Below, in pieces: positions 1-64,000 of a stretch of DNA of 64,000 nucleotides (the first letter of the stretch is position 1; every line of letters begins with the position of its first letter). Made by a program: the position numbers and the translations under genes. Under the pieces are notes generated by a model. That model was not told the DNA's origin and searched no databases. It was given only the letters and a program-made list of their open reading frames with translations. Source of the stretch: Rhodococcus sp. 14-1411-2a. Its GTDB lineage: Bacteria; Actinomycetota; Actinomycetes; Mycobacteriales; Mycobacteriaceae. Location: positions 338,815 to 402,814 of the forward strand of contig NZ_NPGA01000007.1 in the NCBI RefSeq assembly GCF_002259485.1, in the 5' to 3' direction.

Positions 1-372
1 GGAACCGACCGACGGTGGCACGACGTGCAACCCGCCGACGGAGCCATGTTGGTGAACCTGGGAGATCTGACGGCCCGACTGACCAACGATCGCTGGATGT
101 CGACGCTGCATCGGGTCCGTCCGCCGATCACCGACGGGACGATCCAGCGCAGGCGATCTGCCGCGTTCTTCCACGACGGCAACCTCGACGCGGTGATCGC
201 GCCACTGCCGTCGTGCATCGAGCCCGGTGACGTGGCCCGGTACGAGCCGGTGACGGTAGCCGGGCACATTCACGCCAAGCTCGCGGGTTCCCGAGAGGGA
301 ACTGCCAATCCCGCGGCAACCCGCGAAGCCGAGCGGGTACGCAATGCCGTTGGCGGCCCTGCAGTTATTTGA
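1..372 (+). CDS. 2-oxoglutarate/Fe(II) oxygenase, C-terminal part (5' end outside window)
   Basis: The frame is open from base 1, so only the last 123 residues are visible. They hold the end of the double-stranded beta-helix of isopenicillin-N-synthase-type dioxygenases: LHRV supplies the last iron-binding histidine and RRSAAFF the Arg-x-Ser pair that binds 2-oxoglutarate. The family couples oxidative decarboxylation of 2-oxoglutarate to oxidation of a small molecule; the substrate cannot be told from this fragment. It converges on the FKBP gene and overlaps it by 8 bp. Confidence 0.8.
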   Translation, partial: GTDRRWHDVQPADGAMLVNLGDLTARLTNDRWMSTLHRVRPPITDGTIQRRRSAAFFHDGNLDAVIAPLPSCIEPGDVARYEPVTVAGHIHAKLAGSREGTANPAATREAERVRNAVGGPAVI

Positions 373-724
373 CGTCGAGCAGATCGATGACGAACACGAG
401 GGTCTTGCCGGAAAGACGGTGTCCTGCACCGGCGGGACCGTAGGCGAGCTCCGGCGGAATGGTGAGCTGACGACGTCCGCCGACCTTCATTCCGGGAATG
501 CCGTCCTGCCAGCCCTGGATCAGTCCGCGCAGCGGGAACTGGATGGACTCGCCGCGGTTCCAGGAGGAGTCGAACTCTTCTCCCGAATCGAACTCGACGC
601 CGACGTAGTGCACCTCGACGGTGCCACCGGCCACTGCCTCTGCGCCGTCACCCTCGACGAGGTCGACCGTCACCAGGTCCAAGGGCGCCGGTCCGGCCTG
701 AAATTCGATCACTGGCTTCGTCAC
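365..724 (-). CDS. FKBP-type peptidyl-prolyl cis-trans isomerase
   Basis: A 119-residue single-domain FKBP, presumably cytoplasmic, that catalyses cis-trans isomerisation of prolyl bonds. Family marks are GGTVEVHYVG, FDSSWNRGESIQFPL, the VIPGW-like segment LIQGWQDGIPGMKVGGRR, and the carboxy-terminal PPELAYGPAG...LVFVIDLLDV. A GTG start at 722-724 is preferred over the upstream ATG because AGGAG lies 7-8 bases before it and the family begins close to this point. In corynebacteria an FKBP gene lies next to citrate synthase; here gltA is 8 kb away, separated by an accessory insert. Confidence 0.93.
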   Translation of the reverse strand: MTKPVIEFQAGPAPLDLVTVDLVEGDGAEAVAGGTVEVHYVGVEFDSGEEFDSSWNRGESIQFPLRGLIQGWQDGIPGMKVGGRRQLTIPPELAYGPAGAGHRLSGKTLVFVIDLLDVK

Positions 725-809
725 TGAAGTCTCCTGCGGTTGATGCCGGCCCGCCGACGCCGGCTGTCTATCTCTGGGCATATACCGCTTCGACCATACG
801 TCGTGACGC

Positions 810-1484
810 TCAGCCGATCGGAGCTGGCATCAATATCGTCTTGTATTCGCAGGTCAGAGTATTGCCGGTGGCGGGGTCGGTCATCTCGACCTTCCAGGCG
901 TCGGAGAACTGATTCACCCCGTGGTGCATCGAGATGGTGCCCGAGATCAAAACCGTTCCACGCGAGAACAAGCCACGCTCGGTCAGCACATCGAGCCAAT
1001 ACTGCGGCGCGAGAAGATCACCGAGCGTTCCGGTCTGGATGAGTGTGCCGTCGGCCCAGGCGGTCAACGTGATCTCGTCGAGTCGATCGGCCACCTCGGA
1101 CAACCGCCACGCGCCGGTGCCCAGCACGTCGGGAGCGGCGTTCTTGCTCCACGCGACGCTGTGAACCTCCAGGTCACGGTCGGTGTGATCGCACGCCACC
1201 GTGAGCAGCACGTCGTCGATCGTGTCGCCGAGGATCACCAGAGCCCACTCCGCCTCGCCCGAGGTGCGACCGTGTTGGACGGCGACGGAATCGGTCTGCT
1301 GCGCCAGATACGGCGAGATGGGGTACAGCGCCGGGGTCACAGTCGGAGCCGGGACACCCAGTTCGGCCAGCTCCGCGATGTGCGACGCCACCTCGTCCTG
1401 GTTGCGTCCGGCATATCCCGCATTGAGCAGGGCGGTCACCTCGAGCGATTCGGTCGAGCCGTCGGGCAGCGTGAACGTGAGCAT
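810..1484 (-). CDS. DUF2848 family protein
   Basis: A 224-residue cytoplasmic protein beginning MLTFTLPDGSTESL, with NAGYAGRNQDEV, an EAEWALVILGD segment and GDLLAPQYWLDVL. The pattern is that of DUF2848 proteins, which resemble the fumarylacetoacetate-hydrolase fold; I infer an enzyme acting on a small carboxylate or amide but no reaction is established. The ATG at 1484 follows GAGAGG; longer starts run through the regulatory region. It is divergent from an MHS transporter, and the 130-bp spacer holds the GntR-type operator, so it probably belongs with the transporter, GntR repressor and C-N hydrolase genes. Confidence 0.8.
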   Translation of the reverse strand: MLTFTLPDGSTESLEVTALLNAGYAGRNQDEVASHIAELAELGVPAPTVTPALYPISPYLAQQTDSVAVQHGRTSGEAEWALVILGDTIDDVLLTVACDHTDRDLEVHSVAWSKNAAPDVLGTGAWRLSEVADRLDEITLTAWADGTLIQTGTLGDLLAPQYWLDVLTERGLFSRGTVLISGTISMHHGVNQFSDAWKVEMTDPATGNTLTCEYKTILMPAPIG

Positions 1485-1540
1485 CAGTAAGGACCCTCTC
1501 CTCGTAAATTTTCTGTTTCCGATACGCCGAAAGCCTTGCG

Positions 1541-1566
1541 CATACGTCTTGTATACAGCAAGTATG
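1541..1566. promoter_or_regulatory. Candidate GntR operator between DUF2848 and MHS transporter genes
   Basis: A 26-bp symmetric element: outer arms CATAC (1541-1545) and GTATG (1562-1566) are exactly centred on TGTATACA (1550-1557). Its left part, CATACG-TCT-TGTATAC, recurs with identical spacing as CATACG-ATA-TGTATAC at 3575-3590, over the start of the GntR gene. The position in the divergent promoter region fits repression of both genes by that GntR protein. Binding is inferred. Confidence 0.6.
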
Positions 1567-1614
1567 GAGCACGTACAACGGATAGCGTGATCCCAGGCAC
1601 ACGAAGGAGTCGTC

Positions 1615-2964
1615 ATGACCGAACCTGTTTCGGTGGATAGAAAGGGCCTGGCCAAGGCCTTCGCGGCCAGCCTGACCGGAACGGCATTGGAGTGGTACGA
1701 CTTCGCCGTCTACTCGGCCGCCGCGGCGCTGGTGTTCCCTCTGGTCTTCTTCCCGGACAGCGATCCGCTGACCGGGACACTGCTGGCCTTTTCCACCTAC
1801 GCCGTCGGGTACGTCGCCCGACCGGTCGGTGGATTCGTCTTCGGGCGCCTCGGCGATGTCATCGGCCGCAAGCAACTACTCGTCATCACGCTGATGCTGA
1901 TCGGCGTCACCACGTTCGCCATCGGCCTGATCCCCGGATACGACACGATCGGCATCGCAGCCCCGATCATCCTCGTCACCATGAGGTTCTGCCAGGGTGT
2001 TGCCGTCGGCGGAGAGTGGGGCGGCGCGGTTCTGCTTTCCAGCGAATACGGCGATCCACGCAAGCGCGGCTTCTGGTCGTCCGCCGCGCAGATCGGACCA
2101 CCGGCAGGCAACCTGCTCGCCAACGGCGCACTCGCGATACTGACTCTGTCACTGACCGACCAGCAGTTCGAGTCCTGGGGATGGCGAGTGGCGTTCCTCT
2201 TCTCGGCCGTACTCGTCGGATTCGGTCTGTGGATCCGCTTGAAGCTCGAGGACACCCCGGTGTTCAAGGCGCTGCAGGAAAGCGGCGATCGATCGGAAGC
2301 CCCGATCAGCGAGGTGTTCAAGACCGAACTGCGGCCACTGGTGGCGGGCATCATGTCCCGCGTCGCACCGGACGTCATCTACGCGCTGTTCACCGTCTTC
2401 TCCATCACCTACGGCACGCAGAAGTTGGGCTTCGAACGCAGCGAGGTGCTGACCGCCATTCTGGTCGGATCGGCGTGTCAGCTCGGTCTGATCCCGCTCG
2501 CCGGAGCGGTGTCCGACCGCATCAATCGGCGCCTCGTCTACGGAATCGCAGCGGTGGGCGGCGTTGCCTGGAGCGCGATCTTCTTCCTCGTCATCGGCGG
2601 CGGATCCCTGCCGCTGCTGATCCTGGGTGTCGTTGTGGGACTGGCGTTCCACTCGTTCATGTACGGACCGCAGGCTGCGTTCGTCACCGAACAGTTCAGC
2701 GTCCGACTGCGGTCCACCGGCAGCTCGTTGGCGTACACGATCGCCGGCGTGTTCGGTGGCGCAATGGCACCGCTGATCTTCGTCTACCTGCTGGACAGAA
2801 CGGACAGCTGGGTGCCGATCGCGGGATACATCGTGATCGTCGGTGCCGTGACACTCGTCGGTCTCGCACTCGGTCGCAACCCCGACCCCACCGAGGACGA
2901 GCACTACGTGCTGCTGGGCCAGGAGCGCGAAAAGGCTACGCGCGCAGCAGAGTCTGAAGTGTGA
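1615..2964 (+). CDS. MFS transporter, metabolite:H+ symporter (MHS) family
   Basis: A 449-residue, 12-helix inner-membrane transporter. The start resembles ProP/ShiA/KgtP-type symporters: GTALEWYDFAVYSAAAAL in helix 1, GRLGDVIGRKQLL in loop 2-3, and CQGVAVGGEWGGAVLLSSE in helix 4. It likely imports an organic acid, osmolyte or aromatic acid with protons. The ATG follows GGAG. It lies between the divergent DUF2848 gene and the convergent GntR gene, whose last 29 bp it overlaps. The substrate is probably what the neighbouring DUF2848 protein and C-N hydrolase process; this is inference from context. Confidence 0.9.
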   Translation: MTEPVSVDRKGLAKAFAASLTGTALEWYDFAVYSAAAALVFPLVFFPDSDPLTGTLLAFSTYAVGYVARPVGGFVFGRLGDVIGRKQLLVITLMLIGVTTFAIGLIPGYDTIGIAAPIILVTMRFCQGVAVGGEWGGAVLLSSEYGDPRKRGFWSSAAQIGPPAGNLLANGALAILTLSLTDQQFESWGWRVAFLFSAVLVGFGLWIRLKLEDTPVFKALQESGDRSEAPISEVFKTELRPLVAGIMSRVAPDVIYALFTVFSITYGTQKLGFERSEVLTAILVGSACQLGLIPLAGAVSDRINRRLVYGIAAVGGVAWSAIFFLVIGGGSLPLLILGVVVGLAFHSFMYGPQAAFVTEQFSVRLRSTGSSLAYTIAGVFGGAMAPLIFVYLLDRTDSWVPIAGYIVIVGAVTLVGLALGRNPDPTEDEHYVLLGQEREKATRAAESEV

Positions 2965-3577
2965 CTTCGAGGTGAGCGTCGATCTTCGCGTGCACCAGGT
3001 CCTCGTCGCCCGCACCGAGTGCGTCGATGATGGCCTGGTGCTCGGCGCACACCCGGTGCTGACGGTTCGCCGCGGTGAACAACGCGCTCAACCCGACCCG
3101 AAGTTGGCGAGCCCGCAGTCCGGCGTACGTGCGCGAGAGCAGATCGCTTCCCGCCGAATCGATCAAACTCTGATGGAATGTGCCGTCCCAGTCGATGAAC
3201 TGCTTGGGTGCATCTGCGTCGTCGGAGTTCATCAGCAGTTCCTGCTGCGTCAACGCGTGCCGCATCTGCGTGATCGGCGCGTCACCGGCTCGCAGCGCAC
3301 GGGTGGCCGCGTGCCGCTCGAGAACTCCGCGCAGATCCATCAGTTCGGCGATCTGGCGTCCGGACATCGCCGGCACGTGCGCGCCCCGCTTGGGCACCAT
3401 CTCGACCAGCCCCTCGGACTGCAACATCAGCAACGCTTCACGAACCGGGGTACGGGATACTCCGATCTGCGTCGCGAGTTCCTGCTCGTTCAGAAAAGTG
3501 CCGGTGGCGGCCGGTGAGGACAACACCTGATCGCGCACGTACTGGTACGCCTTCTCCCTCCCCGACAGCGGCTGCAT
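2936..3577 (-). CDS. GntR family regulator, FadR/FCD subfamily
   Basis: A 213-residue regulator. The N-terminal winged helix-turn-helix shows NEQELATQIGVSRTPVREAL and LVEMVPKRGAHV. The C-terminal all-helical FCD domain keeps likely metal or ligand residues in DWDGTFHQSL, EHQAII and DAHLEV. FCD regulators usually sense an organic acid. The ATG at 3577 has no good Shine-Dalgarno within 12 bases, and the start codon lies inside the repeated operator half-site, suggesting autoregulation and perhaps a leaderless transcript. It is divergent from the C-N hydrolase gene and probably governs the whole cluster. Confidence 0.9.
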   Translation of the reverse strand: MQPLSGREKAYQYVRDQVLSSPAATGTFLNEQELATQIGVSRTPVREALLMLQSEGLVEMVPKRGAHVPAMSGRQIAELMDLRGVLERHAATRALRAGDAPITQMRHALTQQELLMNSDDADAPKQFIDWDGTFHQSLIDSAGSDLLSRTYAGLRARQLRVGLSALFTAANRQHRVCAEHQAIIDALGAGDEDLVHAKIDAHLEVTLQTLLRA

Positions 3578-3590
3578 ACGATATGTATAC
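3575..3590. promoter_or_regulatory. Second copy of the GntR operator motif
   Basis: CATACGATATGTATAC matches the element at 1541-1556 in every fixed position (CATACG, three bases, TGTATAC). Its first three bases are the complement of the GntR start codon, so bound protein would block gntR transcription start and could also affect the divergent hydrolase gene. The outer right arm seen in the first copy is missing. Confidence 0.55.
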
Positions 3591-3623
3591 CTGTCTTCCT
3601 CCGACGAAACCAGGAGTCACACC

Positions 3624-4421
3624 GTGAGCTCGTCCATCCGCATCAGCCTCGCCCAGATCACCAGCGGCCAACAGCCCGCCGAGAATCTCGAACTCATCGC
3701 CACCCACACCCGCGCCGCAGCGCATGCGGGATCGGATCTCGTCGTGTTTCCGGAGGCGACGATGCGATGCTTCGGCGGACCCATCCGAAAGTTCGCGCAA
3801 CCCCTGGACGGTGAATGGGCGAACGCGGTGCGCGCCATAGCGTCCGACGCTGGCATCACCGTCGTCGCCGGAATGTTCACCCCAGCCGCGGACGACAGGG
3901 TCACGAACACATTGCTCGTCACCGGACCCGGTATCGACGCGAGCTACGACAAGATCCACCTGTTCGATGCGTTCGGATTCGCCGAATCCGACACCGTCGC
4001 ACCGGGTTCGGAGCCTCTCGTGGTGGACATCGCCGGCGTTCGGGTCGGCTTCGCCACCTGTTATGACATTCGATTCCCGGCACTGTTCCAGAAACTCGGT
4101 GATCTCGGCGCGGAAGTCGTCGTCGTCCCGGCGTCGTGGGGATCGGGCGACGGCAAAGTGGAGCAGTGGACCCTGCTCGCGCGGGCACGTGCCCTGGATT
4201 CGACCACGTTCATCGCGGCCTGCGACCAAGCCGAACCCGCTGCCGCCGAGGGCAATGCACCGTTGGGCGTGGGACACAGCATCGTCTGCTCCCCCACCGG
4301 CGAGATCCTCGGGCAACTCGACGCGACGCCCGGCATGCTGACGATCGACATCCACACCGAACTCGTCGACGCCGTGCGTGCAAACCTGCCGGTATTGAAA
4401 AATCGCGTCACCTTCGTGTGA
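3624..4421 (+). CDS. Carbon-nitrogen hydrolase (nitrilase superfamily amidase)
   Basis: A 265-residue cytoplasmic enzyme of normal single-domain length. The Glu-Lys-Cys triad is visible: E44 in VVFPEAT, K110 in SYDKIHLFD and C146 in GFATCYDIRFP. Sequence style is that of omega-amidases and deaminated-glutathione amidases rather than true nitrilases, so it should hydrolyse an amide to acid and ammonia. The GTG start follows AGGAG. It is divergent from the GntR gene with the operator half-site between them, which ties it to the MHS transporter and DUF2848 protein as a candidate uptake-and-hydrolysis route. Confidence 0.88.
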   Translation: MSSSIRISLAQITSGQQPAENLELIATHTRAAAHAGSDLVVFPEATMRCFGGPIRKFAQPLDGEWANAVRAIASDAGITVVAGMFTPAADDRVTNTLLVTGPGIDASYDKIHLFDAFGFAESDTVAPGSEPLVVDIAGVRVGFATCYDIRFPALFQKLGDLGAEVVVVPASWGSGDGKVEQWTLLARARALDSTTFIAACDQAEPAAAEGNAPLGVGHSIVCSPTGEILGQLDATPGMLTIDIHTELVDAVRANLPVLKNRVTFV

Positions 4422-4571
4422 CCGATCCTGCTCGGTGCAGGTTCGGTCTTTCGTGAGACCTGGCGCGGGAACGCGGTTTCGAGTCACCTCCGCCGTGAAA
4501 ACGTGGTGTGATGTCGCTTGTCGAATCGGAGAAGTGACGGGGCACTTCCATCGTTTCAGAAGGAGACGACG

Positions 4572-6053
4572 ATGGTGCAGGTCAACCGACGGGATGCCTT
4601 ACGACTCGGCTTGAGCGCAGCGATGCTGGGAGGGTTGACTTCCACGACGGCGTGCTCGAGCAACGAGGCCGAGAGCACCGTCGCCGGTACGAATGAATCG
4701 CCTGCACCCCGTCGCGTACTCGTTCTGGGTGCAGGCATGTCGGGTCTGACGGCCGCACTGGCCTTGCACCGGCGCGGTCACGAGGTGACGGTTCTCGAGG
4801 CTCAGGACCGAATCGGTGGTCGCCTCATCTCCGTCGAATACGAGAACGGCCAGTTCACCGAGGGCGGTGGAGGGCATTTCCGACTGAACATGCCGTTGGT
4901 CACCGGCTACGTGAGCACCCTGAAGCTCCCCATCGTCGCGATGAACGACGGCGCTCCCGAATATCTGATAGATGGCTTGCGCGGCAACAACACTCAGCTC
5001 GATCGTCGACCCTGGGATCTACTCGAGTCCGAACGTACCGTCGAACTGAGTTCCATGCTCACCAGCTACTTCGTGCCCCTCGGCGCAGATTTCACCACCG
5101 TCATCGACCCGGAGTGGCCCGATGCGGCCGCCGCCGACAAGTTCGACGGATTCACCGTTCGTGAATTGCTCGCCGACGCTGGTGCATCGGACGATTTCGC
5201 CAAACTCGTCGCAGCCCAGGCCGGCGGTTTCACACTGGAAGTCAGCGTTCTCGGTTTGCTTCCCGACTTCGCCTACCATTTCGGCGACCGCAACTTGTAC
5301 CGCGTGCAGGGTGGAAACGAGCGGATACCGCGCGCCCTCGCCGAAAGGCTCCCCCAAGACCGCATCCACCTGGGCTCTCGGGTGGTGGTGATCGACCAGA
5401 GCGGTTCGGACGTCATGGTGACCACAGCGGACGGTCGCGAATGGACCGGGGACGAGGTCATTTCGACGATCCCCTTCACGGTCCTGAAGGATGTCGACAT
5501 CCGACCGGCGTTGCCCGATCGAGCCCGTCAGGTGGTCGACGGCATGGTGTGGAGCGACATAGTCAAGGTGTATCTGCAGACCTCGAAACCGACGTGGCTC
5601 GATTCCGGTGTGCGAGGTTGGCCCGTGGCAGCTTCCGACCGGCCGTGGGAACGACTCATCGACATCACCGGCAACGAGCCGGGCGGGCGCGGGAACGCGT
5701 TCTTCTACCTTTCCGGTGCCAACGCAACTGCCTATCTCGCGCAGCCGAAAGAAACCCGGGCACGAGATCTCGTGAACACCTTCAACGCCGACATGTCCGG
5801 AATGATCGAGGACGTCGTGGAAATCGGCGAATTCTCCTGGCCCGATCAACCCTGGATCAAGGCCGCCTTCGGCGATACGCCTCTGGACGGCGGCTGGATG
5901 CTGGACGAGATGAAAAAGCCTGTGGACCGGCTGCACTGGGCCGGCGACTTCACCACGTTCAAGTCGGGCTGGGTCGAGGGTGCGATCGAGGCTGGCCTAC
6001 GCGCCGCACGCCACATCGACCCCATGGCACCGGCCGAACACGAGGTCGTCTGA
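4572..6053 (+). CDS. Exported flavin-dependent amine oxidase, Tat lipoprotein
   Basis: A 493-residue FAD enzyme of the monoamine/L-amino-acid oxidase family. The N terminus has a twin-arginine signal (NRRDALRLGL, Arg6-Arg7) ending in a lipobox with Cys28 (STTAC), so it should be folded in the cytoplasm, exported by Tat and anchored outside. The dinucleotide-binding motif is VLVLGAGMSGLTAAL, followed by EAQDRIGGR; the C-terminal FAD motif is LHWAGDFTTFKSGWVEGAIEAG. The ATG follows AAGGAG at good spacing, chosen over an upstream ATG that would bury the Tat motif. It starts a cluster with the downstream small peptide, membrane protein and lipoprotein. Substrate unknown. Confidence 0.9.
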   Translation: MVQVNRRDALRLGLSAAMLGGLTSTTACSSNEAESTVAGTNESPAPRRVLVLGAGMSGLTAALALHRRGHEVTVLEAQDRIGGRLISVEYENGQFTEGGGGHFRLNMPLVTGYVSTLKLPIVAMNDGAPEYLIDGLRGNNTQLDRRPWDLLESERTVELSSMLTSYFVPLGADFTTVIDPEWPDAAAADKFDGFTVRELLADAGASDDFAKLVAAQAGGFTLEVSVLGLLPDFAYHFGDRNLYRVQGGNERIPRALAERLPQDRIHLGSRVVVIDQSGSDVMVTTADGREWTGDEVISTIPFTVLKDVDIRPALPDRARQVVDGMVWSDIVKVYLQTSKPTWLDSGVRGWPVAASDRPWERLIDITGNEPGGRGNAFFYLSGANATAYLAQPKETRARDLVNTFNADMSGMIEDVVEIGEFSWPDQPWIKAAFGDTPLDGGWMLDEMKKPVDRLHWAGDFTTFKSGWVEGAIEAGLRAARHIDPMAPAEHEVV

Positions 6054-6118
6054 ACGAGACACGAGCCCCCATCCGCGATGACATACCCACTCTTTCTCTC
6101 GAACAAGGACTTTCGACG

Positions 6119-6193
6119 ATGAATCGACCACCACTTCCGGCGCGCCACGATGGATCCACGCCGAAGTACGCCGCCTGCGGCGAGAAGTCATGA
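6119..6193 (+). CDS. 24-residue peptide, translationally coupled to the next gene
   Basis: A short frame, MNRPPLPARHDG to AACGEKS, with AAGGA about 9 bases before its ATG. Its TGA overlaps the ATG of the membrane-protein gene (ATGA at 6190-6193). The membrane-protein gene itself lacks a clear Shine-Dalgarno, so the peptide may mainly serve to deliver ribosomes. No signal or membrane segment is present. It could be chance. Confidence 0.4.
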   Translation: MNRPPLPARHDGSTPKYAACGEKS

Positions 6194-6729
6194 CCGGAAG
6201 CACGCTTCCCGATACCGGTCACAATTCCTGGAGGCGAGGCCGACCGACGTGGGCGGCGTTGGACGCAGAGCCGTTGATCTACGGCACCGTGATCATCATG
6301 ACCGTCATGGTCGTCGGGGCGGACGATACGGACGTCGATTTCGGTGACGCGACAGGAATGGTCCTCGGGCCGATGGTCGCGACTGCCGTCGCGCACCTGT
6401 TCTCGTCGTGGTTGGGGTACGTGAACAGCCACCACCGCATGCCCGACGGTGCCGACAGACGTCATCTGCTCTGGCACTCAGCGCATTTCCTGCTGCTGAC
6501 GGTGGTGCCGCTCATCATCATCGGGCTCGGACGTGTGAGCGGTCTGTGGTCGGCCTACGGCGCACTCGACACCATTTCCGATCTCGCATTCCTGTTCCTG
6601 CTCGTCCTCGGAGCCGCCAGCGGCTGGCATGCGAGCAAGAGAAGATGGCGTGGGGCAATCCTCGGAGGCCTGGTTGCCATCGTCGTCGGTTTGATCGTCA
6701 CAGTTCTCAAGGTCGTACTCGAGCATTGA
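6190..6729 (+). CDS. Integral membrane protein, four predicted helices
   Basis: A 179-residue protein with four hydrophobic stretches (about residues 28-44, 96-114, 126-144 and 155-175) and charged loops including HHRMPDGADRRHLLWH. I do not recognise the family. It sits between the exported amine oxidase and the exported cysteine-peptidase-like lipoprotein, with about 23 bp to the latter, so the three are probably co-transcribed and it may be the membrane partner of the two exported proteins. Confidence 0.75.
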   Translation: MTGSTLPDTGHNSWRRGRPTWAALDAEPLIYGTVIIMTVMVVGADDTDVDFGDATGMVLGPMVATAVAHLFSSWLGYVNSHHRMPDGADRRHLLWHSAHFLLLTVVPLIIIGLGRVSGLWSAYGALDTISDLAFLFLLVLGAASGWHASKRRWRGAILGGLVAIVVGLIVTVLKVVLEH

Positions 6730-6752
6730 CAACCGAAGAAGAGGATCCGATC

Positions 6753-8150
6753 ATGGTTCTCCGCTCCGCCACTGCGCCCCGCCGCCGCTGGGCCACAATG
6801 GCTTTTGCAGTCGCATTCGTGCTGACGGCGTGTTCTTCACCTCAGGAAGGGTTCACCGAGATGGACCCAGGCTCGGGCACACTCGTGGCCTCGTCCGGCT
6901 TCGACGTCCGACGGGACGGCTTCTCCTTCCCCAACTGGGGACCGCCGACAGCGGAGCATGGCCTAGGGCTAACACCGGCCTCGATGCAATCACTGTTCGG
7001 GGATGCGGTGTGCACTCCGGGAACCGAGAGCGACCGATGCGTTCTCTCGCCGATGGGACGGGTGACCTCGGAGGTGTTCGAGAACGGAATGAACGGTGGT
7101 CACTGCTTCGGAATGGCCGCGGTCGCAGGGTTGGCCTACCGCAACTCGATCGACACCTCGTCCTTCGTCGCCCCGGGAGCAACACTGTTCGATGCACGTC
7201 CCTCCCCAGCGACCGATGCCGTGATCGCGCGCTACTTCAACACCCAGGAGGTCGAACCGACGGCCGACTCCGAGATGTCCGCACCTGTGGACGAGGTGAT
7301 CGATCGACTCACGACCGCGTGGGCCGAAGGGCAGGACCATCTACTCGCGTTCTACACCGAGGACGGAACGTCCGGCCACGCCGTGACACCGATCGCGATA
7401 CGCGATCTGGGCGACAGCACACGCGGAATTGTCATCTACGACAACAACTATCCCGGCGTCGAGAAGATGATCGTCACCGATACGGCCGCCGATACGTGGT
7501 ACTACACCACCTCGGCAGACCCCGCCGACGACAGCTACCTGTTCTCCGGTACCCCGGACAATCAGCTGAAGTTGTTTCCGCTGGCCGAGATGACCGGCGT
7601 TCATCAGTGCCCCTCCTGCACGGAGGTCGGTGCGCAGGACCAGGACTACCTGGTGCTGGTCACCGACAACACCAACGATCCGGTCGATCTGACCGATGTC
7701 GAATGGAGCTTGTCGGTGTCCGACAGTGACCGGGTGCGACGGTCCGCGTTCATCAACAACGACAACACAGCGTTGCTGGAGGCCTCGATCGACACACCGA
7801 TGCGGCTGACGCTCTCCGACGTCGCGGACAACGAGCGCGATGCCTCGATCGACATCTCCATCCTGTCCGACGGTTGGGTGGTTCGATCGACCTCCCTTCG
7901 CCTGCCTGCGGGCGCGTCGATCGTCGCCGAGATCAGCCCTACCGAGCGATCGATGACGCTCACGACCGACACCCCCACCACGAGTGATTACACCGCCGCC
8001 ACCGAGGATGCTCGGGGATCGCGGTCTGCATTCGTCAGCACCATCGACCTACCCGTCGGCGGCGAGCTCGTGGTCGGCCCGACGGATACCGATACGTTGC
8101 GCCTCACCGACGGTGCAGGACAGGTGCTGCGGGAGGTAGCGATGACCTGA
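6753..8150 (+). CDS. Lipoprotein with a papain-like Cys-His-Asp/Asn pattern
   Basis: A 465-residue exported protein. The signal peptide has a lipobox, VLTAC, with Cys27. The central part shows the order of a C39/papain-like peptidase or transglutaminase: GGHCFGMAAVAG (Cys118 at a helix start), GTSGHAVTPIAI (His209 at a strand start) and IVIYDNNYPG (Asp230/Asn231). Residues beyond about 270 look like beta-sandwich repeats. RBS-like GAAGAAGAGG precedes the ATG. I infer a cell-surface cysteine hydrolase or acyl-transferase; the family is not one I can name. It is the last gene of the secreted oxidase cluster. Confidence 0.8.
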   Translation: MVLRSATAPRRRWATMAFAVAFVLTACSSPQEGFTEMDPGSGTLVASSGFDVRRDGFSFPNWGPPTAEHGLGLTPASMQSLFGDAVCTPGTESDRCVLSPMGRVTSEVFENGMNGGHCFGMAAVAGLAYRNSIDTSSFVAPGATLFDARPSPATDAVIARYFNTQEVEPTADSEMSAPVDEVIDRLTTAWAEGQDHLLAFYTEDGTSGHAVTPIAIRDLGDSTRGIVIYDNNYPGVEKMIVTDTAADTWYYTTSADPADDSYLFSGTPDNQLKLFPLAEMTGVHQCPSCTEVGAQDQDYLVLVTDNTNDPVDLTDVEWSLSVSDSDRVRRSAFINNDNTALLEASIDTPMRLTLSDVADNERDASIDISILSDGWVVRSTSLRLPAGASIVAEISPTERSMTLTTDTPTTSDYTAATEDARGSRSAFVSTIDLPVGGELVVGPTDTDTLRLTDGAGQVLREVAMT

Positions 8151-8182
8151 CCACGAACTCGAAGTTGTGGAGTCCATGACGT

Positions 8183-8239
8183 CGAGTTCGCAGTTGTGCA
8201 GACGAAAACGGCCATTTCACCTACGTAACTGCGAACTCG
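8183..8239. repeat. Intergenic inverted repeat, 13-bp arms
   Basis: CGAGTTCGCAGTT (8183-8195) and AACTGCGAACTCG (8227-8239) are perfect inverted copies 31 bases apart. A degenerate relative, ACTCGAAGTTGTGGAG, lies just upstream at about 8157-8172. This looks like a dispersed palindromic element in the spacer between convergent genes. No function is visible. Confidence 0.55.
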
Positions 8240-8250
8240 GCGCAGACACA

Positions 8251-8289
8251 ACAACGCCGCCGGCTCCCGAAGGGAGTCGGCGGCGTTGT
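8251..8289 (-). terminator. Strong hairpin terminator after gltA
   Basis: Eighteen-base arms 8251-8268 and 8272-8289 pair with a single G-T wobble around a 3-base loop. The hairpin ends 13 bases beyond the gltA stop codon. It lies between convergent genes and may act in both directions; only a weak T tract follows. Confidence 0.75.
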
Positions 8290-8302
8290 CGTGCAGCGAG
8301 AT

Positions 8303-9601
8303 CTAGCGGGAGCTGACGTCCTGGTAGTCGCGCTCGGTGTAGCCGGTGTAGATCTGGCGCGGGCGGCCGATCTTGCCGGTCGTGTCCTCGTTCTGCTCGC
8401 GCCAGTGCGCGATCCAGCCCGGGAGCCGGCCCATCGCGAACAGCACCGTGAACATGCGCGGCGGGAAGCCCATCGCGCGGTAGATCAAGCCGGTGTAGAA
8501 GTCCACGTTGGGGTACAGCTTGCGCTCGACGAAGTAGTCGTCGGTCAGCGCGGTCTCCTCGAGCTTGAGCGCAATTTCGAGCAGTTCGTCGCCGTTGCCG
8601 AGCTTGCCGAGGATCGTGTGCGCGGTCTCCTTGACCAGCGTCGCGCGCGGGTCGAAATTCTTGTACACACGGTGTCCGAAGCCCATGAGCTTGACGCCGT
8701 CTTCCTTGTTCTTGACGCGACGCAGGAAGTCCGTTGCGTCGCCGCCCTCGGCCTTGATCTTGTCCAGCATCTCGAGCACGGCCTGGTTGGCTCCGCCGTG
8801 CAGCGGGCCCCACAGCGCGTTGATGCCGCCGGAGATCGAGGTGAACAGGTTGGCCTGCGAGGATCCGACGAGACGCACCGTCGACGTCGAGCAGTTCTGC
8901 TCGTGGTCGGCATGCAGGATGAGCAGCATGTCCAGTGCCTTGACGATCTCGGGATCGACCTCGTACGGCTCGGCCGGGAAGCCGAACGTCAGGCGCAGGA
9001 AGTTCTCGACCAGGCTCTTGGAGTTGTCCGGGTACAGGAACGGCTGACCGACGGACTTCTTGTAGGCGTACGCCGCGATGGTCGGCAGCTTGGCCAGCAA
9101 GCGGATGGTCGAGAGCTCGACCTGCTCCGGGTCGTTCGGGTCGAGCGAATCCTGGTAGTACGCCGACAGCGCGTTGACGGCACTCGACAGCACCGGCATC
9201 GGGTGCGCGTTACGCGGGAAACCGTCGAAGAACCGCTTGAGGTCCTCGTGCAGCAGAGTGTGCCGACGGATCTTGTCGGTGAACTTCTCGAGCTGATCCT
9301 CGGACGGCAGCTCACCGTAGATCAGCAGGTAGCTGACCTCGATGAACGAAGACTTGCCCGCGAGCTGTTCGATCGGGTAACCGCGGTAGCGCAGGATGCC
9401 TGCGTCACCGTCGATGTAGGTGATGGCCGACTTGGTCGACGCGGTGTTGACGAACCCGCCGTCCAACGTCGTGTAGCCGGTGGTGGCCAGCAACTTCCCC
9501 AGCTCGATGCCGTTGTTGCCCTCGGAGGCCTCGGCAATCGACATGGAGTATTCGCCACCGGGATAGGTGAGGGTGGCTTTGGCATCATTCTCAGCGGGCA
9601 C
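8303..9601 (-). CDS. gltA: Citrate synthase, type II (main paralogue)
   Basis: A 432-residue enzyme condensing acetyl-CoA with oxaloacetate in the TCA cycle. Length and features match the larger hexameric class: GDAGILRYRGYPIEQLA near residue 65, GPLHGGANQAVLEML with a catalytic His, and MGFGHRVYKNFDPRA. The GTG at 9601 follows GAGAGG; the longer frame would add 37 residues not found in the family. It is single, with its own terminator. A second, shorter citrate synthase is encoded at 13562-14680. Confidence 0.96.
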   Translation of the reverse strand: MPAENDAKATLTYPGGEYSMSIAEASEGNNGIELGKLLATTGYTTLDGGFVNTASTKSAITYIDGDAGILRYRGYPIEQLAGKSSFIEVSYLLIYGELPSEDQLEKFTDKIRRHTLLHEDLKRFFDGFPRNAHPMPVLSSAVNALSAYYQDSLDPNDPEQVELSTIRLLAKLPTIAAYAYKKSVGQPFLYPDNSKSLVENFLRLTFGFPAEPYEVDPEIVKALDMLLILHADHEQNCSTSTVRLVGSSQANLFTSISGGINALWGPLHGGANQAVLEMLDKIKAEGGDATDFLRRVKNKEDGVKLMGFGHRVYKNFDPRATLVKETAHTILGKLGNGDELLEIALKLEETALTDDYFVERKLYPNVDFYTGLIYRAMGFPPRMFTVLFAMGRLPGWIAHWREQNEDTTGKIGRPRQIYTGYTERDYQDVSSR

Positions 9602-9671
9602 GAATGGTCCCTCTCGAACTCGTGTAACGGACACGTACTTGAAGCGGACAGTTCTAACGTCGATAGTGAAA

Positions 9672-10610
9672 CTAGTCTCTCGACGCCTCGGACGCCCAGG
9701 GAGGGTCGGCACCGGGTCGAGAAACCGTGATCGCCGCTGCTTTCGCGGCGAACTCGAGCGCTTCTCGCCAATCTTCCTTGCTCATCTCTTTCACCGCGTT
9801 CGATGTGATAATGGTCTCCTTCTGCAGAAAGCTCAGCAGAGCTCCGTGCACGGTGTCACCAGCGCCGATCGTGTCCACGACGTCGACCGCGACACCAGGG
9901 ACCGTGATTTCCTCGGATGCGGTGAAGACCGAGATGCCGTCGCCACCGCGGGTCATGACCACCGCGGTGACCCCTGCCGCGAGCCAGTCGTCGACGGTGG
10001 TCCCCTGCGTTCCGAGCCCCAACCAGAACGAGTCGTCCTCGGACACCTTGAGAATGTCGATGCTGGGCAGCCACGAACGGAAGCGGTCGCGAAACCCGTC
10101 GGCGGTGATGTCTCCGCTGGTGCTGTCGATGGCAGCGGGCCGGATGTTCGGATCGAGCATCGTGAGCTTGCCCGCCGCCCGGGCCCGGTGCAGCAGGCCC
10201 GCGTACATCGACGCGCCGGGCTCGTACAGCAGCGACAGTGTGCCGAACGAGAGCACGCTGATCTCGTCGGGCAGATCGCCGGGATCGGCGACGAGGCGGT
10301 CGGCTGTGCCGTCGGCGTAGAACGAGTACTCGGCACTGCCGTCCTCGGCGAGCGTGGTCATCGCCAACGTCGTCGGTTCGTCGCCGCGCTGCACCCACGT
10401 GGTGTCCACTCCCGCGTCGCGCAGGCTCGCCAGGATCTGCTCCCCGAACGGGTCGCGGGAGATCCGCGAGAGATACGCGACGGGCGAACCCAGTCGACCG
10501 ATCGCGACGGCGACATTGAACGGCCCGCCGCCGAGTTTGGGCGAAAGCAGCGGGCCCTCGTGCACCGGAACCAGGTCGACCAACGCCTCGCCGCACACCA
10601 GAATGGTCAC
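9672..10610 (-). CDS. PfkB-family sugar kinase (fructokinase-like)
   Basis: A 312-residue ATP-dependent carbohydrate kinase. The N-terminal signature is LGGGPFNVAVAIGRLG and the C-terminal one DTIGAGDTVHGALLSF, containing the catalytic Asp and anion hole. Sequence style is fructokinase-like, so phosphorylation of fructose or a related sugar is likely. The GTG start overlaps the TGA of the epimerase gene (GTGA, 10607-10610), making it the last gene of the pdxH-MFS-epimerase-kinase operon. The neighbours suggest a sugar uptake and activation role. Confidence 0.92.
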   Translation of the reverse strand: MTILVCGEALVDLVPVHEGPLLSPKLGGGPFNVAVAIGRLGSPVAYLSRISRDPFGEQILASLRDAGVDTTWVQRGDEPTTLAMTTLAEDGSAEYSFYADGTADRLVADPGDLPDEISVLSFGTLSLLYEPGASMYAGLLHRARAAGKLTMLDPNIRPAAIDSTSGDITADGFRDRFRSWLPSIDILKVSEDDSFWLGLGTQGTTVDDWLAAGVTAVVMTRGGDGISVFTASEEITVPGVAVDVVDTIGAGDTVHGALLSFLQKETIITSNAVKEMSKEDWREALEFAAKAAAITVSRPGADPPWASEASRD

Positions 10611-11536
10611 TTCTCGTACCTCATTCCCCAGGTGCCCGACCAGGATTGCCCCGGATCCAGCACGATCAGATCGATCTCGGAATTCAACGCATCGGGTGGG
10701 CAGGTCATCGGCTCGATCGCCAAGGCCCGCCCTCGATCGGGATAGGCCTGATCGTTGGCGGGATCGGCGGTGAACACCTGCACCCACCCGAAGCTGCTGT
10801 CGGTCCACAGCACCGTCGCGGTGCCGTCGGGACCACGAAGAACATGGCTCGCTCGGCCGTCGGCCTCGGGTAGCGACGCGCTGTACGGGGTGTCGAGCTG
10901 CACGCCCTGCAGCATCCGCGGCTGCCGGAAGTCGTACTCGGTATCGGCAGTCGGCACCGAATTGCCCACTGGCAGATTGCGCACCGAGTCGAGCGGCAGC
11001 CGCGTGCCGGCCGAGAGCTCGAGCGTGCACTCGTCGAGCGGCACGTCTCCCACCCTGACGAACGTGTGAAAACCCATCCCGTACGGCGCCGGTGAATCAC
11101 CGGTGTTCTTCGCCGACGCGGTGACGGTGAGACCGTCCGCCGACAGCTCGTGCGCCACGGTCACCGTCACCGAGAACGGCCAGCCCTGATGTGTCCCGAC
11201 GTCCACGCTCTGCTCGACGCGAGAGTCGCTGTGCTCGTTCAGGGTCCATTCCACCCGCCGGACGAAACCGTGACTGGCGTTGTTGCGCGCGGGCTCGGTG
11301 ATCTCCATCCGATGCTCGACGCCTTCGAACGTGAACGTGCCGTCGGCCGTTCGATTGGGCCACGGGGCCAACACCAGTCCCGCCGACAGCGGCGGCTTCG
11401 AACCCGCCTCCCAGGTCTCGGTGAGCGGTGCGCCGTCGTATTCGAGCACCCGCAGACCCGCTCCGACGGCAGCGATGTCTGCCCGATACTTACCGCTCGT
11501 CAACGAGTAGGTCTGTGCGTCAGCCATGAGTGCCAT
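10607..11536 (-). CDS. Aldose 1-epimerase family protein
   Basis: A 309-residue mutarotase-like protein: LAPWPNRTADGTFTFEG, ASHGFVRRVEWTL with a His, GMGFHTFVRVG with the second His, and a C-terminal LAIEPMTCPPDALNS with the Glu region. The role is interconversion of aldose anomers or of a hexose phosphate. The first ATG (11536) lies inside the end of the MFS gene, with GGTGG upstream; a second ATG at 11527 is an alternative. It overlaps the kinase start by 4 bp. Confidence 0.9.
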   Translation of the reverse strand: MALMADAQTYSLTSGKYRADIAAVGAGLRVLEYDGAPLTETWEAGSKPPLSAGLVLAPWPNRTADGTFTFEGVEHRMEITEPARNNASHGFVRRVEWTLNEHSDSRVEQSVDVGTHQGWPFSVTVTVAHELSADGLTVTASAKNTGDSPAPYGMGFHTFVRVGDVPLDECTLELSAGTRLPLDSVRNLPVGNSVPTADTEYDFRQPRMLQGVQLDTPYSASLPEADGRASHVLRGPDGTATVLWTDSSFGWVQVFTADPANDQAYPDRGRALAIEPMTCPPDALNSEIDLIVLDPGQSWSGTWGMRYEK

Positions 11537-12812
11537 TCTTTACCACCGCACCCACTCGGTACCGGATGAATGCCGGAAGAGCCAACGCGGCGATCGAGAC
11601 ACCGATGACGACCAGCACGCCGCCGCCCGCCGCGGCGGCCGCCGTCCCCACCGACGCCGCTGCGGCCCCGTGCAGGACGTCGCCGACGCGCGGACCTCCG
11701 GCAACCACGACGATGAAGACACCCTGTAGCCGGCCACGCATCTCGTCGGTGGCGACCTGCTGCAGCATCGTGCTGCGGAAGGCCGCCGAGATCATGTCGG
11801 CTCCGCCGCCGAGGGCCAGGAACGCCAACGCGAACCACAGGGCGACGGTGGTGGCCCCGTCGGTGGCCGCGCCGACGGCCAGACCGAAGCCGATCATCGC
11901 CACGCCCCACACGACGATGCAGATCAGCACCGCCAGGCCCTGCCTGCGCACTCGTGGCAGCCAGCCGGAGAACACTCCACCCACCACCGCGCCCGCGGAC
12001 ATCGCTGCGAACAGCATGCCCAGCACCGGACCGCCCGACGCCGGATCGCCGAAGCTCTCGTGTGCGATCTGCGGAAAGAGCGCACGGGGCATACCGAACA
12101 CCATCGCGATGATGTCGACGACGAACGAGGCCAGCAGCACCTTCTGCGTCGCGAGGTAGGCGAAACCGTCGAACACCGAGCGCAATCCGGCGCGCTGACC
12201 CGACTTCGCCGGTGGAATTCCCGGCAGCCGGATCACTGCCCACAGTGTGGCGAACAGTGCGATGGTGTCGATCAGGTAGAGGGTCTCGAGCCCGATGTAG
12301 TAGATGAGGATGCCTGCGCTGAGCGGTCCGGCGATAGCGCCGAAGTTCATCACCGTCATGTTCAGTGAATTCGCGGCGGGCAGCTGCTCGGCGGGCAGGA
12401 TTCGCGGGAGGATCGCGCTGCGCGTCGGTTGATTCACCGCGAAGAAGGCCTGCTGAACGGCCAACAGCACCAAGATGATCCACACGTTGTTCAGGTCGAG
12501 GAACGCCTGCAACCAGAACAGGGCGGAGGTACCGATCAGACCGCAGGTGGTGATCATCAACAGCGTGCGGCGGTCCATCACATCGGCCAGCGCCCCGCCC
12601 CACAGACCGAACACGATCAGCGGCACCAGCGCGAAGACACCGGTGAGACCCACGTACGCCGAACTCAGCGTGATCTGGAAAACCTGTTGTGGCACAGCGA
12701 CGATGGACAGCTGCGCCCCGATGACGGTGACGATGTTCGCCAACCACAGCCGCTTGTAGGCGGGGGTCTTCAGCGGAGTCGTATCGGCAAGAATGCCGCG
12801 CAATCCGCTCAC
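11520..12812 (-). CDS. MFS transporter, exporter-like (EntS/MefA style)
   Basis: A 430-residue membrane protein with about 12 helices. It starts LKTPAYKRLWLANIVTVIGAQLSIVAVPQQVF and has the loop 2-3 motif GLWGGALADVMDRRTLL, followed by NQPTRSAILPRILPAEQLPAANSL, a mark of the MFS_3/enterobactin exporter-like branch. Its GTG start overlaps the pdxH stop (GTGA, 12809-12812). Substrate unknown; operon context with epimerase and sugar kinase hints at a sugar or glycoside, whereas the branch usually exports drugs or siderophores. Confidence 0.88.
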   Translation of the reverse strand: MSGLRGILADTTPLKTPAYKRLWLANIVTVIGAQLSIVAVPQQVFQITLSSAYVGLTGVFALVPLIVFGLWGGALADVMDRRTLLMITTCGLIGTSALFWLQAFLDLNNVWIILVLLAVQQAFFAVNQPTRSAILPRILPAEQLPAANSLNMTVMNFGAIAGPLSAGILIYYIGLETLYLIDTIALFATLWAVIRLPGIPPAKSGQRAGLRSVFDGFAYLATQKVLLASFVVDIIAMVFGMPRALFPQIAHESFGDPASGGPVLGMLFAAMSAGAVVGGVFSGWLPRVRRQGLAVLICIVVWGVAMIGFGLAVGAATDGATTVALWFALAFLALGGGADMISAAFRSTMLQQVATDEMRGRLQGVFIVVVAGGPRVGDVLHGAAAASVGTAAAAAGGGVLVVIGVSIAALALPAFIRYRVGAVVKNGTHG

Positions 12813-13456
12813 GGCTGCAGACGCTCGATCACACCGCTTGCCACCGTCAGGCGAATTCGGTTGTGCATGCGGCTCGTTCGGCCCTGCCAGAATTCGACCG
12901 TCTCAGGTTCGACGCGAAAACCGCCCCAGTTCGGCGGAACCGGCACCTCGATGCCGTCGAACGTCGCGGTGACCTCGGCCAGTCGCGCAGCCAGATCCTC
13001 CCGCGAGCCGATGGGCCGCGACTGCTCGGACGCCCATGCCCCCAGCTGGGAGCCGCGGGGCCGGGTGCGCCAATAGGTTTGCGTCGTCTCGGCGTCGACC
13101 CTGACCACCGGGCCTCGAACGGTGACCTGGCGGGCAATTCCGATCCACGGGAACGTGATCGACGCATACGGCGTCACGGTGAGCGCACGGCCCTTGTCGG
13201 AGTCGTAGTTGGTGTAGAACACCACCCCGTCCGCGTCGAAGTCCTTGCACAACACGGTGCGGGTGGCGGGTCTACCCGCCTCGTCGACCGTCCCCAACAC
13301 GATGGCGTTGGGCTCGGGCAGATTCGCCGCTATCGCGTCGGACAACCACTGCTGCGCCAGCGCACACCACCCGTCCGCCAGAGCATCGACGTCGAGGTCC
13401 TCGGGCTCTCCGTAGTCCACCCGCATGTTCGCCAGGCGCTGTTCTTCTGCAGACAC
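12809..13456 (-). CDS. pdxH: Pyridoxamine 5'-phosphate oxidase
   Basis: A 215-residue FMN flavoprotein oxidising pyridoxine/pyridoxamine 5'-phosphate to pyridoxal 5'-phosphate. Visible marks: NAIVLGTVDEAGRPATRTVLCK, FYTNYDSDKGRAL for FMN binding, RPRGSQLGAWASEQS and the C-terminal WQGRTSRMHNRI. The GTG at 13456 gives the family's usual length; the open frame runs far upstream only because it is antisense to citA. First gene of a four-gene coupled operon, divergent from citA. PLP made here serves SerC and DapC-like enzymes in this window. Confidence 0.95.
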   Translation of the reverse strand: MSAEEQRLANMRVDYGEPEDLDVDALADGWCALAQQWLSDAIAANLPEPNAIVLGTVDEAGRPATRTVLCKDFDADGVVFYTNYDSDKGRALTVTPYASITFPWIGIARQVTVRGPVVRVDAETTQTYWRTRPRGSQLGAWASEQSRPIGSREDLAARLAEVTATFDGIEVPVPPNWGGFRVEPETVEFWQGRTSRMHNRIRLTVASGVIERLQP

Positions 13457-13561
13457 AAGCCCAGACGCTACTCCCGCGTAGATCCCGGCTATGGTTCTGA
13501 CGAAGTACGCCCGGATGCGGCGCAGAGCCGGGTGCAGTTGCGACGAGGGAGTCCACAGGCC

Positions 13562-14680
13562 ATGGCTGTTCAACGAGTTCCCGAGGATTTCGTCTCCGGC
13601 CTCGAAGGTGTCGTCGCGTTCACCTCCGACATCGCCGAGCCCGACAAGGACGGTGGCGCACTGCGGTATCGCGGCGTCGACATCGAGGAACTCGTCGCGC
13701 AGAACGTGACCTTCGGTGATGTCTGGGCACTGCTCGTCGACGGCGAGTTCGGTCGAGGACTTCCACCGGCCGAACCGTTCCCCCTGCCGATCCACACCGG
13801 CGACGTCCGCGTCGACGTCCAAGCCGGCCTGGCGATGCTCGCGCCCATCTGGGGCTACCAGCCGCTGCTCGACATCGACGACTCCACCGCCCGCGACAAC
13901 CTCGCCCGCGCCTCGGTGATGGCTCTGTCCTACGTCGCTCAGTCCGCTCGCGGCATCTACCAGCCTGCTGTACCGCAGAGCCGCATCGATCAGGCCGCCA
14001 CCGTGACCGAACGCTTCATGGTCCGCTGGAAGGGCGAACCGGATCCCGCCCACGTCGCCGCCATCGACGCGTACTGGGTCTCGGCCGCCGAACACGGCAT
14101 GAACGCCTCGACGTTCACCGCACGTGTCATCGCCTCCACGGGAGCCGACGTCGCCGCCTGCCTCTCGGGTGCCATCGGTGCAATGTCCGGTCCCCTGCAC
14201 GGCGGCGCGCCCGCTCGCGTCCTGCCGATGATCGAGGAGGTCGAGAGAACCGGTGACGCACGCGCTCTCATCACCGGCATCCTGGACCGCAAAGAGAAGC
14301 TCATGGGCTTCGGACACCGCGTCTACCGCGCCGAGGACCCCCGCGCCCGCGTGCTGCGCGCCACCGCCAAGAGGCTGAACGCACCCCGCTACGAAGTCGC
14401 CGCCGCGCTCGAGCAGGCGGCACTGACCGAACTGCGCGAGCGCCGCCCCGACCGCGCCATCGAAACCAACGTCGAGTTCTGGGCCGCGGTGATCCTCGAC
14501 TTCGCCGAGGTGCCGGCGCACATGATGCCCGCCATGTTCACCTGTGGCCGTACCGCGGGCTGGTGCGCGCACATCCTGGAGCAGAAGCGCCTGGGCAAGC
14601 TCGTCCGACCGGCTGCCCTCTACACCGGCCCCGAACCCCGCAGGCCCGAGTCCGTCGACGGCTGGGACCTGATCCGGTAG
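13562..14680 (+). CDS. citA: Citrate synthase 2 (short paralogue)
   Basis: A 372-residue citrate or 2-methylcitrate synthase. GGALRYRGVDIEELV, MSGPLHGGAPARVLPM and MGFGHRVYRAEDPRAR carry the conserved catalytic histidines. It is about 60 residues shorter than GltA and lacks its N-terminal extension, as in the mycobacterial CitA. Start ATG at 13562; longer frames are antisense to pdxH. It is divergent from pdxH across a 105-bp spacer and followed after 69 bp by serC. Confidence 0.94.
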   Translation: MAVQRVPEDFVSGLEGVVAFTSDIAEPDKDGGALRYRGVDIEELVAQNVTFGDVWALLVDGEFGRGLPPAEPFPLPIHTGDVRVDVQAGLAMLAPIWGYQPLLDIDDSTARDNLARASVMALSYVAQSARGIYQPAVPQSRIDQAATVTERFMVRWKGEPDPAHVAAIDAYWVSAAEHGMNASTFTARVIASTGADVAACLSGAIGAMSGPLHGGAPARVLPMIEEVERTGDARALITGILDRKEKLMGFGHRVYRAEDPRARVLRATAKRLNAPRYEVAAALEQAALTELRERRPDRAIETNVEFWAAVILDFAEVPAHMMPAMFTCGRTAGWCAHILEQKRLGKLVRPAALYTGPEPRRPESVDGWDLIR

Positions 14681-14695
14681 TCGACGGTGCCATGA

Positions 14696-15871
<1,176 letters not shown>

Positions 15872-15950
15872 TCAGCAGGGCAGGAGTGGAGCCTGCGGAA
15901 CGACCATTCCCAGCAAGCTCACAGCTACGGCGCTCCCTTCGCGGCCTACA

Positions 15951-15970
15951 CTTGCTATCAAGTAAGCAAG
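15951..15970. promoter_or_regulatory. Inverted repeat upstream of rhomboid-like gene
   Basis: CTTGCT (15951-15956) and AGCAAG (15965-15970) flank ATCAAGTA; a nested ACTTG/CAAGT pair is also present. It lies 28 bases before the rhomboid start, where a repressor site or promoter would be. No matching regulator is adjacent. Confidence 0.35.
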
Positions 15971-15997
15971 CGTAACGACCTCGGAGGGAGCGCTCGT

Positions 15998-16669
15998 ATG
16001 TACCGGCTCCTGACATTCGCGCTGCGCATTCGCGTGACCCTGCTGTACATCGCTCTCGCGGTGGCGGGCACCGTCGCACTGGGCCGGATCGGCCCGCACG
16101 ATCGCTGGCACGTGCTGCACGCGGCGAGCACCAATCTGCACAATCTGGGCGACGGCCACCTCGCCACCCTCGTCACGAGCGTCTTTCTCACCGAAGGACG
16201 GGTGAACTGGTTGTGGTTGGCCGCGGTTGCACTGCTGTTCGCCGTCGCCGAATGGATCTCCGGTTGGCGACGCTTCCTCGTCACCTTCAGCGCGGGACAC
16301 ATCGGTGCGACGGTACTGGTGGCCGTCGGCCTGCTCATCGGCATTCACATTGACTGGCTCGCGGACTCACTGGCGATGGCCGTCGACGTCGGTGTCAGTT
16401 ACGCAGCAGCAGCGGTAGCGGGGTCGATGATCAGGTACCTGCCGATGCCGTGGTGTGCGGGCTGGGCCGCACTGTGGATCGGCGTCGTCACGATCAGTGG
16501 GGTATCGGACCCGACCTTCACTTCCGTCGGGCACGCGATTGCCCTGAGCATCGGCTTCGGCCTGGGCGCACTGTACCGCCGCGTCGATGCATCGACGTTG
16601 TCCCACAGGACAATTGACGCAACATCGACCGAATGGGTGCAACCGAGCCCACAGCTGTCTACCCTCTGA
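15998..16669 (+). CDS. Rhomboid-like membrane protein
   Basis: A 223-residue protein with six or so hydrophobic helices. It resembles rhomboid intramembrane serine proteases: a Ser in DVGVSYAAAAV (Ser134, following Gly132-Val133) and a His in SVGHAIALSIGFGLG (His179) could be the catalytic dyad, and the sequence between helices 1 and 2 (HAASTNLHNLGDGH) resembles the rhomboid L1 loop. The usual GxSG is GVSY here, so activity is uncertain. GGAGGGAG precedes the ATG. It lies between serC and sepH. Confidence 0.75.
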   Translation: MYRLLTFALRIRVTLLYIALAVAGTVALGRIGPHDRWHVLHAASTNLHNLGDGHLATLVTSVFLTEGRVNWLWLAAVALLFAVAEWISGWRRFLVTFSAGHIGATVLVAVGLLIGIHIDWLADSLAMAVDVGVSYAAAAVAGSMIRYLPMPWCAGWAALWIGVVTISGVSDPTFTSVGHAIALSIGFGLGALYRRVDASTLSHRTIDATSTEWVQPSPQLSTL

Positions 16670-16781
16670 TAGGGAAACGATGGTCGGCAGAAGCGATGCG
16701 TGTCGGACACCCGCCGAATACGGCAGGTGAACTAGGCTCGAATTCGACGGTATCGCGAGCCGGCGCGATGAGGAGGTCAAG

Positions 16782-17687
16782 GTGCGAGACTTACGTGTGG
16801 TGGGTCTCGAGGCCGACGGAAAGTTCGTCGTGTGCGCAGATCCCAAGACCGGCGACAGATTCCGGCTTCCAGCCGACGACAAGCTCCGCGCGGCCTCACG
16901 CGGCGACATCGCTCGACTAGGACAGATTGAGATCGAAATGGACAGCTTGCTTCGGCCCAAGGAAATTCAGGCCCGTATCCGCAGCGGAGCGACCATCGAA
17001 CAGGTTGCCGCCGACTCCGGAATGGCCATCAGTCGCGTCGAGGTGTTCGCTCACCCGGTGTTGCTCGAACGCTCGCAGGCCGCGTCGATGGCTCAGGCCG
17101 GTCATCCGCTGCGCCACGACGGCCCGGCCGTGCAGACCCTGCTCGAGATCGTCACCCTCGCTTTCCGCGCTCGCGGCCACAATCTCGACGACGCGGCGTG
17201 GGACGCCTGGCGCGACGAGGACAACAAGTGGGTCGCGCAGCTCAAGTGGCAGGCGGGCCGCACCACCAACAAGGCTCACTGGCAGTTCCTTCCCGACGGC
17301 CACGGCGGCACCATCAGCCCGCTCGACGACACTGCTCACGAGCTGATCGATCCGGACTTCGGACGCCAACTGCGCGGTCTGGCACCGGTGCGCGCACTGA
17401 CGTCCGCCGAGGACTCCGACGACGAGACCTCGCAGCAGAGCTTCGACGAGTACTACGGCACCACCGCCGACAGCGAGATCGACGCCGAGACCATCGAGGT
17501 CGAGGTCGAGGTGGACGATGCGCCCTCTCCCGAGCCCGAACAGCCGCGCGAGACCGTGACCAGGGAGCCCAGGCCCGCACCCAAGCCTGCAGCCGGTCAC
17601 ACCAGCGGCAAGGACAAGCGCGGCAAGCCGGCCATGCCGTCGTGGGAGGACGTCCTGCTCGGCGTTCGCAGCAGCGGTCACAACTGA
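16782..17687 (+). CDS. sepH: Septation protein SepH
   Basis: A 301-residue cytoplasmic division protein. The N-terminal DUF3071 domain spans about residues 1-165, starting MRDLRVVGLEADGKFVVC, with a helix-turn-helix-like part (IQARIRSGATIEQVAADSGM). The rest is acidic, low-complexity (VEVEVEVDD) and ends in the conserved tail PSWEDVLLGVRSSG. SepH binds FtsZ in Streptomyces and mycobacteria and promotes ring assembly. The GTG follows AGGAGG. Adjacent to serC, as in other actinobacteria. Confidence 0.93.
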   Translation: MRDLRVVGLEADGKFVVCADPKTGDRFRLPADDKLRAASRGDIARLGQIEIEMDSLLRPKEIQARIRSGATIEQVAADSGMAISRVEVFAHPVLLERSQAASMAQAGHPLRHDGPAVQTLLEIVTLAFRARGHNLDDAAWDAWRDEDNKWVAQLKWQAGRTTNKAHWQFLPDGHGGTISPLDDTAHELIDPDFGRQLRGLAPVRALTSAEDSDDETSQQSFDEYYGTTADSEIDAETIEVEVEVDDAPSPEPEQPRETVTREPRPAPKPAAGHTSGKDKRGKPAMPSWEDVLLGVRSSGHN

Positions 17688-17770
17688 GTTCTGCTGTGAC
17701 CGATGTGCCGCGCGGTGACGAACCGCCGACGCTCACACCGTAGGCTTCCCAGGAAGTAACGGAGAGAGAG

Positions 17771-18541
17771 GTGCCGGTAGTGGGGGCCAAAGCATCAACC
17801 ATCTGGTACGTGGACGCACCGGATCCCATTTCTGTACTCCGAGAGGCCACCACCTCGGATTGGAACGCTGCGACCGCACTCGTCGGACGTCTGTACCCCC
17901 ACCTGACGGCAGTGCCCCTCGGACAGGGCCCGATATCGACCTCGGCAGGCGTGGACGACGATCACGTCTTCATCGGTTGCTACCCCGGCGTCACCGTGGT
18001 TTGCGGATCCAATCTCGCGGTGCTCACACCGTCGACACTTACCGAATCATTCACTCGCCCGCTGGCGTCCGAGCACACCTACCTCGTCGCCTCGGATCCC
18101 CAACACGCCTGGGGTGCGTTCGCGTACTGGGAACGCGGTGAATTCCGCCGATCCTTCAGTGCCACTCCGGTGTACATCTACGAGGACGCAGGCCTGCCAT
18201 TGGTGTGGGAGCGATCGTTCTGGGCCGGTGAGCATCCGCTGATCTATCCGCCCGGAGTGATGCCGGATCCGCAGTCGCTGCCGTTCCACCCTCAGGAATT
18301 CGCCGAGGCAGCCAACGCCGAGTGGCTCGGGTTCCGCTACACCGGCGCACCACACGCGGACGAATTCGATCCGAACACCCTGCCGGTCTGCGGCTTCACG
18401 ATGTACGTCCCGGGGCAGGAACCACCGCCACCGAACCAGCAGAACCGAAGCTCCAACGGCCGCGGCGCACAGGAACCGATGCCCGACGCCCCCGACGAGC
18501 AGGCACCGCGACCGAAGAAGCGTTGGTTCTCGCGCAAATAG
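17771..18541 (+). CDS. DUF6928 family protein
   Basis: A 256-residue soluble protein starting MPVVGAKASTIWYVDAPDP. The core (to about residue 210) is rich in aromatic residues; the tail is proline-rich and basic (PPPPNQQN, PKKRWFSRK). No catalytic motif is recognisable. Actinobacterial proteins with this start are classed as DUF6928 to my knowledge; function unknown. A GTG start 8 bases after GAGAGAG is used; a second GTG nine bases later is possible. Confidence 0.72.
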   Translation: MPVVGAKASTIWYVDAPDPISVLREATTSDWNAATALVGRLYPHLTAVPLGQGPISTSAGVDDDHVFIGCYPGVTVVCGSNLAVLTPSTLTESFTRPLASEHTYLVASDPQHAWGAFAYWERGEFRRSFSATPVYIYEDAGLPLVWERSFWAGEHPLIYPPGVMPDPQSLPFHPQEFAEAANAEWLGFRYTGAPHADEFDPNTLPVCGFTMYVPGQEPPPPNQQNRSSNGRGAQEPMPDAPDEQAPRPKKRWFSRK

Positions 18542-18655
18542 TGGCCCGGGTGGGCACCGTTGCACGCAATCACCGCTGATCGACGGGATTCCGCCGATTG
18601 TCGCCGGTAGTGCGCAACTGTGCCCGCTGTCGGAGACCGACTGAGCAGACGACTG

Positions 18656-18925
18656 CTAGAACGCCAGCGCCGCCAGTGCCACGAAGCTCAGCATCGAACC
18701 GATACCGGCTCCGTACACGGCCCAGCGCCACACCGGTATCGCGAGCCATCGCATGACCGTCGGTGCCGCACCCGCGACGACGATGATGTTCAGACCGATC
18801 GCGAGGAGCGGATGAATTCTGGCCAGTTCCAGACCGAAGGTCGTCAGTGCCACCCCGACGAGCGCCGCCGAGATCACGGCAATCGGGATTCCGGTCCAGC
18901 GGACGTCCGGGTCGTGGTCGGTCAC
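18656..18925 (-). CDS. DUF2537 membrane protein
   Basis: An 89-residue protein with three hydrophobic helices (about residues 11-29, 34-52 and 65-86) typical of DUF2537. The GTG start overlaps the TGA of the TrmH gene (GTGA, 18922-18925), so it is translated with the methyltransferase. The same pair is adjacent in mycobacteria by recollection. Function unknown. Confidence 0.8.
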   Translation of the reverse strand: MTDHDPDVRWTGIPIAVISAALVGVALTTFGLELARIHPLLAIGLNIIVVAGAAPTVMRWLAIPVWRWAVYGAGIGSMLSFVALAALAF

Positions 18926-19725
18926 GTCAGGCGCACACGTTCGTAGAACCCCATCGCCGCGGCCGTCGCAACATTGAGTGAGTCGGTGCCGGGAGCCATC
19001 GGAATGCGCGCGCGAATGTCCGTGGCGCGCATGGCATGTTCGGTCAGACCCGGCCCCTCCGCGCCGAGCAACAACGCCACCTTCTCCCCCGTCATCGCCG
19101 CCGCCAGCGACACCGCAGTCGGATTGGGTGTGAGCGAAATCAGCTGAAAGCCATGCGCGCGAACGCGATCGAGGCCGCGCGGCCACTCGGGCACCTTGGC
19201 GAACGGCACCCGCAGCACATGCCCCATCGATACCCGCACCGACCGTCGATAGAGCGGATCCGCGCACGCGGCCCCGAACAACACGGCATCCACGCCGAGG
19301 CCCGCCGCGTTACGGAACATCGACCCGAGATTCTCGTGATCGTTGACGCCCTCGAGAATCGCCACCGTCTTCGCGTCGGCCAACACCTCGTCGAGATCGA
19401 GGGCAGGCGGCCTGTTCGCCGCCGCCAACACACCACGATTGAGATGGAATCCGACGACCTCGGCCATCACCTCCGCGGACGTCCGATAGAACGGGACGTC
19501 GGAATCCGCCAGATCGTCGCGCAACGCGTCGAGCCGTCGATCCACGCCCAGCAGGCTGATCATCGGGAAGCGCGAGGTCAGCAGTCGCTGCGCAACCAAC
19601 ACACCCTCCGCGATCACCAATCCTTTGCCCTCGGGCAGGTCGGGCCGCCGATCCGACGAGTTGAGATCGCGAAAATCGTCCAGCCGGGGGTCGGAGGGGT
19701 CGTCGACATCGATTACATGAACCAC
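18922..19725 (-). CDS. TrmH/SpoU-family RNA 2'-O-methyltransferase
   Basis: A 267-residue SPOUT enzyme using S-adenosylmethionine. Motif 1 is VNDHENLGSMFRNAAGLG, motif 2 LLLGAEGPGL, motif 3 IPMAPGTDSLNVATAAA. The N terminus is a short substrate-binding domain (residues about 1-105). The target could be tRNA or rRNA ribose. Start GTG at 19725. Operon with the DUF2537 gene. Confidence 0.93.
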   Translation of the reverse strand: MVHVIDVDDPSDPRLDDFRDLNSSDRRPDLPEGKGLVIAEGVLVAQRLLTSRFPMISLLGVDRRLDALRDDLADSDVPFYRTSAEVMAEVVGFHLNRGVLAAANRPPALDLDEVLADAKTVAILEGVNDHENLGSMFRNAAGLGVDAVLFGAACADPLYRRSVRVSMGHVLRVPFAKVPEWPRGLDRVRAHGFQLISLTPNPTAVSLAAAMTGEKVALLLGAEGPGLTEHAMRATDIRARIPMAPGTDSLNVATAAAMGFYERVRLT

Positions 19726-19841
19726 CCGCTCATCTTGTCACCCGGCATTTCTGACGGTCCGTCGGCGAAGGCCTCCCTCTGTATGGCAGTTTTTTCGGGT
19801 CGTTCCGCGGGCTCCACTCCTGTATGGAAAAGTAAAGAACG

Positions 19842-21041
19842 ATGACTACCGACGAATCGATCACCATCCGCACCGCCACCGACGACGACTGGGATGCCGT
19901 CGCGCTGCTCGACGCACACGCATTCGGCGAGCACCAGAACGCCGAGGACCTGGCCGAGACGCAGATCCTGACCCAGTCCGAGCACGTGTACCTGGCGTGG
20001 GACGGCGAGACCCCGGTGGGTGTGGCCATGCACTTCCCGATGTCGGTCACCGTTCCCGGTGGTGCGCAGGTCGAGGCGTCCGGAGTCTCCTGGGTGTCGG
20101 TCGCGCCGACGCATCGTCGACGCGGCATCCTGCGATCGATGTTCACCCAGCAGCACCGCGCTCTGAACGACGCCGGGGCACCACTGTCGCTGCTCACCGC
20201 CAGCGAGGCGACGATCTACGGACGCTTCGGCTACGGGCCGATAACCGAGGAGATCAGCGTCTCGATCGACCGTCGATTCGCGCAGTTCCGCAAGGATGCT
20301 CCTCCGGCGACCGGTGTGCGGCTGATCGAATCGGCCGAGGCCACCGAACTGCTCCCCGACATCTACCACCGCTGGCAGCAGCAGACCGCAGGCGCGCAGC
20401 CCAAGCCGCCGATCCGCTGGGAGCGGTTCTTCGCCGACCGAGAGAACCGACGCGGCGGACTGACGGCTCTGTTCTTCATCGTCCATCCCGACGGTTACGT
20501 CGCCTACCGACGCGGACGCAACCCCAGCCGGGTGGTGGTACAGGAATTCATCGCGGTGACCGATGCCGCCTACGCCGCGCTGTGGCAGATCCTCGTCGGG
20601 GTCGACCTGGTCGACACCATCGAGGTGCAACAGTCACGAGACGAAGCCCTGCCGTTCCTGCTGACCAACAACCGACTGCCGAAGGTCACCGGACACCACG
20701 ACGCACTGTGGGGCCGCATCATGCACGTCGAGTCAGCGCTCGAGGCACGCACCTACGCTCTCGACACCTCGTTGATCATCGCTGTGCGAGATCCCTTCCT
20801 CGATGCGGGCGGTACCTATTCGCTCACCGTGACCGACGGCCGAGCCACCTGCACCCGGGTGGAATCCGAACCGGACATCGAACTCGACATCGATGTGCTC
20901 GCGAGCATCTACTTCGGCACCCATCGCGCCCGCTTGTTCGCCGCGGCCAACCGCCTCACCGCACGCAACGACGCGTCACTGCACGCATTGGACCTGACGT
21001 TCGGAACCGCGCGCCCGGCCGTCATGGGTTGGGGTTTCTAG
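19842..21041 (+). CDS. eis: Eis-like GNAT N-acetyltransferase
   Basis: A 399-residue three-part enzyme: an N-terminal GNAT domain with the acetyl-CoA loop SVAPTHRRRGILRSMF (about residues 86-101), a second degenerate GNAT domain, and a sterol-carrier-like C-terminal domain ending TFGTARPAVMGWGF. Eis enzymes acetylate amines of aminoglycosides, peptides or proteins. Start ATG at 19842. It ends two bases before the convergent MFS gene. The precise substrate is unknown. Confidence 0.9.
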   Translation: MTTDESITIRTATDDDWDAVALLDAHAFGEHQNAEDLAETQILTQSEHVYLAWDGETPVGVAMHFPMSVTVPGGAQVEASGVSWVSVAPTHRRRGILRSMFTQQHRALNDAGAPLSLLTASEATIYGRFGYGPITEEISVSIDRRFAQFRKDAPPATGVRLIESAEATELLPDIYHRWQQQTAGAQPKPPIRWERFFADRENRRGGLTALFFIVHPDGYVAYRRGRNPSRVVVQEFIAVTDAAYAALWQILVGVDLVDTIEVQQSRDEALPFLLTNNRLPKVTGHHDALWGRIMHVESALEARTYALDTSLIIAVRDPFLDAGGTYSLTVTDGRATCTRVESEPDIELDIDVLASIYFGTHRARLFAAANRLTARNDASLHALDLTFGTARPAVMGWGF

Positions 21042-21043
21042 AC

Positions 21044-22351
21044 CTACCTGTTCGGCGCATCGAGTGCGGTGGCCGAGCCGCCGTGCATCCAGAGCGCCGC
21101 GCCCAGGGTCACCGAAAGCAGCACCGTCACGTAGGCGATGAACTCGACACTGCCGCCACCGCTGGTGGCGTGATAGATCAGCGGTGCCGTACCTCCGAAG
21201 AGGGAGTTCGCCACGGCGTAACCGAAGCCGACGCCCAGCGCACGAATGTGCGCTGGGAACACTTCGGCCTTGGCGATGCCGTTCACCGACAGGTAGCACG
21301 TGAGGACGACAAACGCGCACACCAGGATGACGAAGACCGCCGGCGGGGACGTCACCCGGGTGGTGGCCAGCACCAGCGCTCCGGTCGCCGGTATCCCCAG
21401 TGCTCCGAATGCGACGAGCAGCGGCTTTCTTCCGATGCGGTCGCTCAGTGCACCGCCGACCGGCTGCAGCACCATCAACACCACGAAAGCAGCGAACACG
21501 AGACCGGTCGCAACGAGCTCTCCTCTGGCACCGTCCGCTGCGAAGAACGTCTCGCGAACGACTGAGGGGACCGTGACGGTGTAGGTGTAGAACGCGGCAC
21601 TCCCGCCTGCGGTCAACAAGAACACCCAGACGAGCGGACGCCAGTGATCGCGACACAGCGCCTTCATCGTGGCGTCACGGTCCGCTCGTGGTGCTCCCGC
21701 TTCACGGGGCGCACGATCGAGTCCGCGAGCCCACCACAACGAGGCGACGCCTGCCGCGCCTCCCGCGGCGAAGGCGAGGCGAAAGCCCCATTCGGAGATT
21801 GCCGCGCGGTCCGTGCTCGCGAGGAGAACAAGCAGACATGCCTGCGCGAGCACGAGGCCGCCGACGATGGTCGCGGCCTGGAACGAGGCGAAGAATCCGC
21901 GATGCCCTCGCGTGCCCGATTCGGAGAGCAGCACCGTCGCCGCGGCATATTCGCCGCCGGTTGCGATGCCCTGGACGATGCTCACGACGGCGAGGATCAC
22001 CGCGGCCCAGGCCCCGATCGCGTGGACGGTGGGAGTCAGTGCCAGAGCGACCGATCCGGCCGACATGAGCGTGACCGCAGCGACGAGCGCGAACTGTCGG
22101 CCTCGCACGTCCGCGAGCCTGCCGAACAGCCACGAACCGAGCGGGCGCACGACGAAGGTCAATGCGAAGAGTCCGTAGACGTACACGAGTGAATTGGTCG
22201 AAGCCGGATCGAAGAACTCGGTCCGAAAGTACGGCGCGAACGTCGCATAGAGGTACAGGTTGAACCACTGCACCAGGTTCGGTACCGAACCCGCCAGAAT
22301 GACGCGTACCTGCGTACGACGGTCGGGGCTCACCGGCTCGGTGCGATTCAC
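21044..22351 (-). CDS. MFS transporter, MHS family
   Basis: A 435-residue proton symporter-like protein: SVPNLVQWFNLYLYATFAPYF in helix 1, GSWLFGRLADVRGRQFAL in loop 2-3, VQGIATGGEYAAATVLLSES in helix 4, GALSDRIGRKPLL in loop 8-9. It likely takes up a dicarboxylate or related compound. Start GTG at 22351 gives a usual MHS N terminus; an ATG further upstream (22414) is possible. Two small palindromes lie upstream, shared with the divergent ABC operon. Confidence 0.88.
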   Translation of the reverse strand: MNRTEPVSPDRRTQVRVILAGSVPNLVQWFNLYLYATFAPYFRTEFFDPASTNSLVYVYGLFALTFVVRPLGSWLFGRLADVRGRQFALVAAVTLMSAGSVALALTPTVHAIGAWAAVILAVVSIVQGIATGGEYAAATVLLSESGTRGHRGFFASFQAATIVGGLVLAQACLLVLLASTDRAAISEWGFRLAFAAGGAAGVASLWWARGLDRAPREAGAPRADRDATMKALCRDHWRPLVWVFLLTAGGSAAFYTYTVTVPSVVRETFFAADGARGELVATGLVFAAFVVLMVLQPVGGALSDRIGRKPLLVAFGALGIPATGALVLATTRVTSPPAVFVILVCAFVVLTCYLSVNGIAKAEVFPAHIRALGVGFGYAVANSLFGGTAPLIYHATSGGGSVEFIAYVTVLLSVTLGAALWMHGGSATALDAPNR

Positions 22352-22399
22352 GTGCTGAAAATACCCGAACTCCCGGCATACCGGGCGCTGTCGAGAGCA

Positions 22400-22436
22400 C
22401 ATGACTTTTGTCATGGCCGGACCGTGACGGTGTCAC
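22400..22436. promoter_or_regulatory. Two palindromes in a divergent promoter region
   Basis: CATGAC-TTTT-GTCATG (22400-22415) and GTGAC-GGT-GTCAC (22424-22436) are perfect inverted repeats, set between the MHS transporter and the ABC/two-component operon. They could be operators for either side; the response regulator encoded downstream is a candidate binder. No test possible here. Confidence 0.4.
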
Positions 22437-22494
22437 TGCAGATGATGATGCGCTGCACTGTTTTCGGTGATCCCGGCCCAGCAGACTCGTAGTC

Positions 22495-22722
22495 ATGAAG
22501 CAACCAGACGAAGGAAACCTGTTCACCGATCTGATGGAGCTCGGGCCGGCTCCGACGATGGCACGTGAGATCGTCGTCATCGTCATCAGCATCGCGATTG
22601 TCGCGGTGCTGTTCGCAATCGTCGGTACGTCGCTCCCGGCGTTCGTCGCTCTCGGCGTCATCGTCGCCTTCATGGGCGTGCGGTTCGTCATCGGACTCCG
22701 CCACTGGGAGAAGCAATCATGA
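22495..22722 (+). CDS. Small two-helix membrane protein
   Basis: A 75-residue protein with hydrophobic segments at about 25-44 and 48-66 and charged ends. Unrecognised family. Its TGA overlaps the ATG of the ABC ATPase gene (ATGA, 22719-22722), and it opens a five-gene chain of coupled genes, so it may be an accessory subunit or sensor helper of the ABC/two-component system. Confidence 0.7.
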   Translation: MKQPDEGNLFTDLMELGPAPTMAREIVVIVISIAIVAVLFAIVGTSLPAFVALGVIVAFMGVRFVIGLRHWEKQS

Positions 22723-23654
22723 CCATCATCGAAGTCAGTGGCATGACTCGCCGCTACGGTTCGGGCAAGAACGCTTTCGAGGCCGTGAAGGCGCTCGATC
22801 TGAAGGTCGCAGAGGGCGAACTGTTCGGCCTACTGGGTACCAACGGTGCCGGCAAGACGTCCACTCTCGAAGTGATTCAGGGACTTTCACGGCCGAGCGA
22901 GGGCACTGTGCGGATTCTGGGAATGGATCCGGTGTCCGACCGCCGCAAGGTCCGACCGTCGCTGGGCATCATGCTGCAGAAGGGCGGCCTGCCCCAGGAT
23001 CTGACCACCGCGGAGAGCCTGCGCATGTGGGCGGGCACGTGCAGCAATCCGCTGCCGACGGACGAGGTGCTGGGGCGCGTCGACCTGGCCGACCGCGCCG
23101 ATACCCGGGTCAAGTTTCTCTCCGGCGGAGAGCAGCGCAGGCTGGATCTGGCGTGCGCCATCATCAGCCGCCCACGAGTGCTGTTCCTGGACGAACCGAC
23201 CACCGGACTCGATCCCGAAAGTCGCCGCAACACATGGCATCTGATCCAGGAGCTGAAGAACTCCGGCGTGACGATCATGCTGACGACGCACTACCTGGAC
23301 GAGGCCGAGTCGCTGTGCGACCGGCTGGCGATCATGCACCGCGGCGCAGTCGTTCGCAGCGGAACGGTCGACGAGGTGGTCGCCGACCATCCGGCGAAGA
23401 TCGAACTGAAGGCCCCGGGCACGGCGTTGCCGTCACTGCCGGGTACCGACATGGACGTCTCGGGAGACACCGTCTCGATCCGGACGTCCTCGGTACAGGA
23501 CACGCTCACCGACTTGTTGGTGTGGGCCCGCACCAACGGGGTGACCCTGCACGGACTCGACGCCCGGGCGGCATCGCTCGAGACCGTATTCCTCTCCATC
23601 GCAGACGAATTCGACAATCCCGAATCGACACACACGAAAGTGATGAGCGCATGA
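22719..23654 (+). CDS. ABC transporter ATP-binding protein (ABC-2 type)
   Basis: A 311-residue ATPase. Walker A GTNGAGKT (about residues 40-47), signature LSGGEQRRLDLACA, Walker B VLFLDEPTTGLDPESRR and H-loop LTTHYLDEAE are all intact. The type (DrrA/CcmA-like, with a C-terminal extension) drives exporters. It is coupled to the small membrane protein upstream and the permease downstream by ATGA overlaps. Confidence 0.94.
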   Translation: MTIIEVSGMTRRYGSGKNAFEAVKALDLKVAEGELFGLLGTNGAGKTSTLEVIQGLSRPSEGTVRILGMDPVSDRRKVRPSLGIMLQKGGLPQDLTTAESLRMWAGTCSNPLPTDEVLGRVDLADRADTRVKFLSGGEQRRLDLACAIISRPRVLFLDEPTTGLDPESRRNTWHLIQELKNSGVTIMLTTHYLDEAESLCDRLAIMHRGAVVRSGTVDEVVADHPAKIELKAPGTALPSLPGTDMDVSGDTVSIRTSSVQDTLTDLLVWARTNGVTLHGLDARAASLETVFLSIADEFDNPESTHTKVMSA

Positions 23655-24424
23655 GCACGATGACCGCACTGTCACGAGCAGAGTTCACACTGCTCGGACG
23701 CAACCGAGTACTGCTGTTCAACGCGATCGTCATGCCGTTGATCTTCCCCATCGCCCTGCTGATCGTGGGTAGCCGCAGCGACGACGGATTGACCGACGCA
23801 GGCGTCGGAGCCGCACTGGAGATCTTCGCTCTGTTCCTGCTGGTGTTCATGGTCTACTACAACATGCTCTCGGTCTACGCCACGCGCCGAGACGAGTTGG
23901 TACTCAAACGACTTCGCACCGGAGAGAGTTCGGATGTGCAGATCCTGCTCGGACCGGCCATCCCCTCGCTGATACTCACCGTGGTCCTCGGACTGATCGT
24001 CGGAGCAGTGGTGCTGGCCTTCGGCGGACCCGTTCCCACCAACGCGCTACTGGTCGTGGCCGCCCTGTTCGGCGGTGCTGCGCTGTTCGCCGCCCTGGCC
24101 CTGATCACGTCGGCGTTCACCCGCAATGCAGAGGCGGCGCAGATCACCAGCTTGCCGGTGATCCTGGTCGCCATGGCCGGCTCCTCACTGCTTCGTGACG
24201 CCCTCCCGGACTCGTTCGGCAGGGTGATAGAGCTGACCCCGATGGCCGCAGTCTCGGACCTGTTGAACCTCGGCTGGTTCGGCACCACAAGCCCGGGCGA
24301 CGCGTCGGCCGGGTTCGCCGCCACCTTCACCGAAGCCGGAATGCCGCTGCTGGTGATGCTCGCCTGGATCGTCGGCAGTCTCCTGATCGCCCGCACGCAC
24401 TTCCGTTGGGAACCGCGGTCCTAG
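23651..24424 (+). CDS. ABC-2 type permease
   Basis: A 257-residue membrane protein with six helices: about 22-40, 56-75, 98-125, 132-152, 163-180 and 230-248. The SVYATRRDELVLKRLRTGE segment after helix 2 is typical of ABC-2 permeases. The ATG overlaps the ATPase stop (23651-23654). With the ATPase it forms an exporter, perhaps for lipid, drug or peptide; the next two genes are a histidine kinase and regulator that may respond to the same compound. Confidence 0.9.
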   Translation: MSTMTALSRAEFTLLGRNRVLLFNAIVMPLIFPIALLIVGSRSDDGLTDAGVGAALEIFALFLLVFMVYYNMLSVYATRRDELVLKRLRTGESSDVQILLGPAIPSLILTVVLGLIVGAVVLAFGGPVPTNALLVVAALFGGAALFAALALITSAFTRNAEAAQITSLPVILVAMAGSSLLRDALPDSFGRVIELTPMAAVSDLLNLGWFGTTSPGDASAGFAATFTEAGMPLLVMLAWIVGSLLIARTHFRWEPRS

Positions 24425-24462
24425 ATCGCGTCATTCGTCGACCGTCTGCAAGGCTGGGGATC

Positions 24463-25599
24463 ATGAAGCTGCACCAGTACCTCAATCCACTGCACGGCTG
24501 GAACGACAGCAGTGCAGTGGACAAGGTGCGCGTCTACACCCGCCAGTCGTTCCTGCTGATCTCCGTCGGTGTCGCCGTCGGTGCGATGCTGACATCTCTG
24601 CAGTACGACGACTATCGGTCGATGGCGGCAGCAGCCGTGTGTGCGGCCGCCACTTTCGTGGTTGTGCAGCGCACCCCCGCACTCGGCGGCGAGTCGACGG
24701 CCGACCCACGAATCCCGTTGGCAATCGCGGCGGTCGCCGCCGTGGTGCTGGTAGCCGGAGGGACCACGAGCAACGCAATCTGGGCCGCCGTACTCGTCAC
24801 CACAGCGGTCGCGACCCTGATTCCGTTGCGTTGGTCCCTCGCGGCGGCTGTGGCCGCTGCTCTGCTCGCGGCGGCTCTGGGAACACCGGCGGTGGACACC
24901 GTGATCCTCGGCATCTTCATCGCCTTCATGGCCTTCACGGTGCAACTGTCGGCATGGCTGCTGCGCATCGTCACCGAACTCGATGCCACTCGCGACGCTG
25001 CTGCCGCGCTCTCGGTTGCCGAGGAACGTCTGCGCTTCTCTCGAGATCTGCACGACGTTGTCGGACGTGCGCTCTCCGCAATAGCGGTCAAGAGCGAACT
25101 CGCCGCAACGCTGGCTCGCCGGGGTGACGATCGAGCGGCGGGCCAGATGGACGAGGTTCGCATCCTGGCCCAGGAATCCATGGCCGACGCTCGAAAGCTG
25201 GTTCGCGGCTACCGATCGGTCGATGTGGCGTCGGAACTCGACGGGGCTCGATCCCTGCTGTCGGCCGCAGGTATTTCCACCGAACTGGTCGGTGAGACCT
25301 CGGTTCTGTCCGAGCGCGCGGCCGAGGCGGCCGCCTGGGTGGTCCGTGAGGGCGTGACGAACATTCTGCGCCACTCGTCCGCCACTTATTGTCGAATCGA
25401 GCTGACCGACAACAGCATTCGCCTGATCAACGATCGTCCCGGTGCATCGTCCGAGCGCGACGACGGCACCGGCCTGAGCGGGTTGCGCGAACGATTGGTC
25501 GCCGTCGGAGGAGCGCTGAACACGGAGAAGACGAGCGAGGAATTCACCCTCACTGCGACGTTACCGACATCGCCCCAGAAGCCGAGGACCACACCATGA
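24463..25599 (+). CDS. Sensor histidine kinase, NarL/DesK type
   Basis: A 378-residue membrane kinase. The N-terminal half has about six hydrophobic helices and no large periplasmic domain, so it probably senses the membrane itself. HisKA_3 motif RFSRDLHDVVGRALSAI puts the phospho-His at 197; the ATPase domain shows VREGVTNILRHS (N box) and DDGTGLSGLRERL (G box). ATG at 24463 follows AAGG; a TTG further up overlaps the permease. It overlaps the regulator by ATGA. Confidence 0.9.
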   Translation: MKLHQYLNPLHGWNDSSAVDKVRVYTRQSFLLISVGVAVGAMLTSLQYDDYRSMAAAAVCAAATFVVVQRTPALGGESTADPRIPLAIAAVAAVVLVAGGTTSNAIWAAVLVTTAVATLIPLRWSLAAAVAAALLAAALGTPAVDTVILGIFIAFMAFTVQLSAWLLRIVTELDATRDAAAALSVAEERLRFSRDLHDVVGRALSAIAVKSELAATLARRGDDRAAGQMDEVRILAQESMADARKLVRGYRSVDVASELDGARSLLSAAGISTELVGETSVLSERAAEAAAWVVREGVTNILRHSSATYCRIELTDNSIRLINDRPGASSERDDGTGLSGLRERLVAVGGALNTEKTSEEFTLTATLPTSPQKPRTTP

Positions 25600-26201
25600 T
25601 TCGAGTACTACTGGCCGACGACGAGAATCTGATCCGAACCGCTCTGGCGACCATGCTCGATCTGGAGGACGACATCGAAATCGTCGGGCAGGCCGACTCC
25701 GGCGAGAAGGCGTTGACCGTCGCAGCCTCTCTCGCCCCCGATGTGGCCGTGCTCGACCTGCAGATGGGCGGGATCGACGGCATCGAGACGGCCCAGAAGA
25801 TCGCCGAGACGCTGCCCGCCTGTGCGTCGATCATCGTCACCAGCCACGGTCGGCCGGGCTACCTGAAGAAGGCGCTCGAAGCGGGCGTACGCGGGTTCCT
25901 CCCCAAGACCACGTCGGCTGCCACGCTGGCCGAGGTGGTGCGCACCGTCCACGGCGGCGGTCGCTACGTCGACCCCACGCTGGCCGCGGAAGCCATCGGA
26001 GCCGGAGACTCTCCGCTCACACCACGCGAGGCCGATGTGCTCGAGTTCGCCGCGGACGGCGCGTCGATCGCGGAGATCGCACGGCGGGCTCATCTTTCGC
26101 CCGGCACCACCCGCAACTACCTGTCCGCTGCCGCTGCGAAACTGGGGGCAGCGAACCGGCACGAGGCCTGCGCTCTCGCTCGACGCCACGGCTGGATCTG
26201 A
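25596..26201 (+). CDS. Response regulator, NarL/LuxR family
   Basis: A 201-residue regulator. Receiver domain with acidic pair ADDE (8-10), phospho-Asp54 in VAVLDLQMGG and Lys in LPKTTS. LuxR-type helix-turn-helix at the end: LTPREADVLEFAADGASIAEIARRAHLSPGTTRNYLSAAAAKLG. The ATG overlaps the kinase stop, so the pair is equimolar or nearly so. The likely target is the promoter of its own ABC operon, as in other exporter-linked DesK/DesR-like pairs. Confidence 0.93.
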   Translation: MIRVLLADDENLIRTALATMLDLEDDIEIVGQADSGEKALTVAASLAPDVAVLDLQMGGIDGIETAQKIAETLPACASIIVTSHGRPGYLKKALEAGVRGFLPKTTSAATLAEVVRTVHGGGRYVDPTLAAEAIGAGDSPLTPREADVLEFAADGASIAEIARRAHLSPGTTRNYLSAAAAKLGAANRHEACALARRHGWI

Positions 26202-26208
26202 ATCACCG

Positions 26209-27513
26209 TCACACTTTCGTGCTCACGGCGACAGTATCGAGGGTGGGGAGCCAATGACCGTCCGCGGGCCGTACCACGGTGATCCGCAAATTGTTGTGCC
26301 GCAGTAGATACACCGCCGCGAAGAGGCCGGTCGCCAGAGAGATGGCCCCGCCGAAGAGCAACGGTGCCCGCGGATCCAAGGCGTCGGCGAGCCAACCGAG
26401 AACCGGACTGCCCAGCGGAGTGCCGCCGAGGAAGCACAGCATGTAGATGCCCATCACGCGTCCGCGCATGTCGGACGGCACCGACATCTGCAGAATGTTC
26501 ATCGCCGACGTCGTGAACGTCAAAGTCAGGGCGCCGGTGGGTATCAGCAGAAGCGCGACGAGCAAGTAGTTGGGCATCAACCCGACGATCAACTCGAAAG
26601 CTCCGAATGCGATGACGGCACCGATGAAAAGACGCAGCCGCGGTGCGCTCGCCCGCCGTGCAGCCAGAGTCGCTCCGGCCAACGTGCCGACCGCCAGCGT
26701 CGTCGAGAGCAGTCCGTAGGCGTCCGCTCCGCTACCGAACGTGTTGCGCGCCAACACCGACAGACTCAGCGGGAAGTTGAGGCCGAACGTCGAGACCATG
26801 AAGACCGTGGCCAGCAGTACTCGTAGGTCACCGCGCCCCCAGACGTAGCGAAATCCCTCCCGCACCTGCCCTTTGGCGCGTGGGGCAGGTTCGACGCGGA
26901 AGAGTTGACCGACGTTCATCGCCACGAGGGCACCGAACACCGCCGCGAACGACACGGCATTGATGAGGAACACCCAGCCGGTGCCGACGAGGGTGATGAG
27001 CACTCCGGACACGGCAGGCCCGACGATGCGCGCCATGTTGAACGTCATCGAGTTCAACGCGATCGCATTGGCGAGGGTCTCTTTGCCGACCATCTCGATG
27101 GTGAAGGATTGCCGCACCGGAGCGTCGATGGCGGACGAGCAGCCGAGGATGAACGCGATGACGTACACGTGCCACAGCTCGACCATCCCCCCGACGTCGA
27201 GCACACCGAGCACCAGACCGCAGACCGCGGCGAACACCTGGGTGATCATCAGGAGCTTGCGCTTGTCGTATCGGTCTGCCAGGACCCCACCCCAGACCGA
27301 GAGGAACAGTGTCGGCCCGAACTGCAGGGCCATGACGATGCCGACGGCGAAGCCGTTGCCGCCGGACAGCGTCAGAACGAGCCAGTCCTGGGCCACCCGC
27401 TGCATCCACGTGCCGACCAGCGAGACGATCTGCCCCGACGCCCACAATCGGTAGTTGTGAGTCTTCAGGGCGGCGAACATCGTCGAGCCGGAGGAACGGG
27501 AAACAGGGGCCAC
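26209..27513 (-). CDS. MFS transporter, MFS_3 branch
   Basis: A 434-residue 12-helix protein: LKTHNYRLWASGQIVSLVGTWMQRVAQDWLVL, GVLADRYDKRKLLM, DAPVRQSFTIEMVGKETLANAIALNS. This branch mostly exports drugs or siderophores. The start is GTG at 27513 or ATG at 27480. The MarR gene is just upstream on the same strand, with only 24 bp between them that include an ACCTAGGT palindrome, so the two form a regulator-exporter operon. Confidence 0.88.
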   Translation of the reverse strand: MAPVSRSSGSTMFAALKTHNYRLWASGQIVSLVGTWMQRVAQDWLVLTLSGGNGFAVGIVMALQFGPTLFLSVWGGVLADRYDKRKLLMITQVFAAVCGLVLGVLDVGGMVELWHVYVIAFILGCSSAIDAPVRQSFTIEMVGKETLANAIALNSMTFNMARIVGPAVSGVLITLVGTGWVFLINAVSFAAVFGALVAMNVGQLFRVEPAPRAKGQVREGFRYVWGRGDLRVLLATVFMVSTFGLNFPLSLSVLARNTFGSGADAYGLLSTTLAVGTLAGATLAARRASAPRLRLFIGAVIAFGAFELIVGLMPNYLLVALLLIPTGALTLTFTTSAMNILQMSVPSDMRGRVMGIYMLCFLGGTPLGSPVLGWLADALDPRAPLLFGGAISLATGLFAAVYLLRHNNLRITVVRPADGHWLPTLDTVAVSTKV

Positions 27514-27525
27514 CGTTCAGATAAT

Positions 27526-27537
27526 AAACCTAGGTAA
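27526..27537. promoter_or_regulatory. Possible MarR operator
   Basis: AAACCTAGGTAA with perfect core ACCTAGGT (27528-27535) directly between the marR stop codon and the MFS start. MarR sites are often short palindromes of this size. An internal control point for the exporter gene is plausible; low certainty. Confidence 0.35.
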
Positions 27538-27984
27538 CTACTCGGAGTCGCTCACGAGGGCCCCGATGATCGTCACCGCGTCACGGAGTGTGTCGAGCTG
27601 CTCGGGTCCGAGGCCTGCGAGTTGCGCGGTCATCCACGCTTCGCGGGCGCTGGCCTCGTCGGCGATCAGCTCTCGCCCGGCCGGTGACAGCGAGACGATC
27701 ACCTGCCGCCCGTCGGTGGGATGTGGGGTGCGCGCCACCAGACCGAGTTCGGCCAACGACGCGATCACCCGCGTCATCGACGGCGGCTGCACCTTCTCTC
27801 GCGCGGCCAATGCACCCGGCGTCATGTCACCCTCCCGACTCAGCGTGGCCAGAGCCGACAGCTGAGTGAGCGAGACTTGCGAGTCCACTCGCCTACCCCG
27901 AAGGTGGCGAGTCAGCCTCACCACCGCAAGCGACAGGTCGCTTGCCAATTCCCGATTGTCCTTCACAACATTTCCCGACGTCAC
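27538..27984 (-). CDS. MarR family regulator
   Basis: A 148-residue winged-helix repressor: LTQLSALATLSREGDMTPGALAAREKVQPPSMTRVIASL (helix-turn-helix) and the wing PHPTDGRQVIVSLS. MarR proteins usually dissociate from DNA on binding phenolic or cationic drugs. The GTG start lacks a strong Shine-Dalgarno. First gene of a MarR-MFS unit on the minus strand. A MarR gene next to a DUF2530 gene also occurs in mycobacteria as I recall. Confidence 0.9.
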   Translation of the reverse strand: MTSGNVVKDNRELASDLSLAVVRLTRHLRGRRVDSQVSLTQLSALATLSREGDMTPGALAAREKVQPPSMTRVIASLAELGLVARTPHPTDGRQVIVSLSPAGRELIADEASAREAWMTAQLAGLGPEQLDTLRDAVTIIGALVSDSE

Positions 27985-28018
27985 AGCGCAGAGAATACGC
28001 CCTGGTACCGACCTCGCA

Positions 28019-29470
28019 TCATGTAACCGCCTCGGTGATGGGTCCGACGGCGAAATATGCGACGAACAGCAACGCCACGATCCACAACAGGGGATGCACC
28101 GACTTCGCCCGACCGGAGCCGACCGCGAGTATCACCCAGGTGATGAAACCGACGCCGATCCCGTTGGCGATGGAGTAGGTGAAGGGCATCACCACGATGG
28201 TCAGGAAGGCGGGCAACGCGTAATCGAAGCGCCGGAAGTCGATGTCGAGGACCTGTCCGATCATCAGCGCACCCACAACGACCAGTGCCGGAGCGGCCGC
28301 TTCGATCGGAACGACGGCCGTGAGAGGGGTGAAGAACATGGCCAACAGAAAGAGCAATCCGGTGACGACGTTGGCCAGTCCGGTACGCGCGCCCTCGGCG
28401 ATCCCGGAAGCCGATTCGACGAACACGGTGTTCGACGACGCCGACGCACCGCCACCGACGATGGCTCCGGCCCCCTCGACGACCAGGGCCTTGCCGATGT
28501 TCGGCAATTTCCCGTCCTTGTCCAGTTTCGCTTCCTTGCCCAAACCGGTCATCGTGCCCATCGCGTCGAAGAAGTTCGCGAGCACCAGCGTGAACACCAG
28601 CAGGCTGGCGGCGAGCACGCCGATGCGCGTGAACGCTCCGAACAGATCGACGTTGCCCACCAACGACAGATCGGGAGACTGAATCAACTCGGTGGGCAGC
28701 TGCGGAACCGACAGGTTCCAGCCCTTGGGGTCGACGCCGTTCGACGGACCCACGTCGGTGACGGCCTCGACGATCGCCGCCAGCACCGTCGTCACCACGA
28801 TGCCGATCAGCAGACCGCCGCGCACCTTGCGCACCACCAGCACACCCATCAGCAACAACCCGAACACGAAGATCACCGTCGGCCACGACGCGATGGACCC
28901 GTCGATGCCGAGCCCGACGGGAACCGTCGTGCCCGCGGCGTCGGGGATGCGGCGCACGAAGCCGGAGTCGACCAGTCCGATGAAGGCGATGAACGCGCCG
29001 ATGCCTGCGGCGATCGCTGCCTTGAGCTCGGCCGGGATCGCATTGAACACCGCGGTGCGGAATCCGGTGACGGCCAGGAGCACGATGATGATGCCGTCGA
29101 TCACGACCAGCCCCATCGCCTCGGGCCACGTCACCTGCGGTGCGATCGTCACGGCGAGCAGTGTGTTGATACCCAGGCCTGCTGCGATGCCGAAGGGATA
29201 GTTGGCGATGATGCCGAACGCGATGCTCATGAATCCGGCCACCAGCGCTGTCACGGCGGCGACCTGGGCGACCGGCAGGATGTTGCCGAGCACGTCGGTC
29301 TTGGCGGCCGCGTCGTCGGCGGAGAAGCTGCCCAGGATCAGCGGATTGAGGACCACGATGTAGGCCATGGCCACGAAGGTGACCACTCCTCCTCGGACCT
29401 CGGATCCGACCGTCGAGCCTCGTTCGGTGATCTTGAAGTAGTTGTCGAGTAGCCGCGACGACAGTTGCAT
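28019..29470 (-). CDS. NCS2/AzgA-type purine (guanine/hypoxanthine) permease
   Basis: A 483-residue permease with 12-14 helices. AzgA-like features: YFKITERGSTVGSEVRGG at the N terminus, TFVAMAYIVVLNPLIL, GIAAGLGINTLLAV, and ESASGIAEGARTGLANVV containing the substrate-site region. It likely takes up guanine, hypoxanthine or adenine with protons. ATG at 29470 chosen; a TTG 14 codons upstream gives an unusual N terminus. Divergent from the DUF2530 gene. Confidence 0.92.
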   Translation of the reverse strand: MQLSSRLLDNYFKITERGSTVGSEVRGGVVTFVAMAYIVVLNPLILGSFSADDAAAKTDVLGNILPVAQVAAVTALVAGFMSIAFGIIANYPFGIAAGLGINTLLAVTIAPQVTWPEAMGLVVIDGIIIVLLAVTGFRTAVFNAIPAELKAAIAAGIGAFIAFIGLVDSGFVRRIPDAAGTTVPVGLGIDGSIASWPTVIFVFGLLLMGVLVVRKVRGGLLIGIVVTTVLAAIVEAVTDVGPSNGVDPKGWNLSVPQLPTELIQSPDLSLVGNVDLFGAFTRIGVLAASLLVFTLVLANFFDAMGTMTGLGKEAKLDKDGKLPNIGKALVVEGAGAIVGGGASASSNTVFVESASGIAEGARTGLANVVTGLLFLLAMFFTPLTAVVPIEAAAPALVVVGALMIGQVLDIDFRRFDYALPAFLTIVVMPFTYSIANGIGVGFITWVILAVGSGRAKSVHPLLWIVALLFVAYFAVGPITEAVT

Positions 29471-29554
29471 GAGCGAACGATAAAGCACACCGAAGCACTT
29501 GGGTAACCGCAACGGCGCAGCCGAGACACGCGGCAGTGGCGTAACTTGAATTTC

Positions 29555-29794
29555 GTGGCCGACCTCCCCCAGATTCCGCGCAGCCTCACCGATCCGGTAC
29601 CTGTGTTGGCGATCGGCATCCTCGGCTGGATACTCGCGTTGGTGGTGTTCACCGCCATCGGAGGTGGGGGCGGCGACGCACTGGCCACGTGTTGGTGCGG
29701 CATCGCAGTCGGTGCCGTAGGGTTCGGAATCTTCCTGATGCAGAGAGCGGCGTCACGTCGCGGGAGCAAAACCGCCCAACGCGGCCTCGATTGA
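29555..29794 (+). CDS. DUF2530 membrane protein
   Basis: A 79-residue protein with two hydrophobic helices (about 17-36 and 42-61) and a basic tail. The segment VPVLAIGILGWILALVVF resembles DUF2530 proteins of actinobacteria. GTG start at 29555; TTG three codons before it is possible. Function unknown. Divergent from the purine permease. Confidence 0.65.
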   Translation: MADLPQIPRSLTDPVPVLAIGILGWILALVVFTAIGGGGGDALATCWCGIAVGAVGFGIFLMQRAASRRGSKTAQRGLD

Positions 29795-29893
29795 GATCAG
29801 AATCACGTTAGCCCGGTCACCACAGGCCTCTGACGTGGGCAAACTAACCCCTCGACCGGTTGAGTAACACAAAGTTAACGTGGACCATGGGTT

Positions 29894-30079
29894 ATGTCAG
29901 AAAAAAACAACCTCTTGATCCACGAAAGCCAGGCCATGAAGCTCGTCTCTCAGTACCGCACTCGCCGCAACCACGTCCGCTCGCTCCGCGCCCTCTACGC
30001 ACGCGCCAACGCTGTCTCCAGCCCGGCCATGCGCGACGAGCTGCTCGTCATCGCACAGCGCTCGGATTTCTCGCGCTGA
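29894..30079 (+). CDS. Small basic hypothetical protein
   Basis: A 61-residue soluble, helical, Arg-rich protein, MSEKNNLLIHESQAMKL to QRSDFSR. Unrecognised. The 5' side is a 99-bp spacer without a clear Shine-Dalgarno. Its last 32 bp overlap the end of the convergent PAP2 gene. The compositional balance and full helix pattern argue for a real gene; certainty moderate. Confidence 0.55.
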   Translation: MSEKNNLLIHESQAMKLVSQYRTRRNHVRSLRALYARANAVSSPAMRDELLVIAQRSDFSR

Positions 30080-30599
30080 TCAGCCTGACGGCATAGATCC
30101 AACCCAGCCCCCACAGGGCACCGAACACCCAGCCTGCCAGCACGTCCGTGGTCCAGTGCGCACCCAAGTAGATCCGAGAGAATCCGATCAGCAGGGACGC
30201 GAGCACGGGAAACACGAGCAGTACCGGCCGATGCAGCCACGGAGTGGACGATCGCAGCATCACCGCGATCGCCACCGTGGCAAGCACCATCGACATCATC
30301 GCGTGGCCCGACGGAAACGAATGGCTCGCAATGTCGACCAGCCGCTCCGGAAGCGGTGGACGCTCCCGCGCGAACGCGAACTTCAGCGCATTCATCAGAC
30401 CCCATCCGGTCAGCATCGCGCCTGCGATCACGACGGCATCCGATCTGCGTCCGACGCGAAGCAATGCAACGACGCCCACCGCGGACAGCAGAAACATCGA
30501 CACCGTGTTGCCGAGCGTGGTGATGATCCAGAACATCGTCGTGACCCACCCGACCCGATGCCCGACCATCCAGTCCAGGATCACACCGTCAAACCCCAC
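30048..30599 (-). CDS. PAP2-family membrane phosphatase
   Basis: A 183-residue membrane enzyme with five or six helices. All three PAP2 motifs are intact: KFAFARERPP, SFPSGHAMMS and SRIYLGAHWTTDVLAG. It removes phosphate from a lipid phosphate or undecaprenyl pyrophosphate. Start ATG at 30599, overlapping the last 11 bp of the Hsp90-like gene upstream, which suggests co-transcription. Confidence 0.92.
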   Translation of the reverse strand: MGFDGVILDWMVGHRVGWVTTMFWIITTLGNTVSMFLLSAVGVVALLRVGRRSDAVVIAGAMLTGWGLMNALKFAFARERPPLPERLVDIASHSFPSGHAMMSMVLATVAIAVMLRSSTPWLHRPVLLVFPVLASLLIGFSRIYLGAHWTTDVLAGWVFGALWGLGWIYAVRLISARNPSAVR

Positions 30600-33318
30600 G
30601 AGGTCGCTCCCAACTCTCCGTGCAATGGACCGTTCCGTCGGCGGTCACCCACCACGGGAGTGTCCGCTCGCCGCTCACGTCACCGGACAGCCGCACCACG
30701 AGTTCGCGATGCACCACCACCCCGCCGGACGGCAGCGGCAATCCCATGACCGCACAGGCCGATACGGCTCCGGGTTCACGATCCCAGGAGCTGACCCGTC
30801 CCACTCCCAGCACTTCTCCGCTGATCGCCTCCGACGCCGACCTGATGTCGAGAACGTCGGCCAGTGCCGCAGCGGTAGCCATGTCCGAGAGCACGGCGAC
30901 CTCCGGTGGTACCACGCTCGCCAGCCACGGGGCGTCGATCACCAGCGCATCCGACGCGTCCACGACTGCGCCGCCGAGCGTGCGGACACGATCCGGGGGA
31001 TCGATGTCCGAGACCTCGATGCGCCGCTCCACCACAGCGGTGGCGATGAGCGTGTGGGTTCGCGCGATCACCGCAGGGGTCGGACTCCGCTGTGGATCCG
31101 ACAGCGCTGCCAGCAGCACGCGAGCAGTATCGGCGCTGTCGCAGATCGACGCGCTGAGCACCGCCTTCAGTTCGTCGGCACGCGGATGATCCAGCGGATC
31201 GAGCAACCCGGCGAACGTCTCGTCCGACGGTGCCCGAAACGCAATCGGACGCGAACCATGCACTCGCGCATGGCGTCCGATCCACCACGCGGTGTAGCCG
31301 TCCCGATCGGCCAGTGCCGCACGGGTGCTCGGGTCGTCCAACAGTACGGTCAGAGCCTCGGACCAGCCGTCCGATCGAACGAGGTCGAGATCGCGAACCG
31401 CCAAGAGTGTTTCCGGCTCCTCGGACAGCCCCGACCACCATGCCGACTCGTCGTCGAGATCGTGATCCGGCCCGGTCGGCAGTTCGTCACGCACCACCGA
31501 GAACCCCCACCCGACGCCCACTGCTCGCAGCGCCCGCTCACCGAACCTGGCCACCACCGCAGGCGCGAGCACACCGAACGGCGAATCCCGTATCAGCAGA
31601 TCCGCCAACGGCGCTCCGGGAAGCAACAATTCGTCGGCGCTGCGCAATTCACCCTCGTCGTCTTCGAGGGGCAGACCGCCGAGCCAACCGGGTAGTTCGC
31701 TCGCCTCTGCCGCCAGCGCGAGCACGGCCGAGACCAGACCGTCGACCTCCTCGCTCTCGTCCCAGTCGAGATCGTCCAGCGCAGCCTCGAGCGCCGGGTC
31801 GGTGAGCAGCTCGGTCGCAGTCGACTCGCGGGCACCCAGACGCGACAGCAGCGGACTCACCGCTTCCGGGTGCACCAACCTGACCCAGGTGACCGCAGCC
31901 GAGGCGTCGGAGCCGATCACCGTCGTCCGCGGACCGGTCACCGTGCGACCGTCCGCGAGCGGAACAGGCAGCGCTGCAAGCTCTTCCGCAGCCACACCGT
32001 CGACCACGAGTGGGGTCAACGCGTCGAACAGTCGCCGCCACCAACTCGGCTCGCGATCGGACCCACCGACCATCTCCGCCAGCCTCGCCAACCCGATCCG
32101 GTGCACACCCACTGCCGCGAGCGCCGACGCATGCCGTGCACCCGACAGTGATGCGTCGACCAGATCGGGTACGACACCTGTCAGTACCTCGGTGAGTTCC
32201 TCGGTGGCGTCGGCGACGACGTTCGCCCGCTCGGGCACCAGATCGCGTCCGTCGACACCGGGAAGCCATGGTGCGCAGGACAATCGACGAAACACGAGTT
32301 CACGCAGCGCACCGTCGACCTCGCTGCGAGCGAATCCGACCTCGGGCACGAACGACACCCTGGATGCGGCAGGCAGCGAGGCCACGAAGTCCACGTACCC
32401 GTGCGCTACCGCGTCGAACGAGACACCCGGCAACACGCGTCGCCGATCGGGTTGCATCGGTACATCGGCAATGACCAACGCGGGCAACGAGATCAGCTCG
32501 TCCGAGCGCGTCGGAGCGCGCAACACATCGGGCGGAGAGGGAACGGGCAGACCGTCGACGACCGGAGCGAGCCAGCGGGCGGCCGGGGTGGTGAACTGCC
32601 GCCAGGTTCGCGCGCCGATCGTGACCTCGGAGGAGTGGTCGTCCAATTCGATTCTGCTGCAGTCGATCACGACGCCGTCGATCTCGATGGAGTTCAACGC
32701 CTCCAGTTCGAGCAGCAGGTCGACGGACTCGTCCACAAATCCTGACGCAAAAGAATCCGCCGCCACATCGGCTCGCAATGTCAACACGATCTCGGTGTCG
32801 AAGCCGTCGGCCGGCGAATCTGCGACAGGCCATGCGAGCCGCAGCACCGGCACTCCGGTGTCAGGCAAGGGCATGCCTCGCCCGGCCAGCGCCTCGAGCG
32901 TGCGCCGTGCACTGAACGCCACGCCGCCGCCACGGGAACGCAGCTCGATCTCGTCGGACACCGAACGCACTGCGGTGAACCCGACCCCGAACTGCCCGAC
33001 GCCCGGGTCCGTCGAGCCCTTGGCCGAGGCCCGCAGCGCCGTGAGGGCGTGCACGCCCGAGACATCGAGCGCTGCACCGGTATTGGCGACATGCAGAGCA
33101 CCGAACTCATCGGTCCACACGGCCAGCCGACCCGGGACGCCGGCGCGCTGCGCGGCGTCCGCCGCGTTCTGCGCCAGCTCGGTCAACAGACGATCGCGGT
33201 AACCCCCGCGCACCAGATCGAACTCGGACGCCGAATCCTCCCGAAGCCTGGTGGGAGAAGAGCCCCACGCCGCGAGAATCGACTCCCGCAGCGACTCGGT
33301 GTCGAACGGATCGATCAG
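30589..33318 (-). CDS. Sacsin N-terminal/Hsp90-like ATPase protein
   Basis: A GHKL-ATPase protein of about 909 residues. The Bergerat fold is clear: N-box TELAQNAADAA, G1 DPGVGQFGVGF and the preceding ASAKGSTD. The remainder (beyond residue 250) is unknown and ends before the PAP2 gene. First ATG/GTG in frame is GTG at 33213, only 12 codons before the N-box; the open frame upstream reads LIDPFDTESLRESILAAW and continues to SPTRLRED, which looks like the missing first helix. A CTG at 33316-33318 overlaps the DUF3027 stop (CTGA), the layout used by ATGA/GTGA elsewhere, so I give that start with reserve. Confidence 0.8.
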   Translation of the reverse strand: MIDPFDTESLRESILAAWGSSPTRLREDSASEFDLVRGGYRDRLLTELAQNAADAAQRAGVPGRLAVWTDEFGALHVANTGAALDVSGVHALTALRASAKGSTDPGVGQFGVGFTAVRSVSDEIELRSRGGGVAFSARRTLEALAGRGMPLPDTGVPVLRLAWPVADSPADGFDTEIVLTLRADVAADSFASGFVDESVDLLLELEALNSIEIDGVVIDCSRIELDDHSSEVTIGARTWRQFTTPAARWLAPVVDGLPVPSPPDVLRAPTRSDELISLPALVIADVPMQPDRRRVLPGVSFDAVAHGYVDFVASLPAASRVSFVPEVGFARSEVDGALRELVFRRLSCAPWLPGVDGRDLVPERANVVADATEELTEVLTGVVPDLVDASLSGARHASALAAVGVHRIGLARLAEMVGGSDREPSWWRRLFDALTPLVVDGVAAEELAALPVPLADGRTVTGPRTTVIGSDASAAVTWVRLVHPEAVSPLLSRLGARESTATELLTDPALEAALDDLDWDESEEVDGLVSAVLALAAEASELPGWLGGLPLEDDEGELRSADELLLPGAPLADLLIRDSPFGVLAPAVVARFGERALRAVGVGWGFSVVRDELPTGPDHDLDDESAWWSGLSEEPETLLAVRDLDLVRSDGWSEALTVLLDDPSTRAALADRDGYTAWWIGRHARVHGSRPIAFRAPSDETFAGLLDPLDHPRADELKAVLSASICDSADTARVLLAALSDPQRSPTPAVIARTHTLIATAVVERRIEVSDIDPPDRVRTLGGAVVDASDALVIDAPWLASVVPPEVAVLSDMATAAALADVLDIRSASEAISGEVLGVGRVSSWDREPGAVSACAVMGLPLPSGGVVVHRELVVRLSGDVSGERTLPWWVTADGTVHCTESWERPRGV

Positions 33319-34307
33319 CTCGGAGATGCCGAAGCTTCTTCCTGCGCAGCACGATCGGTGGTAGTCAACGCATCGTCGGCGACGGGTTCGGCCTCGTCGA
33401 CCGCAACGACCTCGTCAGCCGGCTCTTCGGAGGCAGCCTCTCGTGGAGGCACCGACGCTTCCGGGGCAGCCTCGTCCGTGTCGGCCTTCTCGATGCCGTC
33501 GGTCGTCTCGGCAACAGCAGCAGGCTCGACCGGGGCGACCGGCGAGGCGATGACGTCGAGTGCCGCGTCGTCGTACGGCTCGAATTGCGGCGATCCGGCT
33601 CCGGTGGGAAGTTCGGTGTCCGAATGCGCTCCGCAGCCGTACTCGGCGTGCACCACGTGTCCGTCGGCCGCGAATTCGTTGCCGCACACCCCGAATGCGG
33701 CGGACATGGACCCGGCGATGGGGAGGTAGAAGCCACACAGCCCGCAGGTCGACGGCGCAGCCTTGGCCATCTCGGTATCGGGCCCGAAGTCGCCGTCGTG
33801 CCAACGCTGGGCGGCGTCGAGGCGTCCTTCGAGGCTGATGACCTTGCTTCGGCCGAGGCCGATCTCGCCCGCCACCTCGTCGATGGCGGGGTCGCCGGAT
33901 TCGACGTACCCGGGTACGAGCCGGGGATCGTCCTGGCGCGGAGACAGCAGATCGCCGGGTCCCAGGTCGCCGGGACGGATGCGCTCGTCCCAGGGCACCC
34001 AGGTCGGTGCCACGAGAGCGTCGGGGCCCGGGAGCAGAACCAGCTCACTGACCGTGGCGTGATCCGCGTCCTCCGGGGCGGCGACCACGACGGCCCACTG
34101 CCATCCGCGGTACCCCTCGAGATCGCTGGCGAACCGGTGCGTGGCCGCACTGGCGTCTTCGGCGGTGACTCCGAGGTACTCGCCGATACCGCCCTCTCCC
34201 AGGTCGAGCAGAGCCTGCCGCGCGAGGTCCACGGCATCGGCCAAGACGGGGCGGATGGAATCGAGCTCTGGAGAAGATACGAAACTCACACATTCAGTTT
34301 GCCGCAT
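33315..34307 (-). CDS. DUF3027 protein with zinc-ribbon-like cysteines
   Basis: A 330-residue protein. The core of about 250 residues contains WQWAVVVAAPEDADHATVSELVLLPG and a Cys-rich part CGLCGFYLP...GVCGNEF...YGCGAH that may bind zinc. The C-terminal 80 residues are acidic low complexity. DUF3027 is confined to actinobacteria; function unknown. Start ATG 34307 or GTG 34289. Its stop overlaps the likely CTG start of the Hsp90-like ATPase, so the two are probably partners. Confidence 0.85.
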   Translation of the reverse strand: MRQTECVSFVSSPELDSIRPVLADAVDLARQALLDLGEGGIGEYLGVTAEDASAATHRFASDLEGYRGWQWAVVVAAPEDADHATVSELVLLPGPDALVAPTWVPWDERIRPGDLGPGDLLSPRQDDPRLVPGYVESGDPAIDEVAGEIGLGRSKVISLEGRLDAAQRWHDGDFGPDTEMAKAAPSTCGLCGFYLPIAGSMSAAFGVCGNEFAADGHVVHAEYGCGAHSDTELPTGAGSPQFEPYDDAALDVIASPVAPVEPAAVAETTDGIEKADTDEAAPEASVPPREAASEEPADEVVAVDEAEPVADDALTTTDRAAQEEASASPS

Positions 34308-34339
34308 CGACTCGGTGACGCCCAGTTCGGGCTGCCATC

Positions 34340-35179
34340 ATGGGTGCAATGACCGTCCGTGCTCGCACCTACGCTGCCCTCGTGGCCTCGCTGCTGGCCG
34401 TGTCCGCCTGTTCGTCGACGACGCAGCCGACCCCGGTGACGTCCGACTCGGTTCCGACACTGACCACCGAGATCCTGCGCGAATACGACCGCGGTGACGA
34501 CGCCTTCACTCAGGGCTTCGAGATCGACGGCGACGTGCTCTACGAGGGCACCGGATTGGAAGGCTCGTCGTTCGTCAGGCGGACGTCGCTCGAGACCATG
34601 ACCGAACTCGATCGCGTGGATCTGCCGTCCGACCTGTTCGGCGAAGGCATCACCGTCGACGGCGACACGCTGTGGCAGATCACCTGGCAGGACGGTGTCG
34701 CGATCGCCCGAGACCGGGACACTCTGACAGAACGACGCCGAGTGAACTACGAGGGCGAAGGCTGGGGGCTGTGCACGCAGACGCCGGACAACCGCCTCGT
34801 CATGAGCGACGGCTCGTCTACCCTCACCTTCCGCGACCCCACGTCGTTCGAGGCCGAGGGCACCGTGAACGTCACACTCGACGGCAATCCGGTGGAGCGC
34901 CTCAACGAACTCGAATGCGCCGACGACGGATCGGTGTACGCCAACGTGTGGCAGACGTTCGACATCATGCGCATCGACCCCGAGACCGGCGCGGTGACGG
35001 CCGTCATCGACGGCACCCCACTGTGGGATTCGATGTCGGCCTCCCAACGAGGGGGTGCCGACGTGTTCAACGGCATCGCACAGATCCCCGGCACCGACCG
35101 GTTTCTCGTGACCGGCAAATACTGGCCCACGATCTTCGAGGTGCAATTCACCGATACCGCGCCGGTAGGACAGAATTGA
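34340..35179 (+). CDS. Glutaminyl-peptide cyclotransferase, lipoprotein
   Basis: A 279-residue exported protein with lipobox VSAC (Cys24). The mature part is a plant/bacterial-type (papaya-like) glutaminyl cyclase beta-propeller: AFTQGFEIDGDVLYEGTG, LPSDLFGEGITVDGDTLWQITWQD, GWGLCTQTPDNRLVMSDG and RLNELECADDGSVYANVW. It forms N-terminal pyroglutamate on exported peptides. It is divergent from DUF3027 and followed after 4 bp by the MFS gene. Confidence 0.88.
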   Translation: MGAMTVRARTYAALVASLLAVSACSSTTQPTPVTSDSVPTLTTEILREYDRGDDAFTQGFEIDGDVLYEGTGLEGSSFVRRTSLETMTELDRVDLPSDLFGEGITVDGDTLWQITWQDGVAIARDRDTLTERRRVNYEGEGWGLCTQTPDNRLVMSDGSSTLTFRDPTSFEAEGTVNVTLDGNPVERLNELECADDGSVYANVWQTFDIMRIDPETGAVTAVIDGTPLWDSMSASQRGGADVFNGIAQIPGTDRFLVTGKYWPTIFEVQFTDTAPVGQN

Positions 35180-35183
35180 CACC

Positions 35184-36917
35184 GTGAACGATCCACGTCT
35201 CCCCCACACCCCACCGGGTGCGGACGACCCCGAAAAGGTTCACCCCGCAGGCTCCGCTCCTGACTCGAACGGTCACTCCGCAGGCTCCGCTCCTGCCCCG
35301 CTCGAGCACCCCGGTCTGGCCAACTACCCGGCCGCAACTCCTGTGACCGCCCATGTTCCCAGCCGCCGCGAGCCGTTGCCGCCGTTGCACCCGCCGCGTA
35401 CCGAACAGATCACCGCGGCACGCGGCAAGGCCGGCGCACGCAAGCCGCCGCCGATGCCCAAGAAGCTGACCGTCACCCGCGTCGCCGCCATGCGTGGACG
35501 CGAGCTGACCGGCAAGGGAATCGCATCGTTCCAGCGAGCCGCGAAGGCCGACGGTGCCGACAAATCCGGTCTGACGGCACTCACCTACGCGACCATGGCG
35601 AACTTCGCATCGGATGCCGCCTTGGCGATCGCCCTGGCCAACACACTCTTCTTCTCTGCCGCCACCGGTGAGGACAAGACCAAGGTCGCGCTGTATCTCG
35701 TCATCACCATCGCGCCGTTCGCGTTGATCGCCCCGCTCATCGGTCCGCTGCTGGACCGATTGCAGCAGGGCCGACGCATCGCACTCGCCATGTCCTTCGG
35801 GTTGCGCACCGTGTTGGCGGTGGTGCTGGTGTTCAACTTCGACAGCTGGGTGTTGTATCCGGCCGCGCTCGGCATGCTCGTCCTGAGCAAGTCGTTCGCG
35901 GTGCTCAAGAGCGCGGTGACGCCGCGGGTACTGCCGCCGGAGATCGACCTGGTCCGCGTCAACTCACGTCTGACGGTGTTCGGTCTGCTCGGCGGCACCA
36001 TCGCGGCCGGGGCGGTCGCCGGCGGCATCGCGTTCGTCGCGGGTTCGCCGGGCGCCCTGTGGTTCGTCGCCGCGATCACCGTGCTCGGTGCCTACCTGAG
36101 CATGCGCATTCCGTCCTGGGTGGAGATCACCGAGGGTGAAGTGCCCGCAACCTTGAGTTACCACGCCGACCAGCACGGTGATCGCGATTACGCCGGAAGC
36201 GGGGCTCCCACCGAGAACATCCGCCGCACGCCCCCGTCGCCCCCGGCGTCGGGCACCACCAAGAACCGCAGACAACCCTTGGGCCGGGCGGTCATCGTCG
36301 GGCTCTGGGGCAACGGCACCATCCGGATTCTCACCGGCTTCCTGACGCTCTACATCGCGTTCGTCGCCAAATCCCGTACCGAACACGAGCCGCTTCAGCA
36401 GGCCGCGATGCTCGGACTCGTCGGAGCCGCCGCCGGTCTCGGCAACTTCTCCGGCAACGCGCTCGGAGCCAGGATCAAGCTCGGCCGGCCGTCCCTGGTG
36501 GTTCTTCGCTGCACCCTCGCAGTCACGGTCGTGGCCGTCGTCGCCGCGGTCACCGACAGCCTGCTCACCGCAGCGGTGGCAGCGCTCGTCGCGTCGAGCG
36601 CCAGTGCACTCGCCAAGGTCTCCCTCGACGCGTCCCTGCAGGCCGATCTGCCGCCGGAATCGATCGCGTCGGGATTCGGCCGATCGGAAACCGTCATGCA
36701 GCTGTGCTGGGTCCTGGGCGGCACGCTCGGCGTGCTGCTCCCCACCGAGTACTGGCTCGGTTTCACCGTGGTCTCGGTTTTGCTTACGATCGGGCTCGTG
36801 CAGACATTCCTCACCTACCGCGGCAGATCACTTCTGCCCGGCTTCGGCGGCAACCGCCCCGACCACGTCGAACAAGAAGTGTCCGACGGTTCCTTCGGCG
36901 AAAACGTGACCAAGTGA
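35184..36917 (+). CDS. Large MFS transporter with proline-rich N-terminal tail
   Basis: A 577-residue protein. The first about 120 residues are hydrophilic and rich in Pro, Ala and Lys, containing twice the segment AGSAP; the 12-helix membrane part follows (TYATMANFASDAALAIALANTLFF, LDRLQQGRRIALAM). Mycobacteria have an equivalent transporter beside a DUF2771 gene in this chromosomal place. Substrate unknown. GTG start. Its stop overlaps the next GTG (GTGA, 36914-36917). Confidence 0.87.
   Translation: MNDPRLPHTPPGADDPEKVHPAGSAPDSNGHSAGSAPAPLEHPGLANYPAATPVTAHVPSRREPLPPLHPPRTEQITAARGKAGARKPPPMPKKLTVTRVAAMRGRELTGKGIASFQRAAKADGADKSGLTALTYATMANFASDAALAIALANTLFFSAATGEDKTKVALYLVITIAPFALIAPLIGPLLDRLQQGRRIALAMSFGLRTVLAVVLVFNFDSWVLYPAALGMLVLSKSFAVLKSAVTPRVLPPEIDLVRVNSRLTVFGLLGGTIAAGAVAGGIAFVAGSPGALWFVAAITVLGAYLSMRIPSWVEITEGEVPATLSYHADQHGDRDYAGSGAPTENIRRTPPSPPASGTTKNRRQPLGRAVIVGLWGNGTIRILTGFLTLYIAFVAKSRTEHEPLQQAAMLGLVGAAAGLGNFSGNALGARIKLGRPSLVVLRCTLAVTVVAVVAAVTDSLLTAAVAALVASSASALAKVSLDASLQADLPPESIASGFGRSETVMQLCWVLGGTLGVLLPTEYWLGFTVVSVLLTIGLVQTFLTYRGRSLLPGFGGNRPDHVEQEVSDGSFGENVTK
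35245..35295 (+). repeat. In-frame 18-bp direct repeat
   Basis: CCGCAGGCTCCGCTCCTG occurs at 35245-35262 and 35278-35295, exactly 33 bp (11 codons) apart, inside the disordered N-terminal tail of the MFS gene. Repeat-length change would keep the frame. Confidence 0.8.
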
Positions 36918-37426
36918 ATCTCGCTCCCCGCACCAAGAAGATCGCGGCCCTGGTCGCCGCAGGTCTACTCGTCGTCGCCGTTGCCTTCGTCGCGGTACTC
37001 GCGCTGCTGATCGGGAACGCGCCGGAGAAGGAACCGACCGTCTCCGCCTACGCCAACGGCCGAGCCGTCGACGTGGAGCCGTACCTGTACTGCGCCGTCA
37101 GCGACCCACTGTGCACCAACGTCGGAGAAACCACCGAAATCCAGGTCGGCAAGGCTCCGACGGTGCAGCTCTCGCTTCCCGAGGCCGTCTACTCGGCTCC
37201 GTGGGTGCTCGCCCTGGTCTACGGCGACGACAGCGGAAACGTCGTGGAGGACAGCGCGTTCAACGAACCGGGAACCAGGCTCAGCGTCACGGTGCCCACC
37301 ACGGACGACAGCGGCCGAACCCTGCTCGGGATCGAAGTGCGTCTGCCCACCGGCATCATCGACACCGACACCAATCAGGAGGGCTTCGTCAGCCACGCCA
37401 TCTGGTCGATCGGCACGCTGCCGTAG
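36914..37426 (+). CDS. DUF2771 family membrane-anchored protein
   Basis: A 170-residue protein with one N-terminal hydrophobic helix (about 11-33) and an extracytoplasmic domain starting EKEPTVSAYANGRAVDVEPYLYC; Cys residues in LYCAVSDPLC may pair. Ends FVSHAIWSIGTLP. DUF2771 accompanies the preceding MFS transporter in related genomes. Coupled to it by GTGA overlap. Probably an accessory protein of the transporter; function not established. Confidence 0.82.
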   Translation: MNLAPRTKKIAALVAAGLLVVAVAFVAVLALLIGNAPEKEPTVSAYANGRAVDVEPYLYCAVSDPLCTNVGETTEIQVGKAPTVQLSLPEAVYSAPWVLALVYGDDSGNVVEDSAFNEPGTRLSVTVPTTDDSGRTLLGIEVRLPTGIIDTDTNQEGFVSHAIWSIGTLP

Positions 37427-37439
37427 GTCGTTCCCGAGA

Positions 37440-37856
37440 TCAGCTGTCGAGCTCGCGGGCGACGGCCCGGACCACCTCGGAGATGCGTTGCGCGATCTTG
37501 CGGTCCGGGTACTTGCCCTTCCGGAGCTCGGGCTGCACCGTCGCTTCGAGCAGAGTGATCATGTCCTCGACCATCCCGTGCAGCTCGTCGGGAGTGTGCT
37601 TGCGCTCGACGGGTTCGCGGCGGGTGCTGCCGGTGTTCTGACGCACCGACGGTGCCGGCTCGAGCACCTTCAGGCTCAACGCCTGCGGTCCGCGACGGCC
37701 TGCGGCCATCCCGAACTCGACTCGCTGACCGGCTTTGAGGCCCTCGACGCCCTCGGGCAGCGCCGAGGAACGCACGTAGACGTCCTCGCCTTCCTCCTGC
37801 GAGAGGAATCCGAATCCCTTGTCGACGTCGTACCACTTCACCTTGCCGGTCGGCAC
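37440..37856 (-). CDS. Cold-shock domain protein with C-terminal extension
   Basis: A 138-residue single-strand nucleic-acid-binding protein. The cold-shock domain (residues 1-65) has RNP1 KGFGFL and RNP2 DVYVRSSAL; the C-terminal half, [17 protein letters not shown] to ARELDS, is a helical extension found in actinobacterial CspB-type proteins. GTG at 37856 starts [11 protein letters not shown]; a GTG three codons earlier is possible. Convergent with the DUF2771 gene, 13 bp apart. Confidence 0.9.
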
Positions 37857-38045
37857 TGAGCTCACCCGTTCATCTGTTTGCTGTGACAGTTGCGTTGTCC
37901 GTGGGACCGATGTTCGGCCCGCACAAGTTTCGCGCCCCACGAGGACGTAGGACGCGAATACACCAGTCTAGCGCGGTGAGCCCGGATAGAGCATTCGAGT
38001 TGTTCACCGCACGGCGCTCTTCACAGCGTCGCGATTCGCACTACC

Positions 38046-38273
38046 GTGGTCGATGTGGACACAACGACCCGTAAGAGCAGCACCGCTCTGCTGCGCATCG
38101 CGCTGGCCCTGTTCGCGATCGGCCTCGTCGCCATCGTCGCGATCCTGATGTTTCCGATCTTCTCCGACGCGAAGCCCCCACTCGGGCTCTATCTGACGGC
38201 CATGTTCTCCGCGCCGACCGGCTTCGTGCTGGCGCTGGGCTACGCGCTGGCATCCGGACGAAGGGCGCGCTGA
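38046..38273 (+). CDS. Small membrane protein
   Basis: A 75-residue protein with two hydrophobic helices (about 15-37 and 47-70). Unrecognised. GTG start at 38046, or GTG at 38055. Its stop lies two bases before the YccF start, so it is likely co-transcribed and may work with YccF. Confidence 0.65.
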   Translation: MVDVDTTTRKSSTALLRIALALFAIGLVAIVAILMFPIFSDAKPPLGLYLTAMFSAPTGFVLALGYALASGRRAR

Positions 38274-38275
38274 CC

Positions 38276-38650
38276 ATGCGGTTGATACTGAACGTCATCT
38301 GGCTGGTCTTCGGCGGCCTGTGGCTGGCACTGGGCTACTTCCTCGCCGGACTGCTGCTGTGCATCCTGATCGTGACCATTCCGTTCGGCATCGCGTCGTT
38401 CCGCATCGGCGTCTACGCGCTGTGGCCGTTCGGATCGACGATCGTCGACAAGCCGGGGTCCGGATCCGGTGCGCTCGTCGGAAACGTGCTGTGGCTGATT
38501 CTGGCCGGTTGGTGGCTGGCCCTGACTCACGTGGTCACCGCCGTCGCGATGGCGATCACCATCATCGGCATCCCGTTGGCGATCGCGAACCTGAAGATGA
38601 TCCCCGTATCCCTGATGCCCCTCGGCAAGGACATCGTTGCCGTTCGGTGA
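38276..38650 (+). CDS. YccF domain membrane protein
   Basis: A 124-residue protein with three to four helices and two tandem YccF units: LILNVIWLVFGGLWLALGYF ... IPFGIASFRIGVYALWPFG and LVGNVLWLILAGWWLAL ... IIGIPLAIANLKMIPVSLMP. Function of the family is not known. It follows a small membrane-protein gene by 2 bp. Confidence 0.88.
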   Translation: MRLILNVIWLVFGGLWLALGYFLAGLLLCILIVTIPFGIASFRIGVYALWPFGSTIVDKPGSGSGALVGNVLWLILAGWWLALTHVVTAVAMAITIIGIPLAIANLKMIPVSLMPLGKDIVAVR

Positions 38651-38889
38651 CCTCCGGAACCGGTTGCCGTCGATGTGACTTCCATCACATCACGCTCCGG
38701 TAACGGACAGGCAACGGACAGGGGTTCAATGCCCGGCACGTCCACTAGCTGGGCCGACTCGAGCGACCCGAAAGAGGTACAAAATGTGCTCTCGGCGACG
38801 CTCCGAAATCGACAGTTACCAAATAGTGACGTAAGGCGGGAATTTCAGTACGGTCAGCAGCGGCCGGAAAGTTCGGCCGAATTCCGGCC

Positions 38890-39748
<859 letters not shown>

Positions 39749-39773
39749 GCGCCCGGAGACGGTTCAGCTCGTA

Positions 39774-39812
39774 CGAAAGAAGCCCCCGACGGATTGTCGG
39801 GGGCTTCTTTCG
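39774..39812 (+). terminator. Rho-independent terminator after rpfA
   Basis: A perfect 17-bp stem, 39774-39790 with 39796-39812, five-base loop, and a CTTTCG end; the symmetric A/T ends mean it can serve the convergent small gene as well. Confidence 0.88.
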
Positions 39813-39828
39813 TGCTCGAGGGCCGCGG

Positions 39829-40017
39829 CTAGCGATTGACCACGGTCACCGGATGGGCGTACGGAAGGTCTTCGACGGGCAGCGGGAACTCGGTGTCCTC
39901 GCCGAAGGGTGACAAGCCACCCGAGCGAGCGGACGAGAGTTCGGTCACCGCGTGGTCACCGCGAGCGGTTTCCGGCCAGCCTGGATCGACATAGGGCTTC
40001 TTCGACTTGTTCACCAT
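39829..40017 (-). CDS. Small conserved hypothetical protein
   Basis: A 62-residue soluble protein, [16 protein letters not shown] to AHPVTVVNR. Unrecognised domain; a similar small gene lies between rpfA and the helicase genes in mycobacteria, to my recollection. ATG at 40017. It is divergent from the helicase-like gene across 61 bp and ends 17 bp from the rpf terminator. Confidence 0.7.
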
Positions 40018-40078
40018 GCGCCTATTTTGACACCTGCCCTGCGGCAAGCACCAGCCCAGGTCTCTAATCTGATAGACG

Positions 40079-42370
40079 ATGACCGACACGACTGCGCACC
40101 GACACACCGATACGCCCCCGGATCTGCCTCGATGGATCGCAGCTCGCAGCGACGCCGAGCTGATCAGGGCCATGTCGCTGCGTCCGGATCTGACCGCGCC
40201 GCCGCCCGCATCCCTTGCCGTACTGGCCGGACGGGCCGAGCAGCGCCGATCGATCCTGCACACCGCGGACACCCTCGACACCCTCGCTCTGACGGTCCTC
40301 GAGATCCTCGCCATCGAAGAGGCGTACGAGCGGCCCGTCACCCGCGCCGCGCTGCTGGCCGTGGTCGCCAAACGCGCACCGGCCAAGAGCGTGGACAAGG
40401 CACTGTCCCAGCTGCGCGAACGCCTGCTGGTGTGGGGCGATGCAGCAGGCTTCCGCATCAGCGCCGCAGCGGCGGACGCGGTGCCGTGGCGCATCGGTCG
40501 CGCACTCGACCCGGTGGACAACCTCACCGAGGCCCACATCACCGCGGCCCTGGCCGAACTCGGTGACGGCGAACGCGGCCTCCTCGATACCCTCGCCAGA
40601 TCGTCCCCCACCGGCCGCACCCGCGACGCCGCACCGGGCACGCCGCCGGACCGACCCGTCCAGAAGCTGCTCGCCGCAGGTCTGCTGATCTGGTTGGACG
40701 AACAAACCGTCGAGCTGCCCGTCCAAGTGGGCCAGATCCTGCGCGGCGAACCGATGTCGGACCCGCGCTCGCTCGCCGAACCCAAACTCGACACCAGCTC
40801 GTATTCGCTCGCCGACGTCGACGCCGCTGCCGCAGGAGAGGCACTGGAGCTGGGTCGGCACTGCGTCGCGGTGATCGAGGCACTGTCCGCTTCGCCTGCA
40901 CCCGCCCTCAAGGCGGGCGGACTGGGAGTGCGCGAGCTCCGCAAGATCACCAAGGCCACCGGCCTCGACGACGATCGAGTGAGCGTTCTCGTCGAGTTGC
41001 TGGCCGCCGCCCACCTCATCTCGAGCGGAACACCGGACCCGGTTCCTGCGTCCGACAACGGCGACGACTACTGGGCCCCGACACCGGCGGTCGAGGCCTG
41101 GCTCACCGCCGCCCCGGCAGCGCGCTGGCACACCCTGGCCTCGGCCTGGCTCGAAGTTCCGCGGGCACCCTGGGTCATCGGAATGCGTGACCCCAACGAC
41201 AAACCCATCGCCGCCCTGTCCGAGGAAGTCCGCTCTCCGGCCGCACCGCGGGATCGACGCATGATCCTGGAATTGCTCGCAGAACTCGGCAGTGGACACG
41301 CAGCGCAGCCCGCCGACCTCGCGCGCACCCTGGCCTGGCGTCGACCCCGGTGGTCCGGGCGCTTCGGCGTCACACCCGTCGGACATGTTCTCGCCGAAGC
41401 GACCGCTCTCGGCATCGTCGCTCGCGGGGCGATCTCGACCCCGGGCCGCTCCCTGCTGCACGACGGCAATGCCGAGGCAGACATGCGTGCTGCCCTGCCC
41501 GAGCCCATCGACTACGTCCTGGTGCAAGCCGACCTCACGTTGGTGGCGCCCGGCCCGCTCGAGCCGGACCTGCAGGATCGAATCGAACTGGTCGCCGACG
41601 TGGAATCCGCGGGCGCAGCCACGATGTACCGGATCAGCGACACCAGCCTGCGCCGCGCTCTCGATGTGGGACTGACCGCCTCCGAGCTGCACGCGTTGTT
41701 CGCCACCCACTCGAGAACGCCGGTGCCGCAGGCTCTGACCTACCTGATCGACGACGTGGCTCGTCGGCACGGCCGCCTGCGCGCAGGCGTCGCCGCGTCG
41801 TTCGTCAGGTGCGAGGACCCGGCACTGCTGGCCGAGGTGATGGCATCCCCGGCAGCCGAATCGTTGGCCCTGCGAGCGCTGGCTCCGACCGTCGCGATCT
41901 CACAGGCCCCGCTCGCCGAAGTACTGACGGTCCTGAGCGGAGCAGGATTCGCGCCTGCGGGCGAGGACTCGTCCGGCACCATCGTCGATCTGCGTGCCCG
42001 CGGGTCGAGGGTGTCGGCGCGGCGGCCACGCCAGGCGTTCCGCACTCCGGCCGTCCCCACCGAGGAACAGCTGGGTTCGTTGGTGCGCGGGATGCGCGCT
42101 GCCGACAGAGCGGCAGGCAACGGCGGCGCCGTGGTGCGCGCCGACGGGTCTCGGGCCAGCAGCACCGCGACGATGACGCTCCTGCAGACCGCGGCGAAGG
42201 TCAAACGGAGCGTGAGCATCGGCTACGTCGACGCCCAGGGCGTGGCGACCCATCGCATCGTCGATCCGATCAGCATCGGCGGTGGCCAACTCGACGCGTT
42301 CGACCCCGCCACCGGTGGGGTTCGGCGCTTCACCCTGCACCGGATCACCTCGGTCGCATTGGTCGAGTAG
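40079..42370 (+). CDS. Helicase-associated (XPB/Ssl2-like) protein
   Basis: A 763-residue protein of the actinobacterial family that pairs with XPB helicase. It lacks Walker motifs. N-terminal winged-helix repeats are suggested by [21 protein letters not shown] and [22 protein letters not shown]; the helicase C-terminal-like XPB/Ssl2 domain is around residues 480-620 ([21 protein letters not shown]), and the WYL-like end [22 protein letters not shown] is at 705-760. It lies 88 bp before the XPB gene; a joint role in DNA repair or transcription is inferred. Confidence 0.85.
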
Positions 42371-42458
42371 ACCGGGCTCACGTGCACGCACGCCCCTACC
42401 TGTGGACAATGGAGAAGTTGCGCTCTTTCGGGCGCAGCAGATGTCTCTAGGAGGAACC

Positions 42459-44114
42459 GTGACCGACGGCCCGCTGATCGTTCAGTCCGACAAAACGCTG
42501 TTGCTCGAGGTCGATCACGAACTCGCGGGTGCAGCGCGGGCGGCCATCGCACCGTTCGCGGAGCTCGAACGTGCCCCCGAGCACGTGCACACCTATCGCA
42601 TCACCCCGCTGGCACTGTGGAACGCCCGTGCCGCCGGCCACGACGCCGAACAGGTGGTCGACGCGCTGGTGAATTTCTCGCGTTACGCAGTGCCGCAGCC
42701 GCTGCTGGTCGACATCGTCGACACGATGGCACGCTACGGCCGGTTGCAGTTGGTCAAGAGCCCGGTGCACGGCCTGGTGCTGATCAGCCTGGACCGCGCG
42801 GTGCTCACAGAGGTGATGCGCCACAAGAAGATTGCGCCCATGCTCGGCGCGATGGTCGACGAGGACACGGTGATCGTGCATCCGAGCGAACGCGGCCACG
42901 TGAAGCAGATGTTGCTCAAGATCGGCTGGCCCGCCGAGGACCTCGCCGGCTACGTCGACGGCGAAGCTCACCCCATCGAGCTCGACACCGAGGGCGGCAA
43001 CTGGACGCTGCGCGACTACCAGGAGATGGCAGCAGATTCCTTCTGGGCCGGCGGCTCGGGAGTCGTCGTACTGCCCTGCGGCGCAGGCAAGACGATGGTC
43101 GGCGCGGCCGCTATGGCCAGAGCCAAGGCCACCACGCTGATTCTGGTCACCAACACCGTCGCCGGTCGGCAGTGGAAGCGCGAACTCATTGCACGCACCT
43201 CGCTCACCGAGGAGGAGATCGGCGAGTATTCGGGCGAGCGCAAGGAGATTCGCCCTGTGACAATCGCCACGTACCAGGTGATCACGCGTCGTACCAAGGG
43301 TGAATACAAGCACCTCGAACTCTTCGATTCCCGCGACTGGGGATTGGTGATCTACGACGAGGTGCATCTGCTCCCCGCGCCGGTGTTCCGCATGACAGCC
43401 GATCTGCAGTCGCGTCGACGCCTCGGCCTCACCGCGACGCTCGTCCGCGAGGACGGCCGCGAGGGCGACGTCTTCTCGCTGATCGGGCCCAAGCGCTACG
43501 ACGCACCATGGAAGGACATCGAGGCACAGGGCTGGATCGCGCCGGCCGAGTGCATCGAGGTTCGCGTCACCCTCACCGATGCCGAGCGCATGTCGTACGC
43601 CGTGGCCGAGCCCGAGGAGCGCTACAAGCTGTGCTCGACGGCGCACACGAAGATCGCCGTCGTGAAATCGATCCTCGCCAAACACCAAGATGCTCCGACG
43701 CTGGTCATCGGCGCCTACCTCGACCAGTTGAACGAGCTCGGTGAAGCGCTGAACGCTCCGGTCATTCAGGGCTCGACCAAGAACAAGGAACGTGAAGTGC
43801 TGTTCGACGCGTTCCGCAAGGGCGAGATCCAGACGCTCGTGGTGAGCAAGGTGGCGAACTTCTCGATCGACCTTCCGGAAGCCTCTGTGGCAGTCCAGGT
43901 TTCGGGAACGTTCGGCTCCAGGCAGGAAGAGGCTCAGCGCCTGGGCCGACTGCTCCGGCCGAAGCACGACGGTGGTCAGGCGCACTTCTACTCGGTGGTC
44001 TCCCGCGACACCCTCGACGCCGAGTACGCAGCCCACCGTCAGCGCTTCCTCGCCGAACAGGGTTACGCGTACCGCATCACCGACGCGGACGATCTGCTCG
44101 GTCCGGCGATCTGA
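42459..44114 (+). CDS. ercc3: XPB/Ssl2-type DNA helicase
   Basis: A 551-residue SF2 helicase, the bacterial homologue of human XPB. Walker A LPCGAGKT (205-212), DEVH box (300-303), the RED motif in TLVREDGREGD, and motif VI QEEAQRLGRLLRP are all present, with the damage-recognition-like N-terminal domain ahead. 3'-5' ATP-dependent DNA unwinding is known for the mycobacterial enzyme. GTG at 42459 after AGGAGGA; longer frames are accidental. Follows the XPB/Ssl2-like gene. Confidence 0.95.
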   Translation: MTDGPLIVQSDKTLLLEVDHELAGAARAAIAPFAELERAPEHVHTYRITPLALWNARAAGHDAEQVVDALVNFSRYAVPQPLLVDIVDTMARYGRLQLVKSPVHGLVLISLDRAVLTEVMRHKKIAPMLGAMVDEDTVIVHPSERGHVKQMLLKIGWPAEDLAGYVDGEAHPIELDTEGGNWTLRDYQEMAADSFWAGGSGVVVLPCGAGKTMVGAAAMARAKATTLILVTNTVAGRQWKRELIARTSLTEEEIGEYSGERKEIRPVTIATYQVITRRTKGEYKHLELFDSRDWGLVIYDEVHLLPAPVFRMTADLQSRRRLGLTATLVREDGREGDVFSLIGPKRYDAPWKDIEAQGWIAPAECIEVRVTLTDAERMSYAVAEPEERYKLCSTAHTKIAVVKSILAKHQDAPTLVIGAYLDQLNELGEALNAPVIQGSTKNKEREVLFDAFRKGEIQTLVVSKVANFSIDLPEASVAVQVSGTFGSRQEEAQRLGRLLRPKHDGGQAHFYSVVSRDTLDAEYAAHRQRFLAEQGYAYRITDADDLLGPAI

Positions 44115-44153
44115 GACTTCGGGTCGGCTCGGTGCCGTGCTAGGAATACCTGT

Positions 44154-44822
44154 GTGCGCAAGTTCGAGTTCCCTGTAGACGTAGCCCACGCGAAGTCGGT
44201 CAACGAGACGTTCACCGAGCTTCGCCGGTTGCGGGCATCCGCAGCGCTCACCGCCGTGTTCCTCATCGCACTGGGAGCGTGGTTCATCTGGATCGCCGCC
44301 CCGTGGTCGTACATCCTCGGCGCGGTGTTCCTGATCGCGGCGGCCACCTCGCTCTGGGTGATGCTGTGGGCACCCCGAAAGATGGGTTCCATCGAATCAC
44401 AATATGCCGCAGGCGATCTGGTGCCGGCGGTGGTGGCCGAGAAGTTGCCGGGTGGAGCGACGCTACTGGCCCTGGTCGACATCGCGAAGCCCGGGGTGGA
44501 CGAGCCGCATTATGTGCTGATCACCCGCGTCGTGCGGGCCCTGCCCGGACACGCCGTCGAGCGGGGCGCACAGGTTCCCGCGGTGTCGGTTCTCGCGGAC
44601 CGTGGCCGAAACACCGGCGGGCGAGCGTGGCAGTTGGCCTCGGTGATGCCCATCGCCTGGGGAACCACCGATCCGGCGGTCATCGCACGCGCCGCCCGGG
44701 AGATCACCGAGGGCGAGTGGGCGTTGTTGCACGCCAACATCGGCCTGTCGGAGAAGGTCCGCACGGCCAAGAACCAGCAGTTGCTCATCGACCCGGCGGA
44801 TCTTCCCGACGACCTGCGCTAG
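44154..44822 (+). CDS. DUF3239-like membrane protein
   Basis: A 222-residue protein with two helices at about 29-48 and 53-75 and a soluble C-terminal domain (PAVVAEKLPGGATLLALVDIAKP, VPAVSVLADRGRNTGGRAWQ). It looks like DUF3239 proteins of actinobacteria; function unknown. GTG at 44154. Follows XPB by 39 bp and ends 16 bp from the convergent LLM gene. Confidence 0.7.
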   Translation: MRKFEFPVDVAHAKSVNETFTELRRLRASAALTAVFLIALGAWFIWIAAPWSYILGAVFLIAAATSLWVMLWAPRKMGSIESQYAAGDLVPAVVAEKLPGGATLLALVDIAKPGVDEPHYVLITRVVRALPGHAVERGAQVPAVSVLADRGRNTGGRAWQLASVMPIAWGTTDPAVIARAAREITEGEWALLHANIGLSEKVRTAKNQQLLIDPADLPDDLR

Positions 44823-44838
44823 AGCCTGCAGCGACCCA

Positions 44839-45825
44839 CTAGGCCAGTGCAGCGATCACTTCCCGCTCGAAGAGTTCGATACCGGAGCGTTCGTAGGCCG
44901 CTTCGGGGAAATAGAAGATGCCGTACGTCATCCCTTGTTCCTGCAGTGCCGTCAGGTTCTCCACGATCTGCTCAGGAGTTCCCACTGCGGGCATGCCGCG
45001 GTACGCGGCGAGTGCGCTGTGGGCCTTCTCCGCACCCACGTACTCGGTCAGACGAGCCTCGAGGGCGCGCAGCTTGTCTTCCACCTCGGCCTCGGTCGCC
45101 GCGACGACGACGTTGTAGTTCGCCGAGCGGACGATGGCATCGAAGTCGGTACCCACTGCTGCGCAATGCTCGCGCAGCAGAGCGGATTTGGCGGCGAAAC
45201 CGGCGGGGGTTCCGTCGAAGTTGGTGTAGTTCGCGTACTTCGCGGCGATCTTCAGAGTCACCTTCTCCCCGCCGCCCGCGATCCACAGCGGGATGCCTCC
45301 CTCCTGCAACGGCAGGGGCCGCACCACGGCACCGTCGATCTCGTAGTACTTTCCGTCGAGGAACACTTCTCCGGCCGTCCATGCCTGTTTGAAGATCTGC
45401 ACGCCCTCGTCGAGCCTGCCCAATCGCTCTCCGGCAGAGGGGAACCCGTAGCCGTAGGCGCGGAACTCGTGCTCGTGCCAGCCGCCTCCGATGCCCATCT
45501 CGACGCGTCCTCCGGAGATGATGTCGACTGTGGCAGCAACTTTGGCGAGGTATGCCGGGTTACGGTACGACATCGCGGTGCACATCTGGCCGAGCCGGAT
45601 TCGCGACGTGGTCGCGGCCAGAGCGGACATCAGCGACCAGGCCTCGTGCGTCGCCTCGTCGGTCGCGGTGGGAACGGTGTGGAAGTGGTCGTAGACCCAC
45701 AGGGATTCCCACGGACCGGCCTCGGCAGCGAGCGCGTGATCGCGCATCGCACTCCAGTGCTGGGCAGGGTCGATGCCGACGAGATCGAGACGCCACCCCT
45801 GTGGCACGAACAATCCGAATCGCAT
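44839..45825 (-). CDS. LLM-class F420-dependent oxidoreductase
   Basis: A 328-residue luciferase-like TIM-barrel enzyme: MRFGLFVPQGWRLDLVGIDP, SLWVYDHFHTVP, RIRLGQMCTAMSYRNPAYLAKVAATVD and GRVEMGIGGGWHEHEFRAYG, which is typical of F420-using members. It reduces or oxidises an unknown substrate with F420 (FMN less likely). The ATG at 45825 removes 47 residues of antisense-like sequence. Divergent from the aminotransferase gene. Confidence 0.9.
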   Translation of the reverse strand: MRFGLFVPQGWRLDLVGIDPAQHWSAMRDHALAAEAGPWESLWVYDHFHTVPTATDEATHEAWSLMSALAATTSRIRLGQMCTAMSYRNPAYLAKVAATVDIISGGRVEMGIGGGWHEHEFRAYGYGFPSAGERLGRLDEGVQIFKQAWTAGEVFLDGKYYEIDGAVVRPLPLQEGGIPLWIAGGGEKVTLKIAAKYANYTNFDGTPAGFAAKSALLREHCAAVGTDFDAIVRSANYNVVVAATEAEVEDKLRALEARLTEYVGAEKAHSALAAYRGMPAVGTPEQIVENLTALQEQGMTYGIFYFPEAAYERSGIELFEREVIAALA

Positions 45826-45887
45826 GACAGGCACAGTACAGACGCAGGGCGAAGGACCGGTTGCCGTCTGTGAACTACGCTGCAGGA

Positions 45888-47060
45888 ATGTCCGAGTTGT
45901 TCCCCTCGCGCACAGTGGCACGGTTGCGCCCGTTCGCGTCGACGATCTTCGCCGAGATGACCGCACTCGCCGTCGAGAAGAAGGCCGTCAACCTCGGGCA
46001 GGGCTTCCCCGACACCGACGGCCCACCAGCCATGCTCGAGACCGCGCGTGAGGCCATCGCGAGCGGCCTCAACCAGTACTCCCCCGGCCCCGGCATGCCG
46101 GTGCTGCGGGCGGCCATAGCCGACGACAGGGCGGCCCGATTCGGTCTGCGCTACGACCCCGATTCGCAGATACTCGTCACCGTCGGTGCCACCGAGGCGA
46201 TCTCGGCGACACTTCTCGGCCTGATCGAGTCAGGTGACGACGTCCTGCTGATCGAACCGTTCTACGACTCCTACGCGGCCGCCATCGCACTCGCCGGTGC
46301 CACTCGAACCGCCGTGCCACTGGTGTCCGACGGCAACGGATGGACCGTCGACACCGACGCCCTCGAACGCGCCATCGGGCCCCGCACGCGCATGCTGATC
46401 GTCAATTCCCCGCACAACCCCACCGGCACGGTCTTCGACCGGGACACCATGATCCGCATCGCCGACATCGCGGTCACCCACGATCTGCTGGTCCTCACCG
46501 ACGAGGTCTACGAGCACCTCACCTTCGACGGCACGGTGCACACGCCGATCGCGACACTGCCCGGGATGTTCGAGCGCACCGTCACGGTGTCGAGTGCCGC
46601 CAAAACCTTCAACGCCACCGGATGGAAGACGGGCTGGGCGCTGGGGCCTGCCGAATTGATCGACGCCGTCCGCGCGGCCAAACAGTTCATGACCTTCGTC
46701 GGCGGCACTCCCTTCCAACCGGCCGTCGCCTACGCGCTCGAGCACGAGCAGGCGTGGATAGCGCAGATGCGCGACGGCCTGCAACGCAAGCGAGACACAC
46801 TCTCGGCCGCTCTGGCAGCGACAGGTGCCGATGTGAAGTACAGCGCAGGAACGTATTTCGTCTGTGCCGACATCGCACCGATCGGACGCGGTGACGCCTA
46901 CGAGTTCTGCCGCTCCCTGCCGGATCTGGTGGGCGTCGCGGCGGTTCCGGTCACGGCGTTCGTCGACGAGCCGACTCCATGGAAGTCGTTGGTGCGCTTC
47001 GCTTTCTGCAAGCAGGACAAGGTTCTCGCCGACGCGGCCGAGAGGCTACGGAAGTTGTGA
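45888..47060 (+). CDS. dapC: PLP-dependent aminotransferase (DapC-like)
   Basis: A 390-residue class I/II enzyme: AVNLGQGFPDTDGPPAML, SPHNPTGTVF, VLTDEVYEHLTF with the PLP-ring Asp/Tyr, SAAKTFNATGWKTGW with the Schiff-base Lys, and VRFAFCK with the substrate-binding Arg. Mycobacterial homologues in this genome position are annotated N-succinyldiaminopimelate aminotransferase; kynurenine or methionine aminotransferase activity is an alternative. ATG at 45888 after GCAGGA. Coupled to the AraC regulator by GTGA overlap. Confidence 0.88.
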   Translation: MSELFPSRTVARLRPFASTIFAEMTALAVEKKAVNLGQGFPDTDGPPAMLETAREAIASGLNQYSPGPGMPVLRAAIADDRAARFGLRYDPDSQILVTVGATEAISATLLGLIESGDDVLLIEPFYDSYAAAIALAGATRTAVPLVSDGNGWTVDTDALERAIGPRTRMLIVNSPHNPTGTVFDRDTMIRIADIAVTHDLLVLTDEVYEHLTFDGTVHTPIATLPGMFERTVTVSSAAKTFNATGWKTGWALGPAELIDAVRAAKQFMTFVGGTPFQPAVAYALEHEQAWIAQMRDGLQRKRDTLSAALAATGADVKYSAGTYFVCADIAPIGRGDAYEFCRSLPDLVGVAAVPVTAFVDEPTPWKSLVRFAFCKQDKVLADAAERLRKL

Positions 47061-48082
47061 CTGCGCAACCGACGATCCCGGCCTACTTCGTCAGGCAGGC
47101 CGTCGACCTCGCGACGAGGAGCGGGGTCGACCTGACCTACCCGCTGTCGATGGCCGGCATCGGATCCACCATCCTCGACAATCCGGCCGAGCGTCTGACC
47201 ACCCGGCAGGTCACTGCATTCACCCAGGCGGTCTGGACGATGACCGGCGACGAACTGTTCGGTCTCGCTGCAGTACCGGTGCGGCGCGGCAGCTTTCGCG
47301 TGGTGTGCCAGACCCTCATACACACCGAGAACCTGCAGGCCGCACTGATTCGAATGTCCGAGACCATGCGGGTACTGATACCGGTACGCCCCATGACGAT
47401 CGATCGAACCGAAGAATCCACGGTCCTGACGGTGCACGTCACACCCACCACCCACCTGAGCCCGGAAGGCAACGAACTCGCCGAGCGACTGCTGACCGAC
47501 TTCCTGTTGATTCTGCTGCACCGATTCGCGGCGTGGCTCATCGGCAACCGGGTCAAGCTTCTGTCGGTGCAACTGCCCTACGCGCTGCCGGGCCCCGAGG
47601 CGGGAAAGATGTACGACGCCATCTTCGGAACCCACGTGGAGTTCGGAACCGAGCTCGCCACACTGGAATTCGACAGCGCGGTGATGCGGGCACCGATCGT
47701 GCAGACCGAGGCGACTCTGGCGGAGTATCTCGCGGAGTCGCCCAATCTGCTGTTCTCGTCCCGAGATTACGACAGCACTGCGTCGAGCCAGGTTCGCCGC
47801 GCCCTGGAAACCGGATTCAAAGGTGGCGCACCGGGAACCGACGAAATCGCGGCGATGTTGAACATCAGCCCGCCACACCTGCGCCGAATTCTTCGACAGG
47901 AGGGCACCTCCATCAACCAACTGCGCGAAGAAGTGCTGCGCGATGCAGCGATTTCCGGTTTGAGCCGCGGAGACAGCGTCGACGACATCTCGACCAGGTT
48001 GGGGTTCTCCGAGCCCAGCGCCTTCCGCCGAGCCTTCAAGCGATGGACCGGCCAGACCCCCGGCTCGTACCGTCTCAGCTGA
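47057..48082 (+). CDS. AraC family regulator (OruR/ArgR-like)
   Basis: A 341-residue regulator. The N-terminal arabinose-binding-like domain (residues 15-200) starts PAYFVRQAVDLATRSGVDL; the C-terminal HTH_18 is DEIAAMLNISPPHLRRILRQEGTS and ...DDISTRLGFSEPSAFRRAFKRWTGQTPG. GTG overlaps the aminotransferase stop (47057-47060), so it is co-translated with the enzyme it may regulate. It ends 8 bp inside the convergent VOC gene. Confidence 0.9.
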   Translation: MTAQPTIPAYFVRQAVDLATRSGVDLTYPLSMAGIGSTILDNPAERLTTRQVTAFTQAVWTMTGDELFGLAAVPVRRGSFRVVCQTLIHTENLQAALIRMSETMRVLIPVRPMTIDRTEESTVLTVHVTPTTHLSPEGNELAERLLTDFLLILLHRFAAWLIGNRVKLLSVQLPYALPGPEAGKMYDAIFGTHVEFGTELATLEFDSAVMRAPIVQTEATLAEYLAESPNLLFSSRDYDSTASSQVRRALETGFKGGAPGTDEIAAMLNISPPHLRRILRQEGTSINQLREEVLRDAAISGLSRGDSVDDISTRLGFSEPSAFRRAFKRWTGQTPGSYRLS

Positions 48083-48500
48083 CGCAGAACTCGTTGCCCT
48101 CGGGATCGGTCATCGTGATCCAGACACTGGGTCCCTGACGTCCTCGATGCAGTACCGACGCGCCCCGTGCTTCCAGTTGCGTGACCACCGATTCACGCTC
48201 GTCGCCGACGCGAATGTCGAGGTGCAACCGATTCTTCACCGATTTCGGCTCGGCCACCGATTGGAACAGCACCCGCGGGCTGTCGGGCGACTCGGGATCG
48301 GTGATTCCCGCGCCCGCCTGCCACACGAGAACGCCCTCGAACGTGGTCGTGTCCTCCTCGCGCGCATGCCCCGCGGCGATCATCTCGCGAATGAAGTCCT
48401 CGTTGCTGGGTTCGGACTGCCAACCCAGCGTCTGCGCCCACCACTTCGCCAGTGCATGCGGGTTCGCACTGTCGACAACGACCTGAAATCGATATCCCAT
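48075..48500 (-). CDS. VOC/glyoxalase-like protein
   Basis: A 141-residue protein of the glyoxalase-like class: YRFQVVVDSANPHALAKWWAQTLGW, VKNRLHLDIRV with a metal-binding His, and MTDPEGNEFCVS with a Glu near the end. A metal-dependent enzyme or small-molecule-binding protein; the substrate is unknown. Start ATG at 48500. Overlaps the AraC gene end by 8 bp. Confidence 0.88.
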   Translation of the reverse strand: MGYRFQVVVDSANPHALAKWWAQTLGWQSEPSNEDFIREMIAAGHAREEDTTTFEGVLVWQAGAGITDPESPDSPRVLFQSVAEPKSVKNRLHLDIRVGDERESVVTQLEARGASVLHRGRQGPSVWITMTDPEGNEFCVS

Positions 48501-48550
48501 GACGGCACGGTACCGCCGCGCACTGGAAATGGGAACACACGTTCGATACA

Positions 48551-49180
48551 GTGACGGTCATGTCGCTCGCCATGCAGGGCTCGTTGTTCGGTGACGCCGA
48601 CGGTGGCGTCGGGTCGCTCGAGTCCGTCACCCGTCGCGAACTGACACTCGGGGCGTGGGTGGACGTTCGACCGGGCTGGTTGTCCGATACCCACCTGTTC
48701 GATTCACTGGTGGACTCCGTCGATTGGCGGGCCGAGCGCAGGCAGATGTACGACCGCGTGGTCGATGTCCCGCGCCTGGTTCGGTTCTACGCCGAGCGCG
48801 AGCGGTGGCCCGACGCCGCACTCTACGACGCACGCGATGCCCTCGACGAGCACTACCGCGCCGAACTCGGAGAATCGTTCACCACCGCCGGACTGTGCTA
48901 CTACCGCGACGGATCCGACAGCGTCGCCTGGCACGGGGACAACATCGGTCGCAGCGCTACCGAGGACACCATGGTTGCGATCGTATCCCTCGGTGCCTCA
49001 CGGCAACTCATGCTCCGACCGCGCGGCGGTGGAACGTCGTTGAAGTTCACGCTCGGTCACGGCGACCTGGTGGTGATGGGTGGCTCGTGTCAACGAACCT
49101 GGGAACATGCCGTCCCCAAGTCCACCCGCGCGACCGGCCCACGCATCAGCGTGCAGTTCCGACCGCGCGGGGTCCGCTAG
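48551..49180 (+). CDS. AlkB-type 2-oxoglutarate/Fe(II) dioxygenase
   Basis: A 209-residue DNA/RNA dealkylase. The iron-binding triad is His128-x-Asp130 in WHGDN and His186 in WEHAVPK; the 2-oxoglutarate arginines are in RISVQFR (198, 204). AlkB enzymes remove methyl or etheno groups from bases. Start GTG at 48551 or ATG at 48560. Its stop TAG (49178-49180) shares the palindrome CTAG with the stop of the convergent DAHP synthase. Confidence 0.93.
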   Translation: MTVMSLAMQGSLFGDADGGVGSLESVTRRELTLGAWVDVRPGWLSDTHLFDSLVDSVDWRAERRQMYDRVVDVPRLVRFYAERERWPDAALYDARDALDEHYRAELGESFTTAGLCYYRDGSDSVAWHGDNIGRSATEDTMVAIVSLGASRQLMLRPRGGGTSLKFTLGHGDLVVMGGSCQRTWEHAVPKSTRATGPRISVQFRPRGVR

Positions 49181-50259
49181 CGCGAGGCCCGGCGCTTCTC
49201 CACCGCGGCCGCAAGTGTGTCCAATTGCGTTGCCGTGGTGGCCCAGTCGAGGCACGCGTCGGTGATCGACTGCCCGTACAGCAGATCGTCACGGTGGCCC
49301 AGCTCGAGATCCTGACGCCCCGCGACCAGGAAGCTCTCGAGCATCAGACCGACGATGCCGTGTTCGCCTGCCGCGACCCGTGCTGCCACGTCGGTGACCA
49401 CGTCGACCTGCTTGTTGTGGTCCTTGCGGCTGTTGCCGTGGCTGGCGTCGATGACGACTCGCTCCGGTAGACCCGACTTACGCAGGCGTGCAACGGTATC
49501 GGCGACCGATTCGGCATCGTAGTTCGGCCCGTCGACGCCGCCGCGCAGAATGACGTGACAGTCCGGGTTTCCTACGGTGCGGATCAGAGCCGCCTGGCCG
49601 TCGAGGTCGGTGCCGGGGAAGACGTGGCTCGCGGCGGCAGCACGGGTGCCGTCGACCGCGACCTGGATGTCGCCCTCGGTGGAGTTCTTGATCCCCACCG
49701 GCATCGACAACGCACTGCACAGCTGGCGATGCACCTGACTGGCCGCAGTCCGCGCACCGATGGCGCCGTAGCTGACCAGGTCTGCGATGTACTGCGGGGT
49801 GATCGGGTCGAGGAACTCGCACCCGACCGGCAGACCGAGCGCGGAAATATCGAGCAGCAGTTGACGTCCCACGCGCAGGCCGGCATTGATGTCGAAGCTG
49901 CCGTCGAGGTGCGGATCGTTGATCAATCCCTTCCACCCGAGCGTCGTCCTCGGCTTCTCGAAGTAGACCCGCATGACGATGTGCAGTCGATCGCCCAGTT
50001 CGGACGCCTTGGCCGCGAGGCGTCGGGCGTAGTCGAGGGCAGCATCGGTGTCGTGCACCGAGCACGGGCCGACGACGACGATCAGTCGATCGTCACGGCC
50101 GTCCAGCACGTCGACCACGCCGGCGCGGCCGCTTCTGACGGTGGCAGAGATGGCGTCGTCCACTGCATGGTCGCGGCGAAGCACCGACGGAGCAACCAGC
50201 GGACTGATGCTGATGGTCCGCTGATCATCGAGAGGTGGGGTGTCGAGAGAGAGTGTCAT
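49177..50259 (-). CDS. aroG: 3-Deoxy-7-phosphoheptulonate (DAHP) synthase, class I
   Basis: A 360-residue class I enzyme (AroF/G/H type) condensing PEP with erythrose 4-phosphate, first step of the shikimate pathway. Motifs: IVVVGPCSVHD, MRVYFEKPRTTLGWKG, GIKNSTEGD, VILRGG, VIDASHGNS and GIVGLMLESFL. The ATG at 50259 has GGAACG/AGGAACG-like sequence before it. Upstream lie a leader peptide gene with Tyr-Phe-Trp-Phe codons and a four-segment RNA, which makes translational attenuation by aromatic amino acids likely. Convergent with alkB; their stops share CTAG. Confidence 0.95.
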   Translation of the reverse strand: MTLSLDTPPLDDQRTISISPLVAPSVLRRDHAVDDAISATVRSGRAGVVDVLDGRDDRLIVVVGPCSVHDTDAALDYARRLAAKASELGDRLHIVMRVYFEKPRTTLGWKGLINDPHLDGSFDINAGLRVGRQLLLDISALGLPVGCEFLDPITPQYIADLVSYGAIGARTAASQVHRQLCSALSMPVGIKNSTEGDIQVAVDGTRAAAASHVFPGTDLDGQAALIRTVGNPDCHVILRGGVDGPNYDAESVADTVARLRKSGLPERVVIDASHGNSRKDHNKQVDVVTDVAARVAAGEHGIVGLMLESFLVAGRQDLELGHRDDLLYGQSITDACLDWATTATQLDTLAAAVEKRRASR

Positions 50260-50278
50260 GACGGGTCGTTCCTGTTCC

Positions 50279-50387
50279 CAGGCCGGCTCCTCATGCTCCA
50301 CACGCACTTCGAGCCGGTCTGTATCCGGCTCGTGGGGTGGAGGGTCAGCGCATGGCGTCGCTGGCTGACCCACCCGGGGCCGGCCTG
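50279..50387 (-). promoter_or_regulatory. Four-segment attenuator RNA upstream of aroG
   Basis: On the minus strand four complementary segments follow the YFWF codons: 1 (CAGGCCGGCCCC, 50387-50376), 2 (GAGCCGG, 50331-50325), 3 (CCGGCTC, 50317-50311), 4 (GAGCCGG, 50289-50283). Segment 3 pairs perfectly with 2 or 4; segment 1 pairs with 4 in 11 of 12 bases and with 2 in 6 of 7. Segment 4 ends just before the aroG ribosome-binding region and no U-run follows, so control would be of translation. Confidence 0.7.
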
Positions 50388-50413
50388 CTAAACCAGAAAT
50401 ACGTGCGCTGCAT
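50345..50413 (-). CDS. Aromatic leader peptide (22 residues)
   Basis: A short frame MQRTYFWFSRPAPGG ... SDAMR ending in TGA, 85 bp before the aroG ATG. Codons 5-8 are Tyr-Phe-Trp-Phe, the three end products of the pathway aroG opens. The ATG follows TACGGT-GCTTTTC, a possible -10 element at distance for a leaderless transcript. A shortage of charged Tyr, Phe or Trp tRNA would stall the ribosome on segment 1 of the downstream RNA. Confidence 0.75.
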   Translation of the reverse strand: MQRTYFWFSRPAPGGSASDAMR

Positions 50414-50504
50414 GAAAAGCACCGTAGCAGATTCGCCGTCGATGCATCTATGCTCGTCCCTGCAGTCGGTTCGCCAGGTGTCCATGAGGAGCCCCGAAGT
50501 TCAC

Positions 50505-50697
50505 CACGGCGTCGAAGCGATGCGCGGCAGTTCCGGCGCATCGTGAGAGGGAACCCGGTGAGAATCCGGGACTGTCCCGCAGCGGTATGCAGGAACGACC
50601 GCCGTCACCACAAGCACTGAAGAAGCCTCTTCGGGAAGCGACGGCCAGTAGGAGTGGGCTTCTCGTCCACGCGCCCGCGAGTCCGAATACCTGCCGT
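50505..50697 (+). ncRNA. Cobalamin riboswitch upstream of metE
   Basis: The classic order is present: GAGGGAACCCGGTGAGAATC, CGGGACTGTCCCGCAGCGGT, AAGCGACGGCCAGTAGGAGTG and the B12-box end GCGAGTCCGAATACCTGCC. It lies on the metE strand, 146 bp before the start. B12-bound RNA would turn off the B12-independent methionine synthase. Confidence 0.95.
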
Positions 50698-50701
50698 CTG
50701 T

Positions 50702-50722
50702 GCTGCGCACGCCGTGCGCAGC
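50702..50722 (+). promoter_or_regulatory. Hairpin at the 3' edge of the B12 riboswitch
   Basis: GCTGCGCAC (50702-50710) and GTGCGCAGC (50714-50722) form a perfect 9-bp stem around GCC, immediately after the aptamer. It may be the expression platform, although no U-run follows. The remaining 120 bp to metE hold no gene. Confidence 0.5.
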
Positions 50723-50842
50723 GGTTCACCGCCTCGTGGAATGGGCGCGTAACCCTGGTTCGGCTGCTCGTGGGGCTCTCCGGGATGTGCGCGTCCGAGA
50801 AGGCGGTGCACCGTCGATGCAGCAGTCACCTGGAGACCAACC

Positions 50843-53098
50843 GTGAGTATCGAATTCACTGCCACCGTGCTCGGCTCGGCCCGTATCGGACCGAACCGAG
50901 AACTGAAGAAAGCCGTCGAAAACTACTGGGCCGGAGGGCTCGACGCCGTCGGACTCGAAGCCGTCGCGCGGACATTGCGCGAGAACACCTGGCGAGAACT
51001 CGCTGCCGCCGGAGTCGATTCCGTTCCGGTGAACACCTTTTCGTACTACGACCACATGCTCGACACAGCTGTGCTTCTCGGAGCGCTGCCACCGCGAGTG
51101 ACGGGACTGGGCACCGAGCTGGACCGGTACTTCGCGGCAGCCCGCGGCACCGACACCGTCGCACCGCTCGAGATGACCAAGTGGTTCGACACCAACTACC
51201 ACTATCTCGTCCCGGAGATCTCCCCCGACACCACCTTCTCCCTGCACTCGGAGAAGGTAGTGGACGATGTGAAGGAGGCTGTGGCACTCGGCATTTCGGC
51301 CCGACCGGTGATCATCGGACCGATCACGTTCCTGCTCCTGTCCAAGGCAGTCGGCGGCAGCGCCCCTCTGCTGGACCGCCTCGACGAGATCCTGCCGCTG
51401 TATGCGGAGCTGCTGACGACACTCGCCGATGCCGGAGCCGAGTGGGTCCAGATCGACGAACCTGCGCTCGTGGCCGATCGCACCCAGAGCGAGATCGAGT
51501 CCGCGAAGAAGGCCTACGACTTTCTGAGCGCAGTGTCGACCAGGCCTGCCATAGTGCTGGCGTCGTACTTCGGTGACCTCGGCGCTGCGCTGCCCGTGCT
51601 CGCATCGACCGGAGTCGAGGGATTCTCGATCGATCTGACGGTGCCGGGCACCGTCGAGCAGATTGCCGTGGTACCTGCGCTGGCGGGCAAGCACATAGTC
51701 GCGGGCATCGTGGACGGGCGCAACATCTGGCGGACGGATCTCGACAAGGCACTGGCAACGTTGGCGAGCCTGTTGGGTAGTGCAGGCACGCTTGCGGTGT
51801 CGAGTTCGTGCTCGCTGCTGCATGTTCCGTACACCCTCGACGCAGAGACCGACATCGTCGATCCGCTCCGATCCTGGTTGGCGTTCGGTGCCGAGAAAGT
51901 CGCCGAGGTGACACTCCTCGCCCGAGCGCTGCGAGACGGGACCGAATCGGTGTCGTCCGAGCTCGAGCAGGCCCGCAATGCGCTCGAGACCCGTCGTACC
52001 GACCCGCGCCTGCACGACTCGGAAATCCGAGCACGCATGGAGGCGGGTGTCTCCGTCGACCGCACCCCGGCCGAGGAACGTCGTCGAGCACAGGCCGAGC
52101 GGCTGGACCTGCCGTCGTTGCCGACGACCACCATCGGCTCGTATCCACAGACGACGCAGATACGACGTGCTCGGGCAGCGCTGCGAACGGGCGCGATCGA
52201 CGATGCCGAGTACGCATCCCGGATGCGGTCCGAGATCGCCGATGTCGTTGCACTGCAGGAGAAGATCGGACTCGACGTGCTGGTGCACGGCGAGCCGGAG
52301 CGAAACGACATGGTGCAGTATTTCGCCGAACGACTCAGCGGCTTCGCAGCGACGTCGAACGGCTGGGTCCAGTCGTACGGAACTCGATGCGTTCGGCCGC
52401 CGATTCTGTACGGCGACGTCTCGCGTCCCGAGCCCATGACCGTGCAGTGGTCGGAGTTTGCCCAGTCCCTCACCGACAAGCCGGTCAAGGGAATGCTGAC
52501 CGGCCCGGTGACAATTCTGGCGTGGTCGTTCGTCCGAGACGACCGACCGTTGGAAGAGTCCGCAGCCCAGATCGCACTGGCGATTCGGGACGAGACGATC
52601 GACCTGGAGGCAGCGGGCATACACATCGTCCAGGTGGACGAACCTGCCCTTCGCGAACTGCTACCGCTGCGTGCGAAAGATACAGCGGCGTACCTGGAAT
52701 GGGCAGTGCGGTCGTTCAAGATCTCGACTTCCGGCGTCGCCGACGACACGCAGATTCACACGCATCTGTGCTACTCGGAGTTCGGTGAGATCATCGACGC
52801 GATCGTCGCCCTGGACGCGGACGTGACGTCGATCGAGGCGGCCCGCTCACACATGGAGGTACTCGACGATCTGAACTCCGTCGGCTTCGACCTCGGCGTC
52901 GGCCCCGGCGTGTACGACATCCACTCACCGCGGGTGCCCAGTTGCGACGAGATCACCGAGTCACTGCAGGCGGCACTGAAAGCGGTTCCCGCCGAACGAC
53001 TCTGGGTCAATCCCGACTGCGGGCTCAAGACCCGCGGGCCGGCCGAGGTGGAACGGTCACTGACGAACATGGTGCGGGCGGCGGCCGCGCTGCGCTGA
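50843..53098 (+). CDS. metE: Cobalamin-independent methionine synthase
   Basis: A 751-residue two-barrel enzyme transferring the methyl of methyltetrahydrofolate-polyglutamate to homocysteine. N-terminal barrel: [20 protein letters not shown]-terminal barrel: [13 protein letters not shown], zinc ligands His and Cys in [12 protein letters not shown] and Cys in [13 protein letters not shown] after GGAGACC. Its cobalamin riboswitch implies that a B12-dependent MetH exists elsewhere in the genome. Confidence 0.97.
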
Positions 53099-53104
53099 CA
53101 CCGG

Positions 53105-53144
53105 GTGAGCGGAACCTCGACCCCTGCTACGAAGTTCCGCTCAC
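53105..53144. repeat. 40-bp intergenic palindromic repeat, copy 1
   Basis: GTGAGCGGAAC at 53105-53115 and GTTCCGCTCAC at 53134-53144 are perfect inverted ends. The complement of the whole element is nearly the same as copy 2 at 54256-54295. It directly follows the metE stop and may also act as terminator. Confidence 0.75.
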
Positions 53145-53158
53145 CTGCGTCGCCGGAT

Positions 53159-53177
53159 ACAGGCTAGGCTTACCTGC
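53159..53177. promoter_or_regulatory. Candidate IdeR/DtxR iron box
   Basis: TAGGCTTACCT (53165-53175) matches 10 of 11 bases of the right part of the IdeR consensus; over the full 19-bp window 13 bases match. It lies 28-46 bp before the start of the siderophore-binding lipoprotein gene, which would be repressed when iron is plentiful. Confidence 0.75.
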
Positions 53178-53204
53178 CTACGTCCGACTGTGAAAGAGAA
53201 CGAA

Positions 53205-54248
53205 GTGAAACGTCTACTCCTGGCCACCACGATCGTCGCGGTCACCGCACTGACCACCGTTGCCTGCGGCGGCACCGCCGAGCAGACGGCCACTCCCTCC
53301 ACCAGCGCTGCGTCCGGAACCGACAACGCCACCTCGGACGCTCCCGGCCCCACCGGCATCCCCGACGGCATGGGTTCGGGTGCCGCGGACGGAGTGTTCC
53401 CCCGCACGGTCGGCCACTTCGGCGGCTCCACCGAGATTCCCGCCGAACCGAAGAAGATCGTCGTCATCGCCACCGGTCAGCTCGACGCAGCCCTCACTCT
53501 GGGCGTCGTACCCACCGGAGTCGCCTACGGAGACGGTGCCGCTCTGGTCCCGGACTACATCAGCTTCTCGTTTCCGCAGTACGCGGACCGGATGGACCGG
53601 TTCGTCGACGTCGGCAACCGGCAGGAGGTCGACATCGAGGCCATCGCCGCCATCGAACCGGATCTCATCCTGGCGAACGAGGCCGGGTCCGAGGACATCT
53701 ACTCGACGCTGTCGACCATCGCGCCGACCGTACTCACCGAGGGCACCGGAGTGAACTGGAAACAGGACTTCCTGCTTCTCGCCGACGCGTTGGGCCGCAC
53801 CGAGCAGGCACAGAGCTTCGTCGACACCTTCGCTTCCGATGCTGCGGCACTGGGTGATTCGTTCGCGAGCGGTGACGCACCCACGGTCTCGTTCGTCCGC
53901 TTCACCGCCGACCGGGCACGCGTGTTCGGCATCCCGTCGTTCGCGGGCTACATCGCCTGGGACGCCGGACTGGCCCGACCGGAAAGCCAGCAGTTCGACA
54001 AGACCTCGCAGGACTTCAGCGAGGAAGAAATTCAACTGGCGAACGCGGACTGGGTGTTCGTCTCCAGCCAGGACGCCGAAGCCGATTCGAGCACCGCGTC
54101 GTACACCACCAACCCGCTGTGGACCGGAATGAGCGCGGCCACCGAGAACCACATCGTCCGAGTAGACGACGACCCGTGGTACCTCAACGCAGGCCCGACG
54201 GCGGCAACCATCGTGCTCGACGGCCTGAAGAACGCTCTGCAGAACTGA
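53205..54248 (+). CDS. Iron-siderophore ABC transporter substrate-binding lipoprotein
   Basis: A 347-residue lipoprotein: lipobox TTVAC (Cys21), a Ser/Thr/Ala-rich linker, and a type III periplasmic-binding fold (KKIVVIATGQLDAALTLGVVP, IEAIAAIEPDLILANEAG, WYLNAGPTAATIVLDGL). It should bind a ferric siderophore or haem outside the membrane. GTG at 53205 starts VKRLLLA; the track also allows GTG at 53190. No permease or ATPase gene is adjacent, so it must work with a transporter elsewhere. An IdeR box precedes it and the 40-bp repeat flanks both sides. Confidence 0.92.
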   Translation: MKRLLLATTIVAVTALTTVACGGTAEQTATPSTSAASGTDNATSDAPGPTGIPDGMGSGAADGVFPRTVGHFGGSTEIPAEPKKIVVIATGQLDAALTLGVVPTGVAYGDGAALVPDYISFSFPQYADRMDRFVDVGNRQEVDIEAIAAIEPDLILANEAGSEDIYSTLSTIAPTVLTEGTGVNWKQDFLLLADALGRTEQAQSFVDTFASDAAALGDSFASGDAPTVSFVRFTADRARVFGIPSFAGYIAWDAGLARPESQQFDKTSQDFSEEEIQLANADWVFVSSQDAEADSSTASYTTNPLWTGMSAATENHIVRVDDDPWYLNAGPTAATIVLDGLKNALQN

Positions 54249-54255
54249 CCCCGAC

Positions 54256-54295
54256 GTGCGCGGAAACTCGTAGCAGGCTACGAGGTTCCGCTCAC
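54256..54295. repeat. 40-bp intergenic palindromic repeat, copy 2
   Basis: GCGGAAACTCGTAGC and GCTACGAGGTTCCGC pair with one mismatch. Over its 40 bp it resembles the reverse complement of copy 1 closely. It follows the siderophore-binding gene stop by seven bases. Confidence 0.75.
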
Positions 54296-54308
54296 ATCGG
54301 ACAGGTAG

Positions 54309-54320
54309 GTTGCGCACAAC
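54309..54320. promoter_or_regulatory. Possible OhrR operator
   Basis: GTTG-CGCA-CAAC inverted arms sit 26 bp before the ohrR start codon, in the only promoter region of the ohrR-ohr pair. OhrR proteins bind palindromes here and release on peroxide oxidation. Weak evidence on sequence alone. Confidence 0.3.
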
Positions 54321-54345
54321 TCAACCGTGCACTACCGTTTTTGAA

Positions 54346-54800
54346 GTGACCAACGAACTCGCACTCGACCGTCAGGTGTGCTTCGCGTTGTATTCCGCTT
54401 CGCGGGCTACCACCGCGGTGTACCGCCCGATGCTCGACGAACTCGGAGTCACGTACCCGCAGTACCTCGTACTGCTGGTGCTGTGGGAGAAGGACGGGCG
54501 CGGCGTCAAGGACATCTGCGCCGAACTCGATCTCGACACCGGCACTCTGTCCCCGATGCTCAAGCGGCTCGAAGGTCTCGGATTCATCGAGCGCCGACGC
54601 CTGAGCACCGACGAACGTCGCGTCGAGATCCACCTGACCGAGGCTGGAAGTGCCATGCGCACCAAGGCACTCGACATTCCACGCAAGCTCGCCGAGAAGA
54701 CCGGCATGAACGTCGACGATCTCGTCAAGCTCAAGGAGTCGCTCGACGCATTGACGAGCGCTCTGCATCACACCGATTCCGGCAAGACAGAAGGAGCATC

Positions 54801-54804
<4 letters not shown>
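54346..54804 (+). CDS. ohrR: Organic-hydroperoxide-sensing MarR regulator OhrR
   Basis: A 152-residue MarR protein. The reactive Cys is in the N-terminal segment DRQVCFALYSASRA (Cys12); the DNA-binding part is VKDICAELDLDTGTLSPMLKRLEGLGFIERRR and the wing STDERRVEIHLTE. Oxidation of this Cys by organic hydroperoxides releases DNA. GTG at 54346 gives the family N terminus. Coupled to ohr by ATGA overlap. Confidence 0.92.
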
Positions 54805-55226
<422 letters not shown>

Positions 55227-55235
55227 GGAGACACC

Positions 55236-56231
55236 ATGAAGGCACACGAAATTCACCTCGCGTCCCGCCCACAAGGCTGGCCGACGGAGGACAACTTTCG
55301 CGCGGAGGTCGTCGATCTCCCGGAGCTCGCCGACGGGCAGATCCTCGTCCGCAACATCGTGATGTCGGTCGATCCGTACATGCGCGGCAGGATGAACGAC
55401 GTCAAGTCGTACGTCCCACCGTTCCAGCTCGACGCTCCGCTCGACGGCGGCGCAGTCGGCGAGGTCGTCGAGTCCAAGGCCGAGGGCTTCGCTGTCGGCG
55501 ACGCCGTTCTGCACGGCAAGGGGTGGCGCGATCTCGCCGTCGTCCCGGCGAAGGGCGCAAGCAAGGTCGACCTCGACGCCGCGAAGGCCTCGGCATACCT
55601 CAGCGCACTCGGAATGACCGGCACGACGGCGTATGCAGGCCTGACCGACGTCGCGTCGTTCGAGCAAGGCGACGTCGTGTTCGTGTCCGGTGCAGCCGGT
55701 GCCGTCGGATCGCTCGTCGGCCAGATCGCCAAGGCGCTCGGTGCATCTCGGGTCATCGGCAGTGCGGGCTCCCCCGCCAAGGTGGCTCGCTTGCTCGAGC
55801 TCGGTTTCGACGCGGCATTCGATTACCACGACGGCCCGGTTGCCGAGCAGCTCCGTAAGGCGGCACCCGACGGCATCGATGTGTACTTCGACAACGTCGG
55901 CGGCGAGCATCTCGAAGCTGCCATCGGTTCGATGAACAAGTACGGCCGAATTGCCATGTGCGGAGCCATCGCTCAGTACAACTCCACCGAGCCGACGCCC
56001 GCGCCGCGCAATCTCGCGCTGGCCATCGGCAAGGAACTGACGCTCAAGGGTTTCATCGTCGGCTCCTACGCGCACCTCACCGAGGAATTCCGCACGAAGA
56101 TGACCCAGTGGTTGGACAGTGGCGCAATCGAATTCGACGAGACAGTCGTCGACGGTCTGGAGAACGCTCCTTCGGCGTTCATCGGACTGATGAAGGGTGA
56201 GAACACCGGCAAGATGGTCGTCACCATCTGA
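55236..56231 (+). CDS. NADP-dependent oxidoreductase, zinc-free MDR family
   Basis: A 331-residue reductase of the CurA/leukotriene-B4-dehydrogenase type: RNIVMSVDPYMRGRMND, LGMTGTTAYAGL, VFVSGAAGAVGSLVGQIAKALGA for NADP binding, FDNVGGEHLEAAI. It reduces activated C=C bonds of enones, consistent with clearing products of lipid peroxidation next to Ohr. GGGAGAC precedes the ATG. It ends before a good terminator. Confidence 0.92.
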   Translation: MKAHEIHLASRPQGWPTEDNFRAEVVDLPELADGQILVRNIVMSVDPYMRGRMNDVKSYVPPFQLDAPLDGGAVGEVVESKAEGFAVGDAVLHGKGWRDLAVVPAKGASKVDLDAAKASAYLSALGMTGTTAYAGLTDVASFEQGDVVFVSGAAGAVGSLVGQIAKALGASRVIGSAGSPAKVARLLELGFDAAFDYHDGPVAEQLRKAAPDGIDVYFDNVGGEHLEAAIGSMNKYGRIAMCGAIAQYNSTEPTPAPRNLALAIGKELTLKGFIVGSYAHLTEEFRTKMTQWLDSGAIEFDETVVDGLENAPSAFIGLMKGENTGKMVVTI

Positions 56232-56261
56232 GTCGGACCCGAAAGGTTCTACCGCAGTCCA

Positions 56262-56293
56262 CACCCCGGTCGGAATTTCCGACCGGGGTGTTT
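56262..56293 (+). terminator. Rho-independent terminator of the ohrR-ohr-reductase unit
   Basis: A 13-bp stem, 56262-56274 with 56278-56290, three-base loop, followed by TTT. It sits between the reductase stop and the pseudouridine synthase start. Confidence 0.85.
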
Positions 56294-56321
56294 CCATGCT
56301 CGAGCAGGTTAGAGTCGGTGC

Positions 56322-57239
56322 ATGCCCGCCGCTCCCCTGCCGTTGCGCGACGGTCTGGACCCCACCCGGGTGCGAATGCCGGACAAGGCAACCGGGGTGA
56401 CCGTGCTCGAGCATCTGCGCGCCCGGTTCCCCCAGGACGCAGCCAGGCTGACCGAGAAGGTCGCCGGCGGCGAGATCGTCGACGCGGCAGGCGTACCCAT
56501 CGATTCGACGACGGTCGCGAAACCGCGATCGGACATCTATCTCTACCGCGATCCGCCGGTGGAGCCGACAGTGCCGTTCTCCCTCGACGTTGTCCATCAG
56601 GACGAAAACCTGCTCGTCGTCGACAAGCCGCACTTCCTGGCCACCACCCCACGCGGTGCCTACGTCGCGCGATCTGCCCTCGTCCTGCTCCGACGCCGGT
56701 TCGACCTGCCCGAACTGAGTCCGGCGCATCGCCTGGACCGACTCACCGCCGGCGTTCTGGTGTTCACCGTCAGGCAGCAGGCTCGGCGGCCGTACCAGGA
56801 GTTGTTCGCTCAACGCGCGATCACCAAGCAGTACGACGCCATCGCCCCACTCGCCCAGGACCTCGACTTTCCGCTGACCGTACGCAGCCGAATCATCAAG
56901 GAACGCGGCGTCCTTCAGGCTCGTGAGGTACCCGGCGAGCCCAACGCGGACACTTTCGTAGAACTCGTCGACACGCTCGGAACCCACGGCCTGTACCGAT
57001 TGCATCCTCGAACCGGAAAGACCCACCAACTTCGAGTTCACATGTGCTCGTTGGGAATTCCGATCGTCGGCGACAATTTCTACCCGGCGTTCCGCGATGT
57101 CGCCGACGACGATTACTCCGACCCCCTCCGCCTGTTGGCCCGTTCGATCGAGTTCGTCGATCCGCTCAGCGGCCTGGTTCGACGGTTCGAGAGCGATCGG
57201 AGTCTCGAACCATCTGCGATGCAGCAGATTCGGCCGTGA
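56322..57239 (+). CDS. RluA-family RNA pseudouridine synthase
   Basis: A 305-residue enzyme. The catalytic Asp139 is in AHRLDRLTAGVL, followed by AITKQYDAIAP and RLHPRTGKTHQLRVHMCSLG. An N-terminal S4-like RNA-binding part is at residues 25-75. It isomerises uridine in rRNA or tRNA. ATG at 56322. The last 74 bp overlap the 3' end of the convergent membrane-protein gene. Confidence 0.93.
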   Translation: MPAAPLPLRDGLDPTRVRMPDKATGVTVLEHLRARFPQDAARLTEKVAGGEIVDAAGVPIDSTTVAKPRSDIYLYRDPPVEPTVPFSLDVVHQDENLLVVDKPHFLATTPRGAYVARSALVLLRRRFDLPELSPAHRLDRLTAGVLVFTVRQQARRPYQELFAQRAITKQYDAIAPLAQDLDFPLTVRSRIIKERGVLQAREVPGEPNADTFVELVDTLGTHGLYRLHPRTGKTHQLRVHMCSLGIPIVGDNFYPAFRDVADDDYSDPLRLLARSIEFVDPLSGLVRRFESDRSLEPSAMQQIRP

Positions 57240-58293
57240 CGTCGGCGATCTCGGCGGTACGCACCGTGATGCGATGCGAAATGACTGCGAGCGCGAACAA
57301 TCCGATCGCAACGTTGACCAGCGCGGCAAATCCTTCCTGAGCGAAGTCCACGAGGGCGTTGAGCAGAGTGAATATCAACGCGGACACTCGGAGGATGCGC
57401 AGAGGCCAGAGCGGGCCTTCCGGGCGCAACCGCAGCATCGCCGGCAGCGCCGTGGCGAAGGTGAGGCAGGCACTGACGAACAGGATCCCGCTGGCAATTC
57501 CCATGCCGTCGATGTCGATCGACAGATCGCGCCGATCGATGTCCAGGTCCCCGATCACGAGTTCGACGATTCCGAACACCACTCCGGCCCCGGAGAGCAG
57601 AACCAGTCCCCAGCCGACGACGGGAATCCACCGGGGGCTGGTGAAGAAGGCGGGGATCAGCCGGGGAACGAAGTTCCACAGCGAGTGAGTCCGCGACGTC
57701 GACGAACGACAGCGACCGAGCAACAGTCTGATCCCGGCCACGGTGTCCGCGTCGGCCCCCTCTGCCTCGGCGCGCGCGAGCATCCGTAACGCCCAGTCGC
57801 GCCGATGCTCGGGCAGTCCGTGCGCGACGCCGTCGGCGGCGATCGCAGCCGCATTGGCCAGAGATTCGTCGACCGAGGGCCGGCGGAACTCCCGGACGAT
57901 CCTGCTGAACACCAACAGCAGGACCACCAGGACGTACATGATCTCCGACGAGGGTCCGTAGAAATAGTCGTTGTCCTTGGTGACGAATTTGCCGACTTCG
58001 TCGAGGAACAACCCGAATCCGATCCCACCGAGCAGCACCGTGAACACCCGAACGCCGAACCCGATGAACATCCACCCGATCAGCAGCGCGAGCATCATCG
58101 CCGCTCCGCCGTACAGGGCATGAGCGATGTGCAGCGACTTTCCCCCTACCTGGGGATAGTGGGTCAGCTCCAGGTATGCCCTGGTGATCAGAATGGTCGC
58201 GATGGCCACGACCATGAATGCCTCGGATGCGGGGCTGCCGTAGGCATCGCGAATCATGCCACTGCGGTATGTGGTCCCCGAACGACCCGTCAT
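57166..58293 (-). CDS. Polytopic membrane protein of unknown family
   Basis: A 375-residue protein with about eight hydrophobic helices: four between residues 22 and 150, a soluble stretch around 150-215, then four or more after 220. No motif I recognise. ATG at 58293 preferred over 94 extra codons overlapping the divergent regulator gene. It is divergent from the XRE-cupin regulator, which could control it. Confidence 0.75.
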   Translation of the reverse strand: MTGRSGTTYRSGMIRDAYGSPASEAFMVVAIATILITRAYLELTHYPQVGGKSLHIAHALYGGAAMMLALLIGWMFIGFGVRVFTVLLGGIGFGLFLDEVGKFVTKDNDYFYGPSSEIMYVLVVLLLVFSRIVREFRRPSVDESLANAAAIAADGVAHGLPEHRRDWALRMLARAEAEGADADTVAGIRLLLGRCRSSTSRTHSLWNFVPRLIPAFFTSPRWIPVVGWGLVLLSGAGVVFGIVELVIGDLDIDRRDLSIDIDGMGIASGILFVSACLTFATALPAMLRLRPEGPLWPLRILRVSALIFTLLNALVDFAQEGFAALVNVAIGLFALAVISHRITVRTAEIADVTAESAASQMVRDSDRSRTVEPGR

Positions 58294-58390
58294 CGATCGA
58301 TTATGTGCCGCCCGCCGCGCCCACGGGCGGTTTTCGGTCGCCTCTGTTTCCCGAGTTGACAAATTCGGTTGCCGAAACTGCAATGGAGTC

Positions 58391-58975
58391 ATGGACGACA
58401 CGAACAAGGGTCTGGACGAGGTCATCGCGGGCCTCGGTCCCCGCCTCAAGCGCATCAGGATGGAGAAGAACACCACCCTGGCATCACTGTCGGACACCAC
58501 GGGAATTTCGATCAGCACACTGTCACGGCTCGAGTCCGGTGACCGCAAGCCCAGCCTCGAGTTGCTCTGGCCCATCGCTCGCGCCCATCAGATGAAACTC
58601 GACGACCTGGTGACTGCGCCGCCCGTGGCGGACCCTCGGGTGCGCACCACGGCCACCGTTCGCGAGCACGTGACGATCCTTCCCCTGACGCTGCGTCCTG
58701 GCGGCCTGCAGGCATACAAACTTTTGGTCCGACCCGAGGACTCCGAGCCTCGCCCAAGAACGCACGAGGGGTACGAGTGGCTCTACGTGCTGGACGGCAC
58801 CCTTCGCCTCATTCTCGGCGAGCACGATCTGACGATGAAGGCCGGTGAGGCAGCAGAATTCGACACTCGTGTGCCGCACTGGTTCGGCGCCGTCGGAAAC
58901 CGGCCGGTCGAGCTTCTGAGCCTGTTCGGACCCCAGGGCGAGCGGATGCACGTGCGGGCGAAACCGACGGTATGA
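58391..58975 (+). CDS. XRE-cupin transcriptional regulator
   Basis: A 194-residue protein: helix-turn-helix (residues 12-70: LKRIRMEKNTTLASLSDTTGISISTLSRLESG) and a C-terminal cupin (residues 105-190: HEGYEWLYVLDGTLRLILGEHDL, HWFGAVGNRPVELLSLFG). Such regulators sense a small molecule in the cupin. ATG follows GGAG. Divergent from the unknown membrane protein gene at 57166-58293. Confidence 0.9.
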   Translation: MDDTNKGLDEVIAGLGPRLKRIRMEKNTTLASLSDTTGISISTLSRLESGDRKPSLELLWPIARAHQMKLDDLVTAPPVADPRVRTTATVREHVTILPLTLRPGGLQAYKLLVRPEDSEPRPRTHEGYEWLYVLDGTLRLILGEHDLTMKAGEAAEFDTRVPHWFGAVGNRPVELLSLFGPQGERMHVRAKPTV

Positions 58976-59065
58976 AATGTCATGTCCGTGTGAGACAGTG
59001 AAGCCCGCTCGACCCCAGGAACCGCTTCGGTCATCCGCACCGACCACACCATCTCGAGGAAAAAG

Positions 59066-59365
59066 ATGACCGACAGACTGCCCGAATCGCCTGCATCTCG
59101 CACTCACGTGGACATCGCAACCGGCGTGCTCATCGGGATCCACGGCGGCTCCGTCGCCGACGCCATCGACGAGCTGTTCACGACCGCGAGGAATCACCGG
59201 GTCAGTCTGTTCGAGCTCTCTCGCACACTCATCACCGTCGCGGAGGGCCGCGACATCGAGCGATCCTCCGCAACCGATGCGGTGTACGAGGTGTGGGGCT
59301 CGGCACTCGGCCGTCGAGGCGCGGAGACGACCTTCGGTATCGTCACCGATTCCGCAGCTGTCTGA
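59066..59365 (+). CDS. ANTAR-domain RNA-binding protein
   Basis: A 99-residue protein consisting mainly of an ANTAR domain: THVDIATGVLIGIHGG, SVADAIDELFTTARNHRVSL and FELSRTLI match the three-helix plan (A-x-G-x-L-M at the start, here ATGVLIG). ANTAR domains bind tandem hexaloop RNA and antiterminate. No sensor domain is visible. GAGGAAAAAG lies before the ATG. Convergent with a coiled-coil gene 13 bp on. Confidence 0.72.
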   Translation: MTDRLPESPASRTHVDIATGVLIGIHGGSVADAIDELFTTARNHRVSLFELSRTLITVAEGRDIERSSATDAVYEVWGSALGRRGAETTFGIVTDSAAV

Positions 59366-59378
59366 TCAAACCCGGGAG

Positions 59379-59693
59379 TCAGCCGCGAACGGATGGATCG
59401 CTGCGCAGCTCGGGAAAGCGCGCCGTCATCGCATCGATGTGTCGGTACATCTCGTACAGCTCGGTCCTGAGTGCCGACGCCTCGGACTCGAATGCTCGAG
59501 CCTTGGATTCGGCGCGATCCGCGCGAGCTCGAAATGCCCTGGACTGCGCCAGTTCGATGGAGGCCGAACACGTCTCGATGTGTTCGGCCAGTCCTCTCGC
59601 GAACACCTTTGCCTGCTCGAGGTTGACGGCATAGTTGTCGTCTCGCGGAGCCGGTGACGCCGCGCCGTTCGCTGTGCCCATGGAACTCGTCAC
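59379..59693 (-). CDS. Coiled-coil hypothetical protein
   Basis: A 104-residue, Ala/Glu/Arg-rich helical protein (AVNLEQAKVFARGLAEHIE, RADRAESKARAFESEASALR). It may be a coiled coil from residue 22 to 92. GTG at 59693 or ATG at 59681. Not recognised. Lies between the ANTAR and DUF6584 genes. Confidence 0.6.
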   Translation of the reverse strand: MTSSMGTANGAASPAPRDDNYAVNLEQAKVFARGLAEHIETCSASIELAQSRAFRARADRAESKARAFESEASALRTELYEMYRHIDAMTARFPELRSDPSVRG

Positions 59694-59763
59694 CCTCGAT
59701 CGTCGGCCGGAAATTCTTTCGCGACTCTACGCTCGGCGTCGAATGCTTCGTTCGTGAACCGGG

Positions 59764-60339
59764 TCACCCGAAGACGAGCGCCAGGACCACGGACGCCGAG
59801 GTGGCGGCGATAGCGATCACGATGGTCGCCGCTATGGCTCGCTGTCGCACCGTGCGGTAGCTCGCCCCCGTACGAGCACCGGCGAAGTCGTCATCGCCGG
59901 CACCGAGATCGGAGTCGTAGAAGTCGTCCGAGTTCAGCCCGTCCTCGTCGAAATAGACGACGTCTCGCGGCGGCACCCACTGTTGCCCGTTGGCTTCGAT
60001 CGCGGCCCCGAGCCGTTCGAGCCGAATCCGCGCACGGGTGGGGTACCAATCGGAGGGCGCGTGGATCGGTAGGGCCCGCGCCATCATCAGGGGCGATCTG
60101 TACTGCTTCTCCAGCGCGGCGAACGCAGCGGACGCCGTCGGATCGTCGTCGGACTTGTCGGTGAGAAACCATGCCGCTCCGGCCGCCGCACGATCGCCGA
60201 GTACCAGATACGTGTACGCGAGCAATTCGAGAATGCCGGGCGACGTCGGGTTTCGGACCAATGCGCCGACCAGTCGATCCCTGGCAGCGATGCTGTCTCC
60301 GCGCGCCAGATCCTCCTGCGCTCGATCGATCACGTCCAC
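59764..60339 (-). CDS. DUF6584 family protein with C-terminal membrane anchor
   Basis: A 191-residue protein starting VDVIDRAQEDLARGDSIAARDRL, with two TPR-like helical pairs (residues 1-75), an acidic middle region and one hydrophobic C-terminal helix (about 168-190). The start is seen in actinobacterial DUF6584 proteins; function unknown. GTG at 60339; further upstream codons run into the tRNA terminator. Downstream of the tRNA cluster. Confidence 0.72.
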   Translation of the reverse strand: MDVIDRAQEDLARGDSIAARDRLVGALVRNPTSPGILELLAYTYLVLGDRAAAGAAWFLTDKSDDDPTASAAFAALEKQYRSPLMMARALPIHAPSDWYPTRARIRLERLGAAIEANGQQWVPPRDVVYFDEDGLNSDDFYDSDLGAGDDDFAGARTGASYRTVRQRAIAATIVIAIAATSASVVLALVFG

Positions 60340-60363
60340 GCGTCGACAATAACTCGTGGACGC

Positions 60364-60398
60364 GAAAAAGCCCCTGCCGGAGTACCGGAAGGGGCTTT
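60364..60398 (-). terminator. Terminator of the tRNA cluster
   Basis: GCCCCTGCCGG (60370-60380) and CCGGAAGGGGC (60385-60395) form a stem with one mismatch; on the minus strand the hairpin is followed by TTTTT (60369-60365). It closes the Glu-Asp-Phe tRNA transcript before the DUF6584 gene. Confidence 0.8.
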
Positions 60399-60441
60399 CA
60401 TCGTGTTTGTCGATACATGTGCTCGTCGATCCACATCGTGG

Positions 60442-60515
60442 TGGCCAGGGCCGGGATCGAACCGGCGACCTTCCGCTTTTCAGGCGGACGCTCGTACCAA
60501 CTGAGCTACCTGGCC
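60442..60515 (-). tRNA. tRNA-Phe (GAA)
   Basis: Full cloverleaf on the minus strand: acceptor GGCCAGG/CCTGGCC, D-loop TAGCTCAGTTGGT, anticodon loop CTGAAAA (GAA), T-loop GGTTCGATCC, discriminator A. Third of the cluster tRNA-Glu, tRNA-Asp, tRNA-Phe. Confidence 0.96.
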
Positions 60516-60571
60516 GGGCGGCACCGGTACTACAATGCCATCGCAATGCCGATACTCTCGTATCGATGTTG

Positions 60572-60645
60572 CGACCCTGACGGGACTCGAACCCGCGACC
60601 TCCGCCGTGACAGGGCGGCGCGCTAACCAACTGCGCCACAGGGCC
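60572..60645 (-). tRNA. tRNA-Asp (GTC)
   Basis: Acceptor GGCCCTG/CAGGGTC, D-loop GGCGCAGTTGGTTAGC, anticodon loop CTGTCAC (GTC), T-arm CGGGTTCGAGTCCCG, discriminator G. Middle gene of the cluster. Confidence 0.96.
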
Positions 60646-60769
60646 TTGCTGTTGTTGCCGCGCTATTTCTAGCGTAGAAACTCTCCGAACTGCAAATCCG
60701 CATCTCGCGGAGAGCGAGACGAAGAATGCTGTACTGCCGACCGGGTTGTCAAACCGATCTCTTCCTACG

Positions 60770-60842
60770 TACCCCCTACGGGATTCGAACCCGCGCTACC
60801 GCCTTGAAAGGGCGGCGTCCTAGGCCGCTAGACGAAGGGGGC
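60770..60842 (-). tRNA. tRNA-Glu (TTC)
   Basis: Acceptor GCCCCCT/AGGGGGT, D-loop CGTCTAGCGGCCTAGG, anticodon loop CTTTCAA (TTC), T-arm CGGGTTCGAATCCCG, discriminator A. First gene of the Glu-Asp-Phe cluster, an order also known from mycobacteria. Confidence 0.96.
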
Positions 60843-60921
60843 CCGCCGAACTGCTTCGACGTTACCCTCAACGGCGTTCCGTTGGGAGCTGGGATAGCTT
60901 AGGACACTTTCGCTGTAAATC

Positions 60922-61590
60922 TCAAACCGGCAGGTCAGAGGCGGTTTTTGCGCAGTTTTCACTGTAGTGATCCCACCCGTGCAGTTTGAACTCGGCGAGC
61001 CAACGCTCCGACGCCATCGCAAGCAGCACGACCTCGACGGATTCTTCGAACCGCTCGCGCAGATCAGCGTTGTCGGCCACCAGATCCGACATGTAGCGCT
61101 GACCCGCCATCGACGCGGCGAGCACTCGCACGAACTTGGTCGCGTCGAACTCCGGCTTCAGGTCACCCATCGCCAGCGCACGCTCGGCCTGCGCGAGCCC
61201 CTGAGCGCCCCAGACTCGACCGCCGCCCGAATGAACCTCCGCGTAGAACTCCGGCTCGACTATCAGTCGGAACTCCGCGCGCACGATCACATCGTTCTGG
61301 AAGTTCTGCGCGATGTCGTCCACGATCCCGCGGATGACGTAGAACGGATGCGCAGTGGTGTCGGCCCACTTCTCCGTGATGGCGACGTACCGATCCAGTC
61401 CGGCAGCGAGCACAGCTCGGGCCAGATCTTCCTTGGACTGGAAATGGAAATACATCGCGCCCTTGGTGGCATTGGAGCCCTCCAAGATGGTGTTGACGGA
61501 TGCAGCTGCGTATCCGCGTTTGGCGAATTCCGCCGCCGCCGCCTCCACAATGGCCGCCCGGGTCCGCCGTGCGCGCTCTTGTTGTGCCAT
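60922..61590 (-). CDS. TetR regulator resembling gamma-butyrolactone receptors
   Basis: A 222-residue regulator. The DNA-binding part is very like ScbR/ArpA autoregulator receptors: RARRTRAAIVEAAAAEFAKR, GYAAASVNTILEGSNATKG, AMYFHFQSKEDLARAVL. The ligand domain ends in AGQRYMSDLVADNADLRERF, also typical. Such proteins lose DNA binding on binding a butyrolactone signal. ATG at 61590. No AfsA-type synthase is in this window. Two inverted repeats upstream are candidate operators; the divergent gene is a secretory lipase. Confidence 0.82.
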   Translation of the reverse strand: MAQQERARRTRAAIVEAAAAEFAKRGYAAASVNTILEGSNATKGAMYFHFQSKEDLARAVLAAGLDRYVAITEKWADTTAHPFYVIRGIVDDIAQNFQNDVIVRAEFRLIVEPEFYAEVHSGGGRVWGAQGLAQAERALAMGDLKPEFDATKFVRVLAASMAGQRYMSDLVADNADLRERFEESVEVVLLAMASERWLAEFKLHGWDHYSENCAKTASDLPV

Positions 61591-61618
61591 GTATTCCGTG
61601 CCTCCGAGCCCCAAGCGC

Positions 61619-61634
61619 CCTGCGTATCCGCAGG
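61619..61634. promoter_or_regulatory. Palindrome near the TetR start (possible autoregulatory operator)
   Basis: CCTGCG-TATC-CGCAGG, a perfect 6-bp inverted repeat, starts 29 bases before the TetR start codon. Another pair, AGTAC (61636-61640) and GTACT (61650-61654), follows directly. Confidence 0.45.
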
Positions 61635-61720
61635 TAGTACAGATAGAGAGTACTTCACCCGAACGACATGCGAGTCGACTCACCTACGGTTCGCTTCGAC
61701 ACATACACCCGACAGAAAAA

Positions 61721-61800
61721 TCGGTTAGGCAACCGAAACAAGCCGAATGGTATGATCTGCGCGGCTCGAGTGCGCTGCAGGGGGTGCGCACTCGAGCCGC
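61721..61800. promoter_or_regulatory. Operator-like repeat, TATGAT box and 14-bp stem
   Basis: The 620-bp spacer between TetR and lipase genes holds TCGGTT-AGGC-AACCGA (61721-61736), a -10-like TATGAT (61751-61756), and a perfect 14-bp stem, GCGGCTCGAGTGCG (61761-61774) with its complement at 61787-61800. Promoter reading towards the lipase would start in or just before the stem. From 61801 to 62210 I see no gene; the section about 61940-62110 is noticeably richer in A and T. Confidence 0.45.
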
Positions 61801-62210
61801 ACTTCTGCACCCCTCCCCGCGCCGAACCACACGCCGACCCAGTCGCTTTCGGCGGTGCTCGAGACACCGTCCGTTCCCCGCGAACCGAACGGTCGACGCG
61901 TCGCCCACGCCGCTCCAGGAGCACGGGACAACTTTCGGTTGAAATCCGAATTACATTTCACGGGAACGGATCTCGAGCGCCAACTACTTCGCCTTGCTCG
62001 TTAGCATTTCAAATCTATTGCCCACCAAACGAATACGTCGTCGGTGCCGAGCGCGTTCGGTCAAATCGATTGCACGATAGTCGATATGAGAAAGACCGCT
62101 CGGTAACGTTTTCGACACGTTCACGGTCTTCGACCGAGCTCGCGCCCACGCTGACTTACTGTGAAATACACCACAGGGGGAGATCGGCCGATCCGAGACG
62201 AGTGAATGCC

Positions 62211-63464
62211 ATGAAGGTATCGATCTGCGCATTTCGTTCCATCACGACAGTGATCGCGGTGGCCGTGCTCACGCTCTCGACGACCGGAACGGCGACCGCA
62301 GACCCTCTGGCCAACTTCGTGGCACCCGTCGCCGATCCAGCGCTCTACCTACCCACCCCACTGGGCGAGCCCTGGTTCGATCCGCCCGCAGGCTACGAAC
62401 AACGACCTCCCGGGTCGGTGCTGGCAACCCGACAGGTGACCGTCGGGCCGCTGTTCACGCCGGTCACGTCGACGCAGATCCTGTTTCGTACCAACGACTC
62501 CAAGGACCGGCCCGTTGCTGCGGCCACCACCGTGATCGTGCCGATCGCACCGTGGACCGGGCCCGGAAGCCGGCCCGTCGTTGCGTACAACATGGCCATC
62601 AACTCACTCGGCAACACGTGCGCACCGTCCTGGCTGCTCCCGCGCGGGTTGGCCCGGGAGATTCCGGCAGTGCAGGCCTTCCTGGCCAAGAACTACGCCG
62701 TCGTCGTCACCGATCACGAGGGGCCACGGCAGGCATACGCCGCCGGGCGCATGGCCGCGCACGCGGTACTCGATGCCCTCCGAGCGATGGTCCGGCTACC
62801 CGAGCTCGGTTTGCCCGCGTCGTCTCCCATCGCTGTCACGGGATATTCGGGTGGGGCGATCGCCACAGGATGGGCCGCGCAAGTGGCCCCCTCGTACGCG
62901 CCCGACGTCAACCTGGTCGGCGCGGCGTTCGGTGGTCCGCCGACCGATTACCGGATTCTGCTGACGTCGATGAACGGAACTGCGGCATCGACGCTTTTCC
63001 TGTCCGCAGCGCTCGGAGTGGCCCGCGAGTACCCCGAACTGTTCTCGCTGATGAACGCCGACGGACTGCGCCTGGCCACCGTCGCCAAGGACATGTGCGT
63101 CAGCCTGCTCGCCCCCGGTGGACTGGTGGCCCCGATCCCCGCGCAGGCGCTCTCGGACATCCCCGACGTCGACCGCACCGAGATCGCCGAGAGCGTCATC
63201 GCCGCGACCCGCCTCGGCGGCGACCTCGCCCCCACCATCCCCACGATGATCTACCAGGGACAACAGGAGTTCTGGATTCCACGACAGGGAGCCGAGACCC
63301 TCTACGACGAGTGGTGCGCGCAGGGTGCGAACGTCCGACTCGAGGAGTATCTCGGCGAGCACCTGATCGTCGCGTTCAGCGGCATCCCGGGCGCGTACGC
63401 CTGGATCGACGACCGACTGGCCGGCATTCCGGTACCGAGCGGATGCAGCAGCTTCGGACGCTGA
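62211..63464 (+). CDS. Secretory lipase (LIP family alpha/beta hydrolase)
   Basis: A 417-residue exported enzyme. The signal peptide is cut after TATA (residue 30). The alpha/beta fold shows VVVTDHEGPRQAYAAG, nucleophile elbow GYSGGAIATG with Ser213, Asp in QQEFWIPRQGAETLYDEW and His in EYLGEHLIVA. Members hydrolyse triglycerides or esters outside the cell. ATG at 62211; frame open far upstream but without SD or signal peptide. Divergent from the TetR gene. Confidence 0.92.
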   Translation: MKVSICAFRSITTVIAVAVLTLSTTGTATADPLANFVAPVADPALYLPTPLGEPWFDPPAGYEQRPPGSVLATRQVTVGPLFTPVTSTQILFRTNDSKDRPVAAATTVIVPIAPWTGPGSRPVVAYNMAINSLGNTCAPSWLLPRGLAREIPAVQAFLAKNYAVVVTDHEGPRQAYAAGRMAAHAVLDALRAMVRLPELGLPASSPIAVTGYSGGAIATGWAAQVAPSYAPDVNLVGAAFGGPPTDYRILLTSMNGTAASTLFLSAALGVAREYPELFSLMNADGLRLATVAKDMCVSLLAPGGLVAPIPAQALSDIPDVDRTEIAESVIAATRLGGDLAPTIPTMIYQGQQEFWIPRQGAETLYDEWCAQGANVRLEEYLGEHLIVAFSGIPGAYAWIDDRLAGIPVPSGCSSFGR

Positions 63465-63533
63465 CCCCGGTCGACACCACTGCCGGGGGTACTGCCCGTC
63501 GGCACCGCGCGGCCCATTACACTTTCGAGCCGC

Positions 63534-63606
63534 GCCCCTATAGCTCAGTTGGTAGAGCTACGGACTTTTAATCCGCAGGTCGTAGGTTCGAGTCCTACTG
63601 GGGGCA
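63534..63606 (+). tRNA. tRNA-Lys (TTT)
   Basis: Acceptor GCCCCTA/TGGGGGC, D-loop TAGCTCAGTTGGTAGAGC, anticodon loop CTTTTAA (TTT), T-arm TAGGTTCGAGTCCTA, discriminator A followed by encoded CCA (63607-63609). The 271 bases after it contain no gene that I can support. Confidence 0.96.
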
Positions 63607-63880
63607 CCACACACCGTCCGGGTAACAGTGATCACACCTGTCCGGAACGTACACTCGGACGTAACGATCGGCCGAGGTTGAGCGACGTGCAGGGGGAACT
63701 GCAGCGGTCGTGAACTCGCGAAAGCCGGTCGGAGGATCGGCGCTCCGGGGGCGCACCGCGTCGATCGACACCGAACATCACGACCGCCGGAACAGCAAGT
63801 GAACAGGCTCGACACGGTTCACACCGAACCTACGGTGCCGTAAGCTGGACCGGTCGTACGCAATCTATGGAGGCGATCTA

Positions 63881-64000
63881 ATGGCGAGGGATCTGACACA
63901 GCTCGAGCTTCTGCAAGAGCTGGTGCCCACTGCCGAGGACAATGTGAACCGTCACATCTCGATGGCGCGGGAGTGGCACCCTCACGACTACGTCCCGTGG
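63881..64000 (+). CDS. Acyl-[ACP] desaturase (DesA1-like), N-terminal part
   Basis: Forty codons run to the window edge: MARDLTQLELLQELVPTAED, then NVNRHISMAREWHPHDYVPW. This matches the start of soluble di-iron stearoyl-ACP desaturases of the mycobacterial DesA1 type, which insert a double bond in fatty acyl-ACP (mycolic acid route). GGAGG lies nine bases before the ATG. The metal motifs lie beyond the edge. Confidence 0.88.
   Translation, partial: MARDLTQLELLQELVPTAEDNVNRHISMAREWHPHDYVPW

Follow-up and report, generated by a model that had tools for sequence, protein, structure and literature searches.

The class I DAHP synthase gene aroG of this Rhodococcus genome is preceded by a 22-codon reading frame that carries Tyr-Phe-Trp-Phe (YFWF), and folding models together with covariation argue that this leader is probably a translational attenuator sensing shortage of any of the three aromatic amino acids. 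The leader frame and the alternating RNA segments that accompany it are real, beyond chance. The entry enzyme of a branched pathway must answer three end products, and here a single 70-nt frame would do so by ribosome position alone. In E. coli, the DAHP entry step answers its three end products through isozymes and repressor proteins. If the proposal is true, a control known from one industrial species is widespread, and in richer form, in Actinobacteria; the leader would then be a brake on aromatic flux that could be taken away in Rhodococcus and related bacteria, and it offers a clean test of how a single leader weighs three tRNAs.

The aroG leader and its spread

In the window (the whole 64,000-nt stretch of DNA that was analysed), the leader frame MQRTYFWFSRPAPGGSASDAMR and its stop occupy 50345..50413 on the minus strand, from an ATG at 50413-50411 to a TGA at 50347-50345, and encode M Q R T Y F W F S R P A P G G S A S D A M R. 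The sensor codons TAT TTC TGG TTT (Tyr5 Phe6 Trp7 Phe8) lie at 50390..50401. The gene that follows on the same strand, aroG (49177..50259, ATG at 50259, 360 aa), is separated from the leader stop by 85 nt and matches class I (type I) DAHP synthase (PF00793, 283.7 bits; TIGR00034, 477.5 bits), confirming the first-pass annotation, which had placed a 22-codon leader with Tyr, Phe and Trp codons ahead of this enzyme. A short frame rich in end-product codons just upstream of a pathway gene is, by its sequence, what is expected of a leader-peptide attenuator.

Seven nt 5' of the leader ATG stands a -10 box, TACGGT (50421..50426, minus strand), recognised by its sequence and by the conserved spacing of such boxes. 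All 106 YFWF-type leaders have TANNNT 5-8 nt 5' of the start (7 nt in 86), as against 3 of 1246 other ATG or GTG codons in the same regions; the script that picked the starts weighted the -10 box, a weighting that alone cannot yield this gap. Given that the ATG follows the box at 7 nt, the leader transcript is probably leaderless, with a predicted start at 50413 and not downstream of it. The set of 106 derives from 122 YFWF-like leaders, 113 of them distinct, after setting aside two proteobacterial sequences and three without a start found by the script, which left 108, and then two without a segment match.

Upstream, metE (50843-53098, plus strand) is divergent from aroG and shares one intergenic region with it. 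The cobalamin riboswitch ahead of metE (50499-50712, plus strand, 80.6 bits) neither covers nor reads the leader, as it lies on the opposite strand and upstream of metE, and a scan of 50230-50440 with Rfam release 15 returned nothing at gathering score, its two matches (E 0.25 and 0.82) being far under the cut-off. Convergent with aroG is a 2OG-Fe(II) oxygenase gene (48551-49180, plus strand, PF13532), presumably AlkB-like, and elsewhere in the window lies a c-di-AMP riboswitch of the ydaO type (38927-39128, plus strand, 56.5 bits). The same genome has a class II DAHP synthase at another locus, where a scan of the first 1600 nt (L259) for frames of 8-45 codons found none that had a -10 box or three aromatic residues in six.

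Searches for class I aroG gave matches in 40 of the 61 relatives, in 170 of 201 genomes of the family and in 80 of 394 genomes at class level, with two of the 80 matching only at E near 1e-3. Taking as a leader a frame in which a stretch of six codons holds at least three aromatic residues and whose -10 box is spaced as for a leaderless transcript, we found one at 184 of 211 actinobacterial class I DAHP synthase loci, a count in which some species appear twice and for which the leader-choosing script favoured the -10 box and a PAPGG-like tail. By this definition 27 loci have no leader frame, although two of them (L125 and L129) do have a leader with Tyr-Phe only. The 27 include all 16 class I aroG loci read in family f31 (L134, L136, L138, L240-L247, L249, L250, L252, L254, L255), where no aromatic leader was detectable; none was detectable either at L198, the second aroG copy of genome G511. 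Phe, Trp and Tyr all occur within the first 15 residues of 171 of the 184 leaders, with Phe and Tyr only in 12 and Trp and Tyr only in one. Thus, a leader for three aromatic amino acids, which had been called unusual, is so when set against the single-amino-acid leaders of textbooks, but it is common among the actinobacterial loci read.

The conservation in relatives that the first-pass annotation asked to be checked is also found: the frame and its aromatic codons are kept in all 30 same-genus loci fetched first (the window's own included). Of seven further same-genus genomes with an AroG about 60% identical, six were read (L219, L227, L233-L236; G036 is the seventh) and all six have a YFWF leader, as if the enzyme had changed faster than its leader. 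Across genera the motifs read YFWF, YWRF, RWYWRF, RYPYF, RWYAYF and others, so aromatic decoding is kept while the order of codons changes. The DNA motif TAYTTYTGGTTYN7CGGCCC is present as a single copy in 43 of the 121 family genomes searched, and all 43 copies lie upstream of aroG (42 by comparison, by eye, with listed aroG positions, the 43rd seen directly); its reversed form, used as a control, gave one match in the same genome search. A YWRF-type motif turned up in 15 of the 394 class genomes and, as judged by comparing positions, precedes aroG in every one of the 15. A chance reading frame is therefore ruled out by the YFWF frame in 30 of 30 same-genus loci, the spacing of the box and the uniqueness of the motif.

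RNA segments and the predicted closing of the ribosome site

Five segments, numbered in nt from the leader ATG and all on the minus strand, make up the putative switch. Segment 1, CAGGCCGGCCCCGGGTGGG (50369..50387, nt 27-45), lies inside the leader just 3' of the sensor codons; in a narrower definition it is CCGGCCCCGGGTGGG (nt 31-45, 50383-50369). Segment 2, CCACCCCACGAGCCGG (50325..50340, nt 74-89), can pair with 1 or 3; segment 3 is CCGGCTC (50311..50317, nt 97-103); and segment 4, GAGCCGGCCTG (50279..50289, nt 125-135), can pair with 1, with 3 or with the ribosome site. Segment 5 (50257..50273, nt 141-157) runs from the aroG Shine-Dalgarno sequence AGGAA (50273-50269) to the start codon and would be shut by segment 4 when the switch is OFF. 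The alternating complementarity claimed earlier is present, GAGCCGG being repeated identically in segments 2 (nt 83-89, 50331-50325) and 4 (nt 125-131, 50289-50283), with its complement in segment 3.

Covariation in the YFWF type points to the pairing of segment 4 with the ribosome site and start codon, with -14.74 kcal/mol for native partners and -12.49 (sd 0.57) for partners swapped between clusters (p = 0.00015, 14 clusters). A coarse clustering placed 103 of 106 sequences in one cluster and left 4 representatives, with p = 0.12, and finer clusters were then adopted; p was at most 0.0074 in 16 settings with 8 to 31 clusters and 0.04-0.20 in four with 5 or 6. One locus, L036, was omitted from the 14-cluster test, the script having misplaced its start codon, and was restored in half of the robustness runs. 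Compensatory changes can be read directly, as GUGGGU with ACCCAC beside the ATG in Nocardia (L056), GCGGG with CCCGC in Amycolatopsis (L038) and CAUGA with UCAUG in this genome.

The helices among segments 1 to 4 are strong in the YFWF type, with native against letter-shuffled energies of -21.8 and -13.9 kcal/mol for 1:2, -17.7 and -7.3 for 2:3, -13.9 and -9.0 for 3:4, and -16.5 and -10.2 for 1:4. Covariation of these helices within the type is not significant (p = 0.09, 0.07, 0.17 and 0.93 for 1:2, 2:3, 3:4 and 1:4), given that segments 1-3 hardly vary there; 1:4 is conserved all the same. Segment 1 also has a predicted pairing with the spacer 3' of segment 3 (mean z -3.6, beating 95% of shuffles in 84% of the 106 leaders; z -4.2 in this genome). 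Among leaders of other types, where 40 loci passed the filters of the test, none of the 20,000 permutations did as well as the native 1:2 or 2:3 pairing with 15 clusters, and with 8 clusters the values were 0 and p = 0.00035. The compensatory stem changes that had been anticipated are hence found for 1:2 and 2:3 in the other leader types, but 1:2, 2:3 and 3:4 do not reach significance in the YFWF type itself.

In the other types, the 2:4 and 3:5 windows also scored (p 0.0001-0.04), and the window-based test gave no significant result for 4:5 (p = 0.63 and 0.89). A score for 3:4 in these types (p about 0.001) was discounted because its two windows overlap in many loci. Between their segments 2 and 3, YWRF- and RYPYF-type leaders (L073, L093, L115, L118, L207, L210 and similar) have a long hairpin, GGCAGNGAC..GTCNCTGCC or a variant of it, with a short U-tail in some and often followed by TTCGTC; it lies outside the switch helices and could be a terminator, a spacer or something else. 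Given the null 4:5 result, the 2:4 and 3:5 scores and this extra hairpin, we argue for translational control only in the YFWF type. In silico, the helices are mutually exclusive and start at the regulatory codons, as befits an attenuator, and in the YFWF type alone the ribosome site is closed in the OFF structure, as befits a translational one.

Transcriptional attenuation by Rho or by a terminator devoid of a U-run, in which translation of the leader would set whether RNA polymerase reaches aroG, is an unlikely alternative to this closing of the ribosome site, though the best of those we weighed. It draws on the description of C. glutamicum aroR/aroF as transcriptionally controlled, in the relevant part of a review (PMC11802643), on the other-type relatives whose strong hairpin between segments 2 and 3 ends in a short U-tail, and on the intrinsic terminators of 20 of 22 proteobacterial loci discussed below. 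However, no intrinsic terminator (a GC-rich hairpin with a U-run) lies between leader and aroG in the window, where the sole terminator-like site in 50200-50520 is at 50422-50405, over the leader promoter and start; in the YFWF-type sequences inspected, the loop of the 2:3 hairpin is short and no U-run follows the hairpin directly; and the covarying partner of segment 4 is the ribosome-site region. The first-pass annotation had already taken the missing U-run to favour translational over transcriptional attenuation, and our results support it as regards an intrinsic terminator.

Ribosome position and the proposed switch

To follow the switch, a ribosome was placed on each leader codon in turn and the cost of opening the aroG ribosome site was computed by equilibrium folding. 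Over the 106 leaders, with the ribosome placed by its A site, this cost was 4.8 kcal/mol at Tyr5, 5.3 at Phe6, 7.5 at Trp7 and 8.2 at Phe8; it was 8.0-8.6 as the ribosome moved across segment 1, 7.9 once it stood at the stop, and 6.8 without a ribosome; for the window's own leader it was 2.6, 4.0, 8.0 and 8.9 at the four aromatic codons and 6.8 at the stop. The site opened by at least 1 kcal/mol at Tyr5 in 72-75% of the 106 leaders. In a set of 108 leaders, opening it was costlier with the ribosome at the stop than on the first aromatic codon in 94 cases, but the same comparison with the last aromatic codon held in only 59. When the ribosome's 3' edge was moved from +15 to +12, Trp7 opened the site too (5.3) and Phe8 closed it (7.5). 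The last Phe codon is no simple fit, since the model has a stall at Phe8 closing the site.

A ribosome at Tyr5 or Phe6 ends short of segment 1 or at its edge. With the ribosome at Tyr5, the computed pairing was 0.47 for 1:4, only 0.16 for 1:2 and 0.12 for 3:4, with hairpin 2:3 standing in nearly all states, and when segment 1 was masked the 4:5 pairing rose from 0.21 to about 0.57. Late in the leader (11th codon after Phe8) segment 1 becomes free again (1:4 0.54, cost 6.8); with the ribosome at the stop, most of it is taken up by a local hairpin with the adjoining 3' bases (0.63). Because of this late freeing and of the 6.8 kcal/mol without a ribosome, the OFF state is not uniform.

The difference between a passing and a stalled ribosome was further compared with controls at 20 hand-picked loci, comprising 13 of the 14 cluster representatives (L039 left out) and L015, L018, L026, L112, L144, L161 and L173. 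It was +3.15 kcal/mol for native sequences, +0.22 with the spacer shuffled and +0.45 with synonymous codons after YFWF. The native difference lay above the control mean in 17 or 18 of the 20 loci, with 13-18% of single random controls per locus reaching the native value; the direction was reversed in L038 and L219, and in L056 too for the passing ribosome. As both controls abolish most of the difference, spacer and codon choice both matter, in the direction of feedback control.

Stalling, the direction of the switch and the response to Trp are predictions of this model. When charged tRNA is ample, the ribosome would run beyond the aromatic codons and over segment 1, and once it stands at the stop, segment 1 would be mostly locked in the local hairpin with the bases after it. 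With segment 1 unavailable, hairpin 2:3 would stand and segment 4 would fold onto the aroG Shine-Dalgarno sequence and start codon (OFF). When Tyr-, Phe- or Trp-tRNA is short, the ribosome would wait on the YFWF codons, just short of segment 1, and the free segment 1 would capture segment 4, this 1:4 pairing being the main route in equilibrium folding. Alternatively, 1 could take 2 and leave 3 to capture 4, a route that is minor at equilibrium and possible during transcription. By either route the capture of segment 4 would open the aroG ribosome site (ON). A related arrangement, with 1:4 and an extension in which the aromatic codons pair with the Shine-Dalgarno sequence as the OFF state, was given up as the leading interpretation: with a ribosome occupying the leader, 1:4 could still form but the extension could not, and 4:5 covaries.

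The first-pass annotation wired the same segments in the opposite direction, a stalled ribosome masking segment 1 so that 2:3 forms and 4 stays free (ON), and fast reading giving 1:2 and 3:4 (OFF). The segments are present as it described them, 1:2 and 2:3 covary in other leader types, and their order copies textbook trp attenuation. Nevertheless, we regard this wiring as distinctly improbable, since the covariation of segment 4 with the ribosome site and start implies that 4, once free, would close the site; masking segment 1 lifts the opening cost from 4.8 to about 8 kcal/mol; and a ribosome at Tyr5 or Phe6 does not reach beyond the edge of the segment that it would have to mask. The direction proposed there is not supported, and a free segment 4 would be the OFF state.

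The switch favoured here, in which segment 1 acts as RNA, would also make the conserved tail -PAPGG- a by-product of that role and not a working peptide. Indeed, codon choice in the leader is shown, at the level of sequence, to be constrained as RNA and not as peptide. In the 106 YFWF-type leaders, TGG is found in all 106, TAT accounts for 100 of 101 Tyr codons at that position, the last Phe is TTT in 100, and the Gly-Gly codons are GGT in 97 and GGG in 100, as compared with a usage of 13% TAT, 8% TTT, 17% GGT and 14% GGG in five genes of the window. Pro is CCG in 101 and Ala is GCC in 106, both the commonest codons anyway. Codon +5 (after PA) changes its residue between nearly fixed neighbours, being CCG (Pro) in 65, CTG (Leu) in 17 and CGG (Arg) in 14 of the 106, with 8 further variants listed, and it varies mostly at the middle base. 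In addition, a clade with the N-terminus VSAT in place of MQRA keeps the bases CAGCG in a different frame. CAGCGC at leader nt 4-9 (50410-50405) is complementary to GCGCTG at the stop codon (nt 63-68, 50351-50346), and this pairing may close the leader when it is free of ribosomes; retention of CAGCG in the VSAT clade despite the other frame makes such a further closing pairing possible. An arrest peptide, in which the nascent chain YFWFS[RK]PAPGG would itself bind an aromatic amino acid or some other ligand and so stall the ribosome, could account for a peptide conserved, tail included, over many genera, but it is highly unlikely given that the tail is held at the nucleotide level, that Pro, Leu and Arg replace one another at codon +5, that the VSAT clade retains CAGCG out of frame and that other types order their aromatics differently (YWRF, RYPYF, RWYAYF).

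Comparison with known systems

Among open-licence papers on three-aromatic or DAHP synthase leaders, we found nothing closer than C. glutamicum aroR, and one paper on premature terminators does not mention DAHP synthase. As described in parts of the literature, C. glutamicum has a Phe-Tyr-Phe leader upstream of aroF, with a detected attenuator transcript (PMC4046766); a review section has this control answer Phe and not Tyr (PMC11802643), while a passage in one engineering paper terms it translational (PMC7356990). This aroR leader (Neshat et al. 2014) is the nearest relative of the window's, an aromatic leader in the same position ahead of a DAHP synthase gene. It differs, in its description rather than by comparison of RNA, in that it is transcriptional and reads Phe-Tyr-Phe with no Trp named, whereas the window's leader reads Tyr, Phe and Trp and points to the ribosome site. 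In the sections concerned, a 2005 survey of Actinobacteria reports no conserved RNA structures upstream of phenylalanine/tyrosine operons and leaves Rhodococcus unmentioned (PMC1262725), and a study of Streptomyces lividans describes eight leaders, none for an aromatic amino acid except Trp, and reports leaderless transcripts for leaders in that species (PMC8079986), as predicted for the YFWF leaders. The polycysteine short ORFs ahead of mycobacterial cys operons (Canestrari et al. 2020, as cited in part of PMC13236596) are leaderless, as predicted here, and are said to act by translation attenuation, as proposed here; they sense one amino acid, Cys, unlike the three of the window's leader, and the likeness is one of description and not of RNA architecture (PMC13236596).

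Like the window's leader, the E. coli trpL and pheL attenuators have competing segments; unlike it, they respond to one amino acid each, use a transcription terminator with a U-run and follow a different segment logic. They, too, carry codons for the end product of their pathway, according to the review section cited above (PMC11802643). Beyond Actinobacteria, 27 of 47 loci had some candidate leader, and 22 proteobacterial loci were hand-picked from the 47. A U-run terminator is present in 20 of these 22, its 5' arm pairing with the segment that follows the aromatic codons at a mean of -18.8 kcal/mol against -11.2 for shuffled sequences; the cross-species p was only 0.046, and L063, L095 and L097 lay near the shuffled level. 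Burkholderia-, Xanthomonas-type and related aroG leaders (L058, L070, L072, L075, L089, L102, L105) have an aromatic codon run followed by PLAEEG, PLADREG or similar, and the bases coding this stretch pair with the 5' arm of the U-run terminator. Since a segment after the codons that pairs with the terminator 5' arm would be useful only if free during the stall, these proteobacterial leaders suggest the same free-segment direction.

A broader reading, to which we give slightly less than an even chance, is that one old family of three-amino-acid attenuators accompanies class I DAHP synthase across Actinobacteria, with the pathway entry run as an OR-gate and the segment after the codons as an activator that must stay free, unlike in trp-type attenuation. 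If so, shortage of any one end product would stall the ribosome in one short codon block. A parallel in logic is the uORF of M. tuberculosis ilvB1, where, as described in part of the same source, a ribosome at the stop blocks the anti-structure and a stall on several regulatory codons (LVVI) lets it form (PMC13236596). That uORF serves branched-chain amino acids and an intrinsic terminator, whereas the window's leader would serve aromatics and a ribosome site (PMC13236596). By this analogy, the direction proposed here agrees with that of the M. tuberculosis ilvB1 attenuator.
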